DNA of 64,000 nucleotides from Corynebacterium urealyticum DSM 7109 (GTDB taxonomy: Bacteria; Actinomycetota; Actinomycetes; Mycobacteriales; Mycobacteriaceae), in assembly GCF_000069945.1 (NCBI RefSeq), contig NC_010545.1, positions 1,922,001 to 1,986,000 on the forward strand, read 5' to 3'. Below, one piece after another: positions 1-64,000 of the stretch. The notes under the pieces are model-generated. The model was not told the origin of the DNA and searched no databases. It saw only the letters and a program-made list of their open reading frames with translations. The first letter of the stretch is position 1. Each line of letters opens with the position of its first letter. The position numbers and the translations under genes were made by a program.

Positions 1-453
1 GGGTGGTCGTTAGCTACGGCGTATCGGGTTGCGCATCGTGATGGGTTACCACTGCGGAATAAGACGTTGTCGTCACAGGTGGTTGATGAGATTGTTGCGT
101 TGTTTTCCCAGAGTGTCGCGCCAATGGATATTGTGCGGCGGTTGGGTGTGAATCCTTCGTCGGTATACCGGGTGGGGATATCGATTGGTGTGCGGCCCCG
201 TCCTGCTCCGGAGGGTCGGCGGGCTGTGGCTACGGCGCGGCGAGTGGAGTATTTGGAGCTTCGGGCCTGTGGGTTGGATCGTCGTTCTGCTGCAGCTGCG
301 TGTGGGATGGGGTTACGTGGTGCGCTTGATGTTGATAAGGGGGTGATTAAAACACGTGGTCGGCGTGTGCCGTTTGTGCCTGATGGCCAGGCAGTTTATC
401 GCTATAAACGGCTTATGCTGAAGTGTCCTGGGTTTAGTTCCGATCATTTCTAG
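1..453 (+). pseudogene. IS30-like transposase, N-terminal fragment cut by IS3 insertion
   Basis: The frame is open from the first base of the window, so the true start lies to the left. The protein has two helix-turn-helix-like stretches and then a segment ending in GRRVPFVPDGQAVYRYKRLM. This resembles the N-terminal DNA-binding part of actinobacterial IS30 transposases, where a Pro-Asp-Gly-Arg-like motif precedes the catalytic domain. No DDE catalytic domain follows, because the coding sequence meets the left end of an IS3 element at 419. The last 11 codons, up to the stop at 451-453, are read from inside that element. The IS30 assignment rests on motif resemblance only and is moderate; it could be another HTH protein. 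Confidence 0.5.
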
Positions 454-468
454 AGAAGGATTGGAATC

Positions 469-786
469 ATGCCAAGGAAGTACAGTGACGAGTTCAAGGC
501 CAAGGCAGTGCGTTTGGCTGAGGACCTCGTTGAGCTCGAAGGGTGCTCGAAATGGGGTGCAGCCGTAGAGATCGGTGAAAAGCTCGACATTCCAGCGCAC
601 ACGCTCAACAACTGGTTGAAGCCGAATATGGCCTCGTCCGATGCTGAGGTTGGCGCCGGCGAGTCACCGGCTGACGAATTGAAGCGGCTCCGGAAAGAGA
701 TTAAGCAGCTACGCAGGGCTAATGAGATCTTGAAAACCGCGTCAGCTTTTTTCGCAGCGGAACTCGACCGTCCCACCAGAAGATGA
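469..786 (+). CDS. IS3-family transposase OrfA
   Basis: This 105-residue protein is the DNA-binding half of an IS3 transposase. The N-terminus, MPRKYSDEFKAKAVRLAED, is the typical start of the Tnp_1 helix-turn-helix family. A leucine-rich coiled segment at about residues 68-88 (ELKRLRKEIKQLRRANEILK) is the usual dimerisation region. A good ribosome site (AGAAGGA) precedes the ATG. The frame ends four bases into orfB (ATGA overlap). In IS3 elements OrfA alone binds the ends and moderates transposition, and fusion to OrfB by frameshifting gives the active enzyme. Confidence 0.93.
   Translation: MPRKYSDEFKAKAVRLAEDLVELEGCSKWGAAVEIGEKLDIPAHTLNNWLKPNMASSDAEVGAGESPADELKRLRKEIKQLRRANEILKTASAFFAAELDRPTRR
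747..753 (+). other. Programmed -1 frameshift site in IS3 orfA/orfB
   Basis: The heptamer T TTT TTC lies in the correct phase, with orfA codons at 748-750 (TTT) and 751-753 (TTC). A slip back by one base joins orfA to the orfB frame, which is open from here through the orfB start at 783. The fused product would read TASAFF-RSGTRPSHQKM-IEYID. Programmed -1 slippage on such heptamers is established for the IS3 family. Its use here is inferred. Confidence 0.75.
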
Positions 787-1697
787 TCGAATACATCGAT
801 GCGTATCGCGATCGCTTCGGGGTCGAGGCCATCTGTCGCACATTGAAAGAAACAGAATGTGGGTTCATCACCTCTCGTGGCTACCGAGCAGCGAAAACAC
901 GAGCCCCGTCGGCGAGGAGTTTGTCAGACGCGCTGCTCATCCCCGAATTGATGAAAGTCTACGAGGACAACTTCAGCGTCTACGGGGTCCGGAAGATGTG
1001 GAAGGCTATGCAGCGCGCCGGCTGGAACATCGGTGGTGATCAGACCGCGCGTTTGATGAAGCAAGCTGGCATTTACGGCCGCAGACGTGGCCGCACTCCG
1101 ATGACAACGCTTCGGGTCAACGTGCCGGATGGCCGCCCTGGCCTGGTCAACCGTGACTTCACCGCGTCAGCGCCGCACCGGTTGTGGGTCGCTGACATCA
1201 CCTATGTGCACACCTTGTCTGGTTTTGCCTACACCGCGTTTATCACCGATGTGTACTCCAGGAAGATCATCGGTGTGGCGACTCGGGCGAGCATGCGTAC
1301 CGATGAACTTCCGCTGGAGGCCTTTGAGCACGCCCTGTACCACGCTGGTGATCTCCGTGCTGAAGGGCTTGTCCACCACAGTGACCGCGGCTGGCAATAT
1401 GTGTCGATCCGTTACGGTGAAGCGCTCGCCCAGGCGGGTATCGATCCATCTGTCGGCACCGTTGGCGATTCCTATGACAACGCGTTGGCTGAAACGGTCA
1501 ACGGGCTCTACACAACAGAGCTGATTTATCCCCACCGGCCGTGGACATCGGTCGGGGAAGTCGAGATTGCGACCCTTTGCTGGGTGCACTGGTGGAACAA
1601 CCAGCGACTTCATCAATCCCTGGGATATATCACTCCACAGGAGATGGAGGACGTCTACTATCAACGATCAGGCGCTCAAACGTTGGGCGTTAAATAA
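783..1697 (+). CDS. IS3-family transposase OrfB (DDE integrase core)
   Basis: This 304-residue protein carries the catalytic rve/DDE core. The three acidic residues are visible in WVADITYV (Asp), HHSDRGWQY (Asp) and NALAETVNGLY (Glu), with the last two separated by the normal spacing. The N-terminal part contains the HTH_21-like segment (FSVYGVRKMWKAMQRAG). The frame is complete. It overlaps orfA by four bases in the -1 frame, so the functional enzyme is probably the frameshifted OrfAB fusion. Confidence 0.94.
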   Translation: MIEYIDAYRDRFGVEAICRTLKETECGFITSRGYRAAKTRAPSARSLSDALLIPELMKVYEDNFSVYGVRKMWKAMQRAGWNIGGDQTARLMKQAGIYGRRRGRTPMTTLRVNVPDGRPGLVNRDFTASAPHRLWVADITYVHTLSGFAYTAFITDVYSRKIIGVATRASMRTDELPLEAFEHALYHAGDLRAEGLVHHSDRGWQYVSIRYGEALAQAGIDPSVGTVGDSYDNALAETVNGLYTTELIYPHRPWTSVGEVEIATLCWVHWWNNQRLHQSLGYITPQEMEDVYYQRSGAQTLGVK

Positions 1698-1722
1698 GCG
1701 GAACGAAAACCAGGACGCTTCA

Positions 1723-1772
1723 GATGGCGGAGCTGTTAGGTTTAGCTGAAAGCTAGGAAATGTTGCAACGAC
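1723..1772 (+). repeat. Probable 3' remnant of the broken IS30-like element
   Basis: Immediately after the IS3 right end is a short open stretch ending in MAELLGLAES-stop, then TTGCAACGACCCCTAG. Actinobacterial IS30 elements often end with a short tail after the transposase stop and a terminal repeat containing a TTGCAACGA-like core. I read this as the right tip of the element whose left part is at 1-418, with the catalytic region lost. This is inference from resemblance. Confidence 0.35.
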
Positions 1773-1805
1773 CCCTAGAATCCGCCTTGGATAGAAAAAA
1801 TGAGA

Positions 1806-1831
1806 AAAGGCCCCGGTTTCCCGGAACCTTT
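1806..1831 (-). terminator. Rho-independent terminator of tRNA-Thr, displaced by IS1249
   Basis: On the minus strand an 11-bp stem, AAAGGTTCCGG with CCGGGGCCTTT (two U-G pairs), closes a GAAA tetraloop. It is followed by a T-rich run including TTTTTT. It lies in the direction of the tRNA-Thr gene at 3251-3323, but an IS1249-type element now separates them. The 5' arm is partly supplied by the 8-bp target duplication (1826-1833), so the hairpin itself is intact. Confidence 0.75.
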
Positions 1832-1833
1832 CA

Positions 1834-3239
1834 GGGTTAAGTAGCAGAAAGTGTGTCTGAATTTCAGCCTATCTGCTGGTCAGACCGTACAAAACGGGCT
1901 TAAATAAGGTTCCAGACCTTATTCAGGCCCGTTTCTTGTCCAATCCACCGGAATGGCTCCTGCATGTGATATCAGCGGCTTGGTTGTCTTTCTGGGTGAC
2001 TCCAAACAGACCCCGATGCCCTATATGCGCTCGGCAAATGAAGAAAAACGGCACCACAACCAAAGGAACAACCAGATGGCGGTGTAAAAACCCTGACTGC
2101 GGATGCTCAACAACACGACACCGCAAAGATCAAGCACTTGCCCGCGACTTCACAACATTTCACCGCTACGTCACTACGACAGCACCACTGACTCGCATCG
2201 CCTCGGAAGTCGGCTGCTCACGCTGGACACTGGACCGTAAATTCGAACCATTCTGGCTCATCAATGTCCCTCACACCCCGGACCCCAACCGAGTCTACGA
2301 CCAGATCTTCATCGACGGCACCTACACCGACGCTGGTTGCTTGCTTGTGGCAGCCAGCCGTGACCACGTCATCACCTGGCATTGGGCCAAACGCGAGTCA
2401 GCCCACGCCTACACCCAACTACTCAAAAACATCGCCCCACCACTATGCGTTGTCCTCGACGGCGGACAAGGCGCCTACAGCGCCATCAAAGCCTGCTGGC
2501 CCAACACACGGATTCAACGCTGCCTTGTCCATGCCCAACGCGTCATCCGTCGCTACACCACATCGCGTCCACGCACCGACGCCGGCAAAGCCATCTACGC
2601 CCTGGCGTTGAAACTGACCAAGATCACCACACTCGACCAAGCACGCGAATGGACACTACGCATGCACGACTTCGGGGTGGTCTACAAGGACTTTCTCAAT
2701 GAGAAGACATCCGTGCCGAAAGAGCGCCGCACCCTGAATAAACAGTGGGAATGGACCCACCTGTGGGTCCGCAAGGCCTACCACTGCCTGCTGCACCTCT
2801 CACGGAAAGGATGGCTGTTTACCTTCCTCCAGCCCCCACCAGAAGCACTCGAACCAAAGCGCTGGGCATCAACAACAAACAGTCTGGAAGGCGGGATCAA
2901 CGCCCAGCTCAAACGCATCGCCGATGCCCACCGCGGCAGATCCGGGGAGCGCCAACGCAAAATGCTCGAGTGGTACCTGCACTCGAAAACGCAGCTGCCT
3001 GACGACCCGCTAAAGATCGCCAGGCAGTGCAATTACGGACAAGATCAACTCGCCAAAGTCAACGACCTTGTCCCAGAAGACCACAACAAAGCCGACCACG
3101 AAACAGGACGACCAGCCTTCTACGACAACGCTATCCCAACCGAATACCAACACAACATAGGAATCCGGAAAGGGCCCATGAGATAAAAAGGGCCCACCCG
3201 GCGACACGCCGAGCAGACACACTTTTTGCTACTTAACCC
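1834..3239 (+). mobile_element. IS1249-type insertion sequence (IS256 family), copy 1, 1406 bp
   Basis: Inverted repeats of 26 bp lie at 1834-1859 and 3214-3239 and match at 25 of 26 positions. They start GGGTTAAGTAGCA and end in GTGTGTCTG. The 8-bp sequence ACCTTTCA is present directly outside both ends (1826-1833 and 3240-3247), a perfect target-site duplication of the size expected for IS256-type elements. One intact transposase gene fills the element. The insertion therefore looks recent and complete. It landed three bases beyond the 3' end of the tRNA-Thr gene. Confidence 0.97.
1996..3186 (+). CDS. IS1249-type transposase
   Basis: The enzyme cuts and joins the ends of the surrounding insertion sequence. 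The N-terminus holds a zinc-ribbon-like cysteine set (RCPIC ... CKNPDC). The catalytic acids are seen in FIDGTYT (Asp), VVLDGGQGAY (Asp) and TNSLEGGIN (Glu), as in IS1249/IS256 transposases. I chose GTG at 1996 because VTPNRPRCPIC then aligns with the MPKNRPRCHC start of the second copy in this window; the frame also has a TTG at 1936. The predicted length is 396 residues, close to the 392 of copy 2. The two proteins are clearly homologous but differ at many positions. Confidence 0.93.
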   Translation: MTPNRPRCPICARQMKKNGTTTKGTTRWRCKNPDCGCSTTRHRKDQALARDFTTFHRYVTTTAPLTRIASEVGCSRWTLDRKFEPFWLINVPHTPDPNRVYDQIFIDGTYTDAGCLLVAASRDHVITWHWAKRESAHAYTQLLKNIAPPLCVVLDGGQGAYSAIKACWPNTRIQRCLVHAQRVIRRYTTSRPRTDAGKAIYALALKLTKITTLDQAREWTLRMHDFGVVYKDFLNEKTSVPKERRTLNKQWEWTHLWVRKAYHCLLHLSRKGWLFTFLQPPPEALEPKRWASTTNSLEGGINAQLKRIADAHRGRSGERQRKMLEWYLHSKTQLPDDPLKIARQCNYGQDQLAKVNDLVPEDHNKADHETGRPAFYDNAIPTEYQHNIGIRKGPMR

Positions 3240-3250
3240 ACCTTTCACCG

Positions 3251-3323
3251 AGCCGAAGACGAGACTCGAACTCGCAACCTACGCATTACAAGTGCGTTGC
3301 GCTGCCAATTGCGCCACTTCGGC
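3251..3323 (-). tRNA. tRNA-Thr (anticodon UGU)
   Basis: Read on the minus strand, 73 bases fold into a full cloverleaf. The acceptor arm is GCCGAAG/CTTCGGC, the D arm GCGC/GCGC, the anticodon arm ACGCA-CTTGTAA-TGCGT with anticodon TGT, and the T arm GCGAG-TTCGAGT-CTCGT with one mismatched edge. The discriminator base is T and no CCA is encoded. The IS1249 element starts three bases past the 3' end, so the precursor's 3' trailer is now IS sequence. Confidence 0.95.
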
Positions 3324-3428
3324 ACACCCATCGCTCATACGAGGCGTGGGCGCTTAAAGAGTAGCAGCCCACCACAGAAGCCCACGAATTTTTAGGCCCA
3401 CCATCACCTCCAGTGCGGGAGGGGCCTT

Positions 3429-5156
3429 GTGTACGGTGTTGTTGTGGCACATTATCTAGCTCGGTTCGCCCGACACGCCAGCGACATGCTCTTTACTGGC
3501 AATCGCGCGACCATCGACGGAATTCGGTTAGCGCCGCCACCCACGCCGCTGGCCCCGGTGAACCTCACGGACCCGGAGGAAATCCACCGCGTCCTGAACC
3601 TTGCCGCACGCATTGGGGACCAGCTGCTGGCTGCCGGCACCGGCAACTCGGACGCGAAGGCGGAGATCAAAGCGATCGCGGCCGCCTACGGACTGCACTA
3701 CACGCACGTGGACATCACGCTGAACACCATCACCGTGTACGCCCACAACGACGAGTCCCGCAGCCCCGTGTCCGCCTTCCGGGTCGTGAAGACCCTCAGC
3801 ACGAATTTCTCCCGCCTCACGGAGATCGACCGGCTGGTGCGTTCCATCATCGCGGGCGCTACCCCGCTGGATACTGCAGAGCAGATTCTCGCCAAGATCG
3901 AGCGCAGCCCGCTACCGTTCCGTACCCGCTGGGCTTTGCTGTCCTGGGGTGGATTTGCCTTCTCCATCGCCCTGCTGCTGGGCGGTGGCTACGCCGTCGC
4001 CTTCGTCGCGACGATCACGACCCTGTTCATCATGTTCTCGACGGCATGGTTGGCATCAAAGTCGCTGCCGGAGTTCTACCAGAACTTCCTGGGTGGCTTC
4101 ATCGCGGTCTTGCCGGCCGCAGTAGTCACGCAATTCGCGACGGAACGCGGCTGGTATTTCCCACCCTCACTGGTGGTGGCGTCCTGTATCGTCGCGCAGC
4201 TGGCGGGGTTAACGCTGGTCCAGGCGCTCCAGGATGCGGTGACGGGGGCACCGGTCACGGCCTCTGCTCGCTTCTTCGAGACGGTGTTAAACACAGGCGC
4301 GATCATTGCCGGCATCGGCGCGGCCCTGCAATTCGTCCACATGGTCGGCATCGACATGACCCCCCTGGACGTGTCCACCACCTCAGGAGTACTGGGCGGA
4401 ACGACAGTGCGCGTGCTCTCTGGCGCGGCGGCGACGGTCTTCTTCTGCCTGGCCTGCTTCACGGAGCGACGCGCGACGGTGGTCGCCGCGGCTACCGCGT
4501 TGGTCGCCTCCATCGCGCACAATATCGTCCAGACACTAGCCGAGAGCTCCACGATGATGCCGGCTGCGGCCGCCGCGATTCTGGTGGGCATGACCGGTGG
4601 TCTGCTCTCCCGCCGGTATATGGTGCCGCCGCAAATCACCGCCGCGGCCGGCATTACCCCCTTCCTGCCCGGCCTGGCGCTGTACCGGGGGATGTCCTCG
4701 ATCTTGCAGGACAAGCTGGTCATCGGTATGTCGAACCTGGCATTGGCCGCGGCGACAGCGACGACGCTGGCCGCGGGCGTGGTCTTCGGTGAGTGGGTGG
4801 CCCGCCGCCTGCGTCGCCCCCGCATCCTGCACCGGGAGTACGGCCTGCGTCGCCCCCGCATCGCGGTGCGCGAGCGCCGGCCGCGGCGTCGGCACGGAAA
4901 TCATGCGGCACACCCCCTGGACCAGCACCCGTTGGACCGCTCGGTGCCGCGGATGAGCCGCAAGCGGGAGGGCACCCGATCCCTGTGGAGCATCGACTCC
5001 CTGCTACACACGAGGCAACGCCGCAAGCTCACGAAGATCCGGGAAAACGAAAAGCGGGCACAACAGCAGCCGCAGGAGCAGGTCGATTCGCCGACCCAGC
5101 GAAACCTCAACGGCCATGGTGGCTCAGCTGCGGGCTCCGAACACGGCCAGGACTGA
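3429..5156 (+). CDS. thrE: Threonine/serine exporter ThrE
   Basis: This is an inner-membrane carrier that exports L-threonine and L-serine using the proton motive force. The segment APPPTPLAPVNLTDPEEI, followed by LNLAARIGDQLLAAGTGNSDAK and YGLHYTHVDITLNTI, matches Corynebacterium glutamicum ThrE closely. About ten hydrophobic segments follow between roughly residues 155 and 450. The C-terminal hundred residues are a charged, arginine/lysine/glutamine-rich cytoplasmic tail, longer than in C. glutamicum (575 against 489 residues). The GTG at 3429 has a strong ribosome site (GGGAGGGG) four bases upstream. ATG at 3486 would give a start more like the C. glutamicum protein. A tRNA-Thr gene lies about 100 bp away on the opposite strand. 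Confidence 0.93.
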   Translation: MYGVVVAHYLARFARHASDMLFTGNRATIDGIRLAPPPTPLAPVNLTDPEEIHRVLNLAARIGDQLLAAGTGNSDAKAEIKAIAAAYGLHYTHVDITLNTITVYAHNDESRSPVSAFRVVKTLSTNFSRLTEIDRLVRSIIAGATPLDTAEQILAKIERSPLPFRTRWALLSWGGFAFSIALLLGGGYAVAFVATITTLFIMFSTAWLASKSLPEFYQNFLGGFIAVLPAAVVTQFATERGWYFPPSLVVASCIVAQLAGLTLVQALQDAVTGAPVTASARFFETVLNTGAIIAGIGAALQFVHMVGIDMTPLDVSTTSGVLGGTTVRVLSGAAATVFFCLACFTERRATVVAAATALVASIAHNIVQTLAESSTMMPAAAAAILVGMTGGLLSRRYMVPPQITAAAGITPFLPGLALYRGMSSILQDKLVIGMSNLALAAATATTLAAGVVFGEWVARRLRRPRILHREYGLRRPRIAVRERRPRRRHGNHAAHPLDQHPLDRSVPRMSRKREGTRSLWSIDSLLHTRQRRKLTKIRENEKRAQQQPQEQVDSPTQRNLNGHGGSAAGSEHGQD

Positions 5157-5244
5157 TTAGCGTAGAATAGGCCCGTTACCAGGCAACGAGTTTTTGATTC
5201 ATCGTCAAGGGCCACCGCCAGTTCAAGAGTTTTCGTGAAAGAGG

Positions 5245-5646
5245 ATGCCAGTGCCCCCAAAGGTCACAGACAATCGTCCAGCTAGCGCCGAGTCTTTGCA
5301 CGCCGTTCCGGTTGAAACTGCTCTCGCCGCCCAGCGGATCGTTGCCACCTATGCCGAGGATTTCCTGGACGGCGTGACCCTGATGAGCATGCTCGGCGTC
5401 GAGCCGGATGGCCTGATCCACCGCAAGGTCGTCGAGGAGCTGGAGGCTAACGAGGCCGCCACGAAGAAGGCTAGCCGGAAGACCACAAAGAAGTCGGCAA
5501 AGAAGGCCGCGAAAAAGGCGACCAAGAAATCCACGAAGAAGGCCGCGAAAAAGGCGACCAAGAAGGCCACGAAGAAGGCTGCTAAGAAGAGCACCAAGAA
5601 GGCCGCGAAGAAGGCGACGAAAAAGGCCACGAAGAAGGCCCAGTAG
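5245..5646 (+). CDS. Small protein with lysine/alanine-rich histone H1-like tail
   Basis: The protein has 133 residues. Residues 1-70 are an ordinary acidic alpha-helical domain (ETALAAQRIVATYAEDFLDG ... LIHRKVVEELEAN). Residues 72-133 are almost entirely Lys, Ala, Thr and Ser in a KKATKKAAKK-type repeat with a 4-5 residue beat, like the C-terminal tails of histone H1 and of mycobacterial HU. The DNA encoding it is correspondingly repetitive. Such tails bind DNA or other polyanions, so a nucleoid or RNA/polyphosphate-binding role is plausible but unproven. It lies between thrE and otsA with its own ribosome site (AAAGAGG). I do not recognise the N-terminal domain. Confidence 0.75.
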   Translation: MPVPPKVTDNRPASAESLHAVPVETALAAQRIVATYAEDFLDGVTLMSMLGVEPDGLIHRKVVEELEANEAATKKASRKTTKKSAKKAAKKATKKSTKKAAKKATKKATKKAAKKSTKKAAKKATKKATKKAQ

Positions 5647-5700
5647 TCCGCGTACACTTGGTGCCATAATCGGCACCTAGGAAGCGCTTCAGGAGGCACG

Positions 5701-7260
5701 ATGGCCACCGACGGTGGTTCAGATTTTCTTGTTATCGCCAACCGTCTGCCCGTCGACCGGATCGACGATAAGTGGGTCGCCTCCCCCGGCGGGCTCGTCA
5801 CGGCACTCAAGCCGGTTCTGCAGGAGAACAACGGTGCGTGGATCGGCTGGCCGGGAACGACCAAGAAGGTCAAGGCCAAGGAGATGCCACCGCGACAGAA
5901 GACCGGCATCGACCTGATCCCGGTGAATCTCTCCGACACGGATTACGAGGAGTTCTACGAGGGCTTCTCCAATGCGGGGTTGTGGCCGTTGTACCACGAC
6001 CTGATCGTGCATCCGCGCTATAAGCGCTCCTGGTGGGCGAGCTACCACGCCGTCAACCGCCGCTTTGCCGATAAGGCGATCAAGGAAGCCGCGCCCGGCG
6101 CGACGGTGTGGGTGCAGGACTATCAGCTGCACCTGGTGCCCGGCATGATCCGCGAGGCACGCCCAGACCTCAAGATTGGTTTCTTCCTCCACATCCCCTT
6201 CCCTGCCCCAGAGCTGTTCCGCCAGCTTCCGTGGCGCCGCGAGGTGCTGGCCGGCACGCTCGGTGCGGACCTCATCGGTTTCCAGACCCAGGACAGCGCC
6301 CGGAACTTCCTGCACACGCTCCGCGCGCTGGATTTCGACGTTCATTACGACGATCCCACGGATGCCGAGTTCGTCAGCGGCGCCCGCCTGCCGGAGGAGA
6401 ACTCCGTCATCGGCTGGTGCACCACGAGCCCCACGGCGACCAGCACCGCCGCAGCCGAGGCTGCTAGCGAGGATCAGCAGGATGAACAGGCGCAGGAGCA
6501 TGTCACCCGCATCGGGGTCTTCCCGATCTCCCTGGACTCCGCCGCCGTCGAACGACAGGCCCAGCAGCCGGAGACGCTGGCCAAGGCGCAGCACTTAAGC
6601 CAGCAGCTGGGCTCGCCGAAGGTCCTGATGGCCGGGGTGGACCGGCTGGATTATACGAAGGGCATCGTGCAGCGCCTGCTGGCTCTTGAGGAGCTGCTGG
6701 ACTCCGGTGAGCTGAAGAAGCACGGGCTCAAGGCCAAGGACATCTCCATGGTGCAGGTGGCCACCCCCTCACGGGAACGGCTGGAGGACTACCAAGCCAC
6801 CCGCAAGGACGTGGAGCGCATCGTCTCCCGAATCAACGGCAAGCACGGCTCGATGGGCCGACCGGTGGTCAGCTATGTGCACGATAACCAGTCCTTCAAG
6901 AAGCTGGTCGCGCTGTATCTGGCGGCAGATATCATGCTGGTCACCGCGCTGAAGGATGGAATGAACCTGGTGGCCAAGGAGTACGTGGCCTGCCACTCGG
7001 ATGGCACCGGTGCCCTGGTGCTCTCGGAGTTCACGGGCGCAGCCACGCAGCTGACCAGCGCCTTCATGTGCAATCCTTATGATAAGACGCAGCTTGCGCA
7101 GACGATCCTCACGGCGGCTACGTCCAAGCCTTCGGACCGCCGGGAACGGATGCAGAAGATGTGGGAGAACGTCCGCGAGTTCGACGTCGACCACTGGGCG
7201 GACAGCTTCCTGGCCGAATTGCGCACGGACGCGACGTCCCCAGGCAAGGAGGAGCGGTGA
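5701..7260 (+). CDS. otsA: Trehalose-6-phosphate synthase OtsA
   Basis: OtsA (glycosyltransferase family 20) joins glucose from a nucleotide sugar to glucose-6-phosphate, the first step of the OtsAB trehalose pathway. Visible family motifs are the N-terminal ANRLPVDR and SPGGLVTAL glycine loop, VWVQDYQLHLVP, HIPFPAPELFR, GVDRLDYTKGI (about residue 313, phosphate/nucleotide binding) and KDGMNLVAKEY (about residue 418). The 519-residue length is a little above usual because of a Ser/Ala/Glu/Gln-rich insert at about residues 244-269. AGGAGG lies seven bases before the ATG. The stop overlaps the start of the next lipoprotein gene by one base, so the two are translationally linked; otsB follows. 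Confidence 0.97.
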   Translation: MATDGGSDFLVIANRLPVDRIDDKWVASPGGLVTALKPVLQENNGAWIGWPGTTKKVKAKEMPPRQKTGIDLIPVNLSDTDYEEFYEGFSNAGLWPLYHDLIVHPRYKRSWWASYHAVNRRFADKAIKEAAPGATVWVQDYQLHLVPGMIREARPDLKIGFFLHIPFPAPELFRQLPWRREVLAGTLGADLIGFQTQDSARNFLHTLRALDFDVHYDDPTDAEFVSGARLPEENSVIGWCTTSPTATSTAAAEAASEDQQDEQAQEHVTRIGVFPISLDSAAVERQAQQPETLAKAQHLSQQLGSPKVLMAGVDRLDYTKGIVQRLLALEELLDSGELKKHGLKAKDISMVQVATPSRERLEDYQATRKDVERIVSRINGKHGSMGRPVVSYVHDNQSFKKLVALYLAADIMLVTALKDGMNLVAKEYVACHSDGTGALVLSEFTGAATQLTSAFMCNPYDKTQLAQTILTAATSKPSDRRERMQKMWENVREFDVDHWADSFLAELRTDATSPGKEER

Positions 7261-7772
7261 TGGAACTCAGTAAACTGCGCGGAGCTCAGCGGGGCCGAAC
7301 TGCAGCCCGAGCCGGTGCCGCCGTCCTCGCTACGACCGGCCTGCTGGGCCTTAGCGCCTGCGGCGAGGCCGAATCCCCGGTGGGATGGACGCAGTGGCAG
7401 GTCACCCGCATCTACCAAGACCCGGACACACCGGCCGATCTGCCGGAAACCCAGGAGGGCCGCCTCTTCCTGGTCATCGGTGAAGACTCCCTCACCGGGG
7501 CGAGCGGCTGCCTGAATCTCAAGGCCGACGTCCAGTGGCGGGAGAAGGAATCCCAGCTTGAGGTCGGCCAGCTGAGCGTCGAGGAAATCGGCGGCGAAGC
7601 CGAGTGCGCACCGAGCGATGAGCGCAATGCCGAGCGCCTTCGCGACGTCCTGGAAAACCAGACGCTGACCTATACGCGCGACGGTGGGCGCTCGCTGCGG
7701 CTGCAGCAGTTCCACCCAGACGCCGCCGAGTGGGAAACCCCGAAGGCACTGAGCATGGTCGCCCGCGCCTAG
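7260..7772 (+). CDS. Lipoprotein of the otsA-otsB operon
   Basis: The ATG shares its A with the otsA stop (TGATG), which argues for this start and for coupled translation. The 170-residue product opens with an arginine-rich n-region, a hydrophobic stretch (AGAAVLATTGLLG) and the lipobox LSAC, so it should be a lipidated extracytoplasmic protein. The mature part contains WQVTRIYQDPDTPADLP and a small beta-rich domain. The same position between otsA and otsB is occupied by an uncharacterised gene in C. glutamicum. No enzyme motif is seen; its link to trehalose is by context only. Confidence 0.85.
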   Translation: MELSKLRGAQRGRTAARAGAAVLATTGLLGLSACGEAESPVGWTQWQVTRIYQDPDTPADLPETQEGRLFLVIGEDSLTGASGCLNLKADVQWREKESQLEVGQLSVEEIGGEAECAPSDERNAERLRDVLENQTLTYTRDGGRSLRLQQFHPDAAEWETPKALSMVARA

Positions 7773-7835
7773 GCAGCACCCACCCCCAGGGGCTGCCACG
7801 GGCCCCGCGAAGAGAACACTTTAAGGAGCTCGCCG

Positions 7836-8789
7836 ATGCCCGCTACCCCGCCCCCAAGCCCCCACAATCCCAGCGAACGGCACCCCAAGGAGGAGGATCC
7901 CGACAAGCTGGGTCCGGACACACTGGGCCCCGACACTCTGGGCGCGGAGGATCTCACCTACCTCGCAGCAACGGAGAAGCTACTGCTCGCGGTCGACTTC
8001 GACGGCACGCTGGCGGAGTTCTCGGACTCCCCCACCGACGTGCGAGCGGTACCCGGCGCGCTGGAGGCACTGCAGGAGCTCGCCGGGCTCCCTGGGGTGA
8101 CCGTGCTCATCATCTCTGGTCGCCAGCTACGCGAACTCTCCGCGGTCACCGGACTGCCAGTACTCGACAGTCCGGGCCCAGACGATATCCGCCTGGTCGG
8201 CTCCCACGGTGCGGAAGACTCCCTTTCGGGCAGCGCTGCCGCTGCGAACGAGGCCGTCGGCAGCGCCGCGGTTGGTACTGCGGACGGTTCCGTGAACCCC
8301 ACCCCATCGGCGCGGGCAGAGGTGTTGCAGAAACTGGGCGAGCACGCCGAGCAGATCGCAGCCACCGACCGCGGCATGTGGGTGGAGTACAAGCCATACT
8401 CGGTGGGCCTGCACACCCGGCAGGCCGCCAGCCCCGAGGCCGCGCAGCAAGCGAACCAACGTTTGGCGGAGTTCGCGGCCACCTGCAGCACCCCGGCGGT
8501 TCCGGTGCAGGTCACCTGGGGCCGCGACATCCTGGAACTCAGCGTGGCCACGGCAACGAAAGGCAGCTACGTGGCAGGCTTGCGCACCCAGCTGCCGGAG
8601 CACGTGGTCTTCTTCCTGGGCGACGACGTCACAGACGAAACCGTCCTTGCCTCCCTCACCCAGCCACGCCCGGACGTCGGCGTCCACGTGGGCGGCCGAC
8701 TCGCGGACACCACCGCGGCAACCCGGAGCCTGGGAAGCCCCTTCAACGTGCGGGACACGCTCCAGCAGCTCGCGGAGCTACGACGATAG
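7836..8789 (+). CDS. otsB: Trehalose-6-phosphate phosphatase OtsB
   Basis: OtsB removes the phosphate from trehalose-6-phosphate and completes the OtsAB pathway. It is a HAD-superfamily phosphatase: motif I is DFDGTLAEF at about residue 53 (nucleophile Asp and acid/base Asp), motif II is LIISGR, and motif IV is GDDVTDE at about residue 263. The N-terminal 45 residues are a Pro/Asp-rich leader with a short repeat (LGPDTLGPDTLG). AAGGAG lies ahead of the ATG. The 3' end runs into a 38-bp tandem repeat shared with the end of the convergent LacI-type gene. Confidence 0.95.
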   Translation: MPATPPPSPHNPSERHPKEEDPDKLGPDTLGPDTLGAEDLTYLAATEKLLLAVDFDGTLAEFSDSPTDVRAVPGALEALQELAGLPGVTVLIISGRQLRELSAVTGLPVLDSPGPDDIRLVGSHGAEDSLSGSAAAANEAVGSAAVGTADGSVNPTPSARAEVLQKLGEHAEQIAATDRGMWVEYKPYSVGLHTRQAASPEAAQQANQRLAEFAATCSTPAVPVQVTWGRDILELSVATATKGSYVAGLRTQLPEHVVFFLGDDVTDETVLASLTQPRPDVGVHVGGRLADTTAATRSLGSPFNVRDTLQQLAELRR

Positions 8790-8892
8790 AGCCCGCGGCG
8801 CAGTTGCCCGCGGAGCTAGATCCCTTGAGCCCGCGGCGCAGTTGCCCGCGGAGCTGTGCCGGTAGAGCCCGCGGCACCCTAAGCCCGCGGAG
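8771..8892. repeat. 38-bp tandem repeat between otsB and the LacI-type regulator
   Basis: The 29-base word beginning GAGCCCGCGGCGCAGTT is perfectly repeated at 8789 and 8827. A third, degenerate copy starts at 8865, exactly 38 bases further on. The core CGCGGAGCT also occurs at 8771, again 38 bases upstream of the first full unit. The array therefore begins in the last codons of otsB and ends in the last codons of the convergent regulator. Each unit contains two CCCGCGG palindromes. The position suggests transcription termination or replication-slippage growth; no function is shown. Confidence 0.85.
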
Positions 8893-10009
8893 AAGCGATA
8901 GAGGTACCGTCCAGCACCGTCGTCTCCAGGTAGACCGCCGGCGGGGTCTCCGACTGCGCCCGCGATGGCGCGGATTTCCGATTTTTCGCCGCCTTCCGAC
9001 GCGCCCGGATCTCCTCCGCGAGATGCTCACCACTCAGGCGCCCCTTCGTGCGGGAGGGCTGGCGCACCGTGACAATACCTTCGGCCTCTGCCTGCGGGAT
9101 GCCGTCGAAACCGGTCACCGACAAGTCGCCAGGGACGTCGATGCCCACCGAGTCGGCGTAGCGCAGCAGACCGAGCGCCATCGAGTCGGTCGTACACACC
9201 ACGGCGGTGAGATCCGGGTTATTCTCCAACAGCTCGCGGGCGGCGTCCTCGGTGGTTCCGGCATCGTTAATGTGGCGCTCCACGAGGGGCACGCTCGCGG
9301 TGTCGATGCCCGCCTCGGCGAGAATCTCCAGCGCGCCGGCCACACGATCCCGCTGCACATTCATGCGCGCCCCGGCAAGCCGCTCCTGGCTGACGGGCCC
9401 GTTGTTGGGTTCCCGATCCAGCCGGATGCACAGGATGCCGATCTTGCGGTGACCTGCGTCGACGAGACGACGGACGACCGGTTTAATGGCCTCGCGGTCG
9501 TCGATTCCGACGAAGCGGAGCCCTTCGCGACCGGCGGGCTGGTCGCAGATGACGACGGGGCGTCCCCGACTAATGGCGGCCTCCAGGTAGGGGTCCTCGT
9601 CGGCGACAGAGTAGACGATGAAACCGTCGACGGCAGCCTGGTTGATCAGGGCGGTGGCGTCCTTCCCATCGGACTGGACCCCGGCGGGGATGAGGAGCAT
9701 GGACACCCCCATCTCGCCACAGGCCTGCGAGACGCCAGACATGAATTCGACGGAGGCCTGGTCATCGAAGGCGTAGGTCAGCTCCTCGGTGAGGAGGACG
9801 CCGACGGCACCCGCCCGCTGGATGCGCAGGGAACGCGCGATGGGGTCGGGCCCCGGGTAGCCCATCTTCTCCGCGGTCTGCAGGATCTTGGTGCGCAGCT
9901 CCTCGGAGAGTTGACCGGGCCGGTTATAGGCGTTGGAGACGGTGGTCCGGGATACGCCCAACTCGGCGGCGATGGAAGCGAGGGTGCCTCGACGGGCGGG
10001 TTGATTCAT
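8879..10009 (-). CDS. LacI-family transcriptional regulator (IpsA-like)
   Basis: A 376-residue DNA-binding regulator with the LacI N-terminus: TLASIAAELGVSRTTVSNAY is the helix-turn-helix and RPGQLSEELRTKILQTAEKMGY completes the headpiece and hinge. A periplasmic-binding-protein-like effector domain follows. The same position, between otsB and a metal ABC transporter, is held in C. glutamicum by ipsA, an inositol-responsive activator/repressor of inositol-lipid synthesis. The name IpsA is therefore a synteny inference. It diverges from the metal transporter operon, and the 107-bp gap holds candidate operators with TTGC/GCAA half-sites. Confidence 0.87.
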   Translation of the reverse strand: MNQPARRGTLASIAAELGVSRTTVSNAYNRPGQLSEELRTKILQTAEKMGYPGPDPIARSLRIQRAGAVGVLLTEELTYAFDDQASVEFMSGVSQACGEMGVSMLLIPAGVQSDGKDATALINQAAVDGFIVYSVADEDPYLEAAISRGRPVVICDQPAGREGLRFVGIDDREAIKPVVRRLVDAGHRKIGILCIRLDREPNNGPVSQERLAGARMNVQRDRVAGALEILAEAGIDTASVPLVERHINDAGTTEDAARELLENNPDLTAVVCTTDSMALGLLRYADSVGIDVPGDLSVTGFDGIPQAEAEGIVTVRQPSRTKGRLSGEHLAEEIRARRKAAKNRKSAPSRAQSETPPAVYLETTVLDGTSIASPRA

Positions 10010-10030
10010 GCTTCTTACCGTAGGCGGTTG

Positions 10031-10084
10031 GCAAAAAAAATTGCTGGCCGGCGGGGTGCTGCATTAGATTGCTTATTGCAATCT
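10031..10084. promoter_or_regulatory. Two TTGC/GCAA palindromes in the divergent promoter region
   Basis: A perfect 7-bp inverted repeat, AGATTGC-TTATT-GCAATCT, lies at 10066-10084. A second palindrome, GCAA-AAAAAA-TTGC, lies at 10031-10044. Both sit between the LacI-type regulator (minus) and the metal ABC operon (plus). This looks like an operator for a dimeric repressor, possibly autoregulation by the LacI-type protein. Neither resembles the usual TGA-rich Zur box. Confidence 0.5.
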
Positions 10085-10116
10085 GTTCCCATTACCAACA
10101 ACTGTGAGAAGTTTCT

Positions 10117-11157
10117 ATGAACTTTAGTGCAACAACCCGCAAGCGCGGCGCCGCCATCTTCGGTGCCCTCACCCTGACCGCAGGCCTTGCCGCCTGCTCC
10201 GAGGGCGGCTCGCAGGACAATCCGGCCGAGAACACGGAGTTCAAGATCGTCGCCTCGACCCCGGTCTGGGGAGATATCGCCAAGGCGGTCATCGAGAGCG
10301 TCGACGGGGCGGAGGAGACCTTCTCCGTCGAGACCATCATGGAGAACAAGGACGACGATCCGCACGGCTACGAGGCCACCGCCGCCGACATCGCGAAGGC
10401 CAAGAGCGCGGACCTCATCGCTGCCAACGGCGCGGGCTACGACAACTGGCTCACCGATAATGCGGACGACGCCCCGATCGTGAGCGCTCTCCCGCTGGCC
10501 GCGGCCCACACGCACGACCACGGCGATCACGAGCACGGGCATGACCACGATCATGAGGGCGACGATCACGTGGGTCACGACCACGACCATGATCACGGCG
10601 ATCATGAGGGCCATGACCACGATCACGAGCACGGCCACGGGCATGACCACGGCAGCGGCCAGAATCCGCACGCCTGGCTGGACATGGACATCGTCAACGC
10701 CTTCGCCGATAACCTCGCAACCCAGCTCCACGAGCTCGACAAGGACTTCCCGGCCAAGCTGGACGAGAACAGCGAGATCAAGGAGAAGACCGCGTCCTAC
10801 ACCGAGCGCATGAAGAAGCTGCCGGCCAAGAAGGTCATGCTGACCGAGTCGGTTGCCGAGGCCATCGTCGAGGACTCCAGCCTCGAGGACATCACCCCAG
10901 AGTCCTTCGCCAAGGCCGTGGCCCGCGAAGCCGAGCCCTCCGCAGCAGACCTCGCCGCCGCGAAGAAGCTGATCACGGACGGCAAGCTGGACGTCCTGAT
11001 CACTAACGAGCAGGCCCAGACCCCGGCAGCCGAAGAGCTGACGAAGGCCGCCAAGGATAAGGACGTTGCTACTGTAAACGTGAACGAAACCCCGGACCGG
11101 GGCACCACGTACTTCGACTACGTGGATGGCATCCTCAAGCAGCTAGAGGACGCATGA
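10117..11157 (+). CDS. Metal (Zn/Mn) ABC transporter substrate-binding lipoprotein
   Basis: A ZnuA/TroA-type binding protein (346 residues) that captures a divalent metal outside the membrane for the ABC transporter encoded next. The signal peptide ends with lipobox LAAC (GLAACSEGG). The mature protein opens with FKIVASTPVWGDIAKAV and contains the DPHGYEATAADI segment with a metal-ligand His. Residues about 131-180 form a His/Asp/Glu-rich loop (HDHGDHEHGHDHDHEG and so on), typical of zinc-specific ZnuA proteins. NPHAWLDM and the C-terminal LITNEQAQ complete the family. It overlaps the ATPase gene by four bases. Confidence 0.93.
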   Translation: MNFSATTRKRGAAIFGALTLTAGLAACSEGGSQDNPAENTEFKIVASTPVWGDIAKAVIESVDGAEETFSVETIMENKDDDPHGYEATAADIAKAKSADLIAANGAGYDNWLTDNADDAPIVSALPLAAAHTHDHGDHEHGHDHDHEGDDHVGHDHDHDHGDHEGHDHDHEHGHGHDHGSGQNPHAWLDMDIVNAFADNLATQLHELDKDFPAKLDENSEIKEKTASYTERMKKLPAKKVMLTESVAEAIVEDSSLEDITPESFAKAVAREAEPSAADLAAAKKLITDGKLDVLITNEQAQTPAAEELTKAAKDKDVATVNVNETPDRGTTYFDYVDGILKQLEDA

Positions 11158-11855
11158 GATTAGCGTTTCACAACGCCGCGATTGAACCCCTGTGGCGCGA
11201 CCTCAACCTCGAGGTCGCCCCGGGGGAATTTCTCGCTATTTTGGGCTCAAACGGCGTGGGCAAGTCCACCCTCTTCCAGACCGTGCTGGGGCAGCGCACG
11301 CTGACCCGCGGCAGCGTCGAGGTGGAAGGCACGATCGGCTACATCCCGCAGCAGCGAATGTTCCCTGCGAACCTGCCGATTAGGGCGCGTGACCTGGTGG
11401 GGCTTTCCACCGCACACGGGGTGTTCCGCAACCGCCGCCCCCGCCGCGAGCAGATCGACGCCGCGCTCGCCGAGGTCGGCGCGGCCGGGCTGGCGGACCG
11501 CCGCGTCGGGAAGATGTCGGGCGGCCAGCAGCAGCTGATCCGCCAGGCCCAGGCGCTCGCAGGGGACCCGGAAATCCTGCTGTGCGACGAGCCGCTGCTC
11601 TCCATGGACCTGCGCGCCCAGCGCGCCACCGTTGAGCTATTGGAGCGCCAGCGGCGGAAAAAGAATGCCGCGGTGCTGTTCATCACGCACAACATCAACC
11701 CGATCCTCGAGGTCACCGACCGGGTTCTCTACATCACCCCGCACGGGCATCGGCAGGGCACGGTCGCGGAAGTCATGAACACCGAGACCCTCTCGGAGCT
11801 GTACCAGACCGAGGTGAAGGTCATCGAGGTAGATGGGAAGTTGATCGTTCTATGA
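11154..11855 (+). CDS. Metal ABC transporter ATP-binding protein
   Basis: A 233-residue ABC ATPase that powers metal uptake through the adjacent permease. Walker A is GSNGVGKST (residues 31-39), the Q-loop is in YIPQQRMF, the signature is MSGGQQQL, Walker B is ILLCDEPLL, and the switch His is in FITHNINPI. ATGA overlaps link it to both the binding-protein gene upstream and the permease downstream, so the three form one translationally coupled operon. The protein is on the short side but complete. Confidence 0.94.
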   Translation: MRLAFHNAAIEPLWRDLNLEVAPGEFLAILGSNGVGKSTLFQTVLGQRTLTRGSVEVEGTIGYIPQQRMFPANLPIRARDLVGLSTAHGVFRNRRPRREQIDAALAEVGAAGLADRRVGKMSGGQQQLIRQAQALAGDPEILLCDEPLLSMDLRAQRATVELLERQRRKKNAAVLFITHNINPILEVTDRVLYITPHGHRQGTVAEVMNTETLSELYQTEVKVIEVDGKLIVL

Positions 11856-12859
11856 GCGAGTTTCATACCGGCCAGTGGTGGGCGGACACCCTTGCCCTGC
11901 TGAACGTGGATTTCGTGCAGCAGTCCATCCTCGCAGCCCTGTTGCTGGGCGTGCTCTCCGGAGCGATCGCGCCGATCATCGTGATGCGCAACATGAGCTT
12001 CGCGGCACACAGCACCGGCGAGCTCGCGCTGATGGGTGCGGCGGCCGCCTTGCTCTTCGGTTTCAGCGTCTCCTGGGGTGCGTTACTCGGAGCGGTCTGT
12101 GCGGCGGTGATTCTCGGGGTGGTGGGCGCCCGAGAACAGGACTCCATCGTCGCCGTGGTGCTGAGCTTCGGCATGGGCCTTTCGGTGCTCTTTATCTACC
12201 TCTACCCCGGCCGTTCCTCCATCGCCTTTAGCCTGCTCACCGGGCAGATCGTGGGCGTGAGCTCGTCGAATATGAAGATGCTGGCGATTATGACGGTGAT
12301 CGTCGTCGCGGTCATCGCGCTGCTGTGGCGGCCGTTGCTCTTCGCCACCGTCGATCCGACGATGGCCGCTGCCAGTGGGGTGAAGGTGCGGTTGCTTTCC
12401 ATCCTCTTCGCCGCCGTGCTGGGTGCGGTGGCCAGCCAGGGCGTGCAGATCGTGGGTGCCCTGCTGCTCCTCGCGCTGCTGATTACCCCGGGTGCGGCGG
12501 CGGTGAAGGTTACCGCCAATCCCCTGGTCGCCGTGGTCCTTTCCGCGATCTTTTCGGTGACGGCCGCGGTGGGCGGCCTGGTGCTTTCGCTGGCACCCGG
12601 CCTGCCAGTTTCCGTCTTCGTGACGACGCTGAGCTTCCTGATCTACCTGGTCTGCTGGTTCATCGAGTGGCTGCGGGGTCGCCAGATGGACGCCGACGAG
12701 GTGCGCGCCGCCTCCTATGCCGCAGGCCAGGGTTTGAGCGGGGTAGCCGGCCGCACCGGCCAGTCGGGCGCGGCGAGCCTGAGCTCTCAGCCGGGTACCG
12801 ATAGTTCCGTGCCGCTGTGCGAGGCGGACTCCTGCGCCAACTCGGAGAACCACCACTAA
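11852..12859 (+). CDS. Metal ABC transporter permease (ZnuB-like)
   Basis: A 335-residue integral membrane protein of the ABC-3 family. About eight hydrophobic helices run from residue 20 to 265, including the conserved RNMSFAAHSTGELALMGAAAA motif region and the cytoplasmic coupling helix near GVKVRLLSI. The C-terminal 60 residues are a soluble Ser/Gly-rich tail containing two Cys (CEADSC). It is the last gene of the three-gene metal uptake operon and is followed by a strong hairpin that also ends convergent rlmB. Confidence 0.93.
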   Translation: MSEFHTGQWWADTLALLNVDFVQQSILAALLLGVLSGAIAPIIVMRNMSFAAHSTGELALMGAAAALLFGFSVSWGALLGAVCAAVILGVVGAREQDSIVAVVLSFGMGLSVLFIYLYPGRSSIAFSLLTGQIVGVSSSNMKMLAIMTVIVVAVIALLWRPLLFATVDPTMAAASGVKVRLLSILFAAVLGAVASQGVQIVGALLLLALLITPGAAAVKVTANPLVAVVLSAIFSVTAAVGGLVLSLAPGLPVSVFVTTLSFLIYLVCWFIEWLRGRQMDADEVRAASYAAGQGLSGVAGRTGQSGAASLSSQPGTDSSVPLCEADSCANSENHH

Positions 12860-12896
12860 GACGCCTCAGCGGGCCGATCCCCGGAACGTTATAAAG

Positions 12897-12928
12897 AAGG
12901 CCGCGCTAGCACTTGCTAGCGCGGCCTT
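12897..12928. terminator. Bidirectional hairpin between metal permease gene and rlmB
   Basis: A perfect 14-bp stem, AAGGCCGCGCTAGC / GCTAGCGCGGCCTT, with an ACTT loop lies in the gap between convergent genes. Confidence 0.85.
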
Positions 12929-12944
12929 TCGCTACTGCCTGGTC

Positions 12945-13898
12945 TTAGTTCTTGCCCACGCGACGCTGGCGGGCGAACTCGCTCAGCACCACGCCAGCAG
13001 CCACGGAGGCGTTGAGGGATTCAACCTTGTCAGCCATCGGGATCGAGAGGATCGTATCCGCGGTCTCCCCGACCAGACGGGACAGCCCCTTGCCCTCGCT
13101 GCCAACGACGACCACCGTCGGCGTCGTGCCGTCGTAGGTGTCCAGTGTGTGCTCCCCACCGGCATCCAGACCGACGACCTGGTAGCCGTTCTGCTGGAAC
13201 TGCTTCAGCGCGCGCACCATGTTCGTTGCCTTCGCGACCGGCAGGCGCGCCGCCGTACCCGCGGAGGTCCGCCAGGTCACGGCAGTCACAGACGCGCTGC
13301 GACGCTCCGGGATCACCACGCCGTGGCCACCGAAAGCTGCCACGGAGCGGATCACGGCACCCAGGTTGCGCGGGTCGGTGATGTTGTCCAGCGCCACGAC
13401 CAGGCCGGGCGTCGCGGAATCCGCGGCGCGCTCGATGAGGTCGTGCACATCCGCGTACTTATACGGTGGGATCTGCAGACCAATGCCCTGGTGTAGCCCG
13501 TTGCCGGTCATGCGATCCAGCTCCTGGCGGCTGACCTCCAGGACCGAGATGCCGCGGCTGGAGCAGATGTGGACGGCCTCGGACAGTCGGTCGTCATTAC
13601 CCGTCCCTTCCGCGACGTACAGGGCGGACGCCGGGACGTTGGCGTGCAGGCACTCCACCACGGGGTTGCGGCCGACGACCAGCTCGTTGCCACCGAAGGC
13701 ATCGCGGCGGTCGTGCGCCCCGGATGCCCGGCGCTGTGCGGCCTTCTTGCGCTTGTGCGCCTGGTGGTAGACGCGGTCCTCCGCCTTCGGGGTCGGACCC
13801 TTACCACGCAGGCCGCGGCGCTTCTCCCCGGCCGACCCCTTCGACGGGCCCTTCTTGTTCTTGCGTGCGCCGCCGTGTCGTCGCGAGTTGCCAGCCAT
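12945..13898 (-). CDS. rlmB: 23S rRNA 2'-O-methyltransferase (RlmB/SpoU family)
   Basis: A SPOUT methyltransferase (317 residues) that methylates a ribose in 23S rRNA or a tRNA. The N-terminal 60 residues are Lys/Arg/Gly-rich. The substrate-binding SpoU_sub domain follows ([19 protein letters not shown]). The knotted catalytic motifs are [20 protein letters not shown] (motif 1), [14 protein letters not shown] (motif 2) and [18 protein letters not shown] (motif 3). In actinobacteria this gene normally follows cysS directly. Here cysS is 4.5 kb away because the haem island lies between them. Confidence 0.92.
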
Positions 13899-13992
13899 CG
13901 TGCTCCCTAGTTGTGCGTGAATTATCGAGCACCAAGTCTATCGTTCCAGCGCCCATTCACACTATTGCTCGGCCACTGCGTCGCAGCTGTGG

Positions 13993-14583
13993 CTAGCTGG
14001 CGAAGGTGACTGGGACCTCCGCGACGTCCTCGAAGCCTTCGGTGTGGTCACCGAAAATCTTCAGAACGCATTCCTGCGTGGCGCAGTCAACGGCCTGCCC
14101 CTTCTGCTTTGCGGTCAGCGTGAACTCGGTCTCTCCTGCCGGGGAGAGGGGCGCGGTGCCGCCATCCTTCTGGGTGATCCACTGCTGGGTTCCGGCAGCG
14201 CCACGCTCGCCGGTGCAGTCTGGCATCGGCTTACCCGGGGTGCTCTCCGCAGCACAGATGGCGCCGTAGTAGCCCGCTTCCGGGTCCAGGCCGGTGACCT
14301 TGACGGAGATCTTCTGCCCATCCGCGAGGTTTTCTGCTGGGTCTGCGGTGATCTTCACTTCGCTGTTGCCTGTGGCCTCGGCGCTATCGCTGGACTCAGC
14401 GGCAGCGGACGTGCTCGGAGCCTCGCTCGACGCCTCGCTAGCTGGCGCTTCTGTGGTGGAGGAGGCCGACGCCTGCTCTTCTGATCCATCGTCCGAGCAG
14501 GCTGCCAGCAGAGGCAGGCTCAGTGCCATGAGTGCGGCGACAGCGGTTGCTGCGCGCGGGCGTGCGGTGCGGATTGTCTTCAT
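13993..14583 (-). CDS. Neocarzinostatin-fold-like lipoprotein divergent from hmu
   Basis: A 196-residue secreted lipoprotein with signal peptide and lipobox LAAC. A Ser/Ala/Glu-rich linker of about 45 residues joins a domain starting VKITADPAENLADGQKISV. The domain has KVTGLDPEAGYYGAICA, later CTGERG, then a CATQEC disulphide pair, which is the arrangement of neocarzinostatin-type immunoglobulin-like apoproteins (two disulphides, seven strands). It starts 100 bp from hmuT on the other strand, with two DtxR-like boxes between them. A role at the cell surface in haem or haemoprotein handling is inferred from context only. Confidence 0.8.
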   Translation of the reverse strand: MKTIRTARPRAATAVAALMALSLPLLAACSDDGSEEQASASSTTEAPASEASSEAPSTSAAAESSDSAEATGNSEVKITADPAENLADGQKISVKVTGLDPEAGYYGAICAAESTPGKPMPDCTGERGAAGTQQWITQKDGGTAPLSPAGETEFTLTAKQKGQAVDCATQECVLKIFGDHTEGFEDVAEVPVTFAS

Positions 14584-14608
14584 TCTGGAACCTCTTCCTG
14601 GGGTATCA

Positions 14609-14647
14609 CTAGGTTATGCTAACCTCACCGAGGTTAACCTAACCTAT
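14609..14647. promoter_or_regulatory. Two DtxR-type iron boxes between the lipoprotein gene and hmuT
   Basis: The consensus is TTAGGTTAGSCTAACCTAA. Site 1 (14609-14627, CTAGGTTATGCTAACCTCA) matches 16 of 19 positions. Site 2 (14629-14647, CGAGGTTAACCTAACCTAT) matches 15. They lie side by side in the divergent promoter region, so iron-loaded DtxR should repress both directions. A TATAGT-like -10 for hmuT lies just after, near 14652. Confidence 0.87.
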
Positions 14648-14682
14648 GTTGTTATAGTCAAGAATCTCTAAGGACTCTCACC

Positions 14683-15732
14683 ATGCGGACACCCCCACAG
14701 CGCGTATGTCTGCCGCTTTACCTCGCGGCCGCGCTTGCCCTGAGCAGCTGCGGGGCGCCGACTTCGGGCCCTACCCCCACGGCCGAGCAGTCACAGGCCG
14801 CCTCGGCAGAAAAGGCAGCAACTGCGCGCCACGGCGAGAGTTCACCCGCCTCCTCCCCCGCTGGCCACGTCTCTGCACGCCTCCCCAGCCGCGACCCCGA
14901 GGTCCTCGTCGACAAGCAAACGGTGGAGCAATCTCCGGCGCGCGACGCCCGCATCCTCACCCTGGATCGCGCAGGCGCGCTTTCCCGGACGGTATGGGCG
15001 CTGGGCATGGGGGAAAACCTCATCGGGCGAGACACCGCCTCCGATTTCCCAGGGGTCAAAGACCTTCCCCTGGTCACCCCCGGCGGTCACTCGATCAACG
15101 CCGAAACGGTGCTGAGCCTGCGCCCCGACATCGTCCTCACTGATGGTTCGATCGGCCCGAGCCGGGTCATGAAGAAGCTTCGGGCAACCGGGGTGAAGGT
15201 CATCGACATCACTGCGGAACGCACCCCGGAAACCATCGGCACCCTCGTCGAAGAGGTCGCCGCCGGGATCGGGCTAGAGCAGGCCGCGGATCACGTCACC
15301 GAAAAGATCAACGCAAAGCTCGACCAGGCCTCCGCGTCCGCGAGGTCCCGGGCAGATGGTCGCAGCATGATGGTTCTCTACGTGCGCGGCACCGGTGTGG
15401 CGATGATCGCCGGGCCGGAATCCGGTGGCCGAAGCCTCATCGAGAGGCTCGGCGGTACTGACGCCGGCGTGAAACTGGGCATCGATGGCAGCTTCACCCC
15501 GCTGACCCCCGAAGCGCTCATCGAGGCCGCCCCGGACACGCTCATCGTGATGAGCAGTGGCCTGGAATCGGTGGGCGGGGTCGATGGGCTATTGAAGGTT
15601 CCGGGCGTGTCGCAGACTCCAGCGGGAAAGAACCGCTCCGTGCTCGACGTTCCCGATTCCGAACTGCTCTCCTTCGGACCAAACACCCCAGGCGTGATCG
15701 ACGCGATGGCGGAGGCGCTATATGGCGACTAG
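14683..15732 (+). CDS. hmuT: Haem-binding lipoprotein HmuT
   Basis: The cell-surface haem receptor of the HmuTUV importer (349 residues). The signal peptide ends at lipobox LSSC (Cys23), followed by a Ser/Ala/Pro-rich spacer. The binding-protein core starts with RDARILTLDRAGALSRTVWAL. His136 (PGGHSIN) and Tyr233 (MVLYVRGTG) fall where corynebacterial HmuT proteins have their two axial haem ligands, so both are likely ligands here. Located first in the hmuT-hmuU-hmuV-hmuO operon, it overlaps hmuU by 11 bases. DtxR boxes upstream imply repression by iron. Confidence 0.94.
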   Translation: MRTPPQRVCLPLYLAAALALSSCGAPTSGPTPTAEQSQAASAEKAATARHGESSPASSPAGHVSARLPSRDPEVLVDKQTVEQSPARDARILTLDRAGALSRTVWALGMGENLIGRDTASDFPGVKDLPLVTPGGHSINAETVLSLRPDIVLTDGSIGPSRVMKKLRATGVKVIDITAERTPETIGTLVEEVAAGIGLEQAADHVTEKINAKLDQASASARSRADGRSMMVLYVRGTGVAMIAGPESGGRSLIERLGGTDAGVKLGIDGSFTPLTPEALIEAAPDTLIVMSSGLESVGGVDGLLKVPGVSQTPAGKNRSVLDVPDSELLSFGPNTPGVIDAMAEALYGD

Positions 15733-16909
15733 CGTGCTCAAAAAGCAATCGAAAACGCCCCGCTCCGGTACCGCGAAGGGCGGTCAACCCGCCGGGCTCG
15801 TCTTCCAGCGCGACCCACGTCGGGCGATCCGGAGCCGCTGGAACCGCCTCCGTGCCGCCAAAACCCCAGCGGTGATCATCGCTCTCGGGGTTGGGCTTAT
15901 CGCGGCCATCCTGTGGTCCGTCGCGGTCGGACAATTCGGAGCCAGCGCCCAGCAGTCCCTCCGCTCCCTGGCGCACATCGTCACCGGCCTTGGGCAATCC
16001 ACCTCCCTTGATGTGGTGCTGTGGGAGGTCCGCCTGCCCCGGGTTGCCCTTGCCGCCATCGTCGGCGCAGGGCTAGCGATCTCCGGGTTGGCGCTACAGG
16101 CGGTATTTGCCAACCCGCTGGCCGAACCCGGATTGATCGGTGTGTCCTCTGGTGCTGCGGTCGGCGCGTCACTGGCCACCGTGTTCAGCACAGCCAGTGC
16201 CGCCGGCGCGCTCGGGTTGAGCAGCGCAGGACTGGCGGCGATCCTGACTTCAAACTGGACCATCGCCATCGCCGCCTTCGTCGGCGGAATCGCAGCGACC
16301 GCCATCGTCGCAGCCAGCGCGCGAGGAAGCCGCGATATGGCGCGCATCATCCTCGTCGGCGTGGCAGTCAACGCCGTCTGCGGCGGCATCGTCTCTTTCC
16401 TCACCTACATCGCCAGCACCACGGCGCGCGACCGCATCGTCTTCTGGCAGATGGGCAGCTTCGCGAGCGCCGACTGGTCCCAGGTGGGGATCATCCTAGC
16501 GCTGACCACTCCAGCCGCCGTCCTGCTCTGGGTGCTTGCACCCAAGCTCGACATCCTGAGTTTGGGGGAATCCCAGGCCCAACACCTCGGAATCAACGTG
16601 GTCGCGCTCCGCCGCATCGTCATCGCAATCGCAGCACTTGTGGTGGCTGCCGGTGTGGCATTCTCCGGGATCATCGTGTTCATCGGGCTCGTGGTCCCAC
16701 ACGCCCTGCGGCTGCTCATCGGCCCCGGCCACCGCGCACTCGTGCCCGCGTGTTTCCTCGGTGGCGCACTCGCAGCCACACTGGCAGACCTCGCCGCCCG
16801 CGCCCTCATCACCGGCACCGATCTGCCGCTGGGAATGCTGACGTCCATCGTGGGCGGCCCGATCTTCTTCTGGCTGCTGATTCGTTCCGATAGGTCGGTG
16901 AAGCACTAA
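15722..16909 (+). CDS. hmuU: Haem ABC transporter permease HmuU
   Basis: A FecCD-family membrane permease (395 residues). After a basic N-terminal segment of about 50 residues, some nine to ten transmembrane helices follow. Family motifs include LWEVRLPRVALAAIVGAGLA at the start of the core, GLALQAVFANPLAEPGLIGV and the C-terminal GIIVFIGLVVPHALRLL coupling motif. It passes haem taken from HmuT, driven by HmuV. The start overlaps the end of hmuT by 11 bases, and the stop TAA overlaps the hmuV ATG by one base. Confidence 0.95.
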   Translation: MATSVLKKQSKTPRSGTAKGGQPAGLVFQRDPRRAIRSRWNRLRAAKTPAVIIALGVGLIAAILWSVAVGQFGASAQQSLRSLAHIVTGLGQSTSLDVVLWEVRLPRVALAAIVGAGLAISGLALQAVFANPLAEPGLIGVSSGAAVGASLATVFSTASAAGALGLSSAGLAAILTSNWTIAIAAFVGGIAATAIVAASARGSRDMARIILVGVAVNAVCGGIVSFLTYIASTTARDRIVFWQMGSFASADWSQVGIILALTTPAAVLLWVLAPKLDILSLGESQAQHLGINVVALRRIVIAIAALVVAAGVAFSGIIVFIGLVVPHALRLLIGPGHRALVPACFLGGALAATLADLAARALITGTDLPLGMLTSIVGGPIFFWLLIRSDRSVKH

Positions 16910-17685
16910 TGAGCATCACAATAGAAAAACTGCATTTCAGCGTGGACGAGCACGAACTGCTGGACGACGTCACCTTCACCGCTGCCGCAGGCCAGGTCAC
17001 CGCACTGGTGGGGCCGAACGGTGCCGGGAAGTCCACCTTGCTCGCCGCGATCGCTGGCGACCTCGATATCGACTCCGGGCAGATCCTCATCGCGGGCGAG
17101 GACGTCAGCCAACTGAGCAGCAAGCAGCTCGCGCGACGGCGGGCGGTGCTGACCCAACACCACCCCATCGGTGTGCCCTTCACGGCGGAGGAGGTTCTCG
17201 ATTTCGGCCGGCACCCCTGGTCCACGCCGGATCCACAGCTTCGCCAGGAAGTGATCACCACCTGCGAGATCGAGCACCTCCTCCCGCGGGTCCTCCCCAC
17301 CCTCTCCGGTGGCGAGCGCGCCCGCGTGCACTGCGCCCGGGTGTTCTACCAGGACACTCCCGTGGTCCTGCTGGATGAGCCCACTGCGGCATTGGATTTG
17401 GCGCACGCCGAGGACGTTCTCAAAGCGATGCGCGGCCTCGCCGACGAGGGAAAGACGGTCGTGGTGGTTCTCCATGACCTCGCAGCCGCGGCGGCCTATG
17501 CCGACCACATCGTCGTTCTCAGCAGTGGCTGCGTGTTTGCACAAGGCGCCCCGACCGAGGTTCTCAGCTCCGGGCTCATCAGCGCCATTTACGACGCCGA
17601 TGTGGAAATACTCCAGGATTCAGCAGGCAACCCGGTCGCGCTCCCCCGGCGCAGAACAAACCCCAGTTCACTCAAGAAGCTTTAA
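16909..17685 (+). CDS. hmuV: Haem ABC transporter ATPase HmuV
   Basis: The ATP-hydrolysing subunit of the haem importer (258 residues). Walker A is GPNGAGKST (about residue 37), the signature LSGGERARV, Walker B VVLLDEPTAALDL and the switch His in VVVLHDLAAAA. The family trait of a linker between Walker A and signature is seen in LTQHHPIGVPFTAEEVLDFG. Translation is coupled to hmuU by a one-base stop/start overlap. hmuO begins 22 bp after its stop. Confidence 0.96.
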   Translation: MSITIEKLHFSVDEHELLDDVTFTAAAGQVTALVGPNGAGKSTLLAAIAGDLDIDSGQILIAGEDVSQLSSKQLARRRAVLTQHHPIGVPFTAEEVLDFGRHPWSTPDPQLRQEVITTCEIEHLLPRVLPTLSGGERARVHCARVFYQDTPVVLLDEPTAALDLAHAEDVLKAMRGLADEGKTVVVVLHDLAAAAAYADHIVVLSSGCVFAQGAPTEVLSSGLISAIYDADVEILQDSAGNPVALPRRRTNPSSLKKL

Positions 17686-17707
17686 TCCCGTTACGGAAGG
17701 AAAACCC

Positions 17708-18379
17708 ATGACTACCGCCACCCGCCACACCTTTTATGCCGAAGGCCAGCTCTCCGCCCTGCTCAAAAGCGAGACCGCGCAGGCGCACCACGACGCGGAA
17801 AACTCAGTGTTTATGACCCAACTGCTCGACGGAAAACTGGATATCAACGCGGTGGCTGCCCTGACCGGCCAGCTCTACTTCGTCTACGAGGCCCTCGAAT
17901 CCGCGGTCCGGGCGAACCAGGACACAGCGGAGCTGGCCTCGATCTACGACCCGCGCCTGGAGCGACTTTCTGCGCTGGAGTCCGACCTGGAGCAGCTCTA
18001 CGGCGGGCAGTGGCGCGAGCACATTGCGCCACTGCCTGCGACCCAGAACTACGTCGAGGTCCTGCGCCAGATCGGCACGGAGCAGGACGGCGAGGCAGCG
18101 CTGGCTCACCACTACGTCCGCTACCTGGGAGACATGTCGGGTGGCCAGGTGATCGCTCGCATGTTTGAGAAGTACTACGGCCTGGATGAGCGCAGCACAT
18201 CCTTCTACGATTTCGACGCCATCGGCCGGATCAAGCCCTACCGCGACCGCTACCGCATCACGCTCAACCAGCTCGAGCTCAGCGCCGAGTCCAAGGAAAA
18301 GATCATTAACTGCGCCAGCGCAGCCTTCGCCATGAACCAGGCGGTGTTCCAGGCCCTAGCTGAGCAGCACGTCCGTTAA
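17708..18379 (+). CDS. hmuO: Haem oxygenase HmuO
   Basis: HmuO opens imported haem with oxygen to release ferrous iron, carbon monoxide and biliverdin in the cytoplasm. The 223-residue sequence aligns with Corynebacterium diphtheriae HmuO: SETAQAHHDAENS holds the proximal haem ligand (His27), and HHYVRYLGDMSGGQVIARM is the distal helix with its glycines. I chose ATG at 17708, preceded by GGAAGG and matching the MTTAT start of C. diphtheriae HmuO. The open frame extends far upstream only because it shadows hmuV. It is the last gene of the iron-regulated hmu operon; in C. diphtheriae hmuO stands apart from hmuTUV. Confidence 0.96.
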   Translation: MTTATRHTFYAEGQLSALLKSETAQAHHDAENSVFMTQLLDGKLDINAVAALTGQLYFVYEALESAVRANQDTAELASIYDPRLERLSALESDLEQLYGGQWREHIAPLPATQNYVEVLRQIGTEQDGEAALAHHYVRYLGDMSGGQVIARMFEKYYGLDERSTSFYDFDAIGRIKPYRDRYRITLNQLELSAESKEKIINCASAAFAMNQAVFQALAEQHVR

Positions 18380-18433
18380 ACCGGCACCCCAGCCGGGGCG
18401 CCGGCGCCACGGGCGCGCCTCAGCGGAGCGGCG

Positions 18434-19933
18434 CTACTCCTTCAGGCTCCACTGAGCCCCATCGGCGGTATCGGTGACCTCAATACCGGCTGCCGTGAGC
18501 CGGTCGCGGACCTCGTCCGCCACCGCCCAGTTCTTCTCCGCGCGAGCCTCCGCCCGACGCTGCAGATCGTCCTGCACCAGGGAATCTAGGGCGGTCATCG
18601 CCGCCGAAGAGCCCTGCCCGGCCATCGTCTGCTCCAGCCAGTGCTCGTCGAACGGGTCCACGCCGAGGACGCTCATCATCGCACGAACCTGCCCCGCGAC
18701 CCGCATCACCGTCTCAGTGTCCTTGACCTCGAGGGCCTTATTACCCTCGCGGACGGCGTCGTGGATGACGGCCAGCGCCTGCGGCACCGCGAGGTCGTCA
18801 TTCATCTTCTCGGCGAAGGCCTCCGGCCACTGGCCCACGGCCACCAGCTGTTCCGGGCCGCGGGCAGCCTGATCCCCGGCCGAGGCGGGGGCGTCGTCCT
18901 CAATGGCGGCGAGGTAAGCGGCCGCACGCAGCAGGAACTTCTCAATCCTGCGGTAACCGGCGGCGGCCTCGGCCAGCGCGGACTCGGAGTATTCCAGCAT
19001 GGAACGGTAGTGGCCGCTGCCCAGGTAGTAGCGCAGCTCCACCGGGCGGACCTTCTCCAGGATGTTCGGCACGCTCAGCACGTTGCCAAGCGACTTGGAC
19101 ATCTTCTCCCCGCTCATGGTCACCCAGCCGTTGTGCATCCAGTACTGAGCGAAGCCATCCCCGGCGGCGGTGGCCTGGGCGGCCTCATTCTCGTGGTGCG
19201 GGAACTGCAGGTCCAGCCCGCCGGCGTGGATGTCGAACTCCCCGCCCAGGTAGTTCGTGGCCATCGCGGAGCACTCGATGTGCCAGCCCGGGCGTCCCCG
19301 GCCCCACGGCGTATCCCATGCGGGTTCGCCCGGCTTGGCGGCCTTCCACATGGTGAAGTCGCGGGGGTTCTTCTTGCCCGTGCCTGCGGATTCACCCTGG
19401 TCCAGCTCGTCGAGCTTCTGACCAGAGAGGAAGCCGTAGTTCTCGATCGAGGCGGGCTGGGCGTAGACATTGCCGTCGGCGGCATAGCCGTGGCCGTTAT
19501 CGATGATGCGCTGCATGTACTCGATCATCTGCGGGACGTGCCCGGTTGCCCGCGGCTCCACGGACGGCGGCAACACGCCCAGCTGGTCATATGCCCAGGT
19601 GAAAGCGCGCTCGTGGGTTGCTGCCCACTCCCACCAGGGGCGGTTGTTCTCGGCGGCCTTGGTCAGGATCTTGTCGTCGATGTCAGTGACGTTGCGGACG
19701 AACGCGACGTCGTATCCCTGGGCGAGCAGCCAGCGGCGCAGGACGTCGAAGGCCACACCGGAACGGACGTGCCCGATGTGTGGGATGGACTGCACGGTGG
19801 CGCCACACAGGTAGATGGAAACCTTGCCTTCGCGCAGCGGGGTGAACTCGCGGACCTTGCGGCTCGCGGTGTCGTAGATGCGCAGCTGGAGCGGCATCGG
19901 CTCCGACGCGTCGGTGGGCAAAGAATCAACCAT
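18434..19933 (-). CDS. cysS: Cysteinyl-tRNA synthetase
   Basis: A class I aminoacyl-tRNA synthetase (499 residues) that charges tRNA-Cys. The HIGH motif appears as [11 protein letters not shown], preceded by YLCGATVQ with a zinc-ligand Cys. GWHIECSAM and [10 protein letters not shown] carry further zinc ligands. [10 protein letters not shown] is the KMSKS loop. In most actinobacteria cysS lies between ispF and rlmB in one operon. Here two pieces have entered: a FAH-like gene with a small membrane protein gene on the ispF side, and the hmu island on the rlmB side. Confidence 0.97.
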
Positions 19934-20095
19934 GGTTGGCCGCCTTCGTGGGTCTTGCAGGTTTTTGCTCTGGCGGGCCAGGACGGATGCGCCCCGTGCC
20001 CCTCGTCACCGCAATTGTACTTCGGTGGCCGGTGGCTGCCGACTGGAAGGCTATCCTCGGTAGGCAGTCACCAAAAGACCTGCCCGAGGAGGATC

Positions 20096-20926
20096 ATGGC
20101 CCACCGCCTAGCAACCATCGAAACCGCCGGCCGTCTGCGCACCATCCGTGTGGAGAGCTTCGACGGCACGCACGGCACCGGTACCGTCCTGGCCGACGGG
20201 GATCTCGGGGGTTTTCTTCAGGACGTCACCCTCTCGGCCTCCGCGAGCGCCGGGGAGAGCATTGAGTTCTCGGCCCGTCAGTTGGCTCCGGTGATTCCGA
20301 ACCCGCGGAAGGTGCTCTGCACCGGGTTGAATTTCCGGGAGCACATCGTGGAGATGGGGCATCCGGTGCCGGACCACCCCACGCTGTTCGCGAAGTTCGC
20401 CACGGCGCTGACCACGCCTTATGGGAATGTGCGGGTACCACGTGCGATGGCGCAGAAGCTGGATTATGAGGGCGAGCTAGCGATCGTGATGGGGCACGGT
20501 GGCCAGATCGCGGGGTATGCGGTGATGAATGACTTCTCCCAGCGGGATTGGCAGTACCGCACTCAGCAGTGGCTGCAGGGTAAGAATCTGGACGAATCCA
20601 GCGCGCTCGGCCCGTGGCTGACGATGGCCACCGATGAGAAGGGTCAGCCCTTCGACCCGGTGGCGGAAGGCGCGATGCTGCGGACCAGGGTGAACGGGGA
20701 GCTACGCCAGGAGCACAGCCTCGCCGACCTGGTGTTCAAGCCGCAGGAGCTGGTCGAGTACGTGGAGAATTTCGCCACGCTGGAGGCCGGGGACGTCATC
20801 GCTCTCGGCACACCGGCAGGCGTGGGCCACGGGATGACACCGCCTCAGTACCTGGGGCACGGGGACACCGTCGAGGTTGAGATCGAGGGTCTGGGCCGGA
20901 TCTCCAGCACCATCGACGTGCGCTAA
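20096..20926 (+). CDS. Fumarylacetoacetate hydrolase-family protein
   Basis: A FAH-fold enzyme (276 residues), a family whose members hydrolyse, decarboxylate or isomerise diketo-acids using a divalent metal. The core has KVLCTGLNFREHIVEMG, TLFAKFATALT, then LDYEGELAIVMG with the metal-binding Glu residues, and VMNDFSQRDWQ. LEAGDVIALGTPAGVGHGM is the C-terminal signature. GAGGAGG precedes the ATG at 20096. The substrate cannot be read from sequence; FAH proteins of this length act in aromatic-acid catabolism or as oxaloacetate decarboxylases. The gene lies divergently between cysS and ispF. Confidence 0.88.
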   Translation: MAHRLATIETAGRLRTIRVESFDGTHGTGTVLADGDLGGFLQDVTLSASASAGESIEFSARQLAPVIPNPRKVLCTGLNFREHIVEMGHPVPDHPTLFAKFATALTTPYGNVRVPRAMAQKLDYEGELAIVMGHGGQIAGYAVMNDFSQRDWQYRTQQWLQGKNLDESSALGPWLTMATDEKGQPFDPVAEGAMLRTRVNGELRQEHSLADLVFKPQELVEYVENFATLEAGDVIALGTPAGVGHGMTPPQYLGHGDTVEVEIEGLGRISSTIDVR

Positions 20927-21044
20927 TTCTTAGGCCGACCATAAAACGGATTTAGCCAAAAACCTTCCGCACCAACCATCGGGCGATATATTGAATATTG
21001 AACTGATTCACCTGAGCCACATTTGGAAGAAGTAGAGCCCACCG

Positions 21045-21329
21045 ATGCACAGCTGGTTGATCTTTCTCATCCTCGCAGTGGGGGCTGCCGTCGGCGCGGC
21101 TTCTTCTTTCCACCACTACCGGCACGGAGACGCAGCGCTAGGGCGAACGACGTTGCTCGGAACCACACTGCTCGGGATCCCCGCAGTAGTCATCCTTATT
21201 CTGATCCTCAAGGATGGACCCCGCTCAGCGAGCACCGTGGAGCTTCTAGGTTTCGCGATTTACACCTTCATCGTGTCCATTTTCGTGGGCACGCAATTTA
21301 AGCGCCAGCCTTCCACACAACCGCGGTAG
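21045..21329 (+). CDS. Small three-helix membrane protein, unknown
   Basis: A 94-residue protein made almost entirely of three hydrophobic helices ([47 protein letters not shown]) with a short basic tail. The preceding region (20930-21044) is AT-rich and contains TATATTGAATATTGA, a plausible promoter. The 3' end overlaps the convergent ispF gene by about 32 bases. I do not recognise a family. Confidence 0.65.
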
Positions 21330-21786
21330 CGAGAGCGGCCACGCCTTCCCCGCGGCCGGTGAAGCCCATCTTGTCGGTGGTCGTCGCGGAAACGGACACC
21401 GGCGCCCCGACGAGCTCGGTGAGGCGGCGCTCGGCTTCCTCCCGGCGCGGCCCCATCTTCGGCCTATTGCCAATCATCTGGGCGGCAACGTTGCCGATCG
21501 TGAAGCCGTTCTCGGCCAGTAGTTGACGGCACTCCGTGATCAGGCGCTCGCCCGAGACGCCGTCGTATTCCTTGCGTCCCACACCGACGAAGCTGCCCAG
21601 GTCCCCCAGTCCGGAGGCGCTGAGCAGTGCGTCGACGATGACGTGGCTGACCACGTCGCCGTCGGAATGTCCCTCGCAGCCATCGGCGTCCTCGAAGAGT
21701 AGCCCGGCCATCCAGCAGGGCTTGCCGGGCTCGACCTGGTGGGCGTCGGAGGCGATGCCGACGCGGGGGATAATCGGCTGGGTCAT
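21298..21786 (-). CDS. ispF: 2-C-methyl-D-erythritol 2,4-cyclodiphosphate synthase
   Basis: IspF cyclises CDP-methylerythritol 2-phosphate to MEcPP in the non-mevalonate isoprenoid pathway. The 162-residue protein has [15 protein letters not shown], where Asp and His are metal ligands, then [19 protein letters not shown] and GDLGSFVG. Near the C-terminus are RVGIA-independent conserved [17 protein letters not shown] residues. It lies just downstream of ispD (45 bp gap) in the carD-ispD-ispF direction. Confidence 0.95.
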
Positions 21787-21831
21787 GGGTGCTATTTCCT
21801 TCCTTGTTCGACCATCATCGGTCGATCATCA

Positions 21832-22629
21832 TCACTCAACCATCATCTCAGCGATGGCGAAGTCCCGCGGGGTGGTGATCTTCATCGCCCGGTCATCGCC
21901 GGCGGTGATGGCTACCGGATAGTCGGCGAGCTCCATGATGGAGGCATCGTCCGTGGCCAGGCGGGCGTGCCCACGGCCGAGCTCCAGGCCTGCCTGGTAC
22001 TTCCGATTAGCGTCCATCAGCGCGGAGAAGAGGAAGCCCTGCGGGGTCTGCACCGCCACCAGGCCATCGCGGGCCGGGGTGCCGGTGACCATCCCGTCCG
22101 CAATGGTCTTGATCGTGTCCGTCACCGGCAGGGCGGGAACCACACCCGCCGCGGTACCCGCCTCCCCGTGGGTGCGGACCTGCTCGACGATGTGGACGAT
22201 CATTGCAGGTGGGGTGAGGCAGCGGGCGGCGTCGTGCACCAGCACGATCGCCTCGTCCACCTGCGCGCATTCCACGCAGTCCACCGGCGAGCCGAGCTCG
22301 CCCTCCACGAGCTGCAGGCCGGCGAAGACACTATCGGAGCGCTCGGATCCCCCGGTTCCGGTACTCACTCGCATCCCTGCCCACGCGGCCTGGTTCGCAG
22401 GATCGTCGAGAATCTCCGCCATGCGCCCCTGCATGTCCGGGCTGATCATGACAAAGGTTCGCCCCACCACCCCGGAACTGGCGAGCCCGTCCAGCGCCCG
22501 CTCCACGAGGGTGCGCCCCGCCAGTTCCACGAAGGCCTTAGGCTGATCGGCGCCCAGCCTGGTGCCGCTCCCCGCCGCCGCGATGACGGCCACCACGGGC
22601 AGCGCTGCAGTATCGGTCTTGGAAAACAC
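21832..22629 (-). CDS. ispD: 2-C-methyl-D-erythritol 4-phosphate cytidylyltransferase
   Basis: IspD transfers CMP from CTP to methylerythritol phosphate, two steps before IspF. The 265-residue sequence opens with the nucleotide-binding AAAGSGTRLGADQPKAFVEL and shows VLVHDAARCLTPP and ALPVTDTIK in the expected order; VQTPQGFLFSALMDA is the C-terminal signature. It lies between carD and ispF on the same strand, the conserved actinobacterial arrangement. Confidence 0.96.
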   Translation of the reverse strand: MFSKTDTAALPVVAVIAAAGSGTRLGADQPKAFVELAGRTLVERALDGLASSGVVGRTFVMISPDMQGRMAEILDDPANQAAWAGMRVSTGTGGSERSDSVFAGLQLVEGELGSPVDCVECAQVDEAIVLVHDAARCLTPPAMIVHIVEQVRTHGEAGTAAGVVPALPVTDTIKTIADGMVTGTPARDGLVAVQTPQGFLFSALMDANRKYQAGLELGRGHARLATDDASIMELADYPVAITAGDDRAMKITTPRDFAIAEMMVE

Positions 22630-22691
22630 GTCTCACCCGGCGCTCTCTACTCGTTGAGCCACCCTCGAGGGACGGCTGGCAACCGTGGCTG

Positions 22692-23264
22692 TTACTTGTT
22701 GAGCTCGTCGTCGAGATCGATGGCGGCGTCCCCCTCGGTATCCGCCGCACGGGCGGCAGCGGCCTGCTCACGGTGGCGCTCGATGGTCTCGTGCATCTCG
22801 GCCAGCATCGCGTCGGCCTTCTTATCGTCGACGCCATCGGCCAGCGCGAGCTCGCCCACCAGGATCTGGCGGGCCTTAGCCAGCATGCGCTTCTCGCCTG
22901 CCGAGAGGCCACGATCCTGGTCACGGCGCCACAGATCACGAACCACCTCGGCGACCTTGTTCTGGTCGCCGGAGGTCAGGCGCTCCTGGTTGGCCTTGTA
23001 CCGGCGGGACCAGTTGCCTGCCTCCTCGACGTCCGTCTCGCGCAGCACGGAGAAGACCTTGAGCAGACCCTCCTCGCCGACGACGTCGCGCACACCCACC
23101 TTCTCGGCGTTCGCGGCCGGGACGCGGACGGAAAGGTCACCCTGGTAGAGGCGCAGCACCAGGTAGTCCACCGTCTCACCCTTGAACTCGCGCTGCTCGA
23201 TCCCCTCGATCTGAGCTGCGCCGTGGTGTGGGTATACGACCGTGTCGCCGACCTTGAAATCCAT
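22692..23264 (-). CDS. carD: CarD-family RNA polymerase-binding regulator
   Basis: CarD binds the RNA polymerase beta subunit and steadies the open promoter complex, notably at rRNA promoters. The 190-residue protein opens [20 protein letters not shown], the Tudor-like RNAP interaction domain, and contains [17 protein letters not shown] and [17 protein letters not shown], the helical DNA-binding domain with its conserved Trp. The C-terminal 30 residues are acidic and Ala-rich. It heads the carD-ispD-ispF run. Confidence 0.95.
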
Positions 23265-23601
23265 CCGTGACCTTCCTATTTACGCCCTCGTTGCGCTTTA
23301 AAAACCGTGTTCGAGCATACCCGATCGGCCCGCTGCCTGCAGAAAGGCCCGGTCCCGCAGGAAAGCTTCAACGCTTCGACCAGCGCGCACCGACGCCGGA
23401 GGGCGACGTCCCCAAATAATAGGGGTAACAACGGGGTGGGATTAGGGGAAAGCGGTGGCCTGAACTAGGAATCTGCCCACCCAAGGGGCTATTCTGTGAA
23501 GCAGCTATAAGTTTCCGGCCAATTTGCGCCGGGTACGATGACCACAACTGTTGAAGGGCCTTAACCGGCCTAGGCCTAGCCTCACAATGGAGGATCAGAA
23601 C
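23265..23601. other. Divergent promoter region carD / LpqE-like gene
   Basis: The 337-bp gap carries no convincing gene. It must hold the promoters of carD (minus) and the LpqE-like lipoprotein (plus). GGGTACGATGACC near 23529 is a fair extended -10 candidate for the latter. AAATAATAGGGG near 23415 is an AT-rich patch. No hairpin followed by a T run was seen. Confidence 0.4.
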
Positions 23602-24159
23602 GTGAAGTCTCAGAAGTCGACCGTTGTCCGCGGTGCCCTCGCCATCGTTGCTGCAGGTGCCGCCCTGGGCATGACCGCTTGCTCCGCTGGTCAGATCACC
23701 CAGACCGCAGAGCAGGCCCCGGCCGTGAACGGCCTGCACGCCAAGGAAGGCAACGTGGACGTCGCGGACGTCTCCGTGGTTCTGGGCGCCGACGGCAAGC
23801 CGTCCCTGAAGTTCACCGCTTCCAACGCGGAGGACAACGCCAAGGACGTCAAGCTGGTCTCCGCTTCCGTGGACGGCAAGGCTGCGAACCTGAGCGAGAC
23901 CATCAAGCCGGGCTGCAACCTCGTCGTGGACCGCAAGGATGCCCTGGAGGACCTGCAGAAGGGCGCTAAGGATCAGAAGTGCCTCAGCTACGCCGCTGGT
24001 GACGTCTCCGGAGTGAAGGACCTCTACGTCGGCGGCCAGAAGCCGGTGGAGATCAAGTTCGACGGCGCTGAGTTCTCCCTGAACGCACCGGTCGTCGCTT
24101 ACACCCCGGAGGCTGGCGCCTTCGACCGCGACAAGGACGGTCACCCAACCGACAAGTAG
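23602..24159 (+). CDS. LpqE-like lipoprotein
   Basis: A 185-residue secreted lipoprotein: basic n-region, hydrophobic AIVAAGAALGM and lipobox MTAC. The mature part begins SAGQITQTAEQAPAVNG and contains repeated VDVADVSVVLG / VKLVSASVDGKAA beta-strand segments. Its place between carD and radA is that of lpqE (Rv3584) in Mycobacterium tuberculosis. I chose GTG at 23602 because GGAGG lies eight bases before it and the signal peptide then starts directly. Function unknown; the fold resembles copper-chaperone-like or Ig-like secreted domains only loosely. Confidence 0.85.
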   Translation: MKSQKSTVVRGALAIVAAGAALGMTACSAGQITQTAEQAPAVNGLHAKEGNVDVADVSVVLGADGKPSLKFTASNAEDNAKDVKLVSASVDGKAANLSETIKPGCNLVVDRKDALEDLQKGAKDQKCLSYAAGDVSGVKDLYVGGQKPVEIKFDGAEFSLNAPVVAYTPEAGAFDRDKDGHPTDK

Positions 24160-24183
24160 TCGCTACTCGGCTGTTATAGGCCC

Positions 24184-24218
24184 ACCGCCGCTCCCCTTCG
24201 TTGGGGCGGCGGTTTTTG
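24184..24218 (+). terminator. Terminator after LpqE-like gene
   Basis: The stem ACCGCCG / CGGCGGT has an inner CCCC/GGGG extension and a TTCGTT loop, followed by TTTTTGTTTTT. Confidence 0.9.
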
Positions 24219-24303
24219 TTTTTCGGTGGCCACTGACCTGCGATGTTCGATTATTGCTGTGCTCGCGGGAGGGGTGTCTGCACCACTGCCTAGAATGACC
24301 GGC

Positions 24304-25695
24304 ATGGCAACAAAGCGGAGCTCGAAAACCAGCTACGAATGCACCGAGTGTGGCTACGTCCTGTCCAAGTGGATGGGGCGCTGCCCGAGCTGTGGTGAGT
24401 GGGGCACGCTCGAGGAACGCCGCCCCGCGGCCGCGAGCGCAGCCGGGTCCCGCTCCGGCGCCCGGCACCTCGCCGGAGCCACCAGCGACGCCCTGCCGGT
24501 GACGGAGATCGACCCGCAGATCGCCAACCACATCCCTACCGGCTCGGCAGAGCTGGATCGGGTGTTGGGTGGCGGCATCGTCCCCGGTTCTGCGGTGCTA
24601 CTCGCGGGCGAACCAGGCGTGGGCAAGTCCACGCTGCTGCTGGAGGTCTCTGCCAACTGGGCCAAGGCCAACCGCTCGGTGCTGATCATCACCGCCGAGG
24701 AGTCCGTCGGCCAGGTACGCCACCGAGCAGAGCGCACCAATGCGCTCTCCGAGAAGCTCTACATCGCCGCCGAGCATGACCTGGAGCAGGCGCTGCATCA
24801 CGTGGATACGGTCAAGCCCGAGCTGATCATCGTGGACTCCCTACAGACCATGAACGCCAGCGGCGTGGAGGGCGTGCCGGGCGGGGTGACCCAAACGCGG
24901 GCTGTGACGTCCACCCTGACCACCCTGGCGAAGCAATCCGGCACCCCGGTGCTGGCGGTGGGGCACGTAACGAAGGACGGTAACGTTGCCGGCCCGCGCA
25001 CCATCGAGCACCTCGTGGACGTCGTCCTGCACTTCGAGGGCGATCAGCACTCCTCCCTGCGTTTCCTGCGCGGCATTAAGAACCGTTTCGGCCCCACCGA
25101 GGAGGTCGGCTGCTTCGAGCAGACCGCAGAGGGGATCAAGGAGGTGACGGACCCTTCGGGGCTGTTCTTGAACCACCGCACCGAGTCCGTGACGGGCACT
25201 GCCGTCACCGTGAAGATGGATGGCCGCCGGGCGCTCGTCGGGGAGATCCAAACGCTCGCGGTGGAGACCGAGCAGGGTAATCCGAAGCGATTCGTCACCG
25301 GCATCGAATCGGGCCGGGTGTCCATGATGCTCGCGGTACTGGCCCAACGCTGCGGGATGCAGCTGGGGCGCCGGGAGGTCTACGCCGCGACTGTGGGCGG
25401 GATGCGGATCAGCGAACCGGCCGCGGATCTCGCGTTGGGTCTGGCGCTCGCCTCCACTGCCCAGGACGAGCCACTCCCCCTCGGCCTGTGTGCGATGGGC
25501 GAAGTAGGCCTGGGCGGCGAGGTGCGGCGCATCCCGGAGATCAACCAGCGACTCTCCGAGGCCGCGCGACTGGGGATGAAGCATGCGATCATCCCGGCGG
25601 GCACCAGGCCGAGCGTGCCGAAGGGTTTGGAGGTGCACCAGGTCAAGAACATCGGCCAGGCGCTCGGCGTGGTGCGGCGGCTGCGTGAGAGCTAG
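24304..25695 (+). CDS. radA: DNA repair protein RadA
   Basis: RadA is a RecA-like ATPase that extends branches during recombination. The 463-residue protein has the N-terminal zinc finger (CTEC ... CPSC), Walker A GEPGVGKST, the RadA-specific KNRFGPTEE motif, and a C-terminal Lon-protease-like domain (CAMGEVGLGGEVRRIPEINQ). I chose ATG at 24304; an in-frame ATG at 24295 is equally possible. In mycobacteria and many corynebacteria disA follows directly. Here the next gene is a convergent membrane-protein gene only 3 bp away. Confidence 0.96.
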   Translation: MATKRSSKTSYECTECGYVLSKWMGRCPSCGEWGTLEERRPAAASAAGSRSGARHLAGATSDALPVTEIDPQIANHIPTGSAELDRVLGGGIVPGSAVLLAGEPGVGKSTLLLEVSANWAKANRSVLIITAEESVGQVRHRAERTNALSEKLYIAAEHDLEQALHHVDTVKPELIIVDSLQTMNASGVEGVPGGVTQTRAVTSTLTTLAKQSGTPVLAVGHVTKDGNVAGPRTIEHLVDVVLHFEGDQHSSLRFLRGIKNRFGPTEEVGCFEQTAEGIKEVTDPSGLFLNHRTESVTGTAVTVKMDGRRALVGEIQTLAVETEQGNPKRFVTGIESGRVSMMLAVLAQRCGMQLGRREVYAATVGGMRISEPAADLALGLALASTAQDEPLPLGLCAMGEVGLGGEVRRIPEINQRLSEAARLGMKHAIIPAGTRPSVPKGLEVHQVKNIGQALGVVRRLRES

Positions 25696-25698
25696 CCG

Positions 25699-26466
25699 CT
25701 AGCTCATGTTGAAGGTCGCTGGCTGGGAGACGTTATCCCCCAGGTGTGCGTAGAGCAGGTAGCTGCCAGGGCCTACAGGCTGGCGATCATCGCACCGATC
25801 CGGTGCGGAGGTGGTCCGGGACCAGGAACCCATCTTGTAGTTCTGGCTCTTACCGGCCTCGATCGTCACTTCCCCGGTGATGGAGGGCTCGTTGCAGTCC
25901 AGGTCGCCCCACACGCGGTGGTAGTCATCCATCGCGAAGACCTCGAAGAGCAGCTTGGCCTCGTCCACGTCGATCACGCAGTCCGCCTTCGTGGGGTTCG
26001 CGATCTTCGCGTAGAAGGTCGGCTCCTCGCCCGGGTCGAAAGTGGACTTACCCGGCACTGCGGTCACGCGCAGGTCCGCGAGCTCACAGTTGGTCTTCTC
26101 CGCGGCCGGATCCTTCGGCTCGGCGTCCTTCTTTTCTTCCTTGCGCTTCTCCGCGCCCTTCTTCTCGGCCTCGGCCTTCTTGTCCTTCGCGTCCGGCTTC
26201 TTTTCTTTTCCGGACGTCGGCGCAGCACTGCTGCTCTGCGCGGTATCCGCCGCGGGCGTGCTGGCGTCCTCCTTGGATCCGCCGAGGGAACTGAGCAGCC
26301 ACCAGAGCAGGAGGATCACTACGACAACCGCGGCGATCGCGGCGATGCGCCTACGACGGTAAACCTCGGGCGGCAGCGGTGGCTGGGCATCACGAGGTGG
26401 GCGCTGGCCCCGTTCGGGGTCGCGGCGCCGGAAGCTGTCTCCTGTGTTCCCTGGTCCTGCGTTCAC
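25699..26466 (-). CDS. Membrane-anchored protein, Rv3587c-like
   Basis: A 255-residue protein with a basic cytoplasmic N-terminus, one transmembrane helix (IAAIAAVVVVILLLWWLLSS) and a long Lys/Glu/Ala-rich linker (GKEKKPDAKDKKAEAEKKG). The extracytoplasmic domain contains CELADLRVTAVPGKSTFDPG, then CVIDVDEAKLLFEVF and GDLDCNEP. The location between radA and the carbonic anhydrase gene matches M. tuberculosis Rv3587c, an uncharacterised membrane protein. Function unknown. Confidence 0.85.
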   Translation of the reverse strand: MNAGPGNTGDSFRRRDPERGQRPPRDAQPPLPPEVYRRRRIAAIAAVVVVILLLWWLLSSLGGSKEDASTPAADTAQSSSAAPTSGKEKKPDAKDKKAEAEKKGAEKRKEEKKDAEPKDPAAEKTNCELADLRVTAVPGKSTFDPGEEPTFYAKIANPTKADCVIDVDEAKLLFEVFAMDDYHRVWGDLDCNEPSITGEVTIEAGKSQNYKMGSWSRTTSAPDRCDDRQPVGPGSYLLYAHLGDNVSQPATFNMS

Positions 26467-26615
26467 AGCACCAGATTTTAGTTGGCTTACCTCGACTAAT
26501 GGCGCTTAGACACACCCCACCCGCCGGGTGGGGTGGCAGCGACGAGAACCGGCCGGAGCGTCGGGCGGCGCAGCAGTCCCGAGCTGCTCCGAGTAGCCGA
26601 GCTGCCCCGAGCAGC

Positions 26616-27326
26616 CTAGAGCTGGTCCTCGTCCAGACCGAAGGAGATCAGCGGCTCGGCCAGTCCGTCCTCCAGGCGGTAGCGCAGACCCACAACCGCG
26701 CAGCGGCCCTGCTCCACCTGCTGCTGAATCTCAGGGGATCGGTCCATGATGTGGCGAGTGATCTCCACGACGTGCTGCTTCTCGAAGTCCTGGGAGCCCT
26801 CCCGGCCCTCGCGGCGGGCGGCCAGCAGGGATGGGGTGACCTTCTCCACCAGCACGCGCTGGAAGCCGTTCGGCAGCTGGCCGGTGTTCAGCGCGGTCTG
26901 CGCCGCGGCCACCGCGCCGCAGGCCTCGTGGCCCAGCACCAGCACCAGCGGCACGCCCAGCCCATCCACGGCGAACTCCAGGGAAGCCAGCACCGAGAGG
27001 TCTGTGATCTCCCCGGCGGTGCGGATCACGAAGACATCCCCCAGGCCCTGGTCGAAGACGATCTCCACCGGCACGCGGGAGTCAGAGCACGCCAGGACCA
27101 CCGCATGCGGGCGCTGCCCTGCGGTGAGGACGTGGCGGCGGTTGACGTCCTGATTCGGGTGGGCAACATCCTCGATCATGAAGCGGCGGTTGCCATCGCG
27201 CATCGCAGCCCAGGCCTGCGCCGGGGTCATGGTTTGCTGCTGTGCGGTGGGCTCCTGCGACTCTGTGTTGGCCTGCTGGCCGGGTACAGTATTCGAAGGG
27301 CTTTCAGGGCTGCGGGAGTCAGTCAT
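26616..27326 (-). CDS. Beta-class carbonic anhydrase
   Basis: A zinc enzyme (236 residues) that interconverts CO2 and bicarbonate, supplying carboxylases. Zinc ligands are in ACSDSRVP (Cys, with the Asp-Arg dyad) and LGHEACGAV (His, Cys). DVFVIRTAGEI lies between them, as in the family. I chose the ATG at 27326 (MTDSRSPESP); the frame is open for another 53 codons upstream but these look non-coding. It is the equivalent of CanB (Rv3588c), lying divergently from mutY. Confidence 0.94.
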   Translation of the reverse strand: MTDSRSPESPSNTVPGQQANTESQEPTAQQQTMTPAQAWAAMRDGNRRFMIEDVAHPNQDVNRRHVLTAGQRPHAVVLACSDSRVPVEIVFDQGLGDVFVIRTAGEITDLSVLASLEFAVDGLGVPLVLVLGHEACGAVAAAQTALNTGQLPNGFQRVLVEKVTPSLLAARREGREGSQDFEKQHVVEITRHIMDRSPEIQQQVEQGRCAVVGLRYRLEDGLAEPLISFGLDEDQL

Positions 27327-27517
27327 GGCTTCAATCTTGCTCTTAAAGCTTTCCCAGGACAATTTTGTAGGACAATCCGGCAGGTGGGGCCCACCCACTG
27401 CCTTCGAACAACCGCTGTAATCCACTCTCCGATGCGCTTTCACCAGGCACCCCGCCCACACCCCGCGGGACACATCGCAGGGCAAGGTTCACCCCGACAC
27501 CCCGGGGAGGTGGCCGC

Positions 27518-28501
27518 ATGACACTCCCAACCGCAGAGGGTCAGCAGGAAACCACCTTCGACCTTGCCCTCATCAGCGCACTGAACCACTGGTTCGCACG
27601 CAACGCGCGCGACCTGCCCTGGCGCCACATCGGCACCAGCCCGTGGGCCATCCTGGTGAGCGAAGTGATGTCGCAGCAGACCCCCGTCACCCGCGTCGCC
27701 CCGCGGTGGCAGGCCTGGCTGCAGCGCTGGCCCACCCCGGCCGCGCTCGCAACCGCTGCCACCGCGGACGTCATCCGCGAATGGGGAAACCTGGGCTATC
27801 CGCGCCGCGCCCTGCGGCTGCAGGAATGCGCCCAGGCCTGCGTGGACCGCTTCGGCGGGGAACTCCCCAGCAGCGTCGCAGAACTGGAGAGCCTGCCCGG
27901 CGTGGGCAGCTACACCGCCCGCGCGGTGGCCGCCTACGCCTTCGAGCAGGCCGTTCCCGTGGTGGACACCAACGTCCGCCGCGTGTGCCACCGGGCAGCC
28001 CACGGCAACTTCCTGCAGGGACCGGCGCGCAGCCGCGACCTGGCGGACGTCGCCGACATGATGCCGTGGGTGGACCACGACCCAGCCCTGGACCGTCGCG
28101 GCTACCGCAACGCGGGCCACGACCGGGACCACCGGGACGCAGCGCTGCTCATGACCGCCTCCCTGATGGAGCTCGGCAGCCTGATCTGCCAGGCCCGCAC
28201 CCCGCAGTGCGAGCTCTGCCCCATCGCCGCGCGCTGCGCGTGGGTGGCGGCAGGCAAGCCCGCGCCGACGGAAGAGGAGAAATCCGCCGCCGCCCGGCGC
28301 GTCCAGAAGTTCGAAGGCACGGACCGCCAGGTTCGCGGCCTGGTCCTCAAAACCCTGAGAGAATCTGCGACCACCCACGTCGCAGTCGATGAAATCGATC
28401 AACTGTGGCCCGATCGGGTTCAGCTTTCGCGAGCGGTGGATTCGCTCGTGGCTGACCGGCTGATCGAGCGCACCCACGCCGGGATTACCCTTCCCGACTA
28501 G
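27518..28501 (+). CDS. mutY: A/G-specific adenine DNA glycosylase MutY
   Basis: MutY removes adenine mispaired with 8-oxoguanine. The 327-residue protein has the catalytic Glu in VSEVMSQQTPV, the helix-hairpin-helix LPGVGSYTARAVAAYAF, the catalytic Asp in VVDTNVRRV, and the 4Fe-4S cluster as C-X6-C-X2-C-X5-C (CQARTPQCELCPIAARC). A short C-terminal winged-helix-like segment replaces the full MutT-like domain. The order carbonic anhydrase / mutY is conserved in the group. Confidence 0.96.
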   Translation: MTLPTAEGQQETTFDLALISALNHWFARNARDLPWRHIGTSPWAILVSEVMSQQTPVTRVAPRWQAWLQRWPTPAALATAATADVIREWGNLGYPRRALRLQECAQACVDRFGGELPSSVAELESLPGVGSYTARAVAAYAFEQAVPVVDTNVRRVCHRAAHGNFLQGPARSRDLADVADMMPWVDHDPALDRRGYRNAGHDRDHRDAALLMTASLMELGSLICQARTPQCELCPIAARCAWVAAGKPAPTEEEKSAAARRVQKFEGTDRQVRGLVLKTLRESATTHVAVDEIDQLWPDRVQLSRAVDSLVADRLIERTHAGITLPD

Positions 28502-28690
28502 TTGATTCTTACTGGGGCACCCTAACCTCTACTTAAATACGTTTATTCTGATCCGCCACTGGTTCAGCCTCGAGCGGCACCACCGCCACAACCGGCCGCG
28601 CTTGCTCACGCCACCCCACCCGGGGGTGTGGTTGAACCTGGTCCTAGGCCGCCACCGCGCGGATCGTCGTTGTAGAAAGGCCCTCATTTC

Positions 28691-30082
28691 ATGAGTTCCG
28701 GAACCTCCACTCAGTCCACGGCTGGCCGTGGCACGGCGAAACCCGCCGCCTCGATTTTCGCCGTCGGGCTGATGCTGTTTTCGATGTTCTTCGGCGCCGG
28801 CAACCTGATCTTCCCGCCCATGCTGGGGATCGAGTCCGGCGAGAACTTCACCCCCGCCATCATCGGCTTCATCCTGACCGGCGTGCTGCTGCCGACAATC
28901 ACGATCATCGCGGTGGCCATCTCTGGCGCCGGCGTGCGCCAGCTGGCGTCGCGCGCGGGCGCGGTGTTCGGGCTGGTGTTCTCCATCGCCGCCTACCTGT
29001 CCATCGGCTCCTTCTACGCCATGCCGCGTGCCGCTGCGATCGGCTACGAGCTGGGCCTCGAGTCCACCTTCGGGCTCTCGGGCCAGATGTGGCGCCTGGT
29101 GACCACCGCGGTCTTCTTCGCGGTCGCTTTCGCGATCGTCCTGTTCCCCGGCAAGGTCGCCGACACCCTGGGCAAGTACCTGACGCCGCTGCTGCTGGCA
29201 CTCATCGCCATCCTCGCGGTGCTGGGCTTCATGAAGCTCAATGGCGAACCGGCCGCCGCAACCGGCGAGTACGCCAGCAGCCCGCTGACCGCGGGCATCC
29301 TGGAGGGCTACTTCACGATGGACTCCATCGCAGCGATGGCCTTCGCGATCATCGTGGTGAGCTCCTTCAACGCCCACGGCGTCAAGGAGCGCAAGACGGT
29401 CGTCAAGTACTCCTCGATCTCCGCGGTGCTGGCTGGTTTCTTCCTGCTGATCGTGTACCTCGCCCTGGGCGTGATGGGCACGAAGATGCCGGATAAGGGG
29501 CAGTACTCGGACGGCGCGGCGGTGCTCTCGCAGGCGTCGAAGCTCTCCCTGGGAACGGCCGGTGACATGGTCTTCTCCGGCGTGGTGCTGCTCGCCTGCT
29601 TGACGACGGCGGTCGGCCTGATCGCGGCGTCGGCGTCCTTCTTCCACGAGCTGGTTCCTGCGATCAGCTACCGCTGGTGGTCCGTGGTCTTCACCCTGAT
29701 CGGTTTCACGGTGGCCAACCTCGGCCTGGAGAAGATCCTGAGCTTCTCCGGCCCGATCATCGGCCTGATCTACCCGCCGGCGATCGCGCTGATCGCGGTG
29801 ACCTTCACGCAGCTGGCGGTGCGTGGCCGCCCGATTCCGCTGACCTACCGCGCTGCCGTGGCGGTCGCCCTGGTGTTCTCCATCATCGACCTGCTGAGCG
29901 ATCTGCTGGGCGAGACGATGGACGGCATCACCGATGCCCTGAGCGTGATCCCGCTGTACCCGGAGGGACTGGGCTGGGTGCTGCCCACCATCATCGTCGG
30001 CGCCATTGCGCTGGTGGTGGACCTGAGCCGGAAGGATTCGGGCCACGAGGCCGACGCGCTGGCTGTCGTCGAACCGGAATAG
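28691..30082 (+). CDS. brnQ: Branched-chain amino acid carrier BrnQ (LIVCS family)
   Basis: A twelve-helix membrane symporter for isoleucine, leucine and valine (463 residues). The N-terminal signature SMFFGAGNLIFPPMLGIESG is diagnostic. Further family features are SFYAMPRAAAIGYELGL and SSFNAHGVKERK. The short C-terminus is acidic. The 189-bp leader (28502-28690) contains a GC-rich hairpin around CCACCCGGGGGTG and the ribosome site GAAAGG; I saw no recognised riboswitch. The gene appears to be monocistronic. Confidence 0.94.
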   Translation: MSSGTSTQSTAGRGTAKPAASIFAVGLMLFSMFFGAGNLIFPPMLGIESGENFTPAIIGFILTGVLLPTITIIAVAISGAGVRQLASRAGAVFGLVFSIAAYLSIGSFYAMPRAAAIGYELGLESTFGLSGQMWRLVTTAVFFAVAFAIVLFPGKVADTLGKYLTPLLLALIAILAVLGFMKLNGEPAAATGEYASSPLTAGILEGYFTMDSIAAMAFAIIVVSSFNAHGVKERKTVVKYSSISAVLAGFFLLIVYLALGVMGTKMPDKGQYSDGAAVLSQASKLSLGTAGDMVFSGVVLLACLTTAVGLIAASASFFHELVPAISYRWWSVVFTLIGFTVANLGLEKILSFSGPIIGLIYPPAIALIAVTFTQLAVRGRPIPLTYRAAVAVALVFSIIDLLSDLLGETMDGITDALSVIPLYPEGLGWVLPTIIVGAIALVVDLSRKDSGHEADALAVVEPE

Positions 30083-30166
30083 TAATTTCCCCGGCACAAT
30101 AGTGTTCCCGCCGATAGGATCTAGCTGTTAACTGCCTGCCAGCCACGATCCTTCCAAGGAGCACGC

Positions 30167-31540
30167 ATGTTCAGCCTTCGATCCTGCAATTCCCGACGCA
30201 CCAGCCGCGCGGCGAGCCTCGCCGCCGCCACTGCCATCACCGCCGTCGCGCTGCCACTGTCTGTGTCCGGCGCGGCGGCGTCTCCGCTTTATGGCTCCGT
30301 CGAAGGCGCGTGGCGGGGCTCGTCGGAGATGGGCTCCGGGGCTGCGCTCGGCAGCTCCATGCCGAACTACGATCCGGATAACTTCTACAGCTCCCTCCCG
30401 GAGTACGTGGAGGGCAAGCCCGGCCAGGTGCTGAAGACCGGCCCAAGCACGCTCGCGCTGGGGCTGCCATTCGTGGACCTGACGAACAGCAAAGCCACCC
30501 GGGTGGCCTACGTGTCCACCGACTCGAATGGCAAGACTATCCCGGTCACCGGCACCATCTACGAGTCCTCAAAGCCGTGGCGGGGCAAGGGGCCGCGCCC
30601 GCTGATGCTGATTGCCCCGGGCACCCAGGGCTCCTCCAACGCGTGTGCGCCGGGCAAGCTCGCGCCGTGGGGGCTGGAGTACGAGGCGCTGCCCGCCCTG
30701 CAGGCACTGATGCGCGGCTGGGATGTCGCGCTGACCGACCTGCCGGGCCTGGGGACCCGCGCGCAGCACACGTACATGAACCGCGTGGCCCAGGGGAACG
30801 CGACGCTGGATATCGGCCGCGCCGCGAAAAACATGGGCATCCGTGGGGTCAGCGACAAGACCCCGGTGGCGACCTGGGGCTACTCCCAGGGCGGTGGGGC
30901 AAGTGCTTCTGCCCTGGAGCTGGCGGATTCCTACGCCCCGGAGCTGAACCTCGTCGCAGGCTACGCGGGCGGCATCCCGGCGAACCTGGGCGTGGTGGCT
31001 GGTGCCATCGATAATGGCGCGCTGGCCGCGGCCCTCGGCTACGCTATCAATGGCCTGCTGTACTCCGATCCGGAGCTGCGCGAGCCGATCTACTCGAAGC
31101 TCAACGACAAGGGCCGGAAGCTGCTGGAGCAGACGAAGGATGAGTGCGTGCCGGAGTCGCTGATCCGCCATGCTTATAAGGACACCCGCACGCTCACGAA
31201 GGATGGCTCCTCCCTGACGGAGCTGATGCAGGAGGAGCCGATCGCCAGCGCGGTGCAGAAGCAGCTGATCGGCACGCTCTCCCCGTCCGTCCCGGTGTAC
31301 ATCGGGCAGGGCAAGAACGACGACACGATCCCGGCCTCCCAGGCCCGCGACCTGGCCCGCAGCTGGCTGGGCAAGGGTGCGAAGGTGTACTACCGGGAGC
31401 AGAACGTGCCGAGCGTAGCCCCGCTGGTGGATCACGTGATCCCGATGTTGGCGAACCTCTCCCCCGCTGTGCTGTGGCTGGAGAAGGTCATCAATGGCCA
31501 GCCTTATGAGCTGTCCACCGCAGATCAGATCCCGCGCTAG
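30167..31540 (+). CDS. Secreted lipase (LIP family)
   Basis: A 457-residue exported hydrolase with a Sec signal peptide (arginine-rich start, AAATAITAVALPLSV, cleavage near AAASP). The alpha/beta-hydrolase core has the nucleophile elbow GYSQGGGAS, the oxyanion region LMLIAPGTQGSSNAC, and a likely Asp in IGQGKNDDTIP and His in VDHVIPM. This fits the secretory lipase family (PF03583) that is common in lipid-dependent corynebacteria. It probably releases fatty acids from host lipids, feeding the acyl-CoA synthetase and dehydrogenases nearby. Confidence 0.9.
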   Translation: MFSLRSCNSRRTSRAASLAAATAITAVALPLSVSGAAASPLYGSVEGAWRGSSEMGSGAALGSSMPNYDPDNFYSSLPEYVEGKPGQVLKTGPSTLALGLPFVDLTNSKATRVAYVSTDSNGKTIPVTGTIYESSKPWRGKGPRPLMLIAPGTQGSSNACAPGKLAPWGLEYEALPALQALMRGWDVALTDLPGLGTRAQHTYMNRVAQGNATLDIGRAAKNMGIRGVSDKTPVATWGYSQGGGASASALELADSYAPELNLVAGYAGGIPANLGVVAGAIDNGALAAALGYAINGLLYSDPELREPIYSKLNDKGRKLLEQTKDECVPESLIRHAYKDTRTLTKDGSSLTELMQEEPIASAVQKQLIGTLSPSVPVYIGQGKNDDTIPASQARDLARSWLGKGAKVYYREQNVPSVAPLVDHVIPMLANLSPAVLWLEKVINGQPYELSTADQIPR

Positions 31541-31685
31541 GCCGAGCTCGCGGGGTCGCTAACCTCGGCCCCGCGCTGCCCGACCCGGCGCTGCACCCGC
31601 GCTGCACCGGCGCACTGCCCCCTCCCCGGCACCGCGTCGGCGCTGCAGCGAGGTGTAGCGCGACGTATAGCACCCCAGGCATAGC

Positions 31686-31727
31686 AAGAGCCGCGGCCAC
31701 CCGTTACTGGGTGTGCCGCGGCTCTTT
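31686..31727. terminator. Hairpin between lipase gene and clpC
   Basis: A long stem, AAGAGCCGCGGC / GCCGCGGCTCTT, with an extra inner ACCC/GGGT pairing lies between convergent genes and probably serves both. The 31541-31680 stretch before it has short GCGCTGCAC-type direct repeats and no gene. Confidence 0.85.
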
Positions 31728-31768
31728 AGCTGTGGCCGGTCTCCGCTTATACCGGCCCAGGGAGGGGG

Positions 31769-34453
31769 TTAGTCCTCGGACTTGCCCTCGGAGCCGGCGC
31801 TCTCGCCGGCAGCGTCCTCCTCAGGCACGTCCCCGGCTGCCGCGGAGGCGACAGAGGCCTTGGCCTCCTCGGCCGGGCTGTGGTGCTCCTCGCCGCGCTC
31901 GACCTCGAAGTCAGCGGCGTCGAACTCCGGCAGCGGCTTCGGCTTGGAGCCGAAGACGAACTTCGCATCCTTGCCGGCGGACTCGCCGTCCCAGTTCTCC
32001 ACGTCCACGGTGACGATTTCGCCGGCACCGAACTCGCCGAAGAGGATCTTCTCGGAGAGCTCGTCCTCGATCTCGCGCTGGATCGTGCGACGCAGCGGGC
32101 GGGCACCCAGAACCGGGTCGAAGCCACGCTTGGCGAGTAGGTTCTTGGCCTTCTCGGTGACCTCGATGCCCATGTCCTTGTCCTCCAGGGCGCGGCGGAC
32201 GCGGCCCATGAGCAGGTCCACCATCTGGACGATCTGCTCGCGGGTGAGCTGGTGGAAGACCACGATGTCGTCGATACGGTTCAGGAACTCCGGGCGGAAG
32301 TGCTTCTTCAGCTCGTCATCCACCTTGGACTTCATCCGCTCGTACTGCGCGGCCTCATCCTGCTCGCCGGCGTTGGAGAAGCCCATGCCCACGGCCTTGG
32401 AGATATCCCTGGTACCCAGGTTCGAGGTGAAGATCAGCACCGTGTTCTTGAAGTCCACGATGCGGCCCTGGCCATCGGTCAGACGACCTTCCTCCAGCAC
32501 CTGCAGCAGGGTGTTGTAGATGTCCTTATCGGCCTTCTCGATCTCATCGAAGAGAACGACGGAGAACGGCTTGCGGCGGACCTTCTCGGTCAGCTGGCCG
32601 CCCTCGTCGTAACCGACGTATCCCGGAGGGGCACCGAACAGGCGGGAGGCGGTGAACTTGTCGTGGAACTCACCCATGTCCACCTGGATCAGGGCGTCGT
32701 CGTCACCGAAGAGGAACTCGGCGAGCGCCTTGGACAGCTCCGTCTTACCCACACCGGACGGACCAGCGAAGATGAAGGAGCCGGACGGGCGGTTCGGGTC
32801 CTTCAGGCCGGCACGGGTGCGGCGGATCGCGCGGGAGACGGCCTTGACGGCATCGTCCTGGCCAATGATGCGCTTGTGCAGCTCGCCCTCCATGTCCAGC
32901 AGGCGGGAGGACTCCTCCTCCGTCAGCTTGAACACTGGGATGCCGGTCCAGTTGGCCAGCACCTCTGCGATCTGCTCCTCGTCGACCTCGGCGACCTCAT
33001 CGAGCTCGCCGGCGCGCCAAGCCTTCTCCTTCTCGGCGCGCTCCTCGGTCAGGGTGCGCTCGTCGTCGCGCAGTGCTGCTGCCTTTTCGAAGTCCTGCTC
33101 ATCGATCGCGGCCTCCTTCTTGCGGCGGACCTCGGCGATCTTATCGTCAACTTCCTGGACGGACTTCGGCGCGGTGAGACGCTTGATACGCATGCGCGCG
33201 CCCGCCTCGTCGAGCAGGTCGACGGCCTTATCCGGCAGGAAGCGGTCGTTGATGTAGCGGTCGGCGAGAGTGGCTGCGGAACGCAGGGCACCATCGGTGA
33301 TGGACACGCGGTGGTGGGCTTCGTAGCGGTCGCGCAGACCCTTCAGGATCTCGATGGTGTCCGCGACGGACGGCTCCGGCACCTGCACCGGCTGGAAGCG
33401 GCGCTCCAGGGCGGCGTCCTTCTCGATGTGCTTGCGGTACTCCTCCAGCGTGGTGGCACCGATGGTCTGCAGCTCGCCGCGGGCCAGCTTCGGCTTCAGG
33501 ATGGAGGCGGCGTCGATCGCGCCCTCCGCGGCACCGGCACCGACGAGGGTGTGGATCTCGTCGATAAACAGGATGATGTCGCCACGCTGGTTGATCTCCT
33601 TGAGCACCTTCTTCAGGCGCTCCTCGAAGTCACCACGGTAGCGGGAGCCAGCAACCAGGGAACCCAGATCCAGGGAGTAAACCTGCTTATCGCGCAGGGT
33701 CTCCGGGACCTTGCCGTTGACGATATCCAGGGCCAGGCCCTCGACGACGGCAGTCTTACCCACACCCGGCTCACCGATGAGCACCGGGTTGTTCTTGGTG
33801 CGGCGGGAGAGCACCTGCATGATGCGCTCGATCTCGCCGGCGCGGCCGACGACGGGGTCCAGCTTGCCGTCCTTGGCAGCCTGCGTGAGGTTGCGACCGA
33901 ACTGGTCCAGGACCAGGGAGTTGGACTTCTGGCCTGCCTTGGCTCCGCCCTGGCCGGACGGGGCGACACCGGCCACGGCCGGCTGGTCCGGGGCCTCCTC
34001 GTGCTCGCCGCCACCCTCGTAGCCGGAAAGCAGCTGGATAACCTGCTGGCGAACGCGGGACAGATCGGCGCCCAGCTTCACCAGCACCTGGGCAGCGACG
34101 CCCTCGCCCTCGCGGATGAGGCCGAGCAGGATGTGCTCAGTGCCGATGTACTTGTGGCCAAGCTGCAGCGCCTCGCGCAGAGCCAGCTCCAGCACCTTCT
34201 TGGCGCGCGGGGTAAACGGGATATAACCGCTCGGCGGGTTGCCACCGGAACCGATGATCTCCTTCACCTCGGTGCGCACCGCGTCGAGGGAAATTCCCAT
34301 GGACTCGAGCGCCTTGGCAGCTACGCCCTCACCCTCTTGGATCAACCCCAGGAGGATGTGCTCGGTACCGATGTAATTGTGATTCAGCGCTCGCGCTTCC
34401 TCTTGTGCCAAGACGACAACGCGTCGTGCCCGGTCGGTAAACCTTTCGAACAT
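31769..34453 (-). CDS. clpC: ATP-dependent Clp protease ATPase subunit ClpC
   Basis: ClpC is the Hsp100 unfoldase that feeds ClpP1P2 (894 residues). It has two N-terminal Clp_N repeats (from [20 protein letters not shown]), AAA+ domain 1 with GEPGVGKTA and VGAGAAEGA, a UVR middle domain ([15 protein letters not shown]), AAA+ domain 2 with GPSGVGKTE, and the ClpC-type tail followed by an acidic Ser/Ala/Glu-rich C-terminus. In mycobacteria lsr2 and lysS lie next to it. Here a fatty-acid and phosphate-transport block separates clpC from lysS. Confidence 0.97.
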
Positions 34454-34723
34454 TTATCTTCCTTTTCGCTCGTGCGCTTTGATGCCCCACCATAACTGGG
34501 CAAGCGCCTTCCTTGAATCGCATTCCATGCAACGCCGGACCCCACGCGGAGTATTCCGACGCACTCTACCGCCCGTGCCATATGAAAAGGCCAGCTCAGA
34601 AGTGTTTTTTATGGGCTGAAATCACGAGTTTTCAGCCTGTACGCCCCTAGCGAACACCCGCCAAAACCCGCCATTTTTTATCGCCTAGCGCGCCCCCTCC
34701 GCACCGATATCACTAAATCGAAA

Positions 34724-34739
34724 CGTGATCCACGTCACT
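34724..34739. promoter_or_regulatory. GlxR-like (CRP-family) site upstream of acyl-CoA synthetase gene
   Basis: CGTGATCCACGTCACT has the GTGA-N6-TCAC arrangement of the corynebacterial GlxR consensus TGTGANNTANNTCACA. It lies about 115 bp before the acyl-CoA synthetase start and 270 bp from clpC. The surrounding 34454-34854 gap (401 bp) otherwise holds the divergent promoters only; TAGATAGGGTGACC at 34742 could be a -10 region. No gene is evident in it. Confidence 0.5.
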
Positions 34740-34854
34740 TAGATAGGGTGACCAACATAGCTATTAGGTGAACAAAGCTACTCACCTATCGCTGCAGAAC
34801 AAGGCGCGGGCGAACGCCCGTGCAGACACATCAGATTCGACAGGGGTTATCGAA

Positions 34855-36630
34855 ATGACCGACACGTTCTCACCCGCAGGCCCAGCAGGCATCAAGGACA
34901 AGCTCAGCCACACACTCGGTTCGGCGGGCACGCTCGCGCTCGGCACCCTTCCCCTGATGCGCGCCGGTGTGCTGGGATCGATGACCCCCGTCGCCGCAGC
35001 TAAGGCTCTGGGCTCCATGTACCAGTGGGAGTTCCAACCCGCGTCCCTGCTGGCCATTGGTGCCGCCCGCGACCCGTTCCACACCGCGATCATCGACGAC
35101 CGCGGCTCCATGACCTACCAGGAGCTCCACAACCAGGTAAACCAGCTCGCGAAGGCACTATTCCGCATCGGTATCCGCGAGCACGATCGCATCGGCGTGC
35201 TGACCCGCAACCACCGCGGCTTCATCATGGCGCTGTGCGCTCACGGCCGCCTGGGCACCGATCTCGTCCTATTCAACACTGGAGCATCGGCCGAGCAGAC
35301 CCGCGCGGTCGCTCGTGAGAACAAGCTGGACGTCCTGTTCATCGACGAGGAATTCATCCCGCTGCTGCCGAAGGACTTCGACGACTGCCCCGTCATCGTC
35401 GCCCACGAATTCGGCGACACCATCGGGCTGACCCGCGAGGCCGAGGAAGCACTGCCGATGGACTCGAATATCCGCGACGCACTGGCCATGGAGGACCACG
35501 CGACCCGCAGCGAGGACTGGCCGTCACTGAGCCTCGTGCTGCGCACCACCCCGGCCGAGCAGACGATCCCGTCCCGCCCGCGCCGTGGCCGAACCATCAT
35601 CCTGACCTCCGGAACCACCGGCACCCCTCGCGGAACTCGCCGCCCGGAGCCGCCAAGCTACCTGCCAGCGTCCTCCATCATGAGCAGGATCCCGCTCAAG
35701 GCGCGCCGCCCGTTCTACCTGGCAGCCCCGATGTTCCACACCTGGGGTTTTGCCAATATCCAGCTAGCGCTCGCGCTTCGTTCGACGATGGTGATGCAGC
35801 GGAAGTTCCGCCCAGAAGATGCGGTGCAGCTCATCGAGGCCAACCGCCCGTATGCGATCGCCATCGTGCCGACGATGCTGCGCCGACTGCTGGAGGCCGT
35901 GCCGGAGGGCATGGACCCGGGCACGAAGGTCATCGCAGCTTCCGGTGAGCCGATCCCGCCGCAGATCGTGGAGAAGACTTTCGAGAAGTTCGGGCCCGCG
36001 CTCTACAACCTCTATGGCTCCACCGAGGTCAGCTGGGCCACGATCGCCAACCCGGATGATCTGCAGCGCCACCCGAATACCGCGGGCAAGCCGCCGATGG
36101 CCACGGTGGTCAAGGTCCTGGACGAAGACTTCCGCGAGTGCCCGGACGGCGAGGTTGGCCGCATCTTCGTCGCCAACAACATGATGTTCGAGGGCTACAC
36201 CCGCCCGGGCAAGGACAAGGAGACCCATGAGGGCATGATCGCCACCGGCGACTTGGGGTACTGGGAGGACGGCCTGCTGTTCGTCTCGGGTCGCTCGGAT
36301 GACATGGTCGTCTCCGGCGGTGAGAACGTCTACCCCACCGATACCGAGCACATCATCGGCACCCTGCCGGAGATTCTCGAGGTCTGCGTCCAGGGTGTTC
36401 CGGACGACGAGTTCGGCCAGGCGCTGTGTGCGTGGATCGTCACGAAGGAGGAGCTGAGCGCAGCCGATAAGCAGAAGCTGCAGGAGGAGATCAAGGCGAC
36501 TGTCTCTAAGCAGCTGGCCCGCTTCGCCGTGCCGCGCCACTTCGTGTACGTGGACTCCCTGCCCCGCAACGCGGTGGGCAAGGTCGTCCGCCGCGAGCTG
36601 CCACGGCCAAAGTCCGCAGCCGCTGCTTAA
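34855..36630 (+). CDS. Acyl-CoA synthetase (FadD-type AMP-ligase)
   Basis: An adenylate-forming enzyme (591 residues from this start) that activates a fatty acid with ATP and couples it to CoA. The P-loop-like motif is ILTSGTTGTPRGTRR, with Arg where most family members have Lys. LYNLYGSTEVSWA is the A5 motif, ATGDLGYWEDG the A7 motif and NAVGKVVRREL holds the catalytic A10 Lys. I chose ATG at 34855 (MTDTFSPAGP); a GTG at 34768 would add 29 residues without similarity. With two acyl-CoA dehydrogenases close by it suggests fatty-acid beta-oxidation. Confidence 0.88.
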   Translation: MTDTFSPAGPAGIKDKLSHTLGSAGTLALGTLPLMRAGVLGSMTPVAAAKALGSMYQWEFQPASLLAIGAARDPFHTAIIDDRGSMTYQELHNQVNQLAKALFRIGIREHDRIGVLTRNHRGFIMALCAHGRLGTDLVLFNTGASAEQTRAVARENKLDVLFIDEEFIPLLPKDFDDCPVIVAHEFGDTIGLTREAEEALPMDSNIRDALAMEDHATRSEDWPSLSLVLRTTPAEQTIPSRPRRGRTIILTSGTTGTPRGTRRPEPPSYLPASSIMSRIPLKARRPFYLAAPMFHTWGFANIQLALALRSTMVMQRKFRPEDAVQLIEANRPYAIAIVPTMLRRLLEAVPEGMDPGTKVIAASGEPIPPQIVEKTFEKFGPALYNLYGSTEVSWATIANPDDLQRHPNTAGKPPMATVVKVLDEDFRECPDGEVGRIFVANNMMFEGYTRPGKDKETHEGMIATGDLGYWEDGLLFVSGRSDDMVVSGGENVYPTDTEHIIGTLPEILEVCVQGVPDDEFGQALCAWIVTKEELSAADKQKLQEEIKATVSKQLARFAVPRHFVYVDSLPRNAVGKVVRRELPRPKSAAAA

Positions 36631-36692
36631 GCCGGCGGACAGGGAGCCTCCTCAGGGCCCTTTAGGCGCGCCCCAGCCACCGGCACGACAAC

Positions 36693-36724
36693 AGCGCCCC
36701 GGGTGGTTCTCCACCCGGGGCGCT
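36693..36724. terminator. Hairpin between acyl-CoA synthetase gene and pit
   Basis: A perfect 14-bp stem, AGCGCCCCGGGTGG / CCACCCGGGGCGCT, with a TTCT loop lies between convergent genes. Confidence 0.9.
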
Positions 36725-36773
36725 TCTGTGTGCTTTTGTTCTACGGCTCTGCGGCTCCTTGGCTCTTCTGCTC

Positions 36774-38381
36774 TTAGAAGATCCAGCCGATCACCAGGAC
36801 GCCCACGGCGCCGATCAGCGCGGCAGCCGGGATCGTGATGATCCAGGCCAGGGCGATCGGCTTCATCAGGCGCCAGTTGGCGGCGCGGTTGACGATCCCC
36901 ACGCCCAGCACCGCACCGATCAGGATGTGCGTAGAGGACACCGGCAGGCCGGAGATGGACGCGGCCATCACCACACCCGCAGCAGCGAGCTCAGCGGCGA
37001 AGCCGGAGGCCGGGTGAATGTGGGTCAGCCCCGTGCCGACCGTCTCGATCACCTTGCGGCCGATGAACCACAGGCCGGAGATCAGAGCCACACCGGCGGC
37101 GAGCATCAACGCCATCGGCACCGGGGCGGTCGCGTTGATGGCGTCGGTCTTCAACACGTCGAAGATCGCTGCGAAGGGACCCACCGCATTCGCGATGTCA
37201 TTGGAACCGTGGGAGAAGGCGAAAGCCGAAGCGGTGAAGACCTGCATCCAGCTGAACATCACGAAGGTCGCGCGGTCCACGGTGTAGCGCCGCAGCCCGG
37301 TGGTGAAGGAGCGCAAGGTGAGGAACACCGCGATGCCAACAATTGCGACGATGCCGAAGACCATGGCGCTCGTCATGTTCGGGAAGATGTTGCTCAGGCT
37401 CTTCAGCAAGAGCATGCCCGTAATGATCATTGCGCCGATGGCGGCCAGCGACGGACCCCAGGTCTCCAGGGCGCGGTGCGCCTCGATCTCCCGCTCGTCC
37501 TTATCGATGACCACAAGCTCGCGGTAGTAGTCAGATTCCAGATTCTGCGGCTCCGCGCGTCCGGTGATGTAGACGGAGGCATCGCGGGCGATGGTCTGGG
37601 TATAGGCCACGCGCTGCACCTCATTGAGGCGGGAGAAGAGGTCCTTGTGGCGCTTCTTGTGCTCGCTGCGGCGCTCCTGCATCTCGCGCATCTTGTGCTC
37701 GACTTCATCGTTGTAGCGCAGTACGTGGCGCTTGATAAAGGAGTACAGGAGGAGGGCCACCAGGCCACCCAGCACTGGGGAGAGCACCCAGCTCATCGCG
37801 ATCTCGCCGATCTTGCCCCACTGGACCATCTCCAGGCCACCGGTGCCCGTGGCCATGCCCTGAGCCACCGCGGCACCGACGATGCCGCCGATGATGGAGT
37901 GGGTGGTGGAGACCGGCCAGCCCTTGCGCGTGGCGATCAGCAGCCACAGTGCCGCACCGAGAAGGGCGGCCATCATGATGTAGGCGAAGTGCTGCGGGTC
38001 GAGGTCCACGCCGTCCAGGTCGACGATGCCGGAGCGGACGGTGTCGGTGACGTCACCGCCGGCGATCAGCGCGCCACCGACCTCGAAGACGGCGGCGATG
38101 AGCAGCGCCTGCTTGATGGTCAGCGTCTTCGCGCCGACCGAGGTACCGAAGGAGTTCGCGACGTCGTTACCGCCGATGTTGAACGCCATGAACATTCCGA
38201 AGAAGATCGTGACGATCAGGATCCCGATGTTCGCGGACTCCGGCATGAGGTCCACGGACCACCAGGTGAGTGCGAGTACGGCGATGAGCAGCAGCCCCCC
38301 AAAGATGGTGTGCCACCAGAAGTCGTTTTCTTGTCCTGCTGCGCTCCCGTTAATGGGGGCTTTGGTCTCCGGTTGAGACAT
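36774..38381 (-). CDS. pit: Inorganic phosphate permease (PiT family)
   Basis: A metal-phosphate/proton symporter (535 residues) in the cytoplasmic membrane. The duplicated PiT signature is visible twice: [21 protein letters not shown] near the N-terminus and [18 protein letters not shown] in the second half. Each is followed by [12 protein letters not shown] or [11 protein letters not shown]. About ten to twelve helices flank a charged central cytoplasmic loop (about residues 215-290, [17 protein letters not shown]). It provides low-affinity phosphate uptake. Confidence 0.94.
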
Positions 38382-38550
38382 TCAGTGCTGACCTAACTCG
38401 TAAATCAAACAGTTACAAATAAGACGCTTCACGGGACTCCCAGCGTTTTCGGAGAGATCCCAGGCATTACACATTTTGCCTTGCTCCCGGACTTTTCTAA
38501 AGCCCATGATTTCCGTTAGGGGGTGGGCATTAACCCCGGCACAGAAATAA

Positions 38551-38586
38551 CCCCGTTACCAGCGAGAATCCTTGCTGGTAACGGGG
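38551..38586 (-). terminator. Terminator of the acyl-CoA dehydrogenase operon
   Basis: Read on the minus strand, the 13-bp stem CCCCGTTACCAGC / GCTGGTAACGGGG has a ten-base loop and is followed by TTATTT. It lies 34 bp past the end of the second acyl-CoA dehydrogenase gene. Confidence 0.88.
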
Positions 38587-38619
38587 CTATTCAGGGGTCG
38601 CGGAAAGCTCGGTCGGCGC

Positions 38620-39825
38620 TTACTTCAGCTCAGCGGAGCTCAGGCCCAGCTCGCGGCGAGCGACGATGAGCTGCTGAATCTGCTGGGTGCCCTCGAAGAT
38701 GTCGAGGATCTTGGAGTCGCGGGACCACTTCTCCAGCAGGTCGCGCTCGGAGTAGCCGTAGGCACCGGCGAGCTCCACGGCGCGCAGGGTCAGGTCGGTC
38801 GCCATGCGGCCTGCCTTCGCCTTACAGATGGAGGCTTCCTTGGAGTTCGGGTTCTTGTTATCCGCCATCCATGCTGCGCGCATGGTCAGCAGGTAGGCAG
38901 CCTCCCAGTCGGACTCGAGGCGGATGTACTCGGACGCGGCGGCGGACTGGTTCCAGGCCGGTGCGTCGTAGTCGATCTTCACGCCAGCGTCGGTGAGGAC
39001 CTCGCGCAGGCGCTCCAGGGAGGCACGTGCAACACCAACGGCCATCGCTGCGACCAGCGGGCGGGTGTTGTCGAAGGTGGCCATGACACCGCCGAAGCCC
39101 TTCTTGGTGTCCACCTCTGGGGAGCCAAGCAGGTTGTCCTTCGGGATGCGCACGTTGTCGAGGATGAAGTGCGCAGTGTCGGAGGAGCGGATGCCCAGCT
39201 TGTGCTCGAGGCGGACCAGCTCGAAGCCCGGGGTGTCGCGCGGGACGACGAAGGACTTGATAGCTGCGCGGCCTGCGGACTTGTCCACGGAGGCCCAGAC
39301 GACCACGTGGGTGCAGCGTTCACCGGCTGTGACGAAGATCTTCTCGCCGTTCAGGACGTACTCGTCGCCGTCCAGCTTCGCGGTCGCGGCGACGGCTGCG
39401 GAGTCGGAGCCGAACTGCGGCTCGGTGATGGCCATGGCGGCCCAGATCTTGCCGAAGCGCTCGAGCTGCTCGTCGGTCGCGACGGCGGCGACGGCTGCGT
39501 TGCCCAGACCCTGGTACGGGATGGACAGGGTCAGGCCGACGTCGCCCCAGCAGGTCTCCATGACGTTCAGGGCGGCAGCCATGTTGCCGCCGTTCTTCAC
39601 GCCAGTGTCCTGCTTCTTATCCCCACGGCTGCTGGTAGCGCCGGCCATGGCCACGCCACCGTCAGCGGCGCCCTCAACGAGGGCGGCCATGGTGTCGAGC
39701 TCGACCGGGCGCTCGTGTTCCTTGAGGTCGTACTTGCGGGAGATGGGGCGGAAAATCTGTGCGGCCGCCTGGTGTGCCTGGTTGGCGCCCGCCTTCAGAC
39801 GCTTGGGAAGTTCCAGATTAAGCAT
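38620..39825 (-). CDS. Acyl-CoA dehydrogenase (second gene of pair)
   Basis: An FAD enzyme (401 residues) that introduces the first double bond in fatty acyl-CoA oxidation. Family motifs are AMAITEPQFGSDSAA (FAD/substrate binding), LNGEKIFVTAGERC, and the C-terminal ILDIFEGTQQIQQLIVAR with the Glu at the catalytic base position. It lies 65 bp downstream of a second acyl-CoA dehydrogenase gene on the same strand, so they probably form one operon. Paired FadE proteins sometimes make alpha2-beta2 enzymes that act on sterol or branched side chains. Whether this pair is such a heteromer is unknown. Confidence 0.92.
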   Translation of the reverse strand: MLNLELPKRLKAGANQAHQAAAQIFRPISRKYDLKEHERPVELDTMAALVEGAADGGVAMAGATSSRGDKKQDTGVKNGGNMAAALNVMETCWGDVGLTLSIPYQGLGNAAVAAVATDEQLERFGKIWAAMAITEPQFGSDSAAVAATAKLDGDEYVLNGEKIFVTAGERCTHVVVWASVDKSAGRAAIKSFVVPRDTPGFELVRLEHKLGIRSSDTAHFILDNVRIPKDNLLGSPEVDTKKGFGGVMATFDNTRPLVAAMAVGVARASLERLREVLTDAGVKIDYDAPAWNQSAAASEYIRLESDWEAAYLLTMRAAWMADNKNPNSKEASICKAKAGRMATDLTLRAVELAGAYGYSERDLLEKWSRDSKILDIFEGTQQIQQLIVARRELGLSSAELK

Positions 39826-39890
39826 GATCTTTTTCCTCTGCTCTCGGGACTGTGTTGTGCGTAGATGCCAAAAGTCGTTGTTATGGCGGG

Positions 39891-41291
39891 TTAGATGACG
39901 ACGACGCCCTCAGCAACGCCGATCGCGCGCATGTCGCGGTACCAGCGCTCAACCGGGTGCTCCTTGGTGTAGCCGTGGCCACCCAGCAGCTGGACGCCGT
40001 CCAGGCCCATGACCATGCCCTTGTCGGATGCGTAGCGGCGAGCAAGGCCGGCCTCGCGGTGGTAGGACAGGCCCTGGTCGAGGCGGGATGCGCCGCGCAG
40101 CATGATCAGGCGCAGGCCGTCGAGCTCGATGCGGAGGTTGGCGACCATGAAGGCCACTGCCTGGCGGTGGGAGATCGGCTCGCCGAAGGCCTCACGCTCG
40201 TTGACGTACTTCTTGGTGTACTCGAGGATGGCCTCGCCGGTGCCGGAGGCCAGTGCGGCCCAGCCCAGGCGGGAGCGGCGGATGATCTCCGCGTACTGCT
40301 CGGTGCGGTCGGTGTCGGAGAGGTTCGCGCCACCCAGGAGGTTGGCGGCCGGGACGCGGACGTCCTTGAGGACCACACGGCCCAGGGCTGCGGCGCGCAG
40401 GCCCATGGACGGGTCAGACTCAACCTCGAGGCCCTCGGTGCCAGATTCGACGATGACGAAGGTGTTCACGCCGTCCAGCTCGACGGCGATGACGAAGAGC
40501 TCGCACTCTGCGGCGTTCGGGACCATGGTCTTCACACCGTTGAGGACGACGTCGTCGCCCTCCAGCTTCGCGGTGGTCTGCAGCTCGAAGGCGTCGAACA
40601 TCGGGCGGGCCTCGGAGACCACGACGGCTGCCGGCGGGACGGACTCGCCGGAGAAGGACGGCAGGTAGGTCTTCTGCTGGGCGTCGTCGCCGTAGTTGGT
40701 GATGGTGTTGGCCACGCCTGCCGGGGCGAGGATGGAGACGGCCAGGCCCATGTCACCGAAGCCGAGAGCCTCGGCGATGAGGGCGTTGGTGCTGGCACCG
40801 GATGCGCTGGCGATGCCCTCGAACTCCTCCGGGAGGTTCACGAGAGCGATGCCGAGCTCAGCGGCAGTGTCGAGCAGCCCCTCGGTCGGCTTGGACTCGT
40901 CGTTGGCCTCCGCGGCGGCCGGACGCAGCCGCTCGATGGCGAACTCGCGCACCGCGTCGAGGATCATCTGCTGGTCCTCGGTCGGGTTCAGGTCGAACGG
41001 TGCCTTGCCCGGCTCGAACTGCTGAACGTCGCCCTCGTTCTGCTTGGGGAGGCGAACCGGATCGCCGGAGCCCTTGATGCGCTTGAACTGGCGGTTCATG
41101 GCGCCGGCGGTACGGATGCCGCCCTTGGCGGTCTCGTAGGCAGCGCGGTCGACGGCCTTGTTGAGGTTGTACTTTTCTGCGAAGTCGGAACCAGTGAAAC
41201 GAGACAGCGCCCGCATAACGACACCAATGGCGTCACGCTTGACGTTGTTCAGCCCCGGGGTGGAGTCGTTGAGCTTCTTGGAGTCGCTCAT
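39891..41291 (-). CDS. Acyl-CoA dehydrogenase (first gene of pair)
   Basis: A 466-residue acyl-CoA dehydrogenase-family protein. The first 85 residues (up to QQFEPGKAPFDLNPTEDQQM) are an extension not found in typical enzymes. The core has AALASGTGEAILEYTKKYVNERE, GEPISHRQAVAFMVANL, DGVQLLGGHGYTKEHPVERW and AEGV at the C-terminus. The usual EPxxGSD loop is weak (VVVSEARPMFDAFEL), so this subunit may bind flavin or substrate poorly. I chose ATG at 41291, preceded by GAAAGGTGG; the frame opens 23 codons earlier. It probably shares a transcript with the next dehydrogenase gene. Confidence 0.88.
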   Translation of the reverse strand: MSDSKKLNDSTPGLNNVKRDAIGVVMRALSRFTGSDFAEKYNLNKAVDRAAYETAKGGIRTAGAMNRQFKRIKGSGDPVRLPKQNEGDVQQFEPGKAPFDLNPTEDQQMILDAVREFAIERLRPAAAEANDESKPTEGLLDTAAELGIALVNLPEEFEGIASASGASTNALIAEALGFGDMGLAVSILAPAGVANTITNYGDDAQQKTYLPSFSGESVPPAAVVVSEARPMFDAFELQTTAKLEGDDVVLNGVKTMVPNAAECELFVIAVELDGVNTFVIVESGTEGLEVESDPSMGLRAAALGRVVLKDVRVPAANLLGGANLSDTDRTEQYAEIIRRSRLGWAALASGTGEAILEYTKKYVNEREAFGEPISHRQAVAFMVANLRIELDGLRLIMLRGASRLDQGLSYHREAGLARRYASDKGMVMGLDGVQLLGGHGYTKEHPVERWYRDMRAIGVAEGVVVI

Positions 41292-41369
41292 TGTCTGGTA
41301 GCCACCTTTCAGTAGAGGTGCCCTACGCATCGCTGTCTGCGATCCGCCGAGCATCACCATGTGCGGATA

Positions 41370-41386
41370 ATGATCTTATTAATCAT
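41370..41386. promoter_or_regulatory. Possible operator upstream of the acyl-CoA dehydrogenase pair
   Basis: ATGAT-CTTATTA-ATCAT, an inverted repeat in an AT-rich patch about 80 bp ahead of the first dehydrogenase start, has the look of a repressor site or promoter. No known regulator motif is recognised. Confidence 0.3.
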
Positions 41387-41433
41387 AACTGGCATCATGG
41401 CGTAGATCACATTTTCCGCAGAATGACATGAAG

Positions 41434-41465
41434 AAAGCCACACACCATGGGCGGTGTGTGGCTTT
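41434..41465 (-). terminator. Terminator after lysS
   Basis: A perfect 13-bp stem, AAAGCCACACACC / GGTGTGTGGCTTT, has a six-base loop and lies 19 bp past the lysS stop. Confidence 0.88.
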
Positions 41466-41483
41466 ATGCAATCGAGAGGAAGA

Positions 41484-43079
41484 TTACTTCTCTGGCTTCA
41501 CCAACGGGAAGAGCACGGTCTCGCGGATGCCGAGGCCCGTGAAAGCCATCAGCAGACGGTCCAACCCCATGCCGGTACCGGCGGTTGGCGGCATGCCCTG
41601 CTCCATTGCCTGCAGGAAGTCCTCGTCGAGAACCATGGCCTCATCGTCGCCGCCCGCAGCCAGGCGAGCCTGGTCCTCGAAGCGCTCGCGCTGGATGACC
41701 GGGTCAACCAGCTCGGAGTAGCCCGTTGCCAGCTCGAAGCCACGCAGGTAGAGGTCCCACTTCTCGGTCACGCCACGCTCGGTGCGGTGCTGACGCACCA
41801 ACGGGGAGGTCTCGACCGGGTAGTTATAGACAAAGACTGGACCCCACAGCTGGTCCTCGCACAGGAACTCCCAGATCTCCTCGACGAGCTTGCCGTGGCC
41901 CCAGCCGCCGTCCTTCGGGACCTCCAGGCCGATGACCTTCGCGAGCGCCTTGAGCTCCTCGACGGTGGAGTCGACGGTGACCTCTGGCTGATCCGGGAAC
42001 TTCTCGGCCAGCGCCTTATTCAGAGACGGGTAGACCTCGATGACCGGCCACTCGCCGCCGAGGTCGTACTCGGTGCCGTCGTGCATGGTCAGCTTGGTGG
42101 TGCCGAAGACCTCCTCGGCGACCTCCTGGATGACCTCGCGGGTCATCGTCGCAGCGGTGTTGTAGTCCCCGTACGCCTGGTAGGTCTCCAGCATCGCGAA
42201 CTCCGGGCTGTGGGAGCGGTCGATGCCCTCATTGCGGAAGTTGCGGTTGATTTCGAAGACGCGGTCCAGACCACCGACGACGGCGCGCTTGAGGTACAGC
42301 TCCGGCGCGATGCGCAGGTAGAGGTCGATATCCAGCGCATTGGAGTGGGTCACGAACGGACGAGCCGCGGCACCGCCGTGCAGGGTCTGCAGCATCGGGG
42401 TCTCGAGCTCGTTGAAGCCACGACGCTCCAGGGCATGGCGCAGGGCGCGCATCACCTTGATGCGGGTCATGGCGTTCTTGCGGGCTTCCTCCCGCATGAT
42501 CAGGTCGGTGTAGCGGTGACGCACACGGGCGTCCTCGCTCATCTCCTTGTGCGCGACCGGCAGCGGGCGCAGCGCCTTGGCGGCCATGGTCCACTCCTGG
42601 GCCATGACAGAAAGCTCACCGCGGCGGGAGGAGATCACGCGCCCCTTGGCGAAGACGATATCGCCCAAGTCGACCTCCGCCTTCCAGCGGTCCAGTGCTT
42701 CCGCGCCGATCTCTGCCTGGGAGAGCATAACCTGCAGCTGGGTGCCGTCGCCGTCCTGCAGGGTGGCGAAGGCCAGCTTGCCGGTGTTGCGGACGAACAT
42801 CACGCGGCCGGCCACGCCGACGACGCTGTCCGTTTCCTCACCGACGTCGAGGAGAGTCGCCCCCTCCGGAAGAGCGGCGAGCTTCTCCGCAGCCTCCGGA
42901 TCGTCCTCCTTGGGCTTAACTGCCCACTGCTGACGAACCTCCGCCAGCGAGTGAGTCCTGGGAACTTCTACTGGATAAGCCTGACGACCCTCGTCAAGGA
43001 TGCGCTCGCGCTTCTCGCGGCGAACGCGCATCTGCTCGGGGATTTCATCATTGCTGGTGGATGGATTCTTTGTAGTCAC
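41484..43079 (-). CDS. lysS: Lysyl-tRNA synthetase (class II)
   Basis: LysS charges tRNA-Lys (531 residues). The N-terminal OB-fold anticodon domain includes [20 protein letters not shown]. Class II motif 2 is [20 protein letters not shown] and motif 3 is [17 protein letters not shown]. Actinobacteria usually have lysS beside clpC (with lsr2 between); here 7 kb of unrelated genes intervene. Confidence 0.97.
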
Positions 43080-43158
43080 CCCACCAGACTACTGCATCGC
43101 CGGTACACGCCCGTGAGCGGTTCACGGACGCAGATTACCCCATCGATGGCACGGCAAA

Positions 43159-43189
43159 CGGGGCTCGGCCCACCATTGGCCGAGCCCCG
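43159..43189 (-). terminator. Terminator after hmp
   Basis: A 12-bp stem, CGGGGCTCGGCC / GGCCGAGCCCCG, with a seven-base loop. On the minus strand it is followed by TTTGCC. Confidence 0.85.
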
Positions 43190-43217
43190 CGATACCCCTG
43201 CAAGATGCAGGCCAGTT

Positions 43218-44426
43218 TTAGCTGATCAGCCAGTCGTTTGGGCTGAAGAGCTCAAAGTCGACCTTTTTCGGAGCCAGCGCCTGCTCGCCATCGGCGATCT
43301 GCTCGCGAATGTCCTGCAGGAAGGACGTTCCACCACACAGGTACCAGTGCGCGCCGGTTGGCAGTACGCCCTCATCCATCAGTTCCCCGATATTCATGCG
43401 CTGACCGCTCTCCCGGTAGAAGAGCTTGTAGGTGGCACCGATCTGCCCGCTCAAACTCTCCTGCAGATCGCGCTGCGCGTGGTCCTGGGCAGAGGAGTCA
43501 GCGTGGAGCACCACGACCTTGCGCTCAGACTTGGCGGCGGCGAGGGCGGACAGCATTCCCACCATCGGGGTGGAGCCGATGCCCTGGGAGACGAGCACCA
43601 CCGGGGCGCTTGAATCGTCGAGCACCAGATCACCGGCCGGCAGGGTGGCGTCCACACGATCCCCATCCGAGAGGGAGTCCATCAGGAAGGAGGACACCTC
43701 ACCGTCGCGCTGGACAGCGATGCGGATGCAGCCAGCCTCCTTGTCGACGTCGACGAGGGAGTACTGACGCAGCTGGCGAGCCCCGTCAGGCAGTCGAACA
43801 CCGATGGAGGTGTACTGCCCGGGGAGGGCGTCCATAAACTTCTCCGTCATCTCGTCCGGACGGAGGGTAAATTCCATCGCCTCGGCGGGCAGCTGCTTGC
43901 GGGAGACAATCTCGGCCGTGGTGAAAACCTCACCGTCAGCGACTCCCGCGGAGCGGTAGAGCTCGCGCTCGTAGTCGATGAGGACCTTGGCCATAAGCCA
44001 GTAGACTTCGTCCCAGGCTGCGGCAACCTCGGGGGTGACGACGTCTTCACCGAGCACCTCGACGATGGCGGCGAAGAGGTTGTCGTGAACGATGGGGTAC
44101 TGATCTTCCACGATCCCCAGGGATACGTGCTTATGGCCGATGCGGGAGAGCATGTCCACCGGATCCGGTGCGTTATCATCCACGAGCATTGCAGCAAAGG
44201 TCGCGATGGAGGCAGCCAGTGCCTTCTGCTGCTCCCCGGACTTCTGGTTGCCACGATTGAAGGTATCGGCGATCAGCTCAGGGTGGGCGGCGAACATCTT
44301 CTCATAGAAGATGGGGGTGATCTTCGTGATGTTCGCACCAACGAGCGGGAGGGTCTGCTTGATGATCTCGGCATTACCTGGGGTTAGGCGGCCACGGGCA
44401 TTGGCTGGGGTCTCGGCGATGAACAT
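43218..44426 (-). CDS. hmp: Flavohaemoprotein (nitric oxide dioxygenase) Hmp
   Basis: Hmp converts nitric oxide to nitrate using oxygen and NAD(P)H. The 402-residue protein has an N-terminal globin domain (FYEKMFAAHPELIADTFNRG; proximal His in IGHKHVSLGI), an FAD domain (GQYTSIGVRL, RQYSLVDV) and an NAD domain (VLVSQGIGSTPMVGML). It is the second gene of an operon with the nsrR-like gene, 37 bp downstream of it. The operon has an NsrR-type operator at its head, so it should be induced by nitric oxide. Confidence 0.95.
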   Translation of the reverse strand: MFIAETPANARGRLTPGNAEIIKQTLPLVGANITKITPIFYEKMFAAHPELIADTFNRGNQKSGEQQKALAASIATFAAMLVDDNAPDPVDMLSRIGHKHVSLGIVEDQYPIVHDNLFAAIVEVLGEDVVTPEVAAAWDEVYWLMAKVLIDYERELYRSAGVADGEVFTTAEIVSRKQLPAEAMEFTLRPDEMTEKFMDALPGQYTSIGVRLPDGARQLRQYSLVDVDKEAGCIRIAVQRDGEVSSFLMDSLSDGDRVDATLPAGDLVLDDSSAPVVLVSQGIGSTPMVGMLSALAAAKSERKVVVLHADSSAQDHAQRDLQESLSGQIGATYKLFYRESGQRMNIGELMDEGVLPTGAHWYLCGGTSFLQDIREQIADGEQALAPKKVDFELFSPNDWLIS

Positions 44427-44463
44427 TGCGAATCATTCCTCCTCAAAACTCCCCGCAGGGATG

Positions 44464-44958
44464 TTAAGTCGTGGGCTTTGCCTTGAGCGTTGGAGCGCCG
44501 AGTGGCACGGGCCCGCCGGAGGCTCCGGCGGCGAGCCCCTTCGTCGCGGAGACAAGATCGCCGACGGTATCCCCGTCGAGAGTGGCGAAGAACGCCTCCT
44601 GTGCGGCAGCAAGCCGGCGACGCAGCGCGCAGTCGTGGCGAGCGAGGGGGCATTGCAGCGCCCCCTCGCAGTCGACGACTTCCCTGTTGCCTTCGAGTTG
44701 GCGCAGGAGTGCGCCGACGCTCGCACGCATGCCCTGTTCAGTGATATGCACCCCGCCGTAACGCCCGCGGATGGATTCAAGCAGCCCGTCGCTAGTCAGC
44801 ATGTTCACAACCTTCGCGACGTGGTTTCGCGAGGCGTTGAGCTGGTCCGCAAGGTCCTGAATCCGTACCGGCGAACGATCGGCAGCATCCACTGCCTGGG
44901 TGGCACCGAGCACCATCAGTACGCGGAGCCCCAGGTCAGCGAATGTTGTGAGTTGCAT
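44464..44958 (-). CDS. nsrR: Rrf2-family nitric-oxide-sensing repressor (NsrR-like)
   Basis: A 164-residue Rrf2 regulator. The N-terminal MQLTTFADLGLRVLMVLG and winged-helix segment IQDLADQLNASRNHVAKVVN are typical of NsrR. Three cysteines, C-X5-C-X6-C (CEGALQCPLARHDC), can hold an iron-sulphur cluster. The C-terminal tail is Gly/Pro/Ala-rich. It is followed by hmp on the same strand and preceded by an NsrR-like palindrome, so it probably represses its own operon until nitric oxide damages the cluster. Confidence 0.93.
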   Translation of the reverse strand: MQLTTFADLGLRVLMVLGATQAVDAADRSPVRIQDLADQLNASRNHVAKVVNMLTSDGLLESIRGRYGGVHITEQGMRASVGALLRQLEGNREVVDCEGALQCPLARHDCALRRRLAAAQEAFFATLDGDTVGDLVSATKGLAAGASGGPVPLGAPTLKAKPTT

Positions 44959-44985
44959 AATTCCAACCTATCTAGAAATCCCTTA

Positions 44986-45008
44986 AAGATGCATCTGTAA
45001 TACATCTT
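44986..45008. promoter_or_regulatory. NsrR operator upstream of nsrR-hmp
   Basis: A 23-bp inverted repeat: AAGATGCAT, then CTGTA, then ATACATCTT. This is very close to the NsrR site of the Escherichia coli hmp promoter (AAGATGCAT...ATACATC). It lies 28 bp before the nsrR start codon, where it would overlap the promoter. Confidence 0.88.
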
Positions 45009-45046
45009 TTATGGTGTGGTGTTAAACACAGTCACAGATAGCGTCA

Positions 45047-45080
45047 AAGCCCGCCACGCACCCTTGGCGTAGGCGGGCTT
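45047..45080 (-). terminator. Terminator after panD
   Basis: The stem AAGCCCGCC / GGCGGGCTT extends inward by ACGC/GCGT with one bulged base. It lies 22 bp past the panD stop and ends the long minus-strand biosynthetic run. Confidence 0.85.
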
Positions 45081-45101
45081 AGACGAACACCTTCTCGGGC
45101 G

Positions 45102-45521
45102 CTACTCCCCCTCCGGGTGGCGCGGGTCCTTCAGACCACTGCCGGCCGGGGCGTGGGCCGGGTCCTCCCCCAGCTCAACCTGCTTATTGTTCTCGTCGAC
45201 GAAGATCACCCGCGGGTGGTAGTCCCCCAGCTCGGCATTGTCGAAAATGCCGTAGCCGATGATGATCACCAGGTCGCCAGGGCTGATCAGGCGGGCAGCT
45301 GCGCCGTTGATACCGATGACCCCGCTGCCCCGCTCGCCGGTAATGGCGTAGGTGGTCAGCCGGTTGCCGTTATCGATATCGACGATGTCGATTTGCTCGC
45401 CCTCGAGGATGTCGGCGGCGTCCATCAGGTCTGCGTCGATGGTGCAGGAACCCACGTAGTGCAGGTCGGCCTGGGTGACCGTCGCGCGGTGGATCTTTGA
45501 CTTCAGCATGGTGCGGAACAA
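45102..45521 (-). CDS. panD: Aspartate 1-decarboxylase
   Basis: PanD makes beta-alanine for pantothenate. The 139-residue proenzyme has the self-cleavage site HYVGSCTID, with Gly24-Ser25 giving the pyruvoyl group, and the catalytic Lys9 and Tyr regions at the usual places ([16 protein letters not shown]). It lies 19 bp downstream of panC. Confidence 0.97.
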
Positions 45522-45540
45522 GGGATGAACCTAACTTTTT

Positions 45541-46533
45541 CTAGCTCTGGGGTGCGTCATCGGGAGCGGCAGGGGCGGCAGCATCGGAGCCGCCTGCGCC
45601 CTGCTCGGGGTCCAAGTTCTTGAACCCTACACCAATCGGCACGCCAACATTATCGATCAGCCGGGTGCTGCCCACGCGAGCGGCAACCAGCAGCCGGGCG
45701 TCCCCGGTCTCCGGGGCCTCGCCGAGATCGGTGCCACGAAGAGCAAGATAGTCCACCTCGACGCCCTCGGCGTCATCGAGAATGGCACGGGCAGTAGACA
45801 GCACCGCATCCGCGCCGTCCTCGGCGACGAAGGAACCGGCCGTCAACGCTGCGGAGAGGGTGAGGGCCAGCTCGCGCTCCTCATCGGAGAGGTAGACGTT
45901 GCGGCTGGACAGCGCCAGTCCACCACCCTCGCGGACGATCGGCACGCCGTGGACGCGCAGCTCCAGGTTGAGGTCGTTGACCATCTGCTGGACCAGGACG
46001 AGCTGCTGATAGTCCTTCTCGCCAAAGAAGGCGTGGTCGCAGTGAGAAATCTGGAAGAGCTTGTTGACCACCGTGAGCATGCCCGCGAAGTGGGTCGGGC
46101 GGTGCTCACCCTCCAGGATCGAGCCAGCTGGGCCGGGGTGAATCGTGGTGCGGGGGCCATTGGGGTACATCTCTCGGGCAGAGGGCGCGAAGACGGCGTC
46201 CACGCCCGCGGCCTTGAGCTTTTCGACGTCGGCGTCGAGGGTGCGGGGGTAGGCGTCCAGGTCCTCGCCCTCCGCGAACTGCAGCGGGTTGACGAAGATA
46301 CTGACCGCGACGAAAGCACCCGGGACCGTCTTTGCTGCCTTGACCAGGGAAAGGTGGCCTTCGTGGAGCGCACCCATCGTGGGCACGAGGCACACCGGTT
46401 TGCCGGCCTTGCGCATCGCGCGGGTGACCTGGCTGAACTCGTCGATGGTGGTCATCAGGGTGGCTTCGCCGCGGCGGAAGGGCTGGGGGTTTGCCTGCGG
46501 GTCGGCCTGGGGGCTGGGCTGATTCTTGGTCAT
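45541..46533 (-). CDS. panC: Pantothenate synthetase
   Basis: PanC joins pantoate and beta-alanine with ATP. Its 330 residues include CLVPTMGALHEGHLSLVK (the HIGH-like motif), VSIFVNPLQFAEGEDLDAYPR, FFGEKDYQQLVLVQQMVNDL and LALSSRNVYLSDEER (KMSKS-like). The first 25 residues and the C-terminal 30 are low-complexity extensions rich in Pro, Gln, Ala and Asp. It is grouped with panD and the Rossmann-fold gene just upstream (5 bp gap). Confidence 0.96.
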   Translation of the reverse strand: MTKNQPSPQADPQANPQPFRRGEATLMTTIDEFSQVTRAMRKAGKPVCLVPTMGALHEGHLSLVKAAKTVPGAFVAVSIFVNPLQFAEGEDLDAYPRTLDADVEKLKAAGVDAVFAPSAREMYPNGPRTTIHPGPAGSILEGEHRPTHFAGMLTVVNKLFQISHCDHAFFGEKDYQQLVLVQQMVNDLNLELRVHGVPIVREGGGLALSSRNVYLSDEERELALTLSAALTAGSFVAEDGADAVLSTARAILDDAEGVEVDYLALRGTDLGEAPETGDARLLVAARVGSTRLIDNVGVPIGVGFKNLDPEQGAGGSDAAAPAAPDDAPQS

Positions 46534-46538
46534 GCGCC

Positions 46539-47486
46539 TTAGGTTAGTCCACCCGGCAGACCGTGTTCGCTGCGGTAGGCCATGAGCGCCCGCTCGACCT
46601 CCGGGGAGCCGGCTGCCTGGGCGGTGCGCTCAGCCATCGGCAGATAACGCAGGTGCAGGTCATGGGAGTGAGGGTCGGCGGAGTTTTCGGAGAGCTGGCG
46701 CAGTGCCTCGAGGTGCGCGAGGACGGCGGGGGCGTCGTCGCGGGAGGCAGGGCCGGTCAGGGCGCCCAGGTGCTCGCGCAGGGTGGCATCCGCTCCGGCT
46801 CGGACGATGGAGTTGAGCAGCAGCCGGGCCTCGCTCGACTCCCCCTCCCCCTCGATGGCGGCCGGGTCGTTCGGCTTATCGAGCACCGCGTTGAGCATGG
46901 AGTGGGCGTCCGAGATGAGGGTGACCAGATGGTTCGCGGCGTGGGCCATGGCCGCGTGATAGGCCGGGCGGCGGTCCTCCGCGATGTGGACGGCCACACC
47001 GCCGAGGGACTGGACGAGCAGTTCGCCGACTGCCTGGCCGACCTCGGAGTCGGTGGTGACACCCCAGCCGCAGCCCAGCAGGTTGTCGGTGTCCTGCGGG
47101 GTGCCGACGAAGCCCATCGCCGGGTGCAGGGCCAGCGGGAGTGCGCCCTCGTCGGTGATGGGCTGGAGCACCTGGCAGCCGTTACGCCCGGAGGTGTGCA
47201 TGACCATCTGGCCGTCGCGGACGGTGTGGGCCACCTCGGCGGCCACCTCCGGCAACACCGGGTCCGGCACGGCGAGCACCACCAGCTGGGCCATCGCGGC
47301 CTCGGCCACCGAAACGATGGGGGTGCCCGGGACGCGCTGGGCTGCCCGTGCCCGGGAGCGCTCGGAGTGGGCGTGGATGCCGTGGACGTGGTGCCCGGCC
47401 CGGGTGAAGGCCTCGGCGAGGGCGAGCCCGACGGCGCCGGCAGAAATAATCCCCACGCTCAGGCGTGGGGGTTGGCGATCAATCAT
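46539..47486 (-). CDS. Rossmann-fold oxidoreductase with DUF2520 domain (Rv3603c-like)
   Basis: A 315-residue protein with an N-terminal NAD(P)-binding domain (LSVGIISAGAVGLALAEAFTRAG) and the helical C-terminal domain found in DUF2520 proteins (PAYHAAMAHAANHLVTLI). It resembles ketopantoate reductase or pyrroline-carboxylate reductase in layout, and its position directly before panC suggests a link to pantothenate. The reaction is not established. The equivalent in M. tuberculosis is Rv3603c. Confidence 0.88.
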   Translation of the reverse strand: MIDRQPPRLSVGIISAGAVGLALAEAFTRAGHHVHGIHAHSERSRARAAQRVPGTPIVSVAEAAMAQLVVLAVPDPVLPEVAAEVAHTVRDGQMVMHTSGRNGCQVLQPITDEGALPLALHPAMGFVGTPQDTDNLLGCGWGVTTDSEVGQAVGELLVQSLGGVAVHIAEDRRPAYHAAMAHAANHLVTLISDAHSMLNAVLDKPNDPAAIEGEGESSEARLLLNSIVRAGADATLREHLGALTGPASRDDAPAVLAHLEALRQLSENSADPHSHDLHLRYLPMAERTAQAAGSPEVERALMAYRSEHGLPGGLT

Positions 47487-47533
47487 GCTGAGTCTTTGGG
47501 TCGCGGTGCGAGATCTTTAGGTCGCGGTTCGAG

Positions 47534-48760
47534 CTACTTCTTGTCGTTCTGCTGGAAGCGCTTCATGAGCTCTGCGACCGTCAGGCCCTCGGAGTTCTCG
47601 TCCGCGCGGCGACGGCCGGCGCGGTATTCGTGGGCGCCACGCTTCTCATCGGCAGCTGGCTTGGCGGCCTGCTCGCGCTGCTGCTCAGCCTGCGGCGCAG
47701 CCTGCTTCTGTGCCGATCCGCTGGCCTGCTCGGTCGTAGCCTGCTCGGCAGCGGCCTGGCTCGGCTCGTAGGCGCGGAACGCCGGCTCGGTGCGCGGGGC
47801 GGGCTGGGCTGCGCGCTCCTGCTGGGGAGCCTGCGCGGCCTCGCGCTGCTCGTGCTGGCCACGGCCCGCTGCCTTCGGCTCGGCGGCCTCGGATCCGCGG
47901 TTGGCTGCAGCCTGCGCGCCGGAGGCACCCGACTGGGTGCTGGACTGGGCGCTGCTGGAGGAGCTGGAGTCCACGACGATCGGGATCTGCGTGGTCTCCT
48001 CGGTGTTGTCCCCGGTCCACTTCACGGCGGCGAAGCTGCCGGTGGAGAAGGCAGAGGCGCGGCGGTCGGAGCTCGGCTCGCTGTGGTGGCCAAGCGTCGG
48101 GGAACCCGCGGAGGAGGCGGCGCGGGCGGACGCACCCGGCTGGCTGCTGCGCGCCGCGCTCTTCTTGGTCTGCCCAGCCTGCGGCTGCTTCCACTCAGCC
48201 TGCCCGGACGTACCGGTCTGGTAGCGGCGGTCGGCCGGCTGCGACCCACCCCGGTCCAGCTCGATGATGCGCTCGGCGCGGGCGCGCACGGCGGTCTGCT
48301 CGTCGTCCAGCTCCTCGCCGGACATCTCCGCGAGCTGCGCCCGCAGGGAGATCAGCTCGTGGCGCAGCTGCTCCAGGTGCTCATCGCGCTGGTTGCGCAG
48401 CTGGCGGGTGTAGTTCTCCTTCAGCGCCGCCTCGCGCTGCTGGTGGCCCGCGACCTCGCGCTCCATCTCCGCACGGTGAGCACGCTCCAGGGTGTTCACG
48501 CGCTTCTGCTCGGCGCGCAGCGCGCTGGAGTACTTGGAGACCAGCACGATGCCCAGGAACGCGGCCCACAGCGCGGCGATGACCGCGATCTTCAGCCACA
48601 GGTCGGAATCCAGGAACAGCATCAGGATGCTGGCGATCAGCGCCAGCACCACGAGCAGCACCATCAGTACGCGCGGCCCGCTGTTCTGCCCGTCCGTCTG
48701 CTCGGCGCCGCCCGCAGCGGCGTTCTGGCTCCAGTTCTCCCGATTGCTCATGCTGGTCAC
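47534..48760 (-). CDS. Membrane protein with long Ala/Gln-rich tail (Rv3604c-like)
   Basis: A 408-residue protein with two adjacent transmembrane helices near the N-terminus (VLMVLLVVLALIASILMLFL and LKIAVIAALWAAFLGIVLVS). A coiled coil follows, rich in Glu, Arg and Gln (about residues 75-150), then about 230 residues of disordered Ser/Ala/Gln sequence. The end is a conserved short motif, EGLTVAELMKRFQQNDKK. Synteny equals Rv3604c of M. tuberculosis. Function unknown; the layout suggests an envelope or division-associated scaffold, which is inference. Confidence 0.85.
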   Translation of the reverse strand: MTSMSNRENWSQNAAAGGAEQTDGQNSGPRVLMVLLVVLALIASILMLFLDSDLWLKIAVIAALWAAFLGIVLVSKYSSALRAEQKRVNTLERAHRAEMEREVAGHQQREAALKENYTRQLRNQRDEHLEQLRHELISLRAQLAEMSGEELDDEQTAVRARAERIIELDRGGSQPADRRYQTGTSGQAEWKQPQAGQTKKSAARSSQPGASARAASSAGSPTLGHHSEPSSDRRASAFSTGSFAAVKWTGDNTEETTQIPIVVDSSSSSSAQSSTQSGASGAQAAANRGSEAAEPKAAGRGQHEQREAAQAPQQERAAQPAPRTEPAFRAYEPSQAAAEQATTEQASGSAQKQAAPQAEQQREQAAKPAADEKRGAHEYRAGRRRADENSEGLTVAELMKRFQQNDKK

Positions 48761-48777
48761 CTTACCTGTTGACGTTG

Positions 48778-49254
48778 TTATTCACCGGGCACCCCGCCAT
48801 CTTCCGGTGGTGTGAGGCAGTTCTGTTCCAGCCATTTGCCCGCCACCGCGGCCAGTGCCCCGCCGAGCATCCCGACAATCGCGCCCGGGGTGTCCTCCTG
48901 CGCGACGACGAGGTGTCCGGCGTTGAAGACCAGGAATATGACCATCCCGCCGTAGGCTCCGGCGAAGATCGCGCCGATCCACGCGACGGCCTGGCCGAGC
49001 ACGCCACTGAACGCGACCGTCATGGGGTTGACCTGGCTGCGGTCCAGGCCGATGGCGTTGTCCTGCAGCTTCTTGCGCATGATAAAGCCCTGCACCCCGC
49101 AGATGATCGCGGCGATCCACAGCACGCTGCCGGTCGCCAGTTCGATGCGCGGGAAGTGGGCGTAGAAGCCGAGTGCGGTCACCCACGCGAACGCGGCGGC
49201 GATCACTGCTGCGATCACCAGCGCCGTGGGCGCGACCTGCTTCATCTTCTTCAT
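48778..49254 (-). CDS. DUF3180-type membrane protein (Rv3605c-like)
   Basis: A 158-residue protein with four hydrophobic helices: ALVIAAVIAAAFAWVTALGF, ATGSVLWIAAIICGVQGFIM, VAFSGVLGQAVAWIGAIFAG and GGMVIFLVFNAGHLV. It lies between folK and the Rv3604c-like gene, its constant position in this group. Function unknown. Confidence 0.87.
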   Translation of the reverse strand: MKKMKQVAPTALVIAAVIAAAFAWVTALGFYAHFPRIELATGSVLWIAAIICGVQGFIMRKKLQDNAIGLDRSQVNPMTVAFSGVLGQAVAWIGAIFAGAYGGMVIFLVFNAGHLVVAQEDTPGAIVGMLGGALAAVAGKWLEQNCLTPPEDGGVPGE

Positions 49255-49264
49255 GTTTTTCAGT

Positions 49265-49933
49265 CTACCCAGGGCTCGTCGCGGTCCCTGGGCTCGTTGC
49301 TGTCGTTTTTAGGACGTCAACCCCAGCCTCCCCGGGCGTGGCTGGACTGGTCAGCAGCGCCCCGAGCTGGGTGATGCCTGCGGTGTCCTCTTCGGGCAGC
49401 TGGGCCAGCCACTCACCGACCGTGGCGGTTGCGGCCGGCCCTGCCGGGGAGCCGGGCACGCGCGGCAGCGGGTCCTCCGGGGCGATCTCTGCCCAGGGCA
49501 CGAGCACGAATCCCCGGGCGGTGGTGTACGGGTGCGGCAGGATCAGCTCCTCGCCCCAGCACCCACCGGAGATCACCGGCTCGCCGGTGGCGGCGTCGTA
49601 GGCGGCCAGCAGGTCGAGGTCCACGGTGCGCGGCCCCCAGTGCTGGAGGCGCACCCGACCGCCTTCGTTCTCGATGTGCTGGCAAGCGTGCAGCAGATCG
49701 AGGGGCTCTAGTTCGGTGGCCACGAGAATCACGGCGTTGCGGAATTCTTCCTGGGTGACCACGCCCCACGGCGGGGTGGCGTAGACCTGGGAGGCTGCCA
49801 GCAGCTGGGTGCCGGGCAGATCGAGCACGGCGCTGGCGGCCGCGCGGATCATGGCTTCCGGGCTGCCCTGGTCGCCGGGCATATTACTGCCCAGCCCGAT
49901 GGCCACCCGCCAGCCGGCGGTGTTGCTCGCCAC
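49265..49933 (-). CDS. folK: Hydroxymethyldihydropterin pyrophosphokinase
   Basis: FolK transfers pyrophosphate to 6-hydroxymethyl-dihydropterin in folate synthesis. The 222-residue protein shows AIGLGSNMPGDQ, ATPPWGVVTQEEFRNAVILV, and WGPRTVDLDLLAA followed by LILPHPYTTARGFVLVPW, all hallmarks. I chose GTG at 49933, four bases past the folB stop; the frame extends further up only by overlapping folB. The last 45 residues are a Thr/Pro/Gly-rich tail. Confidence 0.94.
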   Translation of the reverse strand: MASNTAGWRVAIGLGSNMPGDQGSPEAMIRAAASAVLDLPGTQLLAASQVYATPPWGVVTQEEFRNAVILVATELEPLDLLHACQHIENEGGRVRLQHWGPRTVDLDLLAAYDAATGEPVISGGCWGEELILPHPYTTARGFVLVPWAEIAPEDPLPRVPGSPAGPAATATVGEWLAQLPEEDTAGITQLGALLTSPATPGEAGVDVLKTTATSPGTATSPG

Positions 49934-49937
49934 GGTC

Positions 49938-50315
49938 TTACCTGCCTCGTTGCTGCTTGAGGTTGCGGCGGGCAACCACCCGCACGTCGCTGAAGTGGTG
50001 CGGGATCGGGGCCTGTGGTTTGTGCACGGTGACCTCCGCAGCATGTGCCCCGCCGAGGGCGATGATCCGGTCAGCGATGGTGGCGGCGAGTGTTTCGATC
50101 AGGTCGAAGCGCTCCTGCTCCACCACGGCCACGGCGATGTCTGCCAGGTCCACGTAGGAGATCGTGTCGGCGAGGTCATCCGAGGCCGCGGAGGCGGCGA
50201 AGTCCGTCCAGACGACGATGTCCACCTCGAAGTTCTGGCCCTCGTCCTTCTCGAAGTCGTGGACCCCGTGGTAGCCATAGGCCTTCAGGCCCATGAGTTC
50301 GATGCGATCAGCCAC
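49938..50315 (-). CDS. folB: Dihydroneopterin aldolase
   Basis: FolB makes hydroxymethyl-dihydropterin from dihydroneopterin. Its 125 residues include MGLKAYGYHGVHDFEKDEGQ, with the active-site Tyr and Glu regions, and ISYVDLADIAVAVV; the C-terminal end has VTVHKPQAPIPHHFSDV. The start overlaps the end of folP by eight bases, so the two are coupled. Confidence 0.96.
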   Translation of the reverse strand: MADRIELMGLKAYGYHGVHDFEKDEGQNFEVDIVVWTDFAASAASDDLADTISYVDLADIAVAVVEQERFDLIETLAATIADRIIALGGAHAAEVTVHKPQAPIPHHFSDVRVVARRNLKQQRGR

Positions 50316-51264
50316 GGCGCGCTCGCCACCCTTCTGCCACCGCCGGGCCGTCGCCCAGGCGGGAGTAATAAGCCACGTCCACCGCGGCCCGGGAGGGGGC
50401 CACGTTGTTCACCCGCACCGCCCAGGAGCCCGCCTGGGCTGCCAGCGCGGAGACCGCCGCGGTGGCGTCGTCCGCCGTCTCCGGGGAGCCAGGGAGGCCG
50501 TCGCTGGCAGGGCGCAGGGCGGTGAGGAAACGCTTACGGCTGGCGCCGATCAGCACGGGGAAACCCAGCTCGTTGAGCTGGCCCATCGCCCCCAGGAGCT
50601 GCCAGTTATCCGCCGGGGACTTCGCAAACCCGATGCCGGGATCCAGGATGATGTTCTCCTCTTTCACCCCGGCGGCGAGTGCTGCGTCCACTCGGCGCAG
50701 CAGCCAGTCGCGGACGGCGGTGACCACATCCACGCCGGTGCCCGCGCTCTGATCCGCGTAGCCTTCCGCGCCTTCGAAGCGGTCGGTCAGCCAGTGCATG
50801 AGGCAGATCGGCAGGCCGGTCTCGGCGGCGACGGGGAGCATGTCCTTGTCCGCGAGGCCACCGGAGACGTCGTTGAGGATGTCCACCCCGGCCTCCGCAG
50901 CGGCGAGTGCGGTGGCGGCGCGCATGGTGTCCACGCTCGTGGTGATACCCAGCGCGGAGAGCTCCGCGATCACGGGGGTCACGCGCCCGCGTTCGATTTC
51001 CGGGTCAACGCGCTGGGCGCCGGGGCGGGTGGATTCGCCGCCGACGTCGATAATGTCCGCGCCCGCGTCAACCATCTGCTGGGCATGGCGCACGGCGGTG
51101 GCGGTGTCCGGGTTGGAGCCCCCGTCGGAGAAGGAGTCTTCCGTGACGTTGAGGATCCCCATCACCTTGGTGCGCGGCGGGGTGGCCGACTGGTTCTGCT
51201 GGGTGCTCTTCTCCGGCGTGGTCGGCTGGTCAGGCTGAGCAGACTGTGCAGGCTGCATCATCAA
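50308..51264 (-). CDS. folP: Dihydropteroate synthase
   Basis: FolP condenses the pterin with p-aminobenzoate and is the sulphonamide target. The 318-residue protein contains VMGILNVTEDSFSDGG, DIIDVGGESTRPGA, ILNDVSGGL, and GFAKSPADNWQLL with GASRKRFL, in TIM-barrel order. The first 32 residues are a Gln/Pro/Thr-rich extension; the real start may be later than the ATG at 51264. Part of the folE-folP-folB-folK run. Confidence 0.96.
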   Translation of the reverse strand: MMMQPAQSAQPDQPTTPEKSTQQNQSATPPRTKVMGILNVTEDSFSDGGSNPDTATAVRHAQQMVDAGADIIDVGGESTRPGAQRVDPEIERGRVTPVIAELSALGITTSVDTMRAATALAAAEAGVDILNDVSGGLADKDMLPVAAETGLPICLMHWLTDRFEGAEGYADQSAGTGVDVVTAVRDWLLRRVDAALAAGVKEENIILDPGIGFAKSPADNWQLLGAMGQLNELGFPVLIGASRKRFLTALRPASDGLPGSPETADDATAAVSALAAQAGSWAVRVNNVAPSRAAVDVAYYSRLGDGPAVAEGWRARRG

Positions 51265-51333
51265 GTCTTTCTAGGGTTGGTTCCCGCAGGGTTCGCTGTT
51301 GGTGCGCTTGGCCCGGGCGCTAGTGCTGGGGTT

Positions 51334-51948
51334 CTAGTTCCCGCGGATCAGCGCCATGGCCTCGGCGCGGGTGGCGGCGTTGTTCTGGAAGCCGCCGCGC
51401 ACGGCGGAGGTCACGGTGTTCGCGCCCGGCTTGCGCACCCCACGCATCGCCATGCACAGGTGCTCGGCCTCGATAACGACGATCACCGCGGAGGCGTCCA
51501 GCCGTTCCATCAGCGCGTCGGCGATGGAGGTGGTCAGGCGCTCCTGGACCTGCGGGCGGCGGGCGAAGCCCTCCACCAGGCGGGCCAGCTTGGACAGCCC
51601 GGTGACCTTCCCGGAACGCCCCGGGATGTAGCCGATGTGGGCGTGGCCGAAGAAGGGCACGAGGTGGTGCTCGCAGGTGGAGTAGAACGGGATGTCCTTG
51701 ACCAGCACGAGCTCCCGGTGGTCCTCGTTGAAGGTGGTGTTGAGCACCTCGGTGGGGTCGGTGCCGAGGCCGGAGAAGACCTCCTCGTAGGCGCGCGCCA
51801 CACGGGCCGGGGTATCGGCCAGCCCTTCGCGGTCGGGGTCCTCCCCCACGGCGATGAGCAGCTCGCGGACGGCGGCTTCGGCGCGCTCGCGGTCGAAGTG
51901 CCTCGTCGACTCAGACGTGGTCGAATCAGGCTTTGTCGAATCAGCCAT
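51334..51948 (-). CDS. folE: GTP cyclohydrolase I
   Basis: FolE opens GTP to dihydroneopterin triphosphate, the first folate step. Its 204 residues include [39 protein letters not shown] (zinc and catalytic residues), [20 protein letters not shown] and the C-terminal [21 protein letters not shown]. It follows ftsH by 21 bp. Confidence 0.97.
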
Positions 51949-51968
51949 GTCGGTGTTCGCCGCCTTCC

Positions 51969-54482
51969 TTAGTTCTTCTCTTCGTCGGTGGGGTTGTTCC
52001 CCTCCGGGCCGGAGTGATGACGTCCACCCGGCTCGCCCCGGTCAGTTCCGTCGCCGTAGGCGCTGGTCCCTGGGTGCTGAGCGGGGTCGCGGCGGGCGTG
52101 GCGCCCGCCCGTGTAGGGCTCGGGCGTTGGGTTGCCCGACGCTGGGTTATTTGGCGCTGGGTTATCCGACGCTTGGTTGCCCGACGCTGGGGTGTTTTGC
52201 GTTGGGTTGCCGGACGCTGGGTTCTGCGGCGCCGAACGTTCTGGATCCTCCGCATCCGGGCCAGATACATGCGGTGCCGGCTCGCCGGCGGCCGGGGACT
52301 CCGAGACCCGCTCCCCTGCCTCGGTGACCGGACGGATCTGAGTGGTCGGGGCGTCGTCCGAGGTCCACGGGTTATCCGGGCGCTCGTGCTCCGGCAGCTC
52401 GAAACCGCGCTGCGGCTCCTGGTTGGCCTCCTGCTCACGCTCCAGCTGCTTGACCTGCTCCTGCTGTTCCTGCTTGCGCTTTTCGATGCGCGCACGGCGG
52501 GCAGCGGAGAAGTAATCCTTGCGCTTCGGCGGCTCCTCGCCGCGCTCCTTTGCCAGCTCGACCGGGGTCTTCACCGGCTCGCGGTAGTCCTTCGGACGGT
52601 CCAGATCCTGGCCCGGGAAGATCTCGGAGACCTCGCGCGGGGTGATGCCATCGAAAATGGCCTCCAAGTCCGGGCGGCGCAGCGTCTCCTTCTCGAGCAG
52701 CTTCTCCGCCAGCGTGTCCAGGTACTCCCGGTGCTCACGCAGCACCTCGTAGGCAATGTTCTGGGCCTTGTCCATGAGCATGCGGACGTCCTCGTCCACC
52801 AGCGCAGCGACCTTCTCGGAAGGGTGGAACTGGCCACCGCCGCCGCGGCCGACGAAGGGGTCGCCCTGCTCCTCGCCGAACTTCACGGCACCCACGCGCG
52901 GGCTCATGCCGTACTCGACGACCATGGCCTTGGCGATCTTCGTGGCCATCTCGATATCCGCGCTCGCACCGGTGGTCGGGTTACCGAAGACCAGCTCCTC
53001 GGCGGCACGGCCACCCATCGCGAAGACGAGGCGAGCAAAGAGCTCGGAGCGGTTGTACATGCCCTTGTCGTCTTCCGCGGCGGTCATCGCGTGTCCGCCG
53101 GTTCGCCCACGGGCCAGGATGGTGACCTTGTAGACCCGCTCGATGTCCTTCATCGCCCAGGCCGCCAGCGTGTGGCCGCCCTCGTGGTAGGCGGTGACCT
53201 TCTTCTCATGCTCGGAGATGATCTTCGAAGTGCGGCGCGGGCCACCCACGACGCGGTCGGTGGCTTCTTCCAGGGCATCCCCGGTGATGACGTTGCCGTC
53301 CACACGGGCGGTCAGCAGCGCGGCCTCGTTGAGAACATTCTCCAGGTCCGCGCCGGACATGCCAGCGGTGCGCTTGGCCAGGGAGGCCAGGTCGACGTCC
53401 GGTGCCAGCGGCTTGCCCTCAGCGTGGACTCGCAGGATCTGCTCGCGGCCCACCAGGTCCGGGTTGGTCACCGGGATCTGGCGGTCGAAGCGGCCCGGGC
53501 GCAGGAGTGCTGGGTCGAGCACGTCCGGGCGGTTCGTCGCGGCCATGAGGATCACGCCCTCGCGGCCGTTGAAGCCATCCATCTCCACGAGCAGCTGGTT
53601 CAGGGTCTGCTCGCGCTCGTCGTGGCCACCGCCCATGCCGGCGCCACGCTGGCGGCCGACGGCGTCGATCTCGTCGACGAAGATGATGCAGGGCGCGTTT
53701 TCCTTGGCCTGCTTGAACAGGTCGCGCACGCGGGAGGCACCGACACCGACGAACATTTCCACGAAGTCGGAGCCGGAGATGCTGTAGAACGGCACCCCGG
53801 ACTCACCGGCCACCGCGCGGGCCAGCAGCGTCTTACCTGTGCCGGGCGGGCCGTAGAGCAGCACGCCGCGCGGGATCTTCGCGCCGAGCTTCTCGTACTT
53901 CCCTGGGTTGGAGAGGAAGTCCCGGATCTCGTCGAGCTCCTCGACGGCCTCGTCCGCACCGGCGACGTCGTCGAAGCGGGTATCCGGGTTGTCCTTCTGC
54001 AGGTCCTTGGCGCGGGACTTGCCGAAGCCGAAGGGGCCCATGCCCCCGCCGCCCTGCATGCGGGTGAGCATGAAGAACAGCAGGCCGAAGATCAGCAGCA
54101 TCGGCAGGAGCATCATCAGCAGCCCGCCGATGAAGGAGTCCTGCGAGACGTGAGTGTCGAACTTCTCCGCCTCGGAGCCCTTCACCGCATCGAAGATCTG
54201 CTGGCTGGCTCGGGCCGGGTACTGGGTGGTGATCTGCTCGATCCCATCCTTGCCCTCGACCTCGATGGGCTTCTTCAGCTTCAGCTGGACCGTCTGTTCG
54301 CGGTCCTTGATCTCGGCTTCCTTGACGTTCTTGGCGTCGAGCTCCTTGATCGCGATGGAGGTATCGACCTTGTCGAAACCACGGTCGCTGTCCGTGAGCA
54401 CGCCAAAAGCGTAAATAGCGATGAGGGCGGCGGCGACAATCCCCGCGATCCTCAGGACCTTGTTCTTGTCCATATTTCCCAT
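51969..54482 (-). CDS. ftsH: ATP-dependent zinc metalloprotease FtsH
   Basis: FtsH degrades membrane and regulatory proteins (837 residues). Two transmembrane helices ([17 protein letters not shown] and [21 protein letters not shown]) flank an external domain. The AAA+ module has GPPGTGKT and [13 protein letters not shown]; the zinc site is HEGGH with the third ligand downstream. The cytoplasmic C-terminus beyond about residue 640 is long: a Lys/Glu/Gln coiled part, then Pro/Asn/Ser-rich sequence with a five-residue repeat (52119-52223). The gene precedes folE. Confidence 0.96.
52119..52223 (-). repeat. 15-bp tandem repeat coding for a pentapeptide array in FtsH
   Basis: Seven consecutive five-residue units are encoded: [30 protein letters not shown] and NPTPE. 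At DNA level a GACGCTGGGTT-type word recurs in 15-base register. The array is in frame and lies in the disordered C-terminal tail, so changes in copy number would not break the protease. Confidence 0.8.
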
Positions 54483-54560
54483 CAGTTAGTTGTGCCCGCG
54501 CATTGTTTCGCCAGCGCTACTCGCGGACGTCCGGGCGCTGGCTGAAGGTGCGTGAACGCT

Positions 54561-55163
54561 CTATTCGTACACTTCCGGCTTCAGGGTGCCGACGAATGGC
54601 AGGTCGCGGTAGCGTTCGGCGAAGTCCAGGCCATAGCCCACCACGAACTCGTTCGGAATGTCGAATCCGACCTCAATGAGGTCCTCGATCTCGACCTTGA
54701 CGGCCTCTGGCTTGCGGAAGAGTGTCACGACGGACAAGGAGCGCGGCTTGCGGTTGGTGAGGTTCTTCATCAGCCAGGACAGGGTCAGGCCGGAGTCGAT
54801 GATGTCCTCGACGATCAGGACGTCGCGGCCCTCGATGTCGCGGTCCAGGTCCTTCATGATGCGGACGACGCCGGAGGAGCTGGTGGAGTTGCCGTAGGAG
54901 CTGACGGCCATGAACTCCAGCTGGTTCGGGATCTCCAGCTCGCGGGCGAAGTCGGTGATGAAGAAGACCGCACCCTTGAGCACGCAGACGAGGATGAGGT
55001 CCTCCGGGGCGTCGCGGTAGCGCTCGTCGATGGCGGCAGCGAGTTCGCGGATGCGGGAGTGGAGGGTGTCCTGGTCGATCAGGACGGCTTCCAGGTCGTC
55101 ACCGTAGGGGTGGGCCGGGATGTCGGTGCTCTTCTTGGTCCAAGTCGAGTTCTGATCAGTCAT
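54561..55163 (-). CDS. hpt: Hypoxanthine phosphoribosyltransferase
   Basis: Hpt salvages hypoxanthine and guanine to IMP and GMP with PRPP. The 200-residue protein has [38 protein letters not shown] (the PRPP motif, EDIIDSG) and the C-terminal [21 protein letters not shown]. The ATG overlaps the end of tilS by eight bases, so the two genes are coupled, as in other actinobacteria. Confidence 0.97.
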
Positions 55164-56409
55164 GTGCTCGTCGATCCTTTGGGTGCTTGTGTGATTCTTC
55201 CGCCACGAGGCGCAGGACGCCGCCGCGCCGCGCCACCACCAGCCGGGTGCGGTGTTGCCCGGTGGGCGACACCTCCGCTGGTGGCGGGCTCGGCGGGTGG
55301 GCGCGGCCTCTGCCTAAAGCCTCATAACCGTTCATTGTATGCCACGGGACGGACACGCCGCCTTGCCCGGCCCAATCCGTGACGAGGGCGTCGATGCGGC
55401 TCAAGTGGGAGTAGGTCAACGGCCCGGTTTTTCCCGCGAGCCAATGGCGGATCACGCGGCGCCGGAGGGCGTCGGACAGCTCGGCGAGTGGGGCGCAGGC
55501 CAGCTCGGCGGTGGCGTGCGGACGATCCCCGGCGTGCTCACGGTTGTCGGCTTGCTCGTGACCCTCGGCGTGCCCGTGGCTGCCGGCTTCGGCGATAAGC
55601 CGGGTGTATTCCGCGTGGGCGGCGGCCTCCAGGTAGTCGGAATCCTCGCGCAGCAGCCGGGCGGTGCGGGTGAGGGAGTCGGCCACGCCGGGGCCGAGGA
55701 TCTCCTCCAGCAGGGGCAGCAGCTCCTGACGGACCCGCGATCGGCGAAAGCGGGGGCTGGCATTGTGCGGGTCAGACCAAAAGCTCAGCCCGGCGCGGTG
55801 GCACGTGGCCTCGGTGTCCTCTCGCGTGCTGTCCAGCAAGGGGCGGCCGAGCCACCCGGCCCCCGCAGCAATGGCCGGGTGCTCGTTGCCGGCCTGTTGC
55901 TCGCCATTATCCGAGCGCTGGTGGGTGGCCGTCGTGATGGGGCGCAGCCCGGCCAGCGCACCCGTCCCGGAACCACGGGCCAGGCCCAGCAACAACCCTT
56001 CCGCGTCATCGGAGGCGGTGTGCGCCACCAACAGTGGCCGCCCCGCAGCCGCGGCCCCGAGCGCGCGGTAGCGGGCCTCGCGGGCGGCGGCCTCATCTGC
56101 ACCCGGCCCGCCGGGGACATCGATGGTGAGGACCTGGGCCGGGATGCCGATCTCCTCACAGTTCTGCGCCGCGGTGGCGGCGACCTCGGCGGAACCTTCC
56201 TGCAGCTGGTGATCCACCACCAAGGCGCGGAAGCTCGCCCCCGGCAGGTCTTTCTTGGCGATCCCGGCGGCGGTATAGGCCAGCGCGAGGGAGTCCGCAC
56301 CCCCGGAAACCCCCAGGTAGACCGGCCCCTCGGCCAACTGCGCGGCGTGCTCCGGATGCGTTGTGCGCAGCCCAGCGAGCCAGGCGCGGAAGTCCGCTGC
56401 GGTGCTCAC
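55156..56409 (-). CDS. tilS: tRNA(Ile)-lysidine synthetase TilS
   Basis: TilS converts the wobble cytidine of tRNA-Ile(CAU) to lysidine, so AUA is read as isoleucine. The PP-loop is [16 protein letters not shown] near residue 35; VDHQLQEGS and [23 protein letters not shown] follow, and [17 protein letters not shown] completes the N-terminal domain. I chose GTG at 56409 because GGAGGAACACC precedes it and [11 protein letters not shown] is a normal start; the open frame upstream overlaps dacB's 3' side and is Arg-rich noise. It has 417 residues. Confidence 0.95.
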
Positions 56410-56468
56410 GGTGTTCCTCCTCCCCAGGGCCTGGCCCCAGTCACCCTGCGTGGCCGTTGCCGAGAAAA

Positions 56469-57845
56469 CTAGAGCCGATACACGGCGGCGGCCAGCCGGT
56501 CGAGGGCTTCGCGCCCGTCGCCGACGTCGGCGGGAGTATTGGACAGGAAAGCGAAACTCAACGGGCGGCCGGACTTGGTGACCACCGTGCCGGCCAGGGC
56601 ATTGACCCCGTCGAGGAAGCCGGTTTTCGCGCGCACCCACCCGGCTGCGTCCTCGGCCCCGCTGCCCGCCAGGTAACGGTTGCGCAGCGCGCCCTCCGCA
56701 CCGGCGACCGGCAGGTCCTGCTGCAGGGCGTGCAGCTTCTTGCTGCCCAGCGCGGAGTTCAGGTTGTGGGCGCTCAGGCGGTTGTCCTCGCTCATGCCGG
56801 AGGTGTCGTGCAGCACCGCACCTTCGGTGTCCACGCCGTTGTCCTTCAGCACCTTGAGCACGCCCTCGGTCGCGCCCTTGAAGGTGCCCGGCAGGTCCTG
56901 GCTGATCGCCACCTCACGGCCGACGGCCTCTGCGAGCATGTTGTCCGAGTGCAGCATCATGTCCCGCAGTCGGGTACTCAGTGGCGCGGAGAGCACCTGC
57001 CCCAACGCTTCCTCAGCGGTTGGATGGGCCGGCCCCACGGGATCATCGGAAACCTCGAGCTTCAGTTTCTTGGACTTGAGCTTCTCCCCCAGCCCCATGT
57101 CCTCGGCGAGCGCCTGGGCCACGTCCCGGGCTGGGGTGTTGCTGCGGGCGGAGTAATTTTCCGTGGGGATGATGCGGCCGGCGTCGATCATCACGGAGTC
57201 CAGGAAGGTCACGTTGCCCATCCCGATCTCCACCAGGTCCCAACTCTTGTGGAAGGTGGACTTCTCCCGCATGGAGTTATCCACCGTGATCTTGGTGATC
57301 TTCTTCAGCTCCTCGGCCGGCAACGCTCGGCGAACCTGATCCGCCAGATCGCTGATGGCCGGGGCATCCGTAAAGAAGCCGGAGCCAGGCTTGCGGGCGA
57401 GGGTGATATCCCCCTCGCCCACGAGGATCAACTCGCCCGGGCCGCCCTTGACCACGGAGGTCGCCAGCCGGTCTTGCGGGCCCTTCGCCAGCAGGGCCGC
57501 GGCGGTGGTGTACACCTTCGTCGAGGAGGCCGGCACCAGGTGCTTGCCCTCATTGTTGGCGTAGATCACCTCGCCGGTTTCCAGGTCGGTGATCTCCGCG
57601 GATAGGCGCCCCAGCTGCCGGTCCTTCGCCGCCTTCTTCACCTCGGTCAAGTCCACCGGGGTGGCAGGCGGGCTGGCCTCAACCATCACTGGTTCGTCAG
57701 GACGGGGAAGCGCTGCGGGGGCGACGTCGTAATGGGGACGCTGGGAAAGAACCACCGTGCCAGCGATGATGGCGGCGGCGACCGCGAGGAACGCCACCAC
57801 CGCGAGGAGCCAGCGGCGGAAAGAGGACTTCTTCTCAGCTTCCAA
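56469..57845 (-). CDS. dacB: D-Ala-D-Ala carboxypeptidase/endopeptidase (PBP4, DacB)
   Basis: A class C penicillin-binding protein (458 residues) acting on peptidoglycan outside the membrane. An uncleaved signal anchor lies near residues 10-30 (WLLAVVAFLAVAAAIIAGTVV). The active-site motifs are SxxK in VPASSTKVYTT, SxN in MLHSDNMLAE and KTG in RAKTGFLDGVN. It lies upstream of tilS and is divergent from ppa. Confidence 0.95.
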   Translation of the reverse strand: MEAEKKSSFRRWLLAVVAFLAVAAAIIAGTVVLSQRPHYDVAPAALPRPDEPVMVEASPPATPVDLTEVKKAAKDRQLGRLSAEITDLETGEVIYANNEGKHLVPASSTKVYTTAAALLAKGPQDRLATSVVKGGPGELILVGEGDITLARKPGSGFFTDAPAISDLADQVRRALPAEELKKITKITVDNSMREKSTFHKSWDLVEIGMGNVTFLDSVMIDAGRIIPTENYSARSNTPARDVAQALAEDMGLGEKLKSKKLKLEVSDDPVGPAHPTAEEALGQVLSAPLSTRLRDMMLHSDNMLAEAVGREVAISQDLPGTFKGATEGVLKVLKDNGVDTEGAVLHDTSGMSEDNRLSAHNLNSALGSKKLHALQQDLPVAGAEGALRNRYLAGSGAEDAAGWVRAKTGFLDGVNALAGTVVTKSGRPLSFAFLSNTPADVGDGREALDRLAAAVYRL

Positions 57846-57988
57846 AATCTAAATCCTGACAATGTGTGGGCGGCAGGGGCGGTGGTTAGTAGGTTCCACC
57901 TTATCCTGCGACTAGGATGGGGCCTGCATGTACGTCAGGCGCCACGAGGCGCTGTAAACAGACACCGATTTTAAGGATGGCGCGAGTT

Positions 57989-58471
57989 ATGGCTCAGAGC
58001 ATCGAAGTCACCATCGAGATCCCGAAGGGTTCCCGCAACAAGTACGAGATCGACGAGGAGACCGGCAAGGTTCACCTGGACCGCTACCTCTTCACCCCGA
58101 TGGCGTACCCGGCTGACTACGGCTTCATCGACAACACCCTCGGCGAGGACGGCGACCCGCTGGACGCGCTGGTCATCCTGCCGGAGCCGCTGTTCCCAGG
58201 CGTGGTTGTCAAGGCCCGCCCGGTTGGTGTGTTCAAGATGACCGACGAGGCCGGTGGCGACGACAAGCTGCTCTGCGTGCTCGACGACCCGCGCTTCGAC
58301 CAGTACCAGGACGTGGACGACATCTCCCAGTTCACGAAGGACGAGATCGAGCACTTCTTCGTGCACTACAAGGACCTCGAGCCGGGCAAGGAGGCCCGCG
58401 GCGAGGGCTGGGGCACCGCTGCTGACGCGGAGAAGATCCTGGCCGACGCCATCGAGCGCGCCAAGAAGTAG
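57989..58471 (+). CDS. ppa: Inorganic pyrophosphatase
   Basis: Ppa hydrolyses pyrophosphate to pull biosynthetic reactions forward. The family I protein (160 residues) has [39 protein letters not shown] with the metal-binding Asp cluster, and KYDLEPGK-like [14 protein letters not shown] at the end. I chose ATG at 57989 ([11 protein letters not shown]), like the C. glutamicum start; ATG at 57977 is also in frame. Followed by a terminator at 58504. Confidence 0.96.
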
Positions 58472-58503
58472 AAGGCTTTAGGCTTTTAGGCTTCTTGGGG
58501 CTC

Positions 58504-58538
58504 AGCGCCCGCTCCCCTGCTGTGGGGTGGGCGCTTTT
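58504..58538 (+). terminator. Terminator after ppa
   Basis: AGCGCCC pairs with GGGCGCT, with an inner CCCC/GGGG stem, and is followed by TTT. Confidence 0.85.
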
Positions 58539-58656
58539 GCATGTGTGGGCGGAAATGAAATTCTGTGGCGAGCTCGGGACATTTCACGAACGAGCCCCTG
58601 AACAACTGAGGCTTAAAATACATTAGTTTTCAACTCAGTGAACGGAGCGACCCAAT

Positions 58657-59424
58657 TTGTCTACGTCGTGGAAGAACTTATCGCGCCATCAGGCTCACTG
58701 CATATGGGAAGCACTACCTGTGGCGAGAAGGGAAACCTACCTCAGGATCGCAGAGCAACATGGCGCTTGTGACACCCAAGCGATACTGCTGGCGATGCAG
58801 CTCTACGTCTGGAATGGCGATCTCGCAGCAGCGGTCGACCGCGCGACAGGAGAGGTAGAGGTCTATCTACGCAACTTCATTGACAAGAGCTTTTCTCAAT
58901 GGAACGAGAGCTCAGTCGCTGGCACGCATGAATGGCTGACCCAGCCTGCCTCGCCATTAACAAAACTCGTGAACACCAGTAGAGGGTCTATTTTGAGCCT
59001 TGCCCACACCGATACAGTTCGCGGGAAGCCCACCCATCATGATTACGTAGCTGGCCTCTCATTTGGAACGTGGGTACACTTGCTCCCCCGACCACATGCG
59101 GGGTCAAAGAACGCCCACGTTCGACTCTGGAGAGAAGCCCTCGAGCCAAAGCTTGGCACATCGGATCGCGTCAATTTCCAACGTCAGGCGATGCGCATCA
59201 AGGATATGAGAAATCGCGCAACCCATAGGCGACCCCTAGTTAAAGACATCAAGAGCCTAAGCCAGGTACACCGCGACTCAGTCGAGATCTTGCGGGCCAT
59301 CGACCATGACTTAGGCGAATGGTTCCGAATTCAAAAATGGATTCCGGTAGTCCTCAACGATTCCGGGTTAAACGACAAAATGTGTGTCCGGATTCGTCGA
59401 TTTGTTTGGGTTGATCAGGGGTAA
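58657..59424 (+). CDS. Abi-like HEPN-domain protein, C-terminus replaced by IS sequence
   Basis: A 255-residue helical protein related to the Abi family (abortive-infection type, PF07751-like). Family landmarks in order are LYVWNGDLAAAVDRATGEVE, EVYLRNFIDKSF, DYVAGLSFGTWVHLL, LWREALEPKL and MRNRATHRRP. R185-N-R-A-T-H190 is an R-X4-H HEPN motif, the ribonuclease active-site signature. The start is TTG at 58657 with GGAG upstream. Codon use is clearly more AT-rich than its neighbours, a sign of transfer. An IS1249-type element inserted after codon Ser236. The native end would be PLTQIER and a stop at 60778-60780; now 19 IS-encoded residues follow. The catalytic part is intact, so it may still work as a phage-defence or toxin-like RNase. 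That role is inferred. Confidence 0.8.
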   Translation: MSTSWKNLSRHQAHCIWEALPVARRETYLRIAEQHGACDTQAILLAMQLYVWNGDLAAAVDRATGEVEVYLRNFIDKSFSQWNESSVAGTHEWLTQPASPLTKLVNTSRGSILSLAHTDTVRGKPTHHDYVAGLSFGTWVHLLPRPHAGSKNAHVRLWREALEPKLGTSDRVNFQRQAMRIKDMRNRATHRRPLVKDIKSLSQVHRDSVEILRAIDHDLGEWFRIQKWIPVVLNDSGLNDKMCVRIRRFVWVDQG

Positions 59425-60748
59425 TCCGGAAAGTATATGCTCCTAGAGCATATATCCGCCCCGGGGCGGCGAAATACCGGGTGTGACAGCAGCGTGTGGT
59501 AGGAGCTGGTGTTGGCATTGATCAATGCCGAAGAACAGACCACGCTGCCACTGCGGCGGCGAGATGAAACGCAACGGTAAGACCTCCGCCAACCGCACCC
59601 GGTGGCGGTGCAAAATCTGCGGCGCTTCCACCACCAAGCAGCGCCCCGATATCACCAACTCCGCAGCCTTCGCAGCATTTATCACCCACCTCACAACCGG
59701 TGCGAGCTTGGAAACCGCTGCCGCCGAAGCAGGGTGTCATCCGCGTACCCTGCAACGCCGGTTTGAACACTTCTGGCTAGTTGATGTCCCCGATCCCACG
59801 ATCGGCCACGAAGGCCGGGTCTACGACCAGGTCTTTCTTGACGGCACCTACACCGCCGGCGGATGCTTGATTGTTGCCGCCACCTTGGATCACGTCATCG
59901 CTTGGCACTGGTGCACACGTGAGACCACCCGCGACTACCAAAGGCTCCTCGAACGTATCCCCGCGCCCCTGATCGCTGTCATCGACGGCGGCCAAGGCGC
60001 TGCCAGCGCAATCAAGACATGCTGGCCTGCAACGAAAGTGCAGCGCTGCCTCGTTCACGCCCAACGCGTGGTGCGTCGGCACACCACCTCACGCCCCCGC
60101 ACCGATGCAGGACGAGCGATTTACCAGCTCGCGCTCAACCTCACGAAGATCACCGCTCTTGACGAGGCAGCCGAGTGGGGTGCACAACTGCACGAATACG
60201 GCACTATCTACCGCGACTGGATGAACCAGAAAACGTTCACAACCGACCCAGCGACACGGCAACGCACCTGGTCATGGACGCATGAACGCACCCGCAAGGC
60301 CTACAACAGCCTCAACCACCTATGGCGCAACCAGCTGTTATTTGTCTATCTCGACCCACCTGACGGTGTCCTCGATGTCAGCCGGATCAAATCCACCACC
60401 AACAGCCTGGAAGGCGGCATCAACGCCCAGTTGAAACTGCTTGCCCGCACCCACCGCGGCAGATCCGGTGAACACCAACGCCGGATGCTGGATTGGTGGC
60501 TGTACCTGCAAACGGAACTGCCTGACGACCCCGTTGAGATCGCCAGGCAGTCCAACTGGGGCCAGGACCAACTCGCCAAAGTATCCACCCTGACCCACAA
60601 CGAGAACCAAGCCGACCACGAAACCGGACGACCAGCCCTCTACGACAACGCTATCGACACCGACTACACACACTCAATCGGCATCCAAAAAGGCCACATC
60701 TAACCCCGCGACACGCCGGAGTCAGACACACATTTTGTCGTTTAACCC
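59365..60748 (+). mobile_element. IS1249-type insertion sequence (IS256 family), copy 2, 1384 bp
   Basis: Inverted repeats of 26 bp at 59365-59390 and 60723-60748 match at 25 of 26 positions. They start GGGTTAAACGACA and contain TGTGTGTC. The 8-bp sequence ACGATTCC flanks both ends (59357-59364 and 60749-60756), a perfect target duplication. One intact transposase gene lies within. The element differs in sequence from copy 1 at 1834-3239, so the two are separate arrivals rather than one duplicated copy. It sits inside the last codons of the Abi-like gene. Confidence 0.97.
59525..60703 (+). CDS. IS1249-type transposase
   Basis: A 392-residue transposase starting MPKNRPRCHCGGEMKRNG, with a zinc-ribbon-like set ending in CKICGAS. 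The catalytic acids are in VFLDGTYTAGGC (Asp), AVIDGGQGAAS (Asp) and TNSLEGGIN (Glu). The C-terminal segment RQSNWGQDQLAKVSTLTHNE and final IGIQKGHI match the corresponding parts of copy 1. The frame is complete and shows no damage, so the element may still be active. Confidence 0.95.
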   Translation: MPKNRPRCHCGGEMKRNGKTSANRTRWRCKICGASTTKQRPDITNSAAFAAFITHLTTGASLETAAAEAGCHPRTLQRRFEHFWLVDVPDPTIGHEGRVYDQVFLDGTYTAGGCLIVAATLDHVIAWHWCTRETTRDYQRLLERIPAPLIAVIDGGQGAASAIKTCWPATKVQRCLVHAQRVVRRHTTSRPRTDAGRAIYQLALNLTKITALDEAAEWGAQLHEYGTIYRDWMNQKTFTTDPATRQRTWSWTHERTRKAYNSLNHLWRNQLLFVYLDPPDGVLDVSRIKSTTNSLEGGINAQLKLLARTHRGRSGEHQRRMLDWWLYLQTELPDDPVEIARQSNWGQDQLAKVSTLTHNENQADHETGRPALYDNAIDTDYTHSIGIQKGHI

Positions 60749-60779
60749 ACGATTCCCCGTTAACGCAGATAGAAAGATA

Positions 60780-60802
60780 GCCCCCAGCTTCATGCTGGGG
60801 GC
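60780..60802. terminator. Hairpin at the original end of the Abi-like gene
   Basis: The perfect 9-bp stem GCCCCCAGC / GCTGGGGGC with a TTCAT loop begins at the last base of the displaced Abi stop codon. It was probably that gene's terminator, now cut off by the insertion. The rest of the gap to 60984 shows no gene. Confidence 0.6.
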
Positions 60803-60984
60803 CAGAGCTTATTTGCCTTTTGGGGCTTGATGTCTCACAGCGTAGCACGCCGGGGCACAGAATGTCATCCGACATGACACTTTCCAGCCCCGACCCCGGA
60901 AACGTGAAGATACGCCTCACACTGGGTCACATCCCCGCCCCGCAGCCGTGGGGTAGCCGGGGTGTGGCTAGTAGCATGGCGGGC

Positions 60985-61311
60985 ATGAGTGACTTTGAAT
61001 CCATGAGAGCAGAAGACGTCCCAGAGGACGTCCAGTTGGTGGACGTCCGCGAGGCCAATGAGTTCGCGGAGTGGCACGCCAAGGGCGCCGAGAACCTCCC
61101 GCTGTCCGAGCTGCAGCTGCGCTACGGCGAGCTGGACCTGGACCAGGACCTGTACATCATCTGCCTGTCGGGTGGCCGCTCGGCGAAGGCCTGCCAGTGG
61201 CTGGAGCTCAACGGAATTGACGCGATCAACGTGTCCAATGGCTCCATCGGCTGGCGAGATGCCGGCCGCACGATCATCGTCAACGGCGAGGAGACCACGA
61301 ACCCGGCCTAA
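60985..61311 (+). CDS. Rhodanese-like sulphurtransferase
   Basis: A single-domain rhodanese (108 residues), cytoplasmic, that can carry a persulphide sulphur. VQLVDVREANEFAEWHAKGA is the CH2A-like motif, and the active-site loop is IICLSGGRSAKACQW with the catalytic Cys. I chose ATG at 60985 (MSDFESMRAEDV); ATG at 60976 is possible. The open frame upstream to 60820 is not coding. Substrate unknown. Confidence 0.9.
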   Translation: MSDFESMRAEDVPEDVQLVDVREANEFAEWHAKGAENLPLSELQLRYGELDLDQDLYIICLSGGRSAKACQWLELNGIDAINVSNGSIGWRDAGRTIIVNGEETTNPA

Positions 61312-61340
61312 GCGCTGGGACGGCGTACGCTCCCCCCATT

Positions 61341-61384
61341 ACTCCCGCTGCGGGTGGCTTTCAGCCACCGGTGGCGGGAGTTTC
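61341..61384 (+). terminator. Terminator after the rhodanese gene
   Basis: Nested stems ACTCCCGC / GCGGGAGT and GGTGGCT / AGCCACC with a TTC loop, followed by TTTCGTT. Confidence 0.82.
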
Positions 61385-61495
61385 GTTATCCAAAATTCAC
61401 TTTAGATTTCCCGCCAAAAGCTTCTTTTACACTGCTGGCGAGGCTAACGTCGAAGGGACAAGGCCCTGATCGACAGAGCTAAAGGTTGTATCACC

Positions 61496-61753
61496 ATGAA
61501 GAAACATGCATTCATCACAGTCCTCGCGGTGGTTGCCGTCGCCGCCTTCATCTACCTCCTTGCCGCACCACCAGCGGAGTTCACGGCGCTGGAGGGCAGC
61601 ACCCAGCTCATCATCCTGATCGTCCTGTTCATGGTCGCGGAGTTCCCGATCACCATCCTGCTGATCGAAAAGTTCGTGCGAGGCAACCGCGAAGAAGCTG
61701 CGAAACAACAGCGCACCCCGAGCTCGGATCACCTCCCCCGCCCGACTCTCTAA
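61496..61753 (+). CDS. Small two-helix membrane protein, unknown
   Basis: An 85-residue protein with two hydrophobic helices (FITVLAVVAVAAFIYLLAA and STQLIILIVLFMVAEFPITI) and a basic, Pro-ending C-terminus. An AT-rich promoter-like stretch precedes it (61385-61440). I do not recognise a family. Confidence 0.65.
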   Translation: MKKHAFITVLAVVAVAAFIYLLAAPPAEFTALEGSTQLIILIVLFMVAEFPITILLIEKFVRGNREEAAKQQRTPSSDHLPRPTL

Positions 61754-61877
61754 GGCCCAGCCTTCGCCTGGGCAGCACGCCCCGGCGCGGGCGCACCCCT
61801 GAGCCCCCACGCGGCGCCCCGCGCGCCGCAACCCCTCACGGACGCACCGTCGCGCCGTCGCGCCGCGCTCCGCACAG

Positions 61878-61933
61878 TTTTGCAGAGTTTAAGGTCGCCA
61901 AACACCCGAAAACCGACCACAAACTCTGCAAAA
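61878..61933. repeat. 56-bp palindromic element
   Basis: TTTTGCAGAGTTT at 61878-61890 is repeated in perfect inverted form (AAACTCTGCAAAA) at 61921-61933. Inside these arms GGTCG (61893) pairs with CGACC (61914), leaving a 16-base loop. The element is AT-richer than the GC-rich sequence around it. It lies in the 353-bp gap before the nitronate monooxygenase gene, where I see no convincing gene. It looks like a small non-coding repeat, miniature mobile element or structured RNA. Confidence 0.75.
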
Positions 61934-62006
61934 GGCGCAATGAGGCCCTACCTTCACTACACTCTGAGCACCCGCACCTCCCTAACCACCGCCCTTCGTT
62001 GTCCCC

Positions 62007-62039
62007 ACCCCGTCATGGAAGAACCCGTGGCGGGGTTTT
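62007..62039 (+). terminator. Terminator-like hairpin upstream of the nitronate monooxygenase gene
   Basis: ACCCCGTCATGG pairs with CCGTGGCGGGGT (two wobble pairs) around a short loop, then TTTTC. No gene directly precedes it except the small membrane protein 250 bp upstream, so a short transcript from that gap may end here. Confidence 0.65.
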
Positions 62040-62044
62040 CGCTG

Positions 62045-62054
62045 CCCCCCCCCC
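62045..62054 (+). repeat. Run of ten C residues upstream of the nitronate monooxygenase gene
   Basis: A homopolymer of ten C lies about 50 bp before the next start codon, inside the probable promoter or leader. Such runs change length by slippage. Confidence 0.8.
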
Positions 62055-62106
62055 GCGCTAACGTGGATAGCGAACCTTAGCCGCTAACCCGCTGGAAAGA
62101 GCACCC

Positions 62107-63135
62107 ATGACTGAATTTCTCGCCCTGCAACGCCCTATCGTTTTGGCGCCCATGGCCGGTGGCCCCTCCACCCCGGAGCTCGTCGCCGCCGTATCCAATG
62201 CCGGTGGTCTCGGCATGATGGCCGCGGGCTACCTCTCCCCCGATGCGTTCCGCGAGCGGATTGAGGCCATAGAGAAGCTCACCACCCAACCCTTCGGGGT
62301 CAATATCTTCTCCCCACCCTCCCACACGGGCCTCTCCGCCTCTGAGCTGCGTAGCTGGCAGCGTTATCGCGAACAGTTGGGCACCTACTCGGCTGTGCAG
62401 GCTTCTTTTCCGGACGCCCCTTACAACACCGATGATCACTATGAGGAGAAAGTGCAGATCGCGCTTTCCTCCGCCGCGAAGGTCGTGTCTTTTACCTTCG
62501 GCTACCCGACCCAGGAGATCGTGGATACCCTGCACGCCAAGCAGAAGCTGGTGGTGCTCAACGCCACAACCCCGGAGGAGATCGAGCATCTCGCAGCCAC
62601 GGACTGCGACGCCATCGTGCTGCAAGGAAAGGAGGCCGGTGGTCACCGGGGCACGGTGCTCTCCACCCCGGAGGAGGGCTGCGCGTACTCGCTCGCCGAG
62701 CTGCTAGCACACGCGAAGGAGGCCACCGATAAGCTGGTGATCGCCGCCGGTGGCATCGCGAGCAGGCAGGACGTCGCGGAGGTGCTGGAGAACGGCGCGG
62801 TCGCCGCCCAGGCGGGCACCCGCTTCCTCCTGGCCACGGAGGCAGGGACGAAGAAGACGCACCAGCAAGCACTGCAGACGCTCAAGGGGCGCCCCACCGT
62901 GATCACCACGGCGTTCACGGGCAAGCCAGCGCGTGCGATCCGCAATAGTTTTACCGACCGCTTCCAGCCGCTGGCCCCAAGCCTGTACCCGGAGCTGCAC
63001 TACCTGACCTCTGGTCTGCGCGGCGAGGCGGATAAGGCTGGCGATCGGGAGTACCTGAACCTGTGGGCCGGGGAGAACTACGGGCTCACGCGACCGGGGC
63101 CGGCCGCGGCGATCGTCGCGGAGCTGGCACCGTAG
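62107..63135 (+). CDS. Nitronate monooxygenase (NPD-family flavoprotein)
   Basis: An FMN-dependent TIM-barrel enzyme (342 residues) of the 2-nitropropane dioxygenase family, which oxidises nitronates such as propionate-3-nitronate. Family features are PIVLAPMAGGPSTPELVAAV, NAGGLGMMAAGYLSPD, PFGVNIFSP, AIVLQGKEAGGHRG and VIAAGGIASRQDV, which together form the FMN phosphate site. The start ATG at 62107 has GGAAAGAG upstream. It ends just before a strong hairpin facing ppk2. Confidence 0.92.
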   Translation: MTEFLALQRPIVLAPMAGGPSTPELVAAVSNAGGLGMMAAGYLSPDAFRERIEAIEKLTTQPFGVNIFSPPSHTGLSASELRSWQRYREQLGTYSAVQASFPDAPYNTDDHYEEKVQIALSSAAKVVSFTFGYPTQEIVDTLHAKQKLVVLNATTPEEIEHLAATDCDAIVLQGKEAGGHRGTVLSTPEEGCAYSLAELLAHAKEATDKLVIAAGGIASRQDVAEVLENGAVAAQAGTRFLLATEAGTKKTHQQALQTLKGRPTVITTAFTGKPARAIRNSFTDRFQPLAPSLYPELHYLTSGLRGEADKAGDREYLNLWAGENYGLTRPGPAAAIVAELAP

Positions 63136-63144
63136 GACACACAA

Positions 63145-63181
63145 AAGGGGAGGGCCACCCTGGTTGGGTGGCCCTCCCCTT
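63145..63181. terminator. Bidirectional terminator between the monooxygenase gene and ppk2
   Basis: A perfect 16-bp stem, AAGGGGAGGGCCACCC / GGGTGGCCCTCCCCTT, with a TGGTT loop lies between convergent genes. Confidence 0.92.
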
Positions 63182-63254
63182 CGCCGTGAGCGCGAGCGTT
63201 GCGCTCTAGCGGTCCGACACCGCCCCGCGGATTCCGCGGAGTCGGCTGCGAGTT

Positions 63255-64000
63255 TTAGTCGCCGATCTGGTCGCGGCCGCGTTTGACCAGCAGCGGGTCC
63301 GGCTGGCCCACGACCTCGTGGTCCTTACCGGTGTACTCGAACTTGCTGAGCACGTAGCGCATCGCGTTGATGCGGGCGCGCTTCTTGTCATTGGACTTAA
63401 TGGTGATCCACGGGGACTCGTTGGTATCCGTGTAGCGGAAGGTCTCCTCCTTCGCCCGGGTGTAATCATCCCAGCGGTCCAGGGAGGCCAGGTCCATTGG
63501 GGAGAGCTTCCACTGGCGGACCGGGTCCACCTGGCGGATCGCGAAGCGGGTGCGCTGCTCCTTCTGGGTCACGGAGAACCACAGCTTGGTCAGGGAGATA
63601 CCGGAGCCCATGATCATGTTCTCGAGCATCGGGACTTCGCGCATGAACTCGGCGTGCTGCGCGTGGGTGCAGAATCCCATGACGCGCTCGACGCCCGAGC
63701 GGTTGTACCAGGAGCGGTCGAAGAACACGATCTCGCCCCCGGCCGGGAAGTGCTGGATGTAGCGCTGGAAGTACCAGCTGGTGGACTCGCGCTCGGTCGG
63801 CTTCTCCAGGGCGACGGTGCGGGCGCCACGGGGGTTGAGGTGCTCGTTGAATCGCTTGATGGAGCCACCCTTACCGGCGGCGTCGCGACCCTCGAAGAGG
63901 ATGATGTGCTTTTGGCCGGTGTCCTTGGTCCAGTTCTGCCACTTCAGCAGCTCGATCTGGAGGGCGCGCTTGATGTGCTCGTACTCATCGCGGCTCATGC
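63255..64000 (-). CDS. ppk2: Polyphosphate kinase 2 (partial, runs off the right edge)
   Basis: PPK2 uses polyphosphate to phosphorylate nucleoside diphosphates. The 248 residues seen include the Walker A motif EGRDAAGKGGSIKRF, a lid region TERESTSWYFQRYIQ, and the Walker B-like EIVFFDRSWYNRSGVERVMGF. Full-length PPK2 is about 290-310 residues, and the visible start (MSRDEYEHIKRAL) aligns with the interior, so the first 40-60 residues lie beyond the window. The C-terminus is complete (GRDQIGD). Confidence 0.93.
   Translation of the reverse strand, partial: MSRDEYEHIKRALQIELLKWQNWTKDTGQKHIILFEGRDAAGKGGSIKRFNEHLNPRGARTVALEKPTERESTSWYFQRYIQHFPAGGEIVFFDRSWYNRSGVERVMGFCTHAQHAEFMREVPMLENMIMGSGISLTKLWFSVTQKEQRTRFAIRQVDPVRQWKLSPMDLASLDRWDDYTRAKEETFRYTDTNESPWITIKSNDKKRARINAMRYVLSKFEYTGKDHEVVGQPDPLLVKRGRDQIGD

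What the first reader, a model, noticed from the sequence alone, without database searches (positions are those of the whole stretch)
58657..60780. Abi-like HEPN gene whose last seven codons were swapped for IS-encoded residues
Removing the IS1249 element with one copy of its 8-bp duplication restores a frame ending PLTQIER-stop at 60778-60780. The insertion adds 19 new residues instead of destroying the protein. The R-X4-H motif (R185-H190) and the Abi landmarks are upstream and intact. The gene is AT-richer than its neighbours and sits alone between housekeeping genes. It may be a solitary anti-phage or toxin-like RNase altered, not killed, by the element; loss of its terminator hairpin would also change its expression. 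It is not a close match to any named defence system I can recall.
Basis: partly seen in the sequence, partly recalled or inferred. Interest (0 to 1): 0.75.

Follow-up and report, generated by a model that had tools for sequence, protein, structure and literature searches.

The report
Abi toxin gene with RNA partner
A jumping element sits between a bacterial RNA-cutting (Abi-type) gene and what looks like its own small RNA gene on the opposite strand, a partner missed at first that probably keeps the enzyme in check and makes this a new variant of a known toxin-antitoxin kind.

Summary
In detail: IS1249 (1384 bp, 8-bp duplication) replaces the last codons of a 255-aa ORF by 19 IS-encoded residues. 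R185 and H190 are kept in 117 of 117 aligned rows that reach them. The protein belongs to the Abi_2/HEPN superfamily, nearest the PD-T4-5 profile. But it is not solitary, and the "terminator hairpin" is not its terminator: it is the 3' end of a ~62-nt RNA gene on the opposite strand (60835 to 60774), with promoter-like boxes, a 5' hairpin and a U-tailed stem. The IS lies outside it. Covariation of the main stem and G-U versus A-C counts support RNA and strand. In 242 Corynebacterium genomes all 8 with this toxin type carry the RNA; 11 carry the RNA without the toxin, two of them with both flanks of a relative's site but no gene. Best reading: a HEPN ribonuclease toxin neutralised by an opposite-strand RNA, a variant of AbiF/AbiFr. 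Antitoxin activity is inferred. Rfam's abiF model does not match it.

The parts
58657..59424 (+). abi-like HEPN ORF as it stands, 255 aa; native part 58657-59364
   Evidence: PADLOC PD-T4-5 7.4e-9; family alignments
59209..59226 (+). HEPN catalytic motif RNRATH (R185-H190)
   Evidence: R and H in 117 of 117 rows that reach them, N in 116
59365..59424 (+). 19 IS-encoded codons and stop that replace the native C-terminal tail
59365..60748 (+). IS1249 element, 1384 bp, with matching 24-nt ends
59525..60703 (+). IS1249 transposase
   Evidence: NF033544 528.6 bits
59357..59364 (+). target-site duplication, left copy
60749..60756 (+). target-site duplication, right copy
60757..60780 (+). displaced last seven codons and stop of the abi gene (overlap the 3' end of the RNA gene)
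   Evidence: read
60774..60835 (-). W-type RNA gene (core, about 62 nt): 5' hairpin, linker AAAUAAGCUCU, terminator hairpin
   Evidence: R1 84.5 bits, R2 70.8 bits, fold z -3.7. R1 and R2 were built from alignments that include this sequence, so these scores are not independent
60778..60804 (-). terminator stem-loop of the RNA gene, followed by UCUUUCUAUC
   Evidence: found by the consensus scan
60839..60844 (-). -10-like box TACGCT of the RNA gene
60863..60868 (-). -35-like box ATGACA, 18-nt spacer
   Evidence: 8 of 12 matches; 3% of 200 shuffles reach it

Best explanation
The locus is a two-part module: an Abi_2-superfamily (PD-T4-5-like) HEPN ribonuclease and a small structured RNA encoded convergently on the other strand, transcribed from its own promoter and ended by its own hairpin terminator. 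Most likely the RNA binds the protein and holds it inactive, as AbiFr/RCd22 does for AbiF, and phage infection or stress upsets the balance so that the enzyme cuts cellular RNA and halts growth. IS1249 went in between the last codons and the RNA gene. It swapped the tail of the toxin for 19 foreign residues and moved the two genes 1.4 kb apart, but left the active site and the RNA gene untouched. So an RNA acting in trans should still neutralise the toxin, while any coupling through convergent transcription is broken. Shown here: anatomy, conservation, covariation of the main stem, strand bias, association, toxin loss with RNA retention. Inferred: transcription of the RNA, binding, neutralisation, RNase activity, trigger.
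For: R185/H190 kept in 117 of 117 rows. Same RNA beside the close relatives' stop codon. Covariation in three RNA types: cells changed on both sides 27 (W), 27 (B), 29 (A) against shuffled means 10.5, 7.9, 6.9, none of 500 shuffles as high; slid controls 0-8. Strand: on the strand opposite to abi G-U:A-C is 15:3 (W), 18:4 (B), 29:1 (A) (W counted on the other strand and turned round); a TAnnnT box at a type-specific distance in 14 of 15 W, 16 of 16 B, 11 of 13 A; minus-strand terminator in the window. RNA search of 242 genomes: 22 W hits of at least 41 bits in 20 genomes. All 8 genomes with a W-type toxin (E<=1e-30, found by protein) carry the RNA; 11 of the 20 have the RNA and no such toxin hit. 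L157 and L159 keep both flanks of the L010 site without the gene, L158 one flank. Type B: of 30 fetched R3 loci 14 are the model's own training loci; of the other 16, 8 have an Abi hit within 1.5 kb, all 8 on the opposite strand. RNA type follows the protein tree, 3 changes, the minimum. Precedent: C. difficile AbiF neutralised by RCd22 (PMC12373285; abstract, sections 6, 7 and part 1 of 2 of section 13 read).
Against: No expression, binding or toxicity data. RF03085 (abiF RNA) does not match the window region or any of 38 loci scanned (E limits 5, 1, 3) nor G000. In W only the main stem covaries: the three pairs of the 5' hairpin show no change on both sides, and two of five measures are ordinary (119 and 241 of 500 shuffles as high). 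Folding energy does not tell the strand for W (9 of 14, one tie), and the U-tail contrast is weak for A (0.54 against 0.43). Promoter boxes beat their own shuffles at 5% in only 7 of 15 W, 4 of 13 A and 3 of 16 B, and the stricter promoter scan found none in 58400-61400. A generic two-hairpin detector did not separate Abi loci from control genes (42 of 103 against 19 of 62). RNAs that persist without a toxin could have another job. The window RNA departs from the GNRA loop (CCAAAA) and may be decaying.
Confidence: 0.65

Rival explanations
1. The RNA is an activator or guide of the HEPN nuclease (Cas13-like role) rather than an antitoxin.
For: Cas13 is reported to descend from AbiF-type proteins (PMC12737573, passages read); RNA type follows the protein clade.
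Against: No spacer-like variable region; the linker is among the most conserved parts. The RNA is kept in 11 genomes without a W-type toxin hit, the asymmetry expected of an antitoxin.
Confidence: 0.15
2. Type I-like antisense control: the RNA pairs with abi mRNA.
For: Opposite strand; in the window the RNA core overlaps the displaced last codons (60774-60780).
Against: At L010-L012 the RNA core begins right after the stop codon, and in type B it lies upstream of the start, so overlap with the ORF is slight or absent. Stems change with compensation while pairing is kept, which favours structure.
Confidence: 0.08
3. The hairpin is only the transcription terminator of abi.
For: In relatives L010-L012 it follows the stop codon directly.
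Against: No T-run after the stem on the abi strand; terminator consensus on the minus strand only. Conserved 5' hairpin and linker. Occurs at 11 of 20 fetched loci where no abi gene is found within 1.5 kb, the window's own locus not counted among them.
Confidence: 0.04
4. The IS insertion inactivated the toxin (tail swap, lost conserved proline, or altered expression), so the ORF is a dying gene beside a relic RNA.
For: Tail proline nearly invariant in A1; window RNA lost the GNRA loop; RNA without toxin is common among W-type loci.
Against: ORF open, catalytic motif and all residues invariant in A1 intact; IS 99.7% identical to another copy, so recent.
Confidence: 0.3

Closest known systems
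AbiF-AbiFr / RCd22 type III-like toxin-antitoxin (Abi_2 plus abiF RNA RF03085)
   Same: HEPN Abi protein with conserved RN-x3-H; adjacent small structured RNA with its own promoter-like boxes and a hairpin terminator; the only natural Abi protein among the PDB hits is 8VZ6, the AbiF-RNA complex, with the motif aligned (E 0.051, below four DARPin artefacts).
   Different: Here the RNA is on the opposite strand, downstream and convergent (W, A) or upstream and divergent (B); no RF03085 match; protein about 240 aa and nearest PD-T4-5, not AbiD. In the same genus the RF03085 hits at L149 (above cut-off) and L148 (below cut-off) lie on the same strand as and upstream of an Abi_2 protein; L148 scores PADLOC AbiD 2.7e-52.
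PD-T4-5 (single-gene abortive-infection system of E. coli, 'distant relative of AbiF/D')
   Same: Profile match of the window protein (7.4e-9) and of six relatives tested.
   Different: No RNA partner is mentioned in the passages seen of PMC9519451; whether the E. coli locus has one was not tested here.
Type III TA such as ToxIN
   Same: Protein toxin with RNA partner (recalled).
   Different: No tandem-repeat RNA, RNA not in the toxin transcript, HEPN motif (ToxIN features recalled).
IS1249
   Same: Transposase over cut-off, 8-bp duplication, inverted ends.
   Different: Nothing unusual.

Membership tests
Abi_2 (PF07751) | Score above gathering cut-off | tested here: not met
   Window protein 13 bits, cut-off 25.6; but 48 of 69 aligned members match at E<=0.1, best 9.8e-11
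HEPN ribonuclease | Conserved R-(polar)-x3-H motif | tested here: met
   R and H 117 of 117, N 116 of 117 among 124 rows, 7 rows too short; 69 of 69 in A4, rows chosen by me
HEPN ribonuclease | HEPN fold | not testable with these tools
   Structure prediction switched off; only a weak profile match to 8VZ6
PD-T4-5 | Profile match over most of the domain | tested here: met
   E 7.4e-9, residues 47-213; the library gives no curated cut-off
PD-T4-5 | Anti-phage activity | not testable with these tools
   No experiment
AbiF-abiF RNA module | RF03085 RNA | tested here: not met
   No hit in window 58300-61100 at E<=5 nor in G000 (stricter filters); L144 and L149 score above the cut-off in the same search tool, L145 below
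AbiF-abiF RNA module | RNA upstream on the same strand, co-transcribed (RCd22) | tested here: not met
   Opposite strand, downstream
AbiF-abiF RNA module | RNA binds and neutralises the protein | not testable with these tools
   Only the loss asymmetry points to it
IS1249 | NF033544 transposase, 8-bp duplication, inverted ends | tested here: met

The most novel reading that the evidence does not exclude
PD-T4-5-like HEPN proteins of several phyla are RNA-neutralised toxins whose antitoxin is an independently transcribed RNA gene on the opposite strand. RNA and protein diversify as cognate pairs, and the RNA survives as an orphan, protective gene after the toxin is lost, a toxin-antitoxin architecture distinct from ToxIN and from same-strand AbiF-AbiFr.
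Probability: 0.45. Interest if true: 0.72.

Novelty: new variant of a known kind. Interest (0 to 1): 0.6.

Why it matters
AbiF-type HEPN proteins are reported as the source of Cas13 (PMC12737573, passages), so how their RNA partners are arranged and evolve bears on the origin of RNA-guided immunity. A family with a separate opposite-strand RNA, co-diversifying types (four family members in one genome) and orphan RNAs gives ready material to test RNA antitoxin specificity and anti-addiction. It could also explain how PD-T4-5-like 'single-gene' defence proteins are carried safely. In the listings of the paper searches (one search showed 25 of 1,975 papers) I saw no title or abstract describing such an RNA for this family. 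The Cell 2025 AbiF-Cas13 paper and the 2017 RNA-motif paper, looked up by DOIs from memory, were not held, so prior description there cannot be excluded.

Tried and rejected
Terminator reading of the hairpin: rejected on strand evidence. Rfam on the window and on 41 fetched loci: above the curators' cut-offs only tRNAs, one guanidine-III riboswitch and abiF at L144 and L149. First reading of the RNA as co-directional with abi (models R1 and R2 were built on that strand) was dropped after the G-U/A-C, U-tail and -10 evidence; R1 and R2 still serve for detection. Generic two-hairpin detector: non-discriminating, 42 of 103 Abi loci against 19 of 62 control ORFs. Folding-energy strand test: A 13 of 13, B 13 of 16, W 9 of 14 with one tie. 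Strict promoter scan: none found in 58400-61400. Profile search of the PDB: four DARPins rank above 8VZ6 and look like repeat artefacts. First genome-contig scan with the single protein found no relative; the alignment query found 46 loci. Phage collection: no match; plasmids: 64 records, all under 60% identity. Rows dropped before counts: A3 used 15 W RNAs (L014, L015, L157, L158 and the same loci under other ids left out as identical or near-identical; second copies in G022 and G200 not used); A5 dropped L052 and L092 of the 16; A6 dropped L027 of 13; L025 and L060 were not used. A4 took 69 rows that I chose; one search repeats the motif count on 124 rows (12 identical ones dropped; 7 do not reach the motif; L091 has D for N). 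One search translated minus-strand loci on the wrong strand and was replaced. The IS-free state in other strains of the species was not checked: the genome collections hold one genome per species.

Full report
Observation. The window lies in a 2,369,219-base single-contig genome; I recall this size as that of Corynebacterium urealyticum DSM 7109, and only confirms that such a strain is in the taxonomy. The ORF, the IS1249 element, the 8-bp duplication, the 19 IS-encoded residues and the R185-H190 motif are all as described. The gene is poorer in G+C than the five neighbours measured (54.2% against 62.4-67.0%).

What the protein is. Alone, the window protein scores below the Abi_2 cut-off, but PADLOC's PD-T4-5 profile matches at 7.4e-9. 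A search of 201 Corynebacterium genomes, its own included, found family matches in 87 (E<=0.001), among them three more places in the same genome (L039, L040, L041). In an alignment of 69 sequences that I chose, window included, from Corynebacterium, Bifidobacterium, other Actinomycetota, Bacteroidota and Pseudomonadota (names; the rest from unnamed Corynebacterium genomes), E68, R72, W93, W139, R185, N186 and H190 never vary. On 124 rows without that choice, R185 and H190 hold in 117 of 117 that reach them and N186 in 116; 7 rows are truncated before the motif. Abi_2 matches 48 of the 69 at E<=0.1. In the PDB the only natural Abi protein hit is 8VZ6 (E 0.051, below four DARPins), with the motif aligned. 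PD-T4-5 is described in PMC9519451 as a plasmid-borne distant relative of AbiF/D that acts by abortive infection (passages).

The tail. In close relatives the protein ends a few residues after a WIP-x2-L-like stretch, with a nearly invariant proline. The insertion keeps the stretch and replaces the proline and what follows. Whether that matters is open.

The hidden partner. Directly after the stop codon of the close relatives stands a conserved element; in the window it stands on the far side of the IS. A covariance model of seven copies (R1), run on 64 sources, also found it at L098 and at L022, neither in its training set (80.8 and 29.5 bits). Aligned (A3, 15 copies), the main stem shows 27 cells changed on both sides against 10.5 in shuffles (0 of 500 as high) and 0-5 in slid controls. 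The 5' hairpin pairs show no such change, and two of the five measures are no better than shuffles.

Strand. Read on the strand opposite to abi, the element becomes a normal small-RNA gene: a TAnnnT that starts 15-20 nt before the 5' hairpin in 15 of 16 rows, a hairpin whose loop is GNRA in 12 of the 15 A3 copies (by eye; exceptions the window, L013, L022), a conserved AAAUAGGCUCU-like linker, then a strong hairpin with a U-rich tail. Wobble cells are G-U rather than A-C on that strand: 15:3 for W (turned round from the count on the other strand), 18:4 for B, 29:1 for A. TAnnnT boxes sit at a type-specific distance in 14 of 15 W, 16 of 16 B and 11 of 13 A, but the full -35/-10 score beats its own shuffles at 5% in only 7, 3 and 4 of them. 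The consensus scan independently reports a minus-strand terminator at 60804-60778 and no promoter. Folding energy is a weaker witness: A 13 of 13, B 13 of 16, W 9 of 14 with one tie.

Generality. Two further RNA types show the same plan. Type A lies downstream and convergent, B upstream and divergent, with 29 and 27 cells changed on both sides against 6.9 and 7.9 in shuffles. RNA type follows protein clade with the minimum of 3 changes on a 45-protein tree; labels were given by eye from the flanks, the C group has weak support, and near-copies help such clustering. By eye, U-tailed G+C stems on the opposite strand also stand upstream of relatives in other phyla, with TAnnTTTG boxes in the three Bacteroidota loci L134, L141 and L142 (17 loci printed); this was not tested statistically.

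Association and loss. In all 242 held Corynebacterium genomes R2 gives 22 hits of at least 41 bits in 20 genomes; the next score is 33. W-type toxins at E<=1e-30, found by protein search, are in 8 genomes (a ninth hit, G141, belongs to the C group) and all 8 carry the RNA. Of the 20 RNA loci fetched, 7 have an intact toxin and 1 a frameshifted one within 1.5 kb, 1 is the window, and 11 have none; the second hits in G022 and G200 were not fetched. The genomes of those 11 show no W-type toxin at E<=1e-30 anywhere. Reservations: G050 keeps a fragment, G050 and G222 are the same locus, and the G200 hit lies 58 bases from a contig end. L157 and L159 keep both flanks of the L010 site, L158 one; none has the gene (L157 keeps only its first and last codons), and all three keep the RNA. 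For type B, R3 gave 33 hits in 32 genomes, of which 30 were fetched. Fourteen of these are R3's own training loci and have an Abi gene by choice; of the other 16, 8 have an Abi hit within 1.5 kb, all on the opposite strand, 4 of them only fragments or split pieces, and 8 have none. Toxin lost and RNA kept, never the reverse among the W-type toxins, is what an antitoxin predicts.

Mechanism. C. difficile AbiF is a growth-inhibiting HEPN protein neutralised by the RNA RCd22 through direct binding, in cis and in trans (PMC12373285; abstract, sections 6 and 7 and part 1 of section 13 read). I infer the same logic here, with a separately transcribed opposite-strand RNA. In the window IS1249 ends at 60748, 25 bases from the RNA core, and leaves its promoter-like boxes and terminator alone. 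Neutralisation in trans should therefore persist, while readthrough from abi into the antisense of the RNA gene is now interrupted by 1.4 kb of IS. That last point is inference.

Known and new. The RNA is not RF03085: none in the window region at E<=5 and none in G000. RF03085 itself occurs in the genus: 5 of 201 genomes at E<=0.001, 1 above the cut-off. At L149 (above) and L148 (below the cut-off) it lies upstream on the same strand as an Abi_2 protein. So the genus holds both the same-strand AbiF arrangement and this opposite-strand PD-T4-5-like one. I file the finding as a new variant of a known kind.

Noticed in passing
L039 (G000:C1:1985375-1988031, overlapping and running beyond the right end of the window), L040, L041: Three further PD-T4-5-like HEPN genes in the same genome; L039 has an A-type RNA, L040 a B-type RNA (R3 48.7 bits at G000:C1:2027809-2027872; L040 was in R3's training set), L041 an upstream stem of another type.
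   Followed up: partly
L157, L158, L159, L160, L161, L163, L164, L166, L167: Orphan W-type RNAs without an Abi gene within 1.5 kb, still with a GNRA loop, a terminator and mostly a -10 box.
   Followed up: partly
L148 and L149: Abi_2 proteins (L148 also AbiD by PADLOC; the L149 match lacks the start of the domain) with an RF03085 hit upstream on the same strand; at L149 the abiF RNA's outer stem is itself followed by a T-run.
   Followed up: partly
L144 (G149): An RF03085 hit over cut-off (44.1 bits) with no Abi-like ORF of 150 aa or more listed in the 3-kb locus; the same genome's other hit with an Abi_2 gene (L149) lies about 4 kb away.
   Followed up: no
L134, L141, L142: Bacteroidota relatives with an opposite-strand U-tailed stem behind a TAnnTTTG promoter-like box.
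   Followed up: no
L010:2671-2741: A guanidine-III riboswitch (50.4 bits) on the minus strand downstream of the abi-RNA pair.
   Followed up: no
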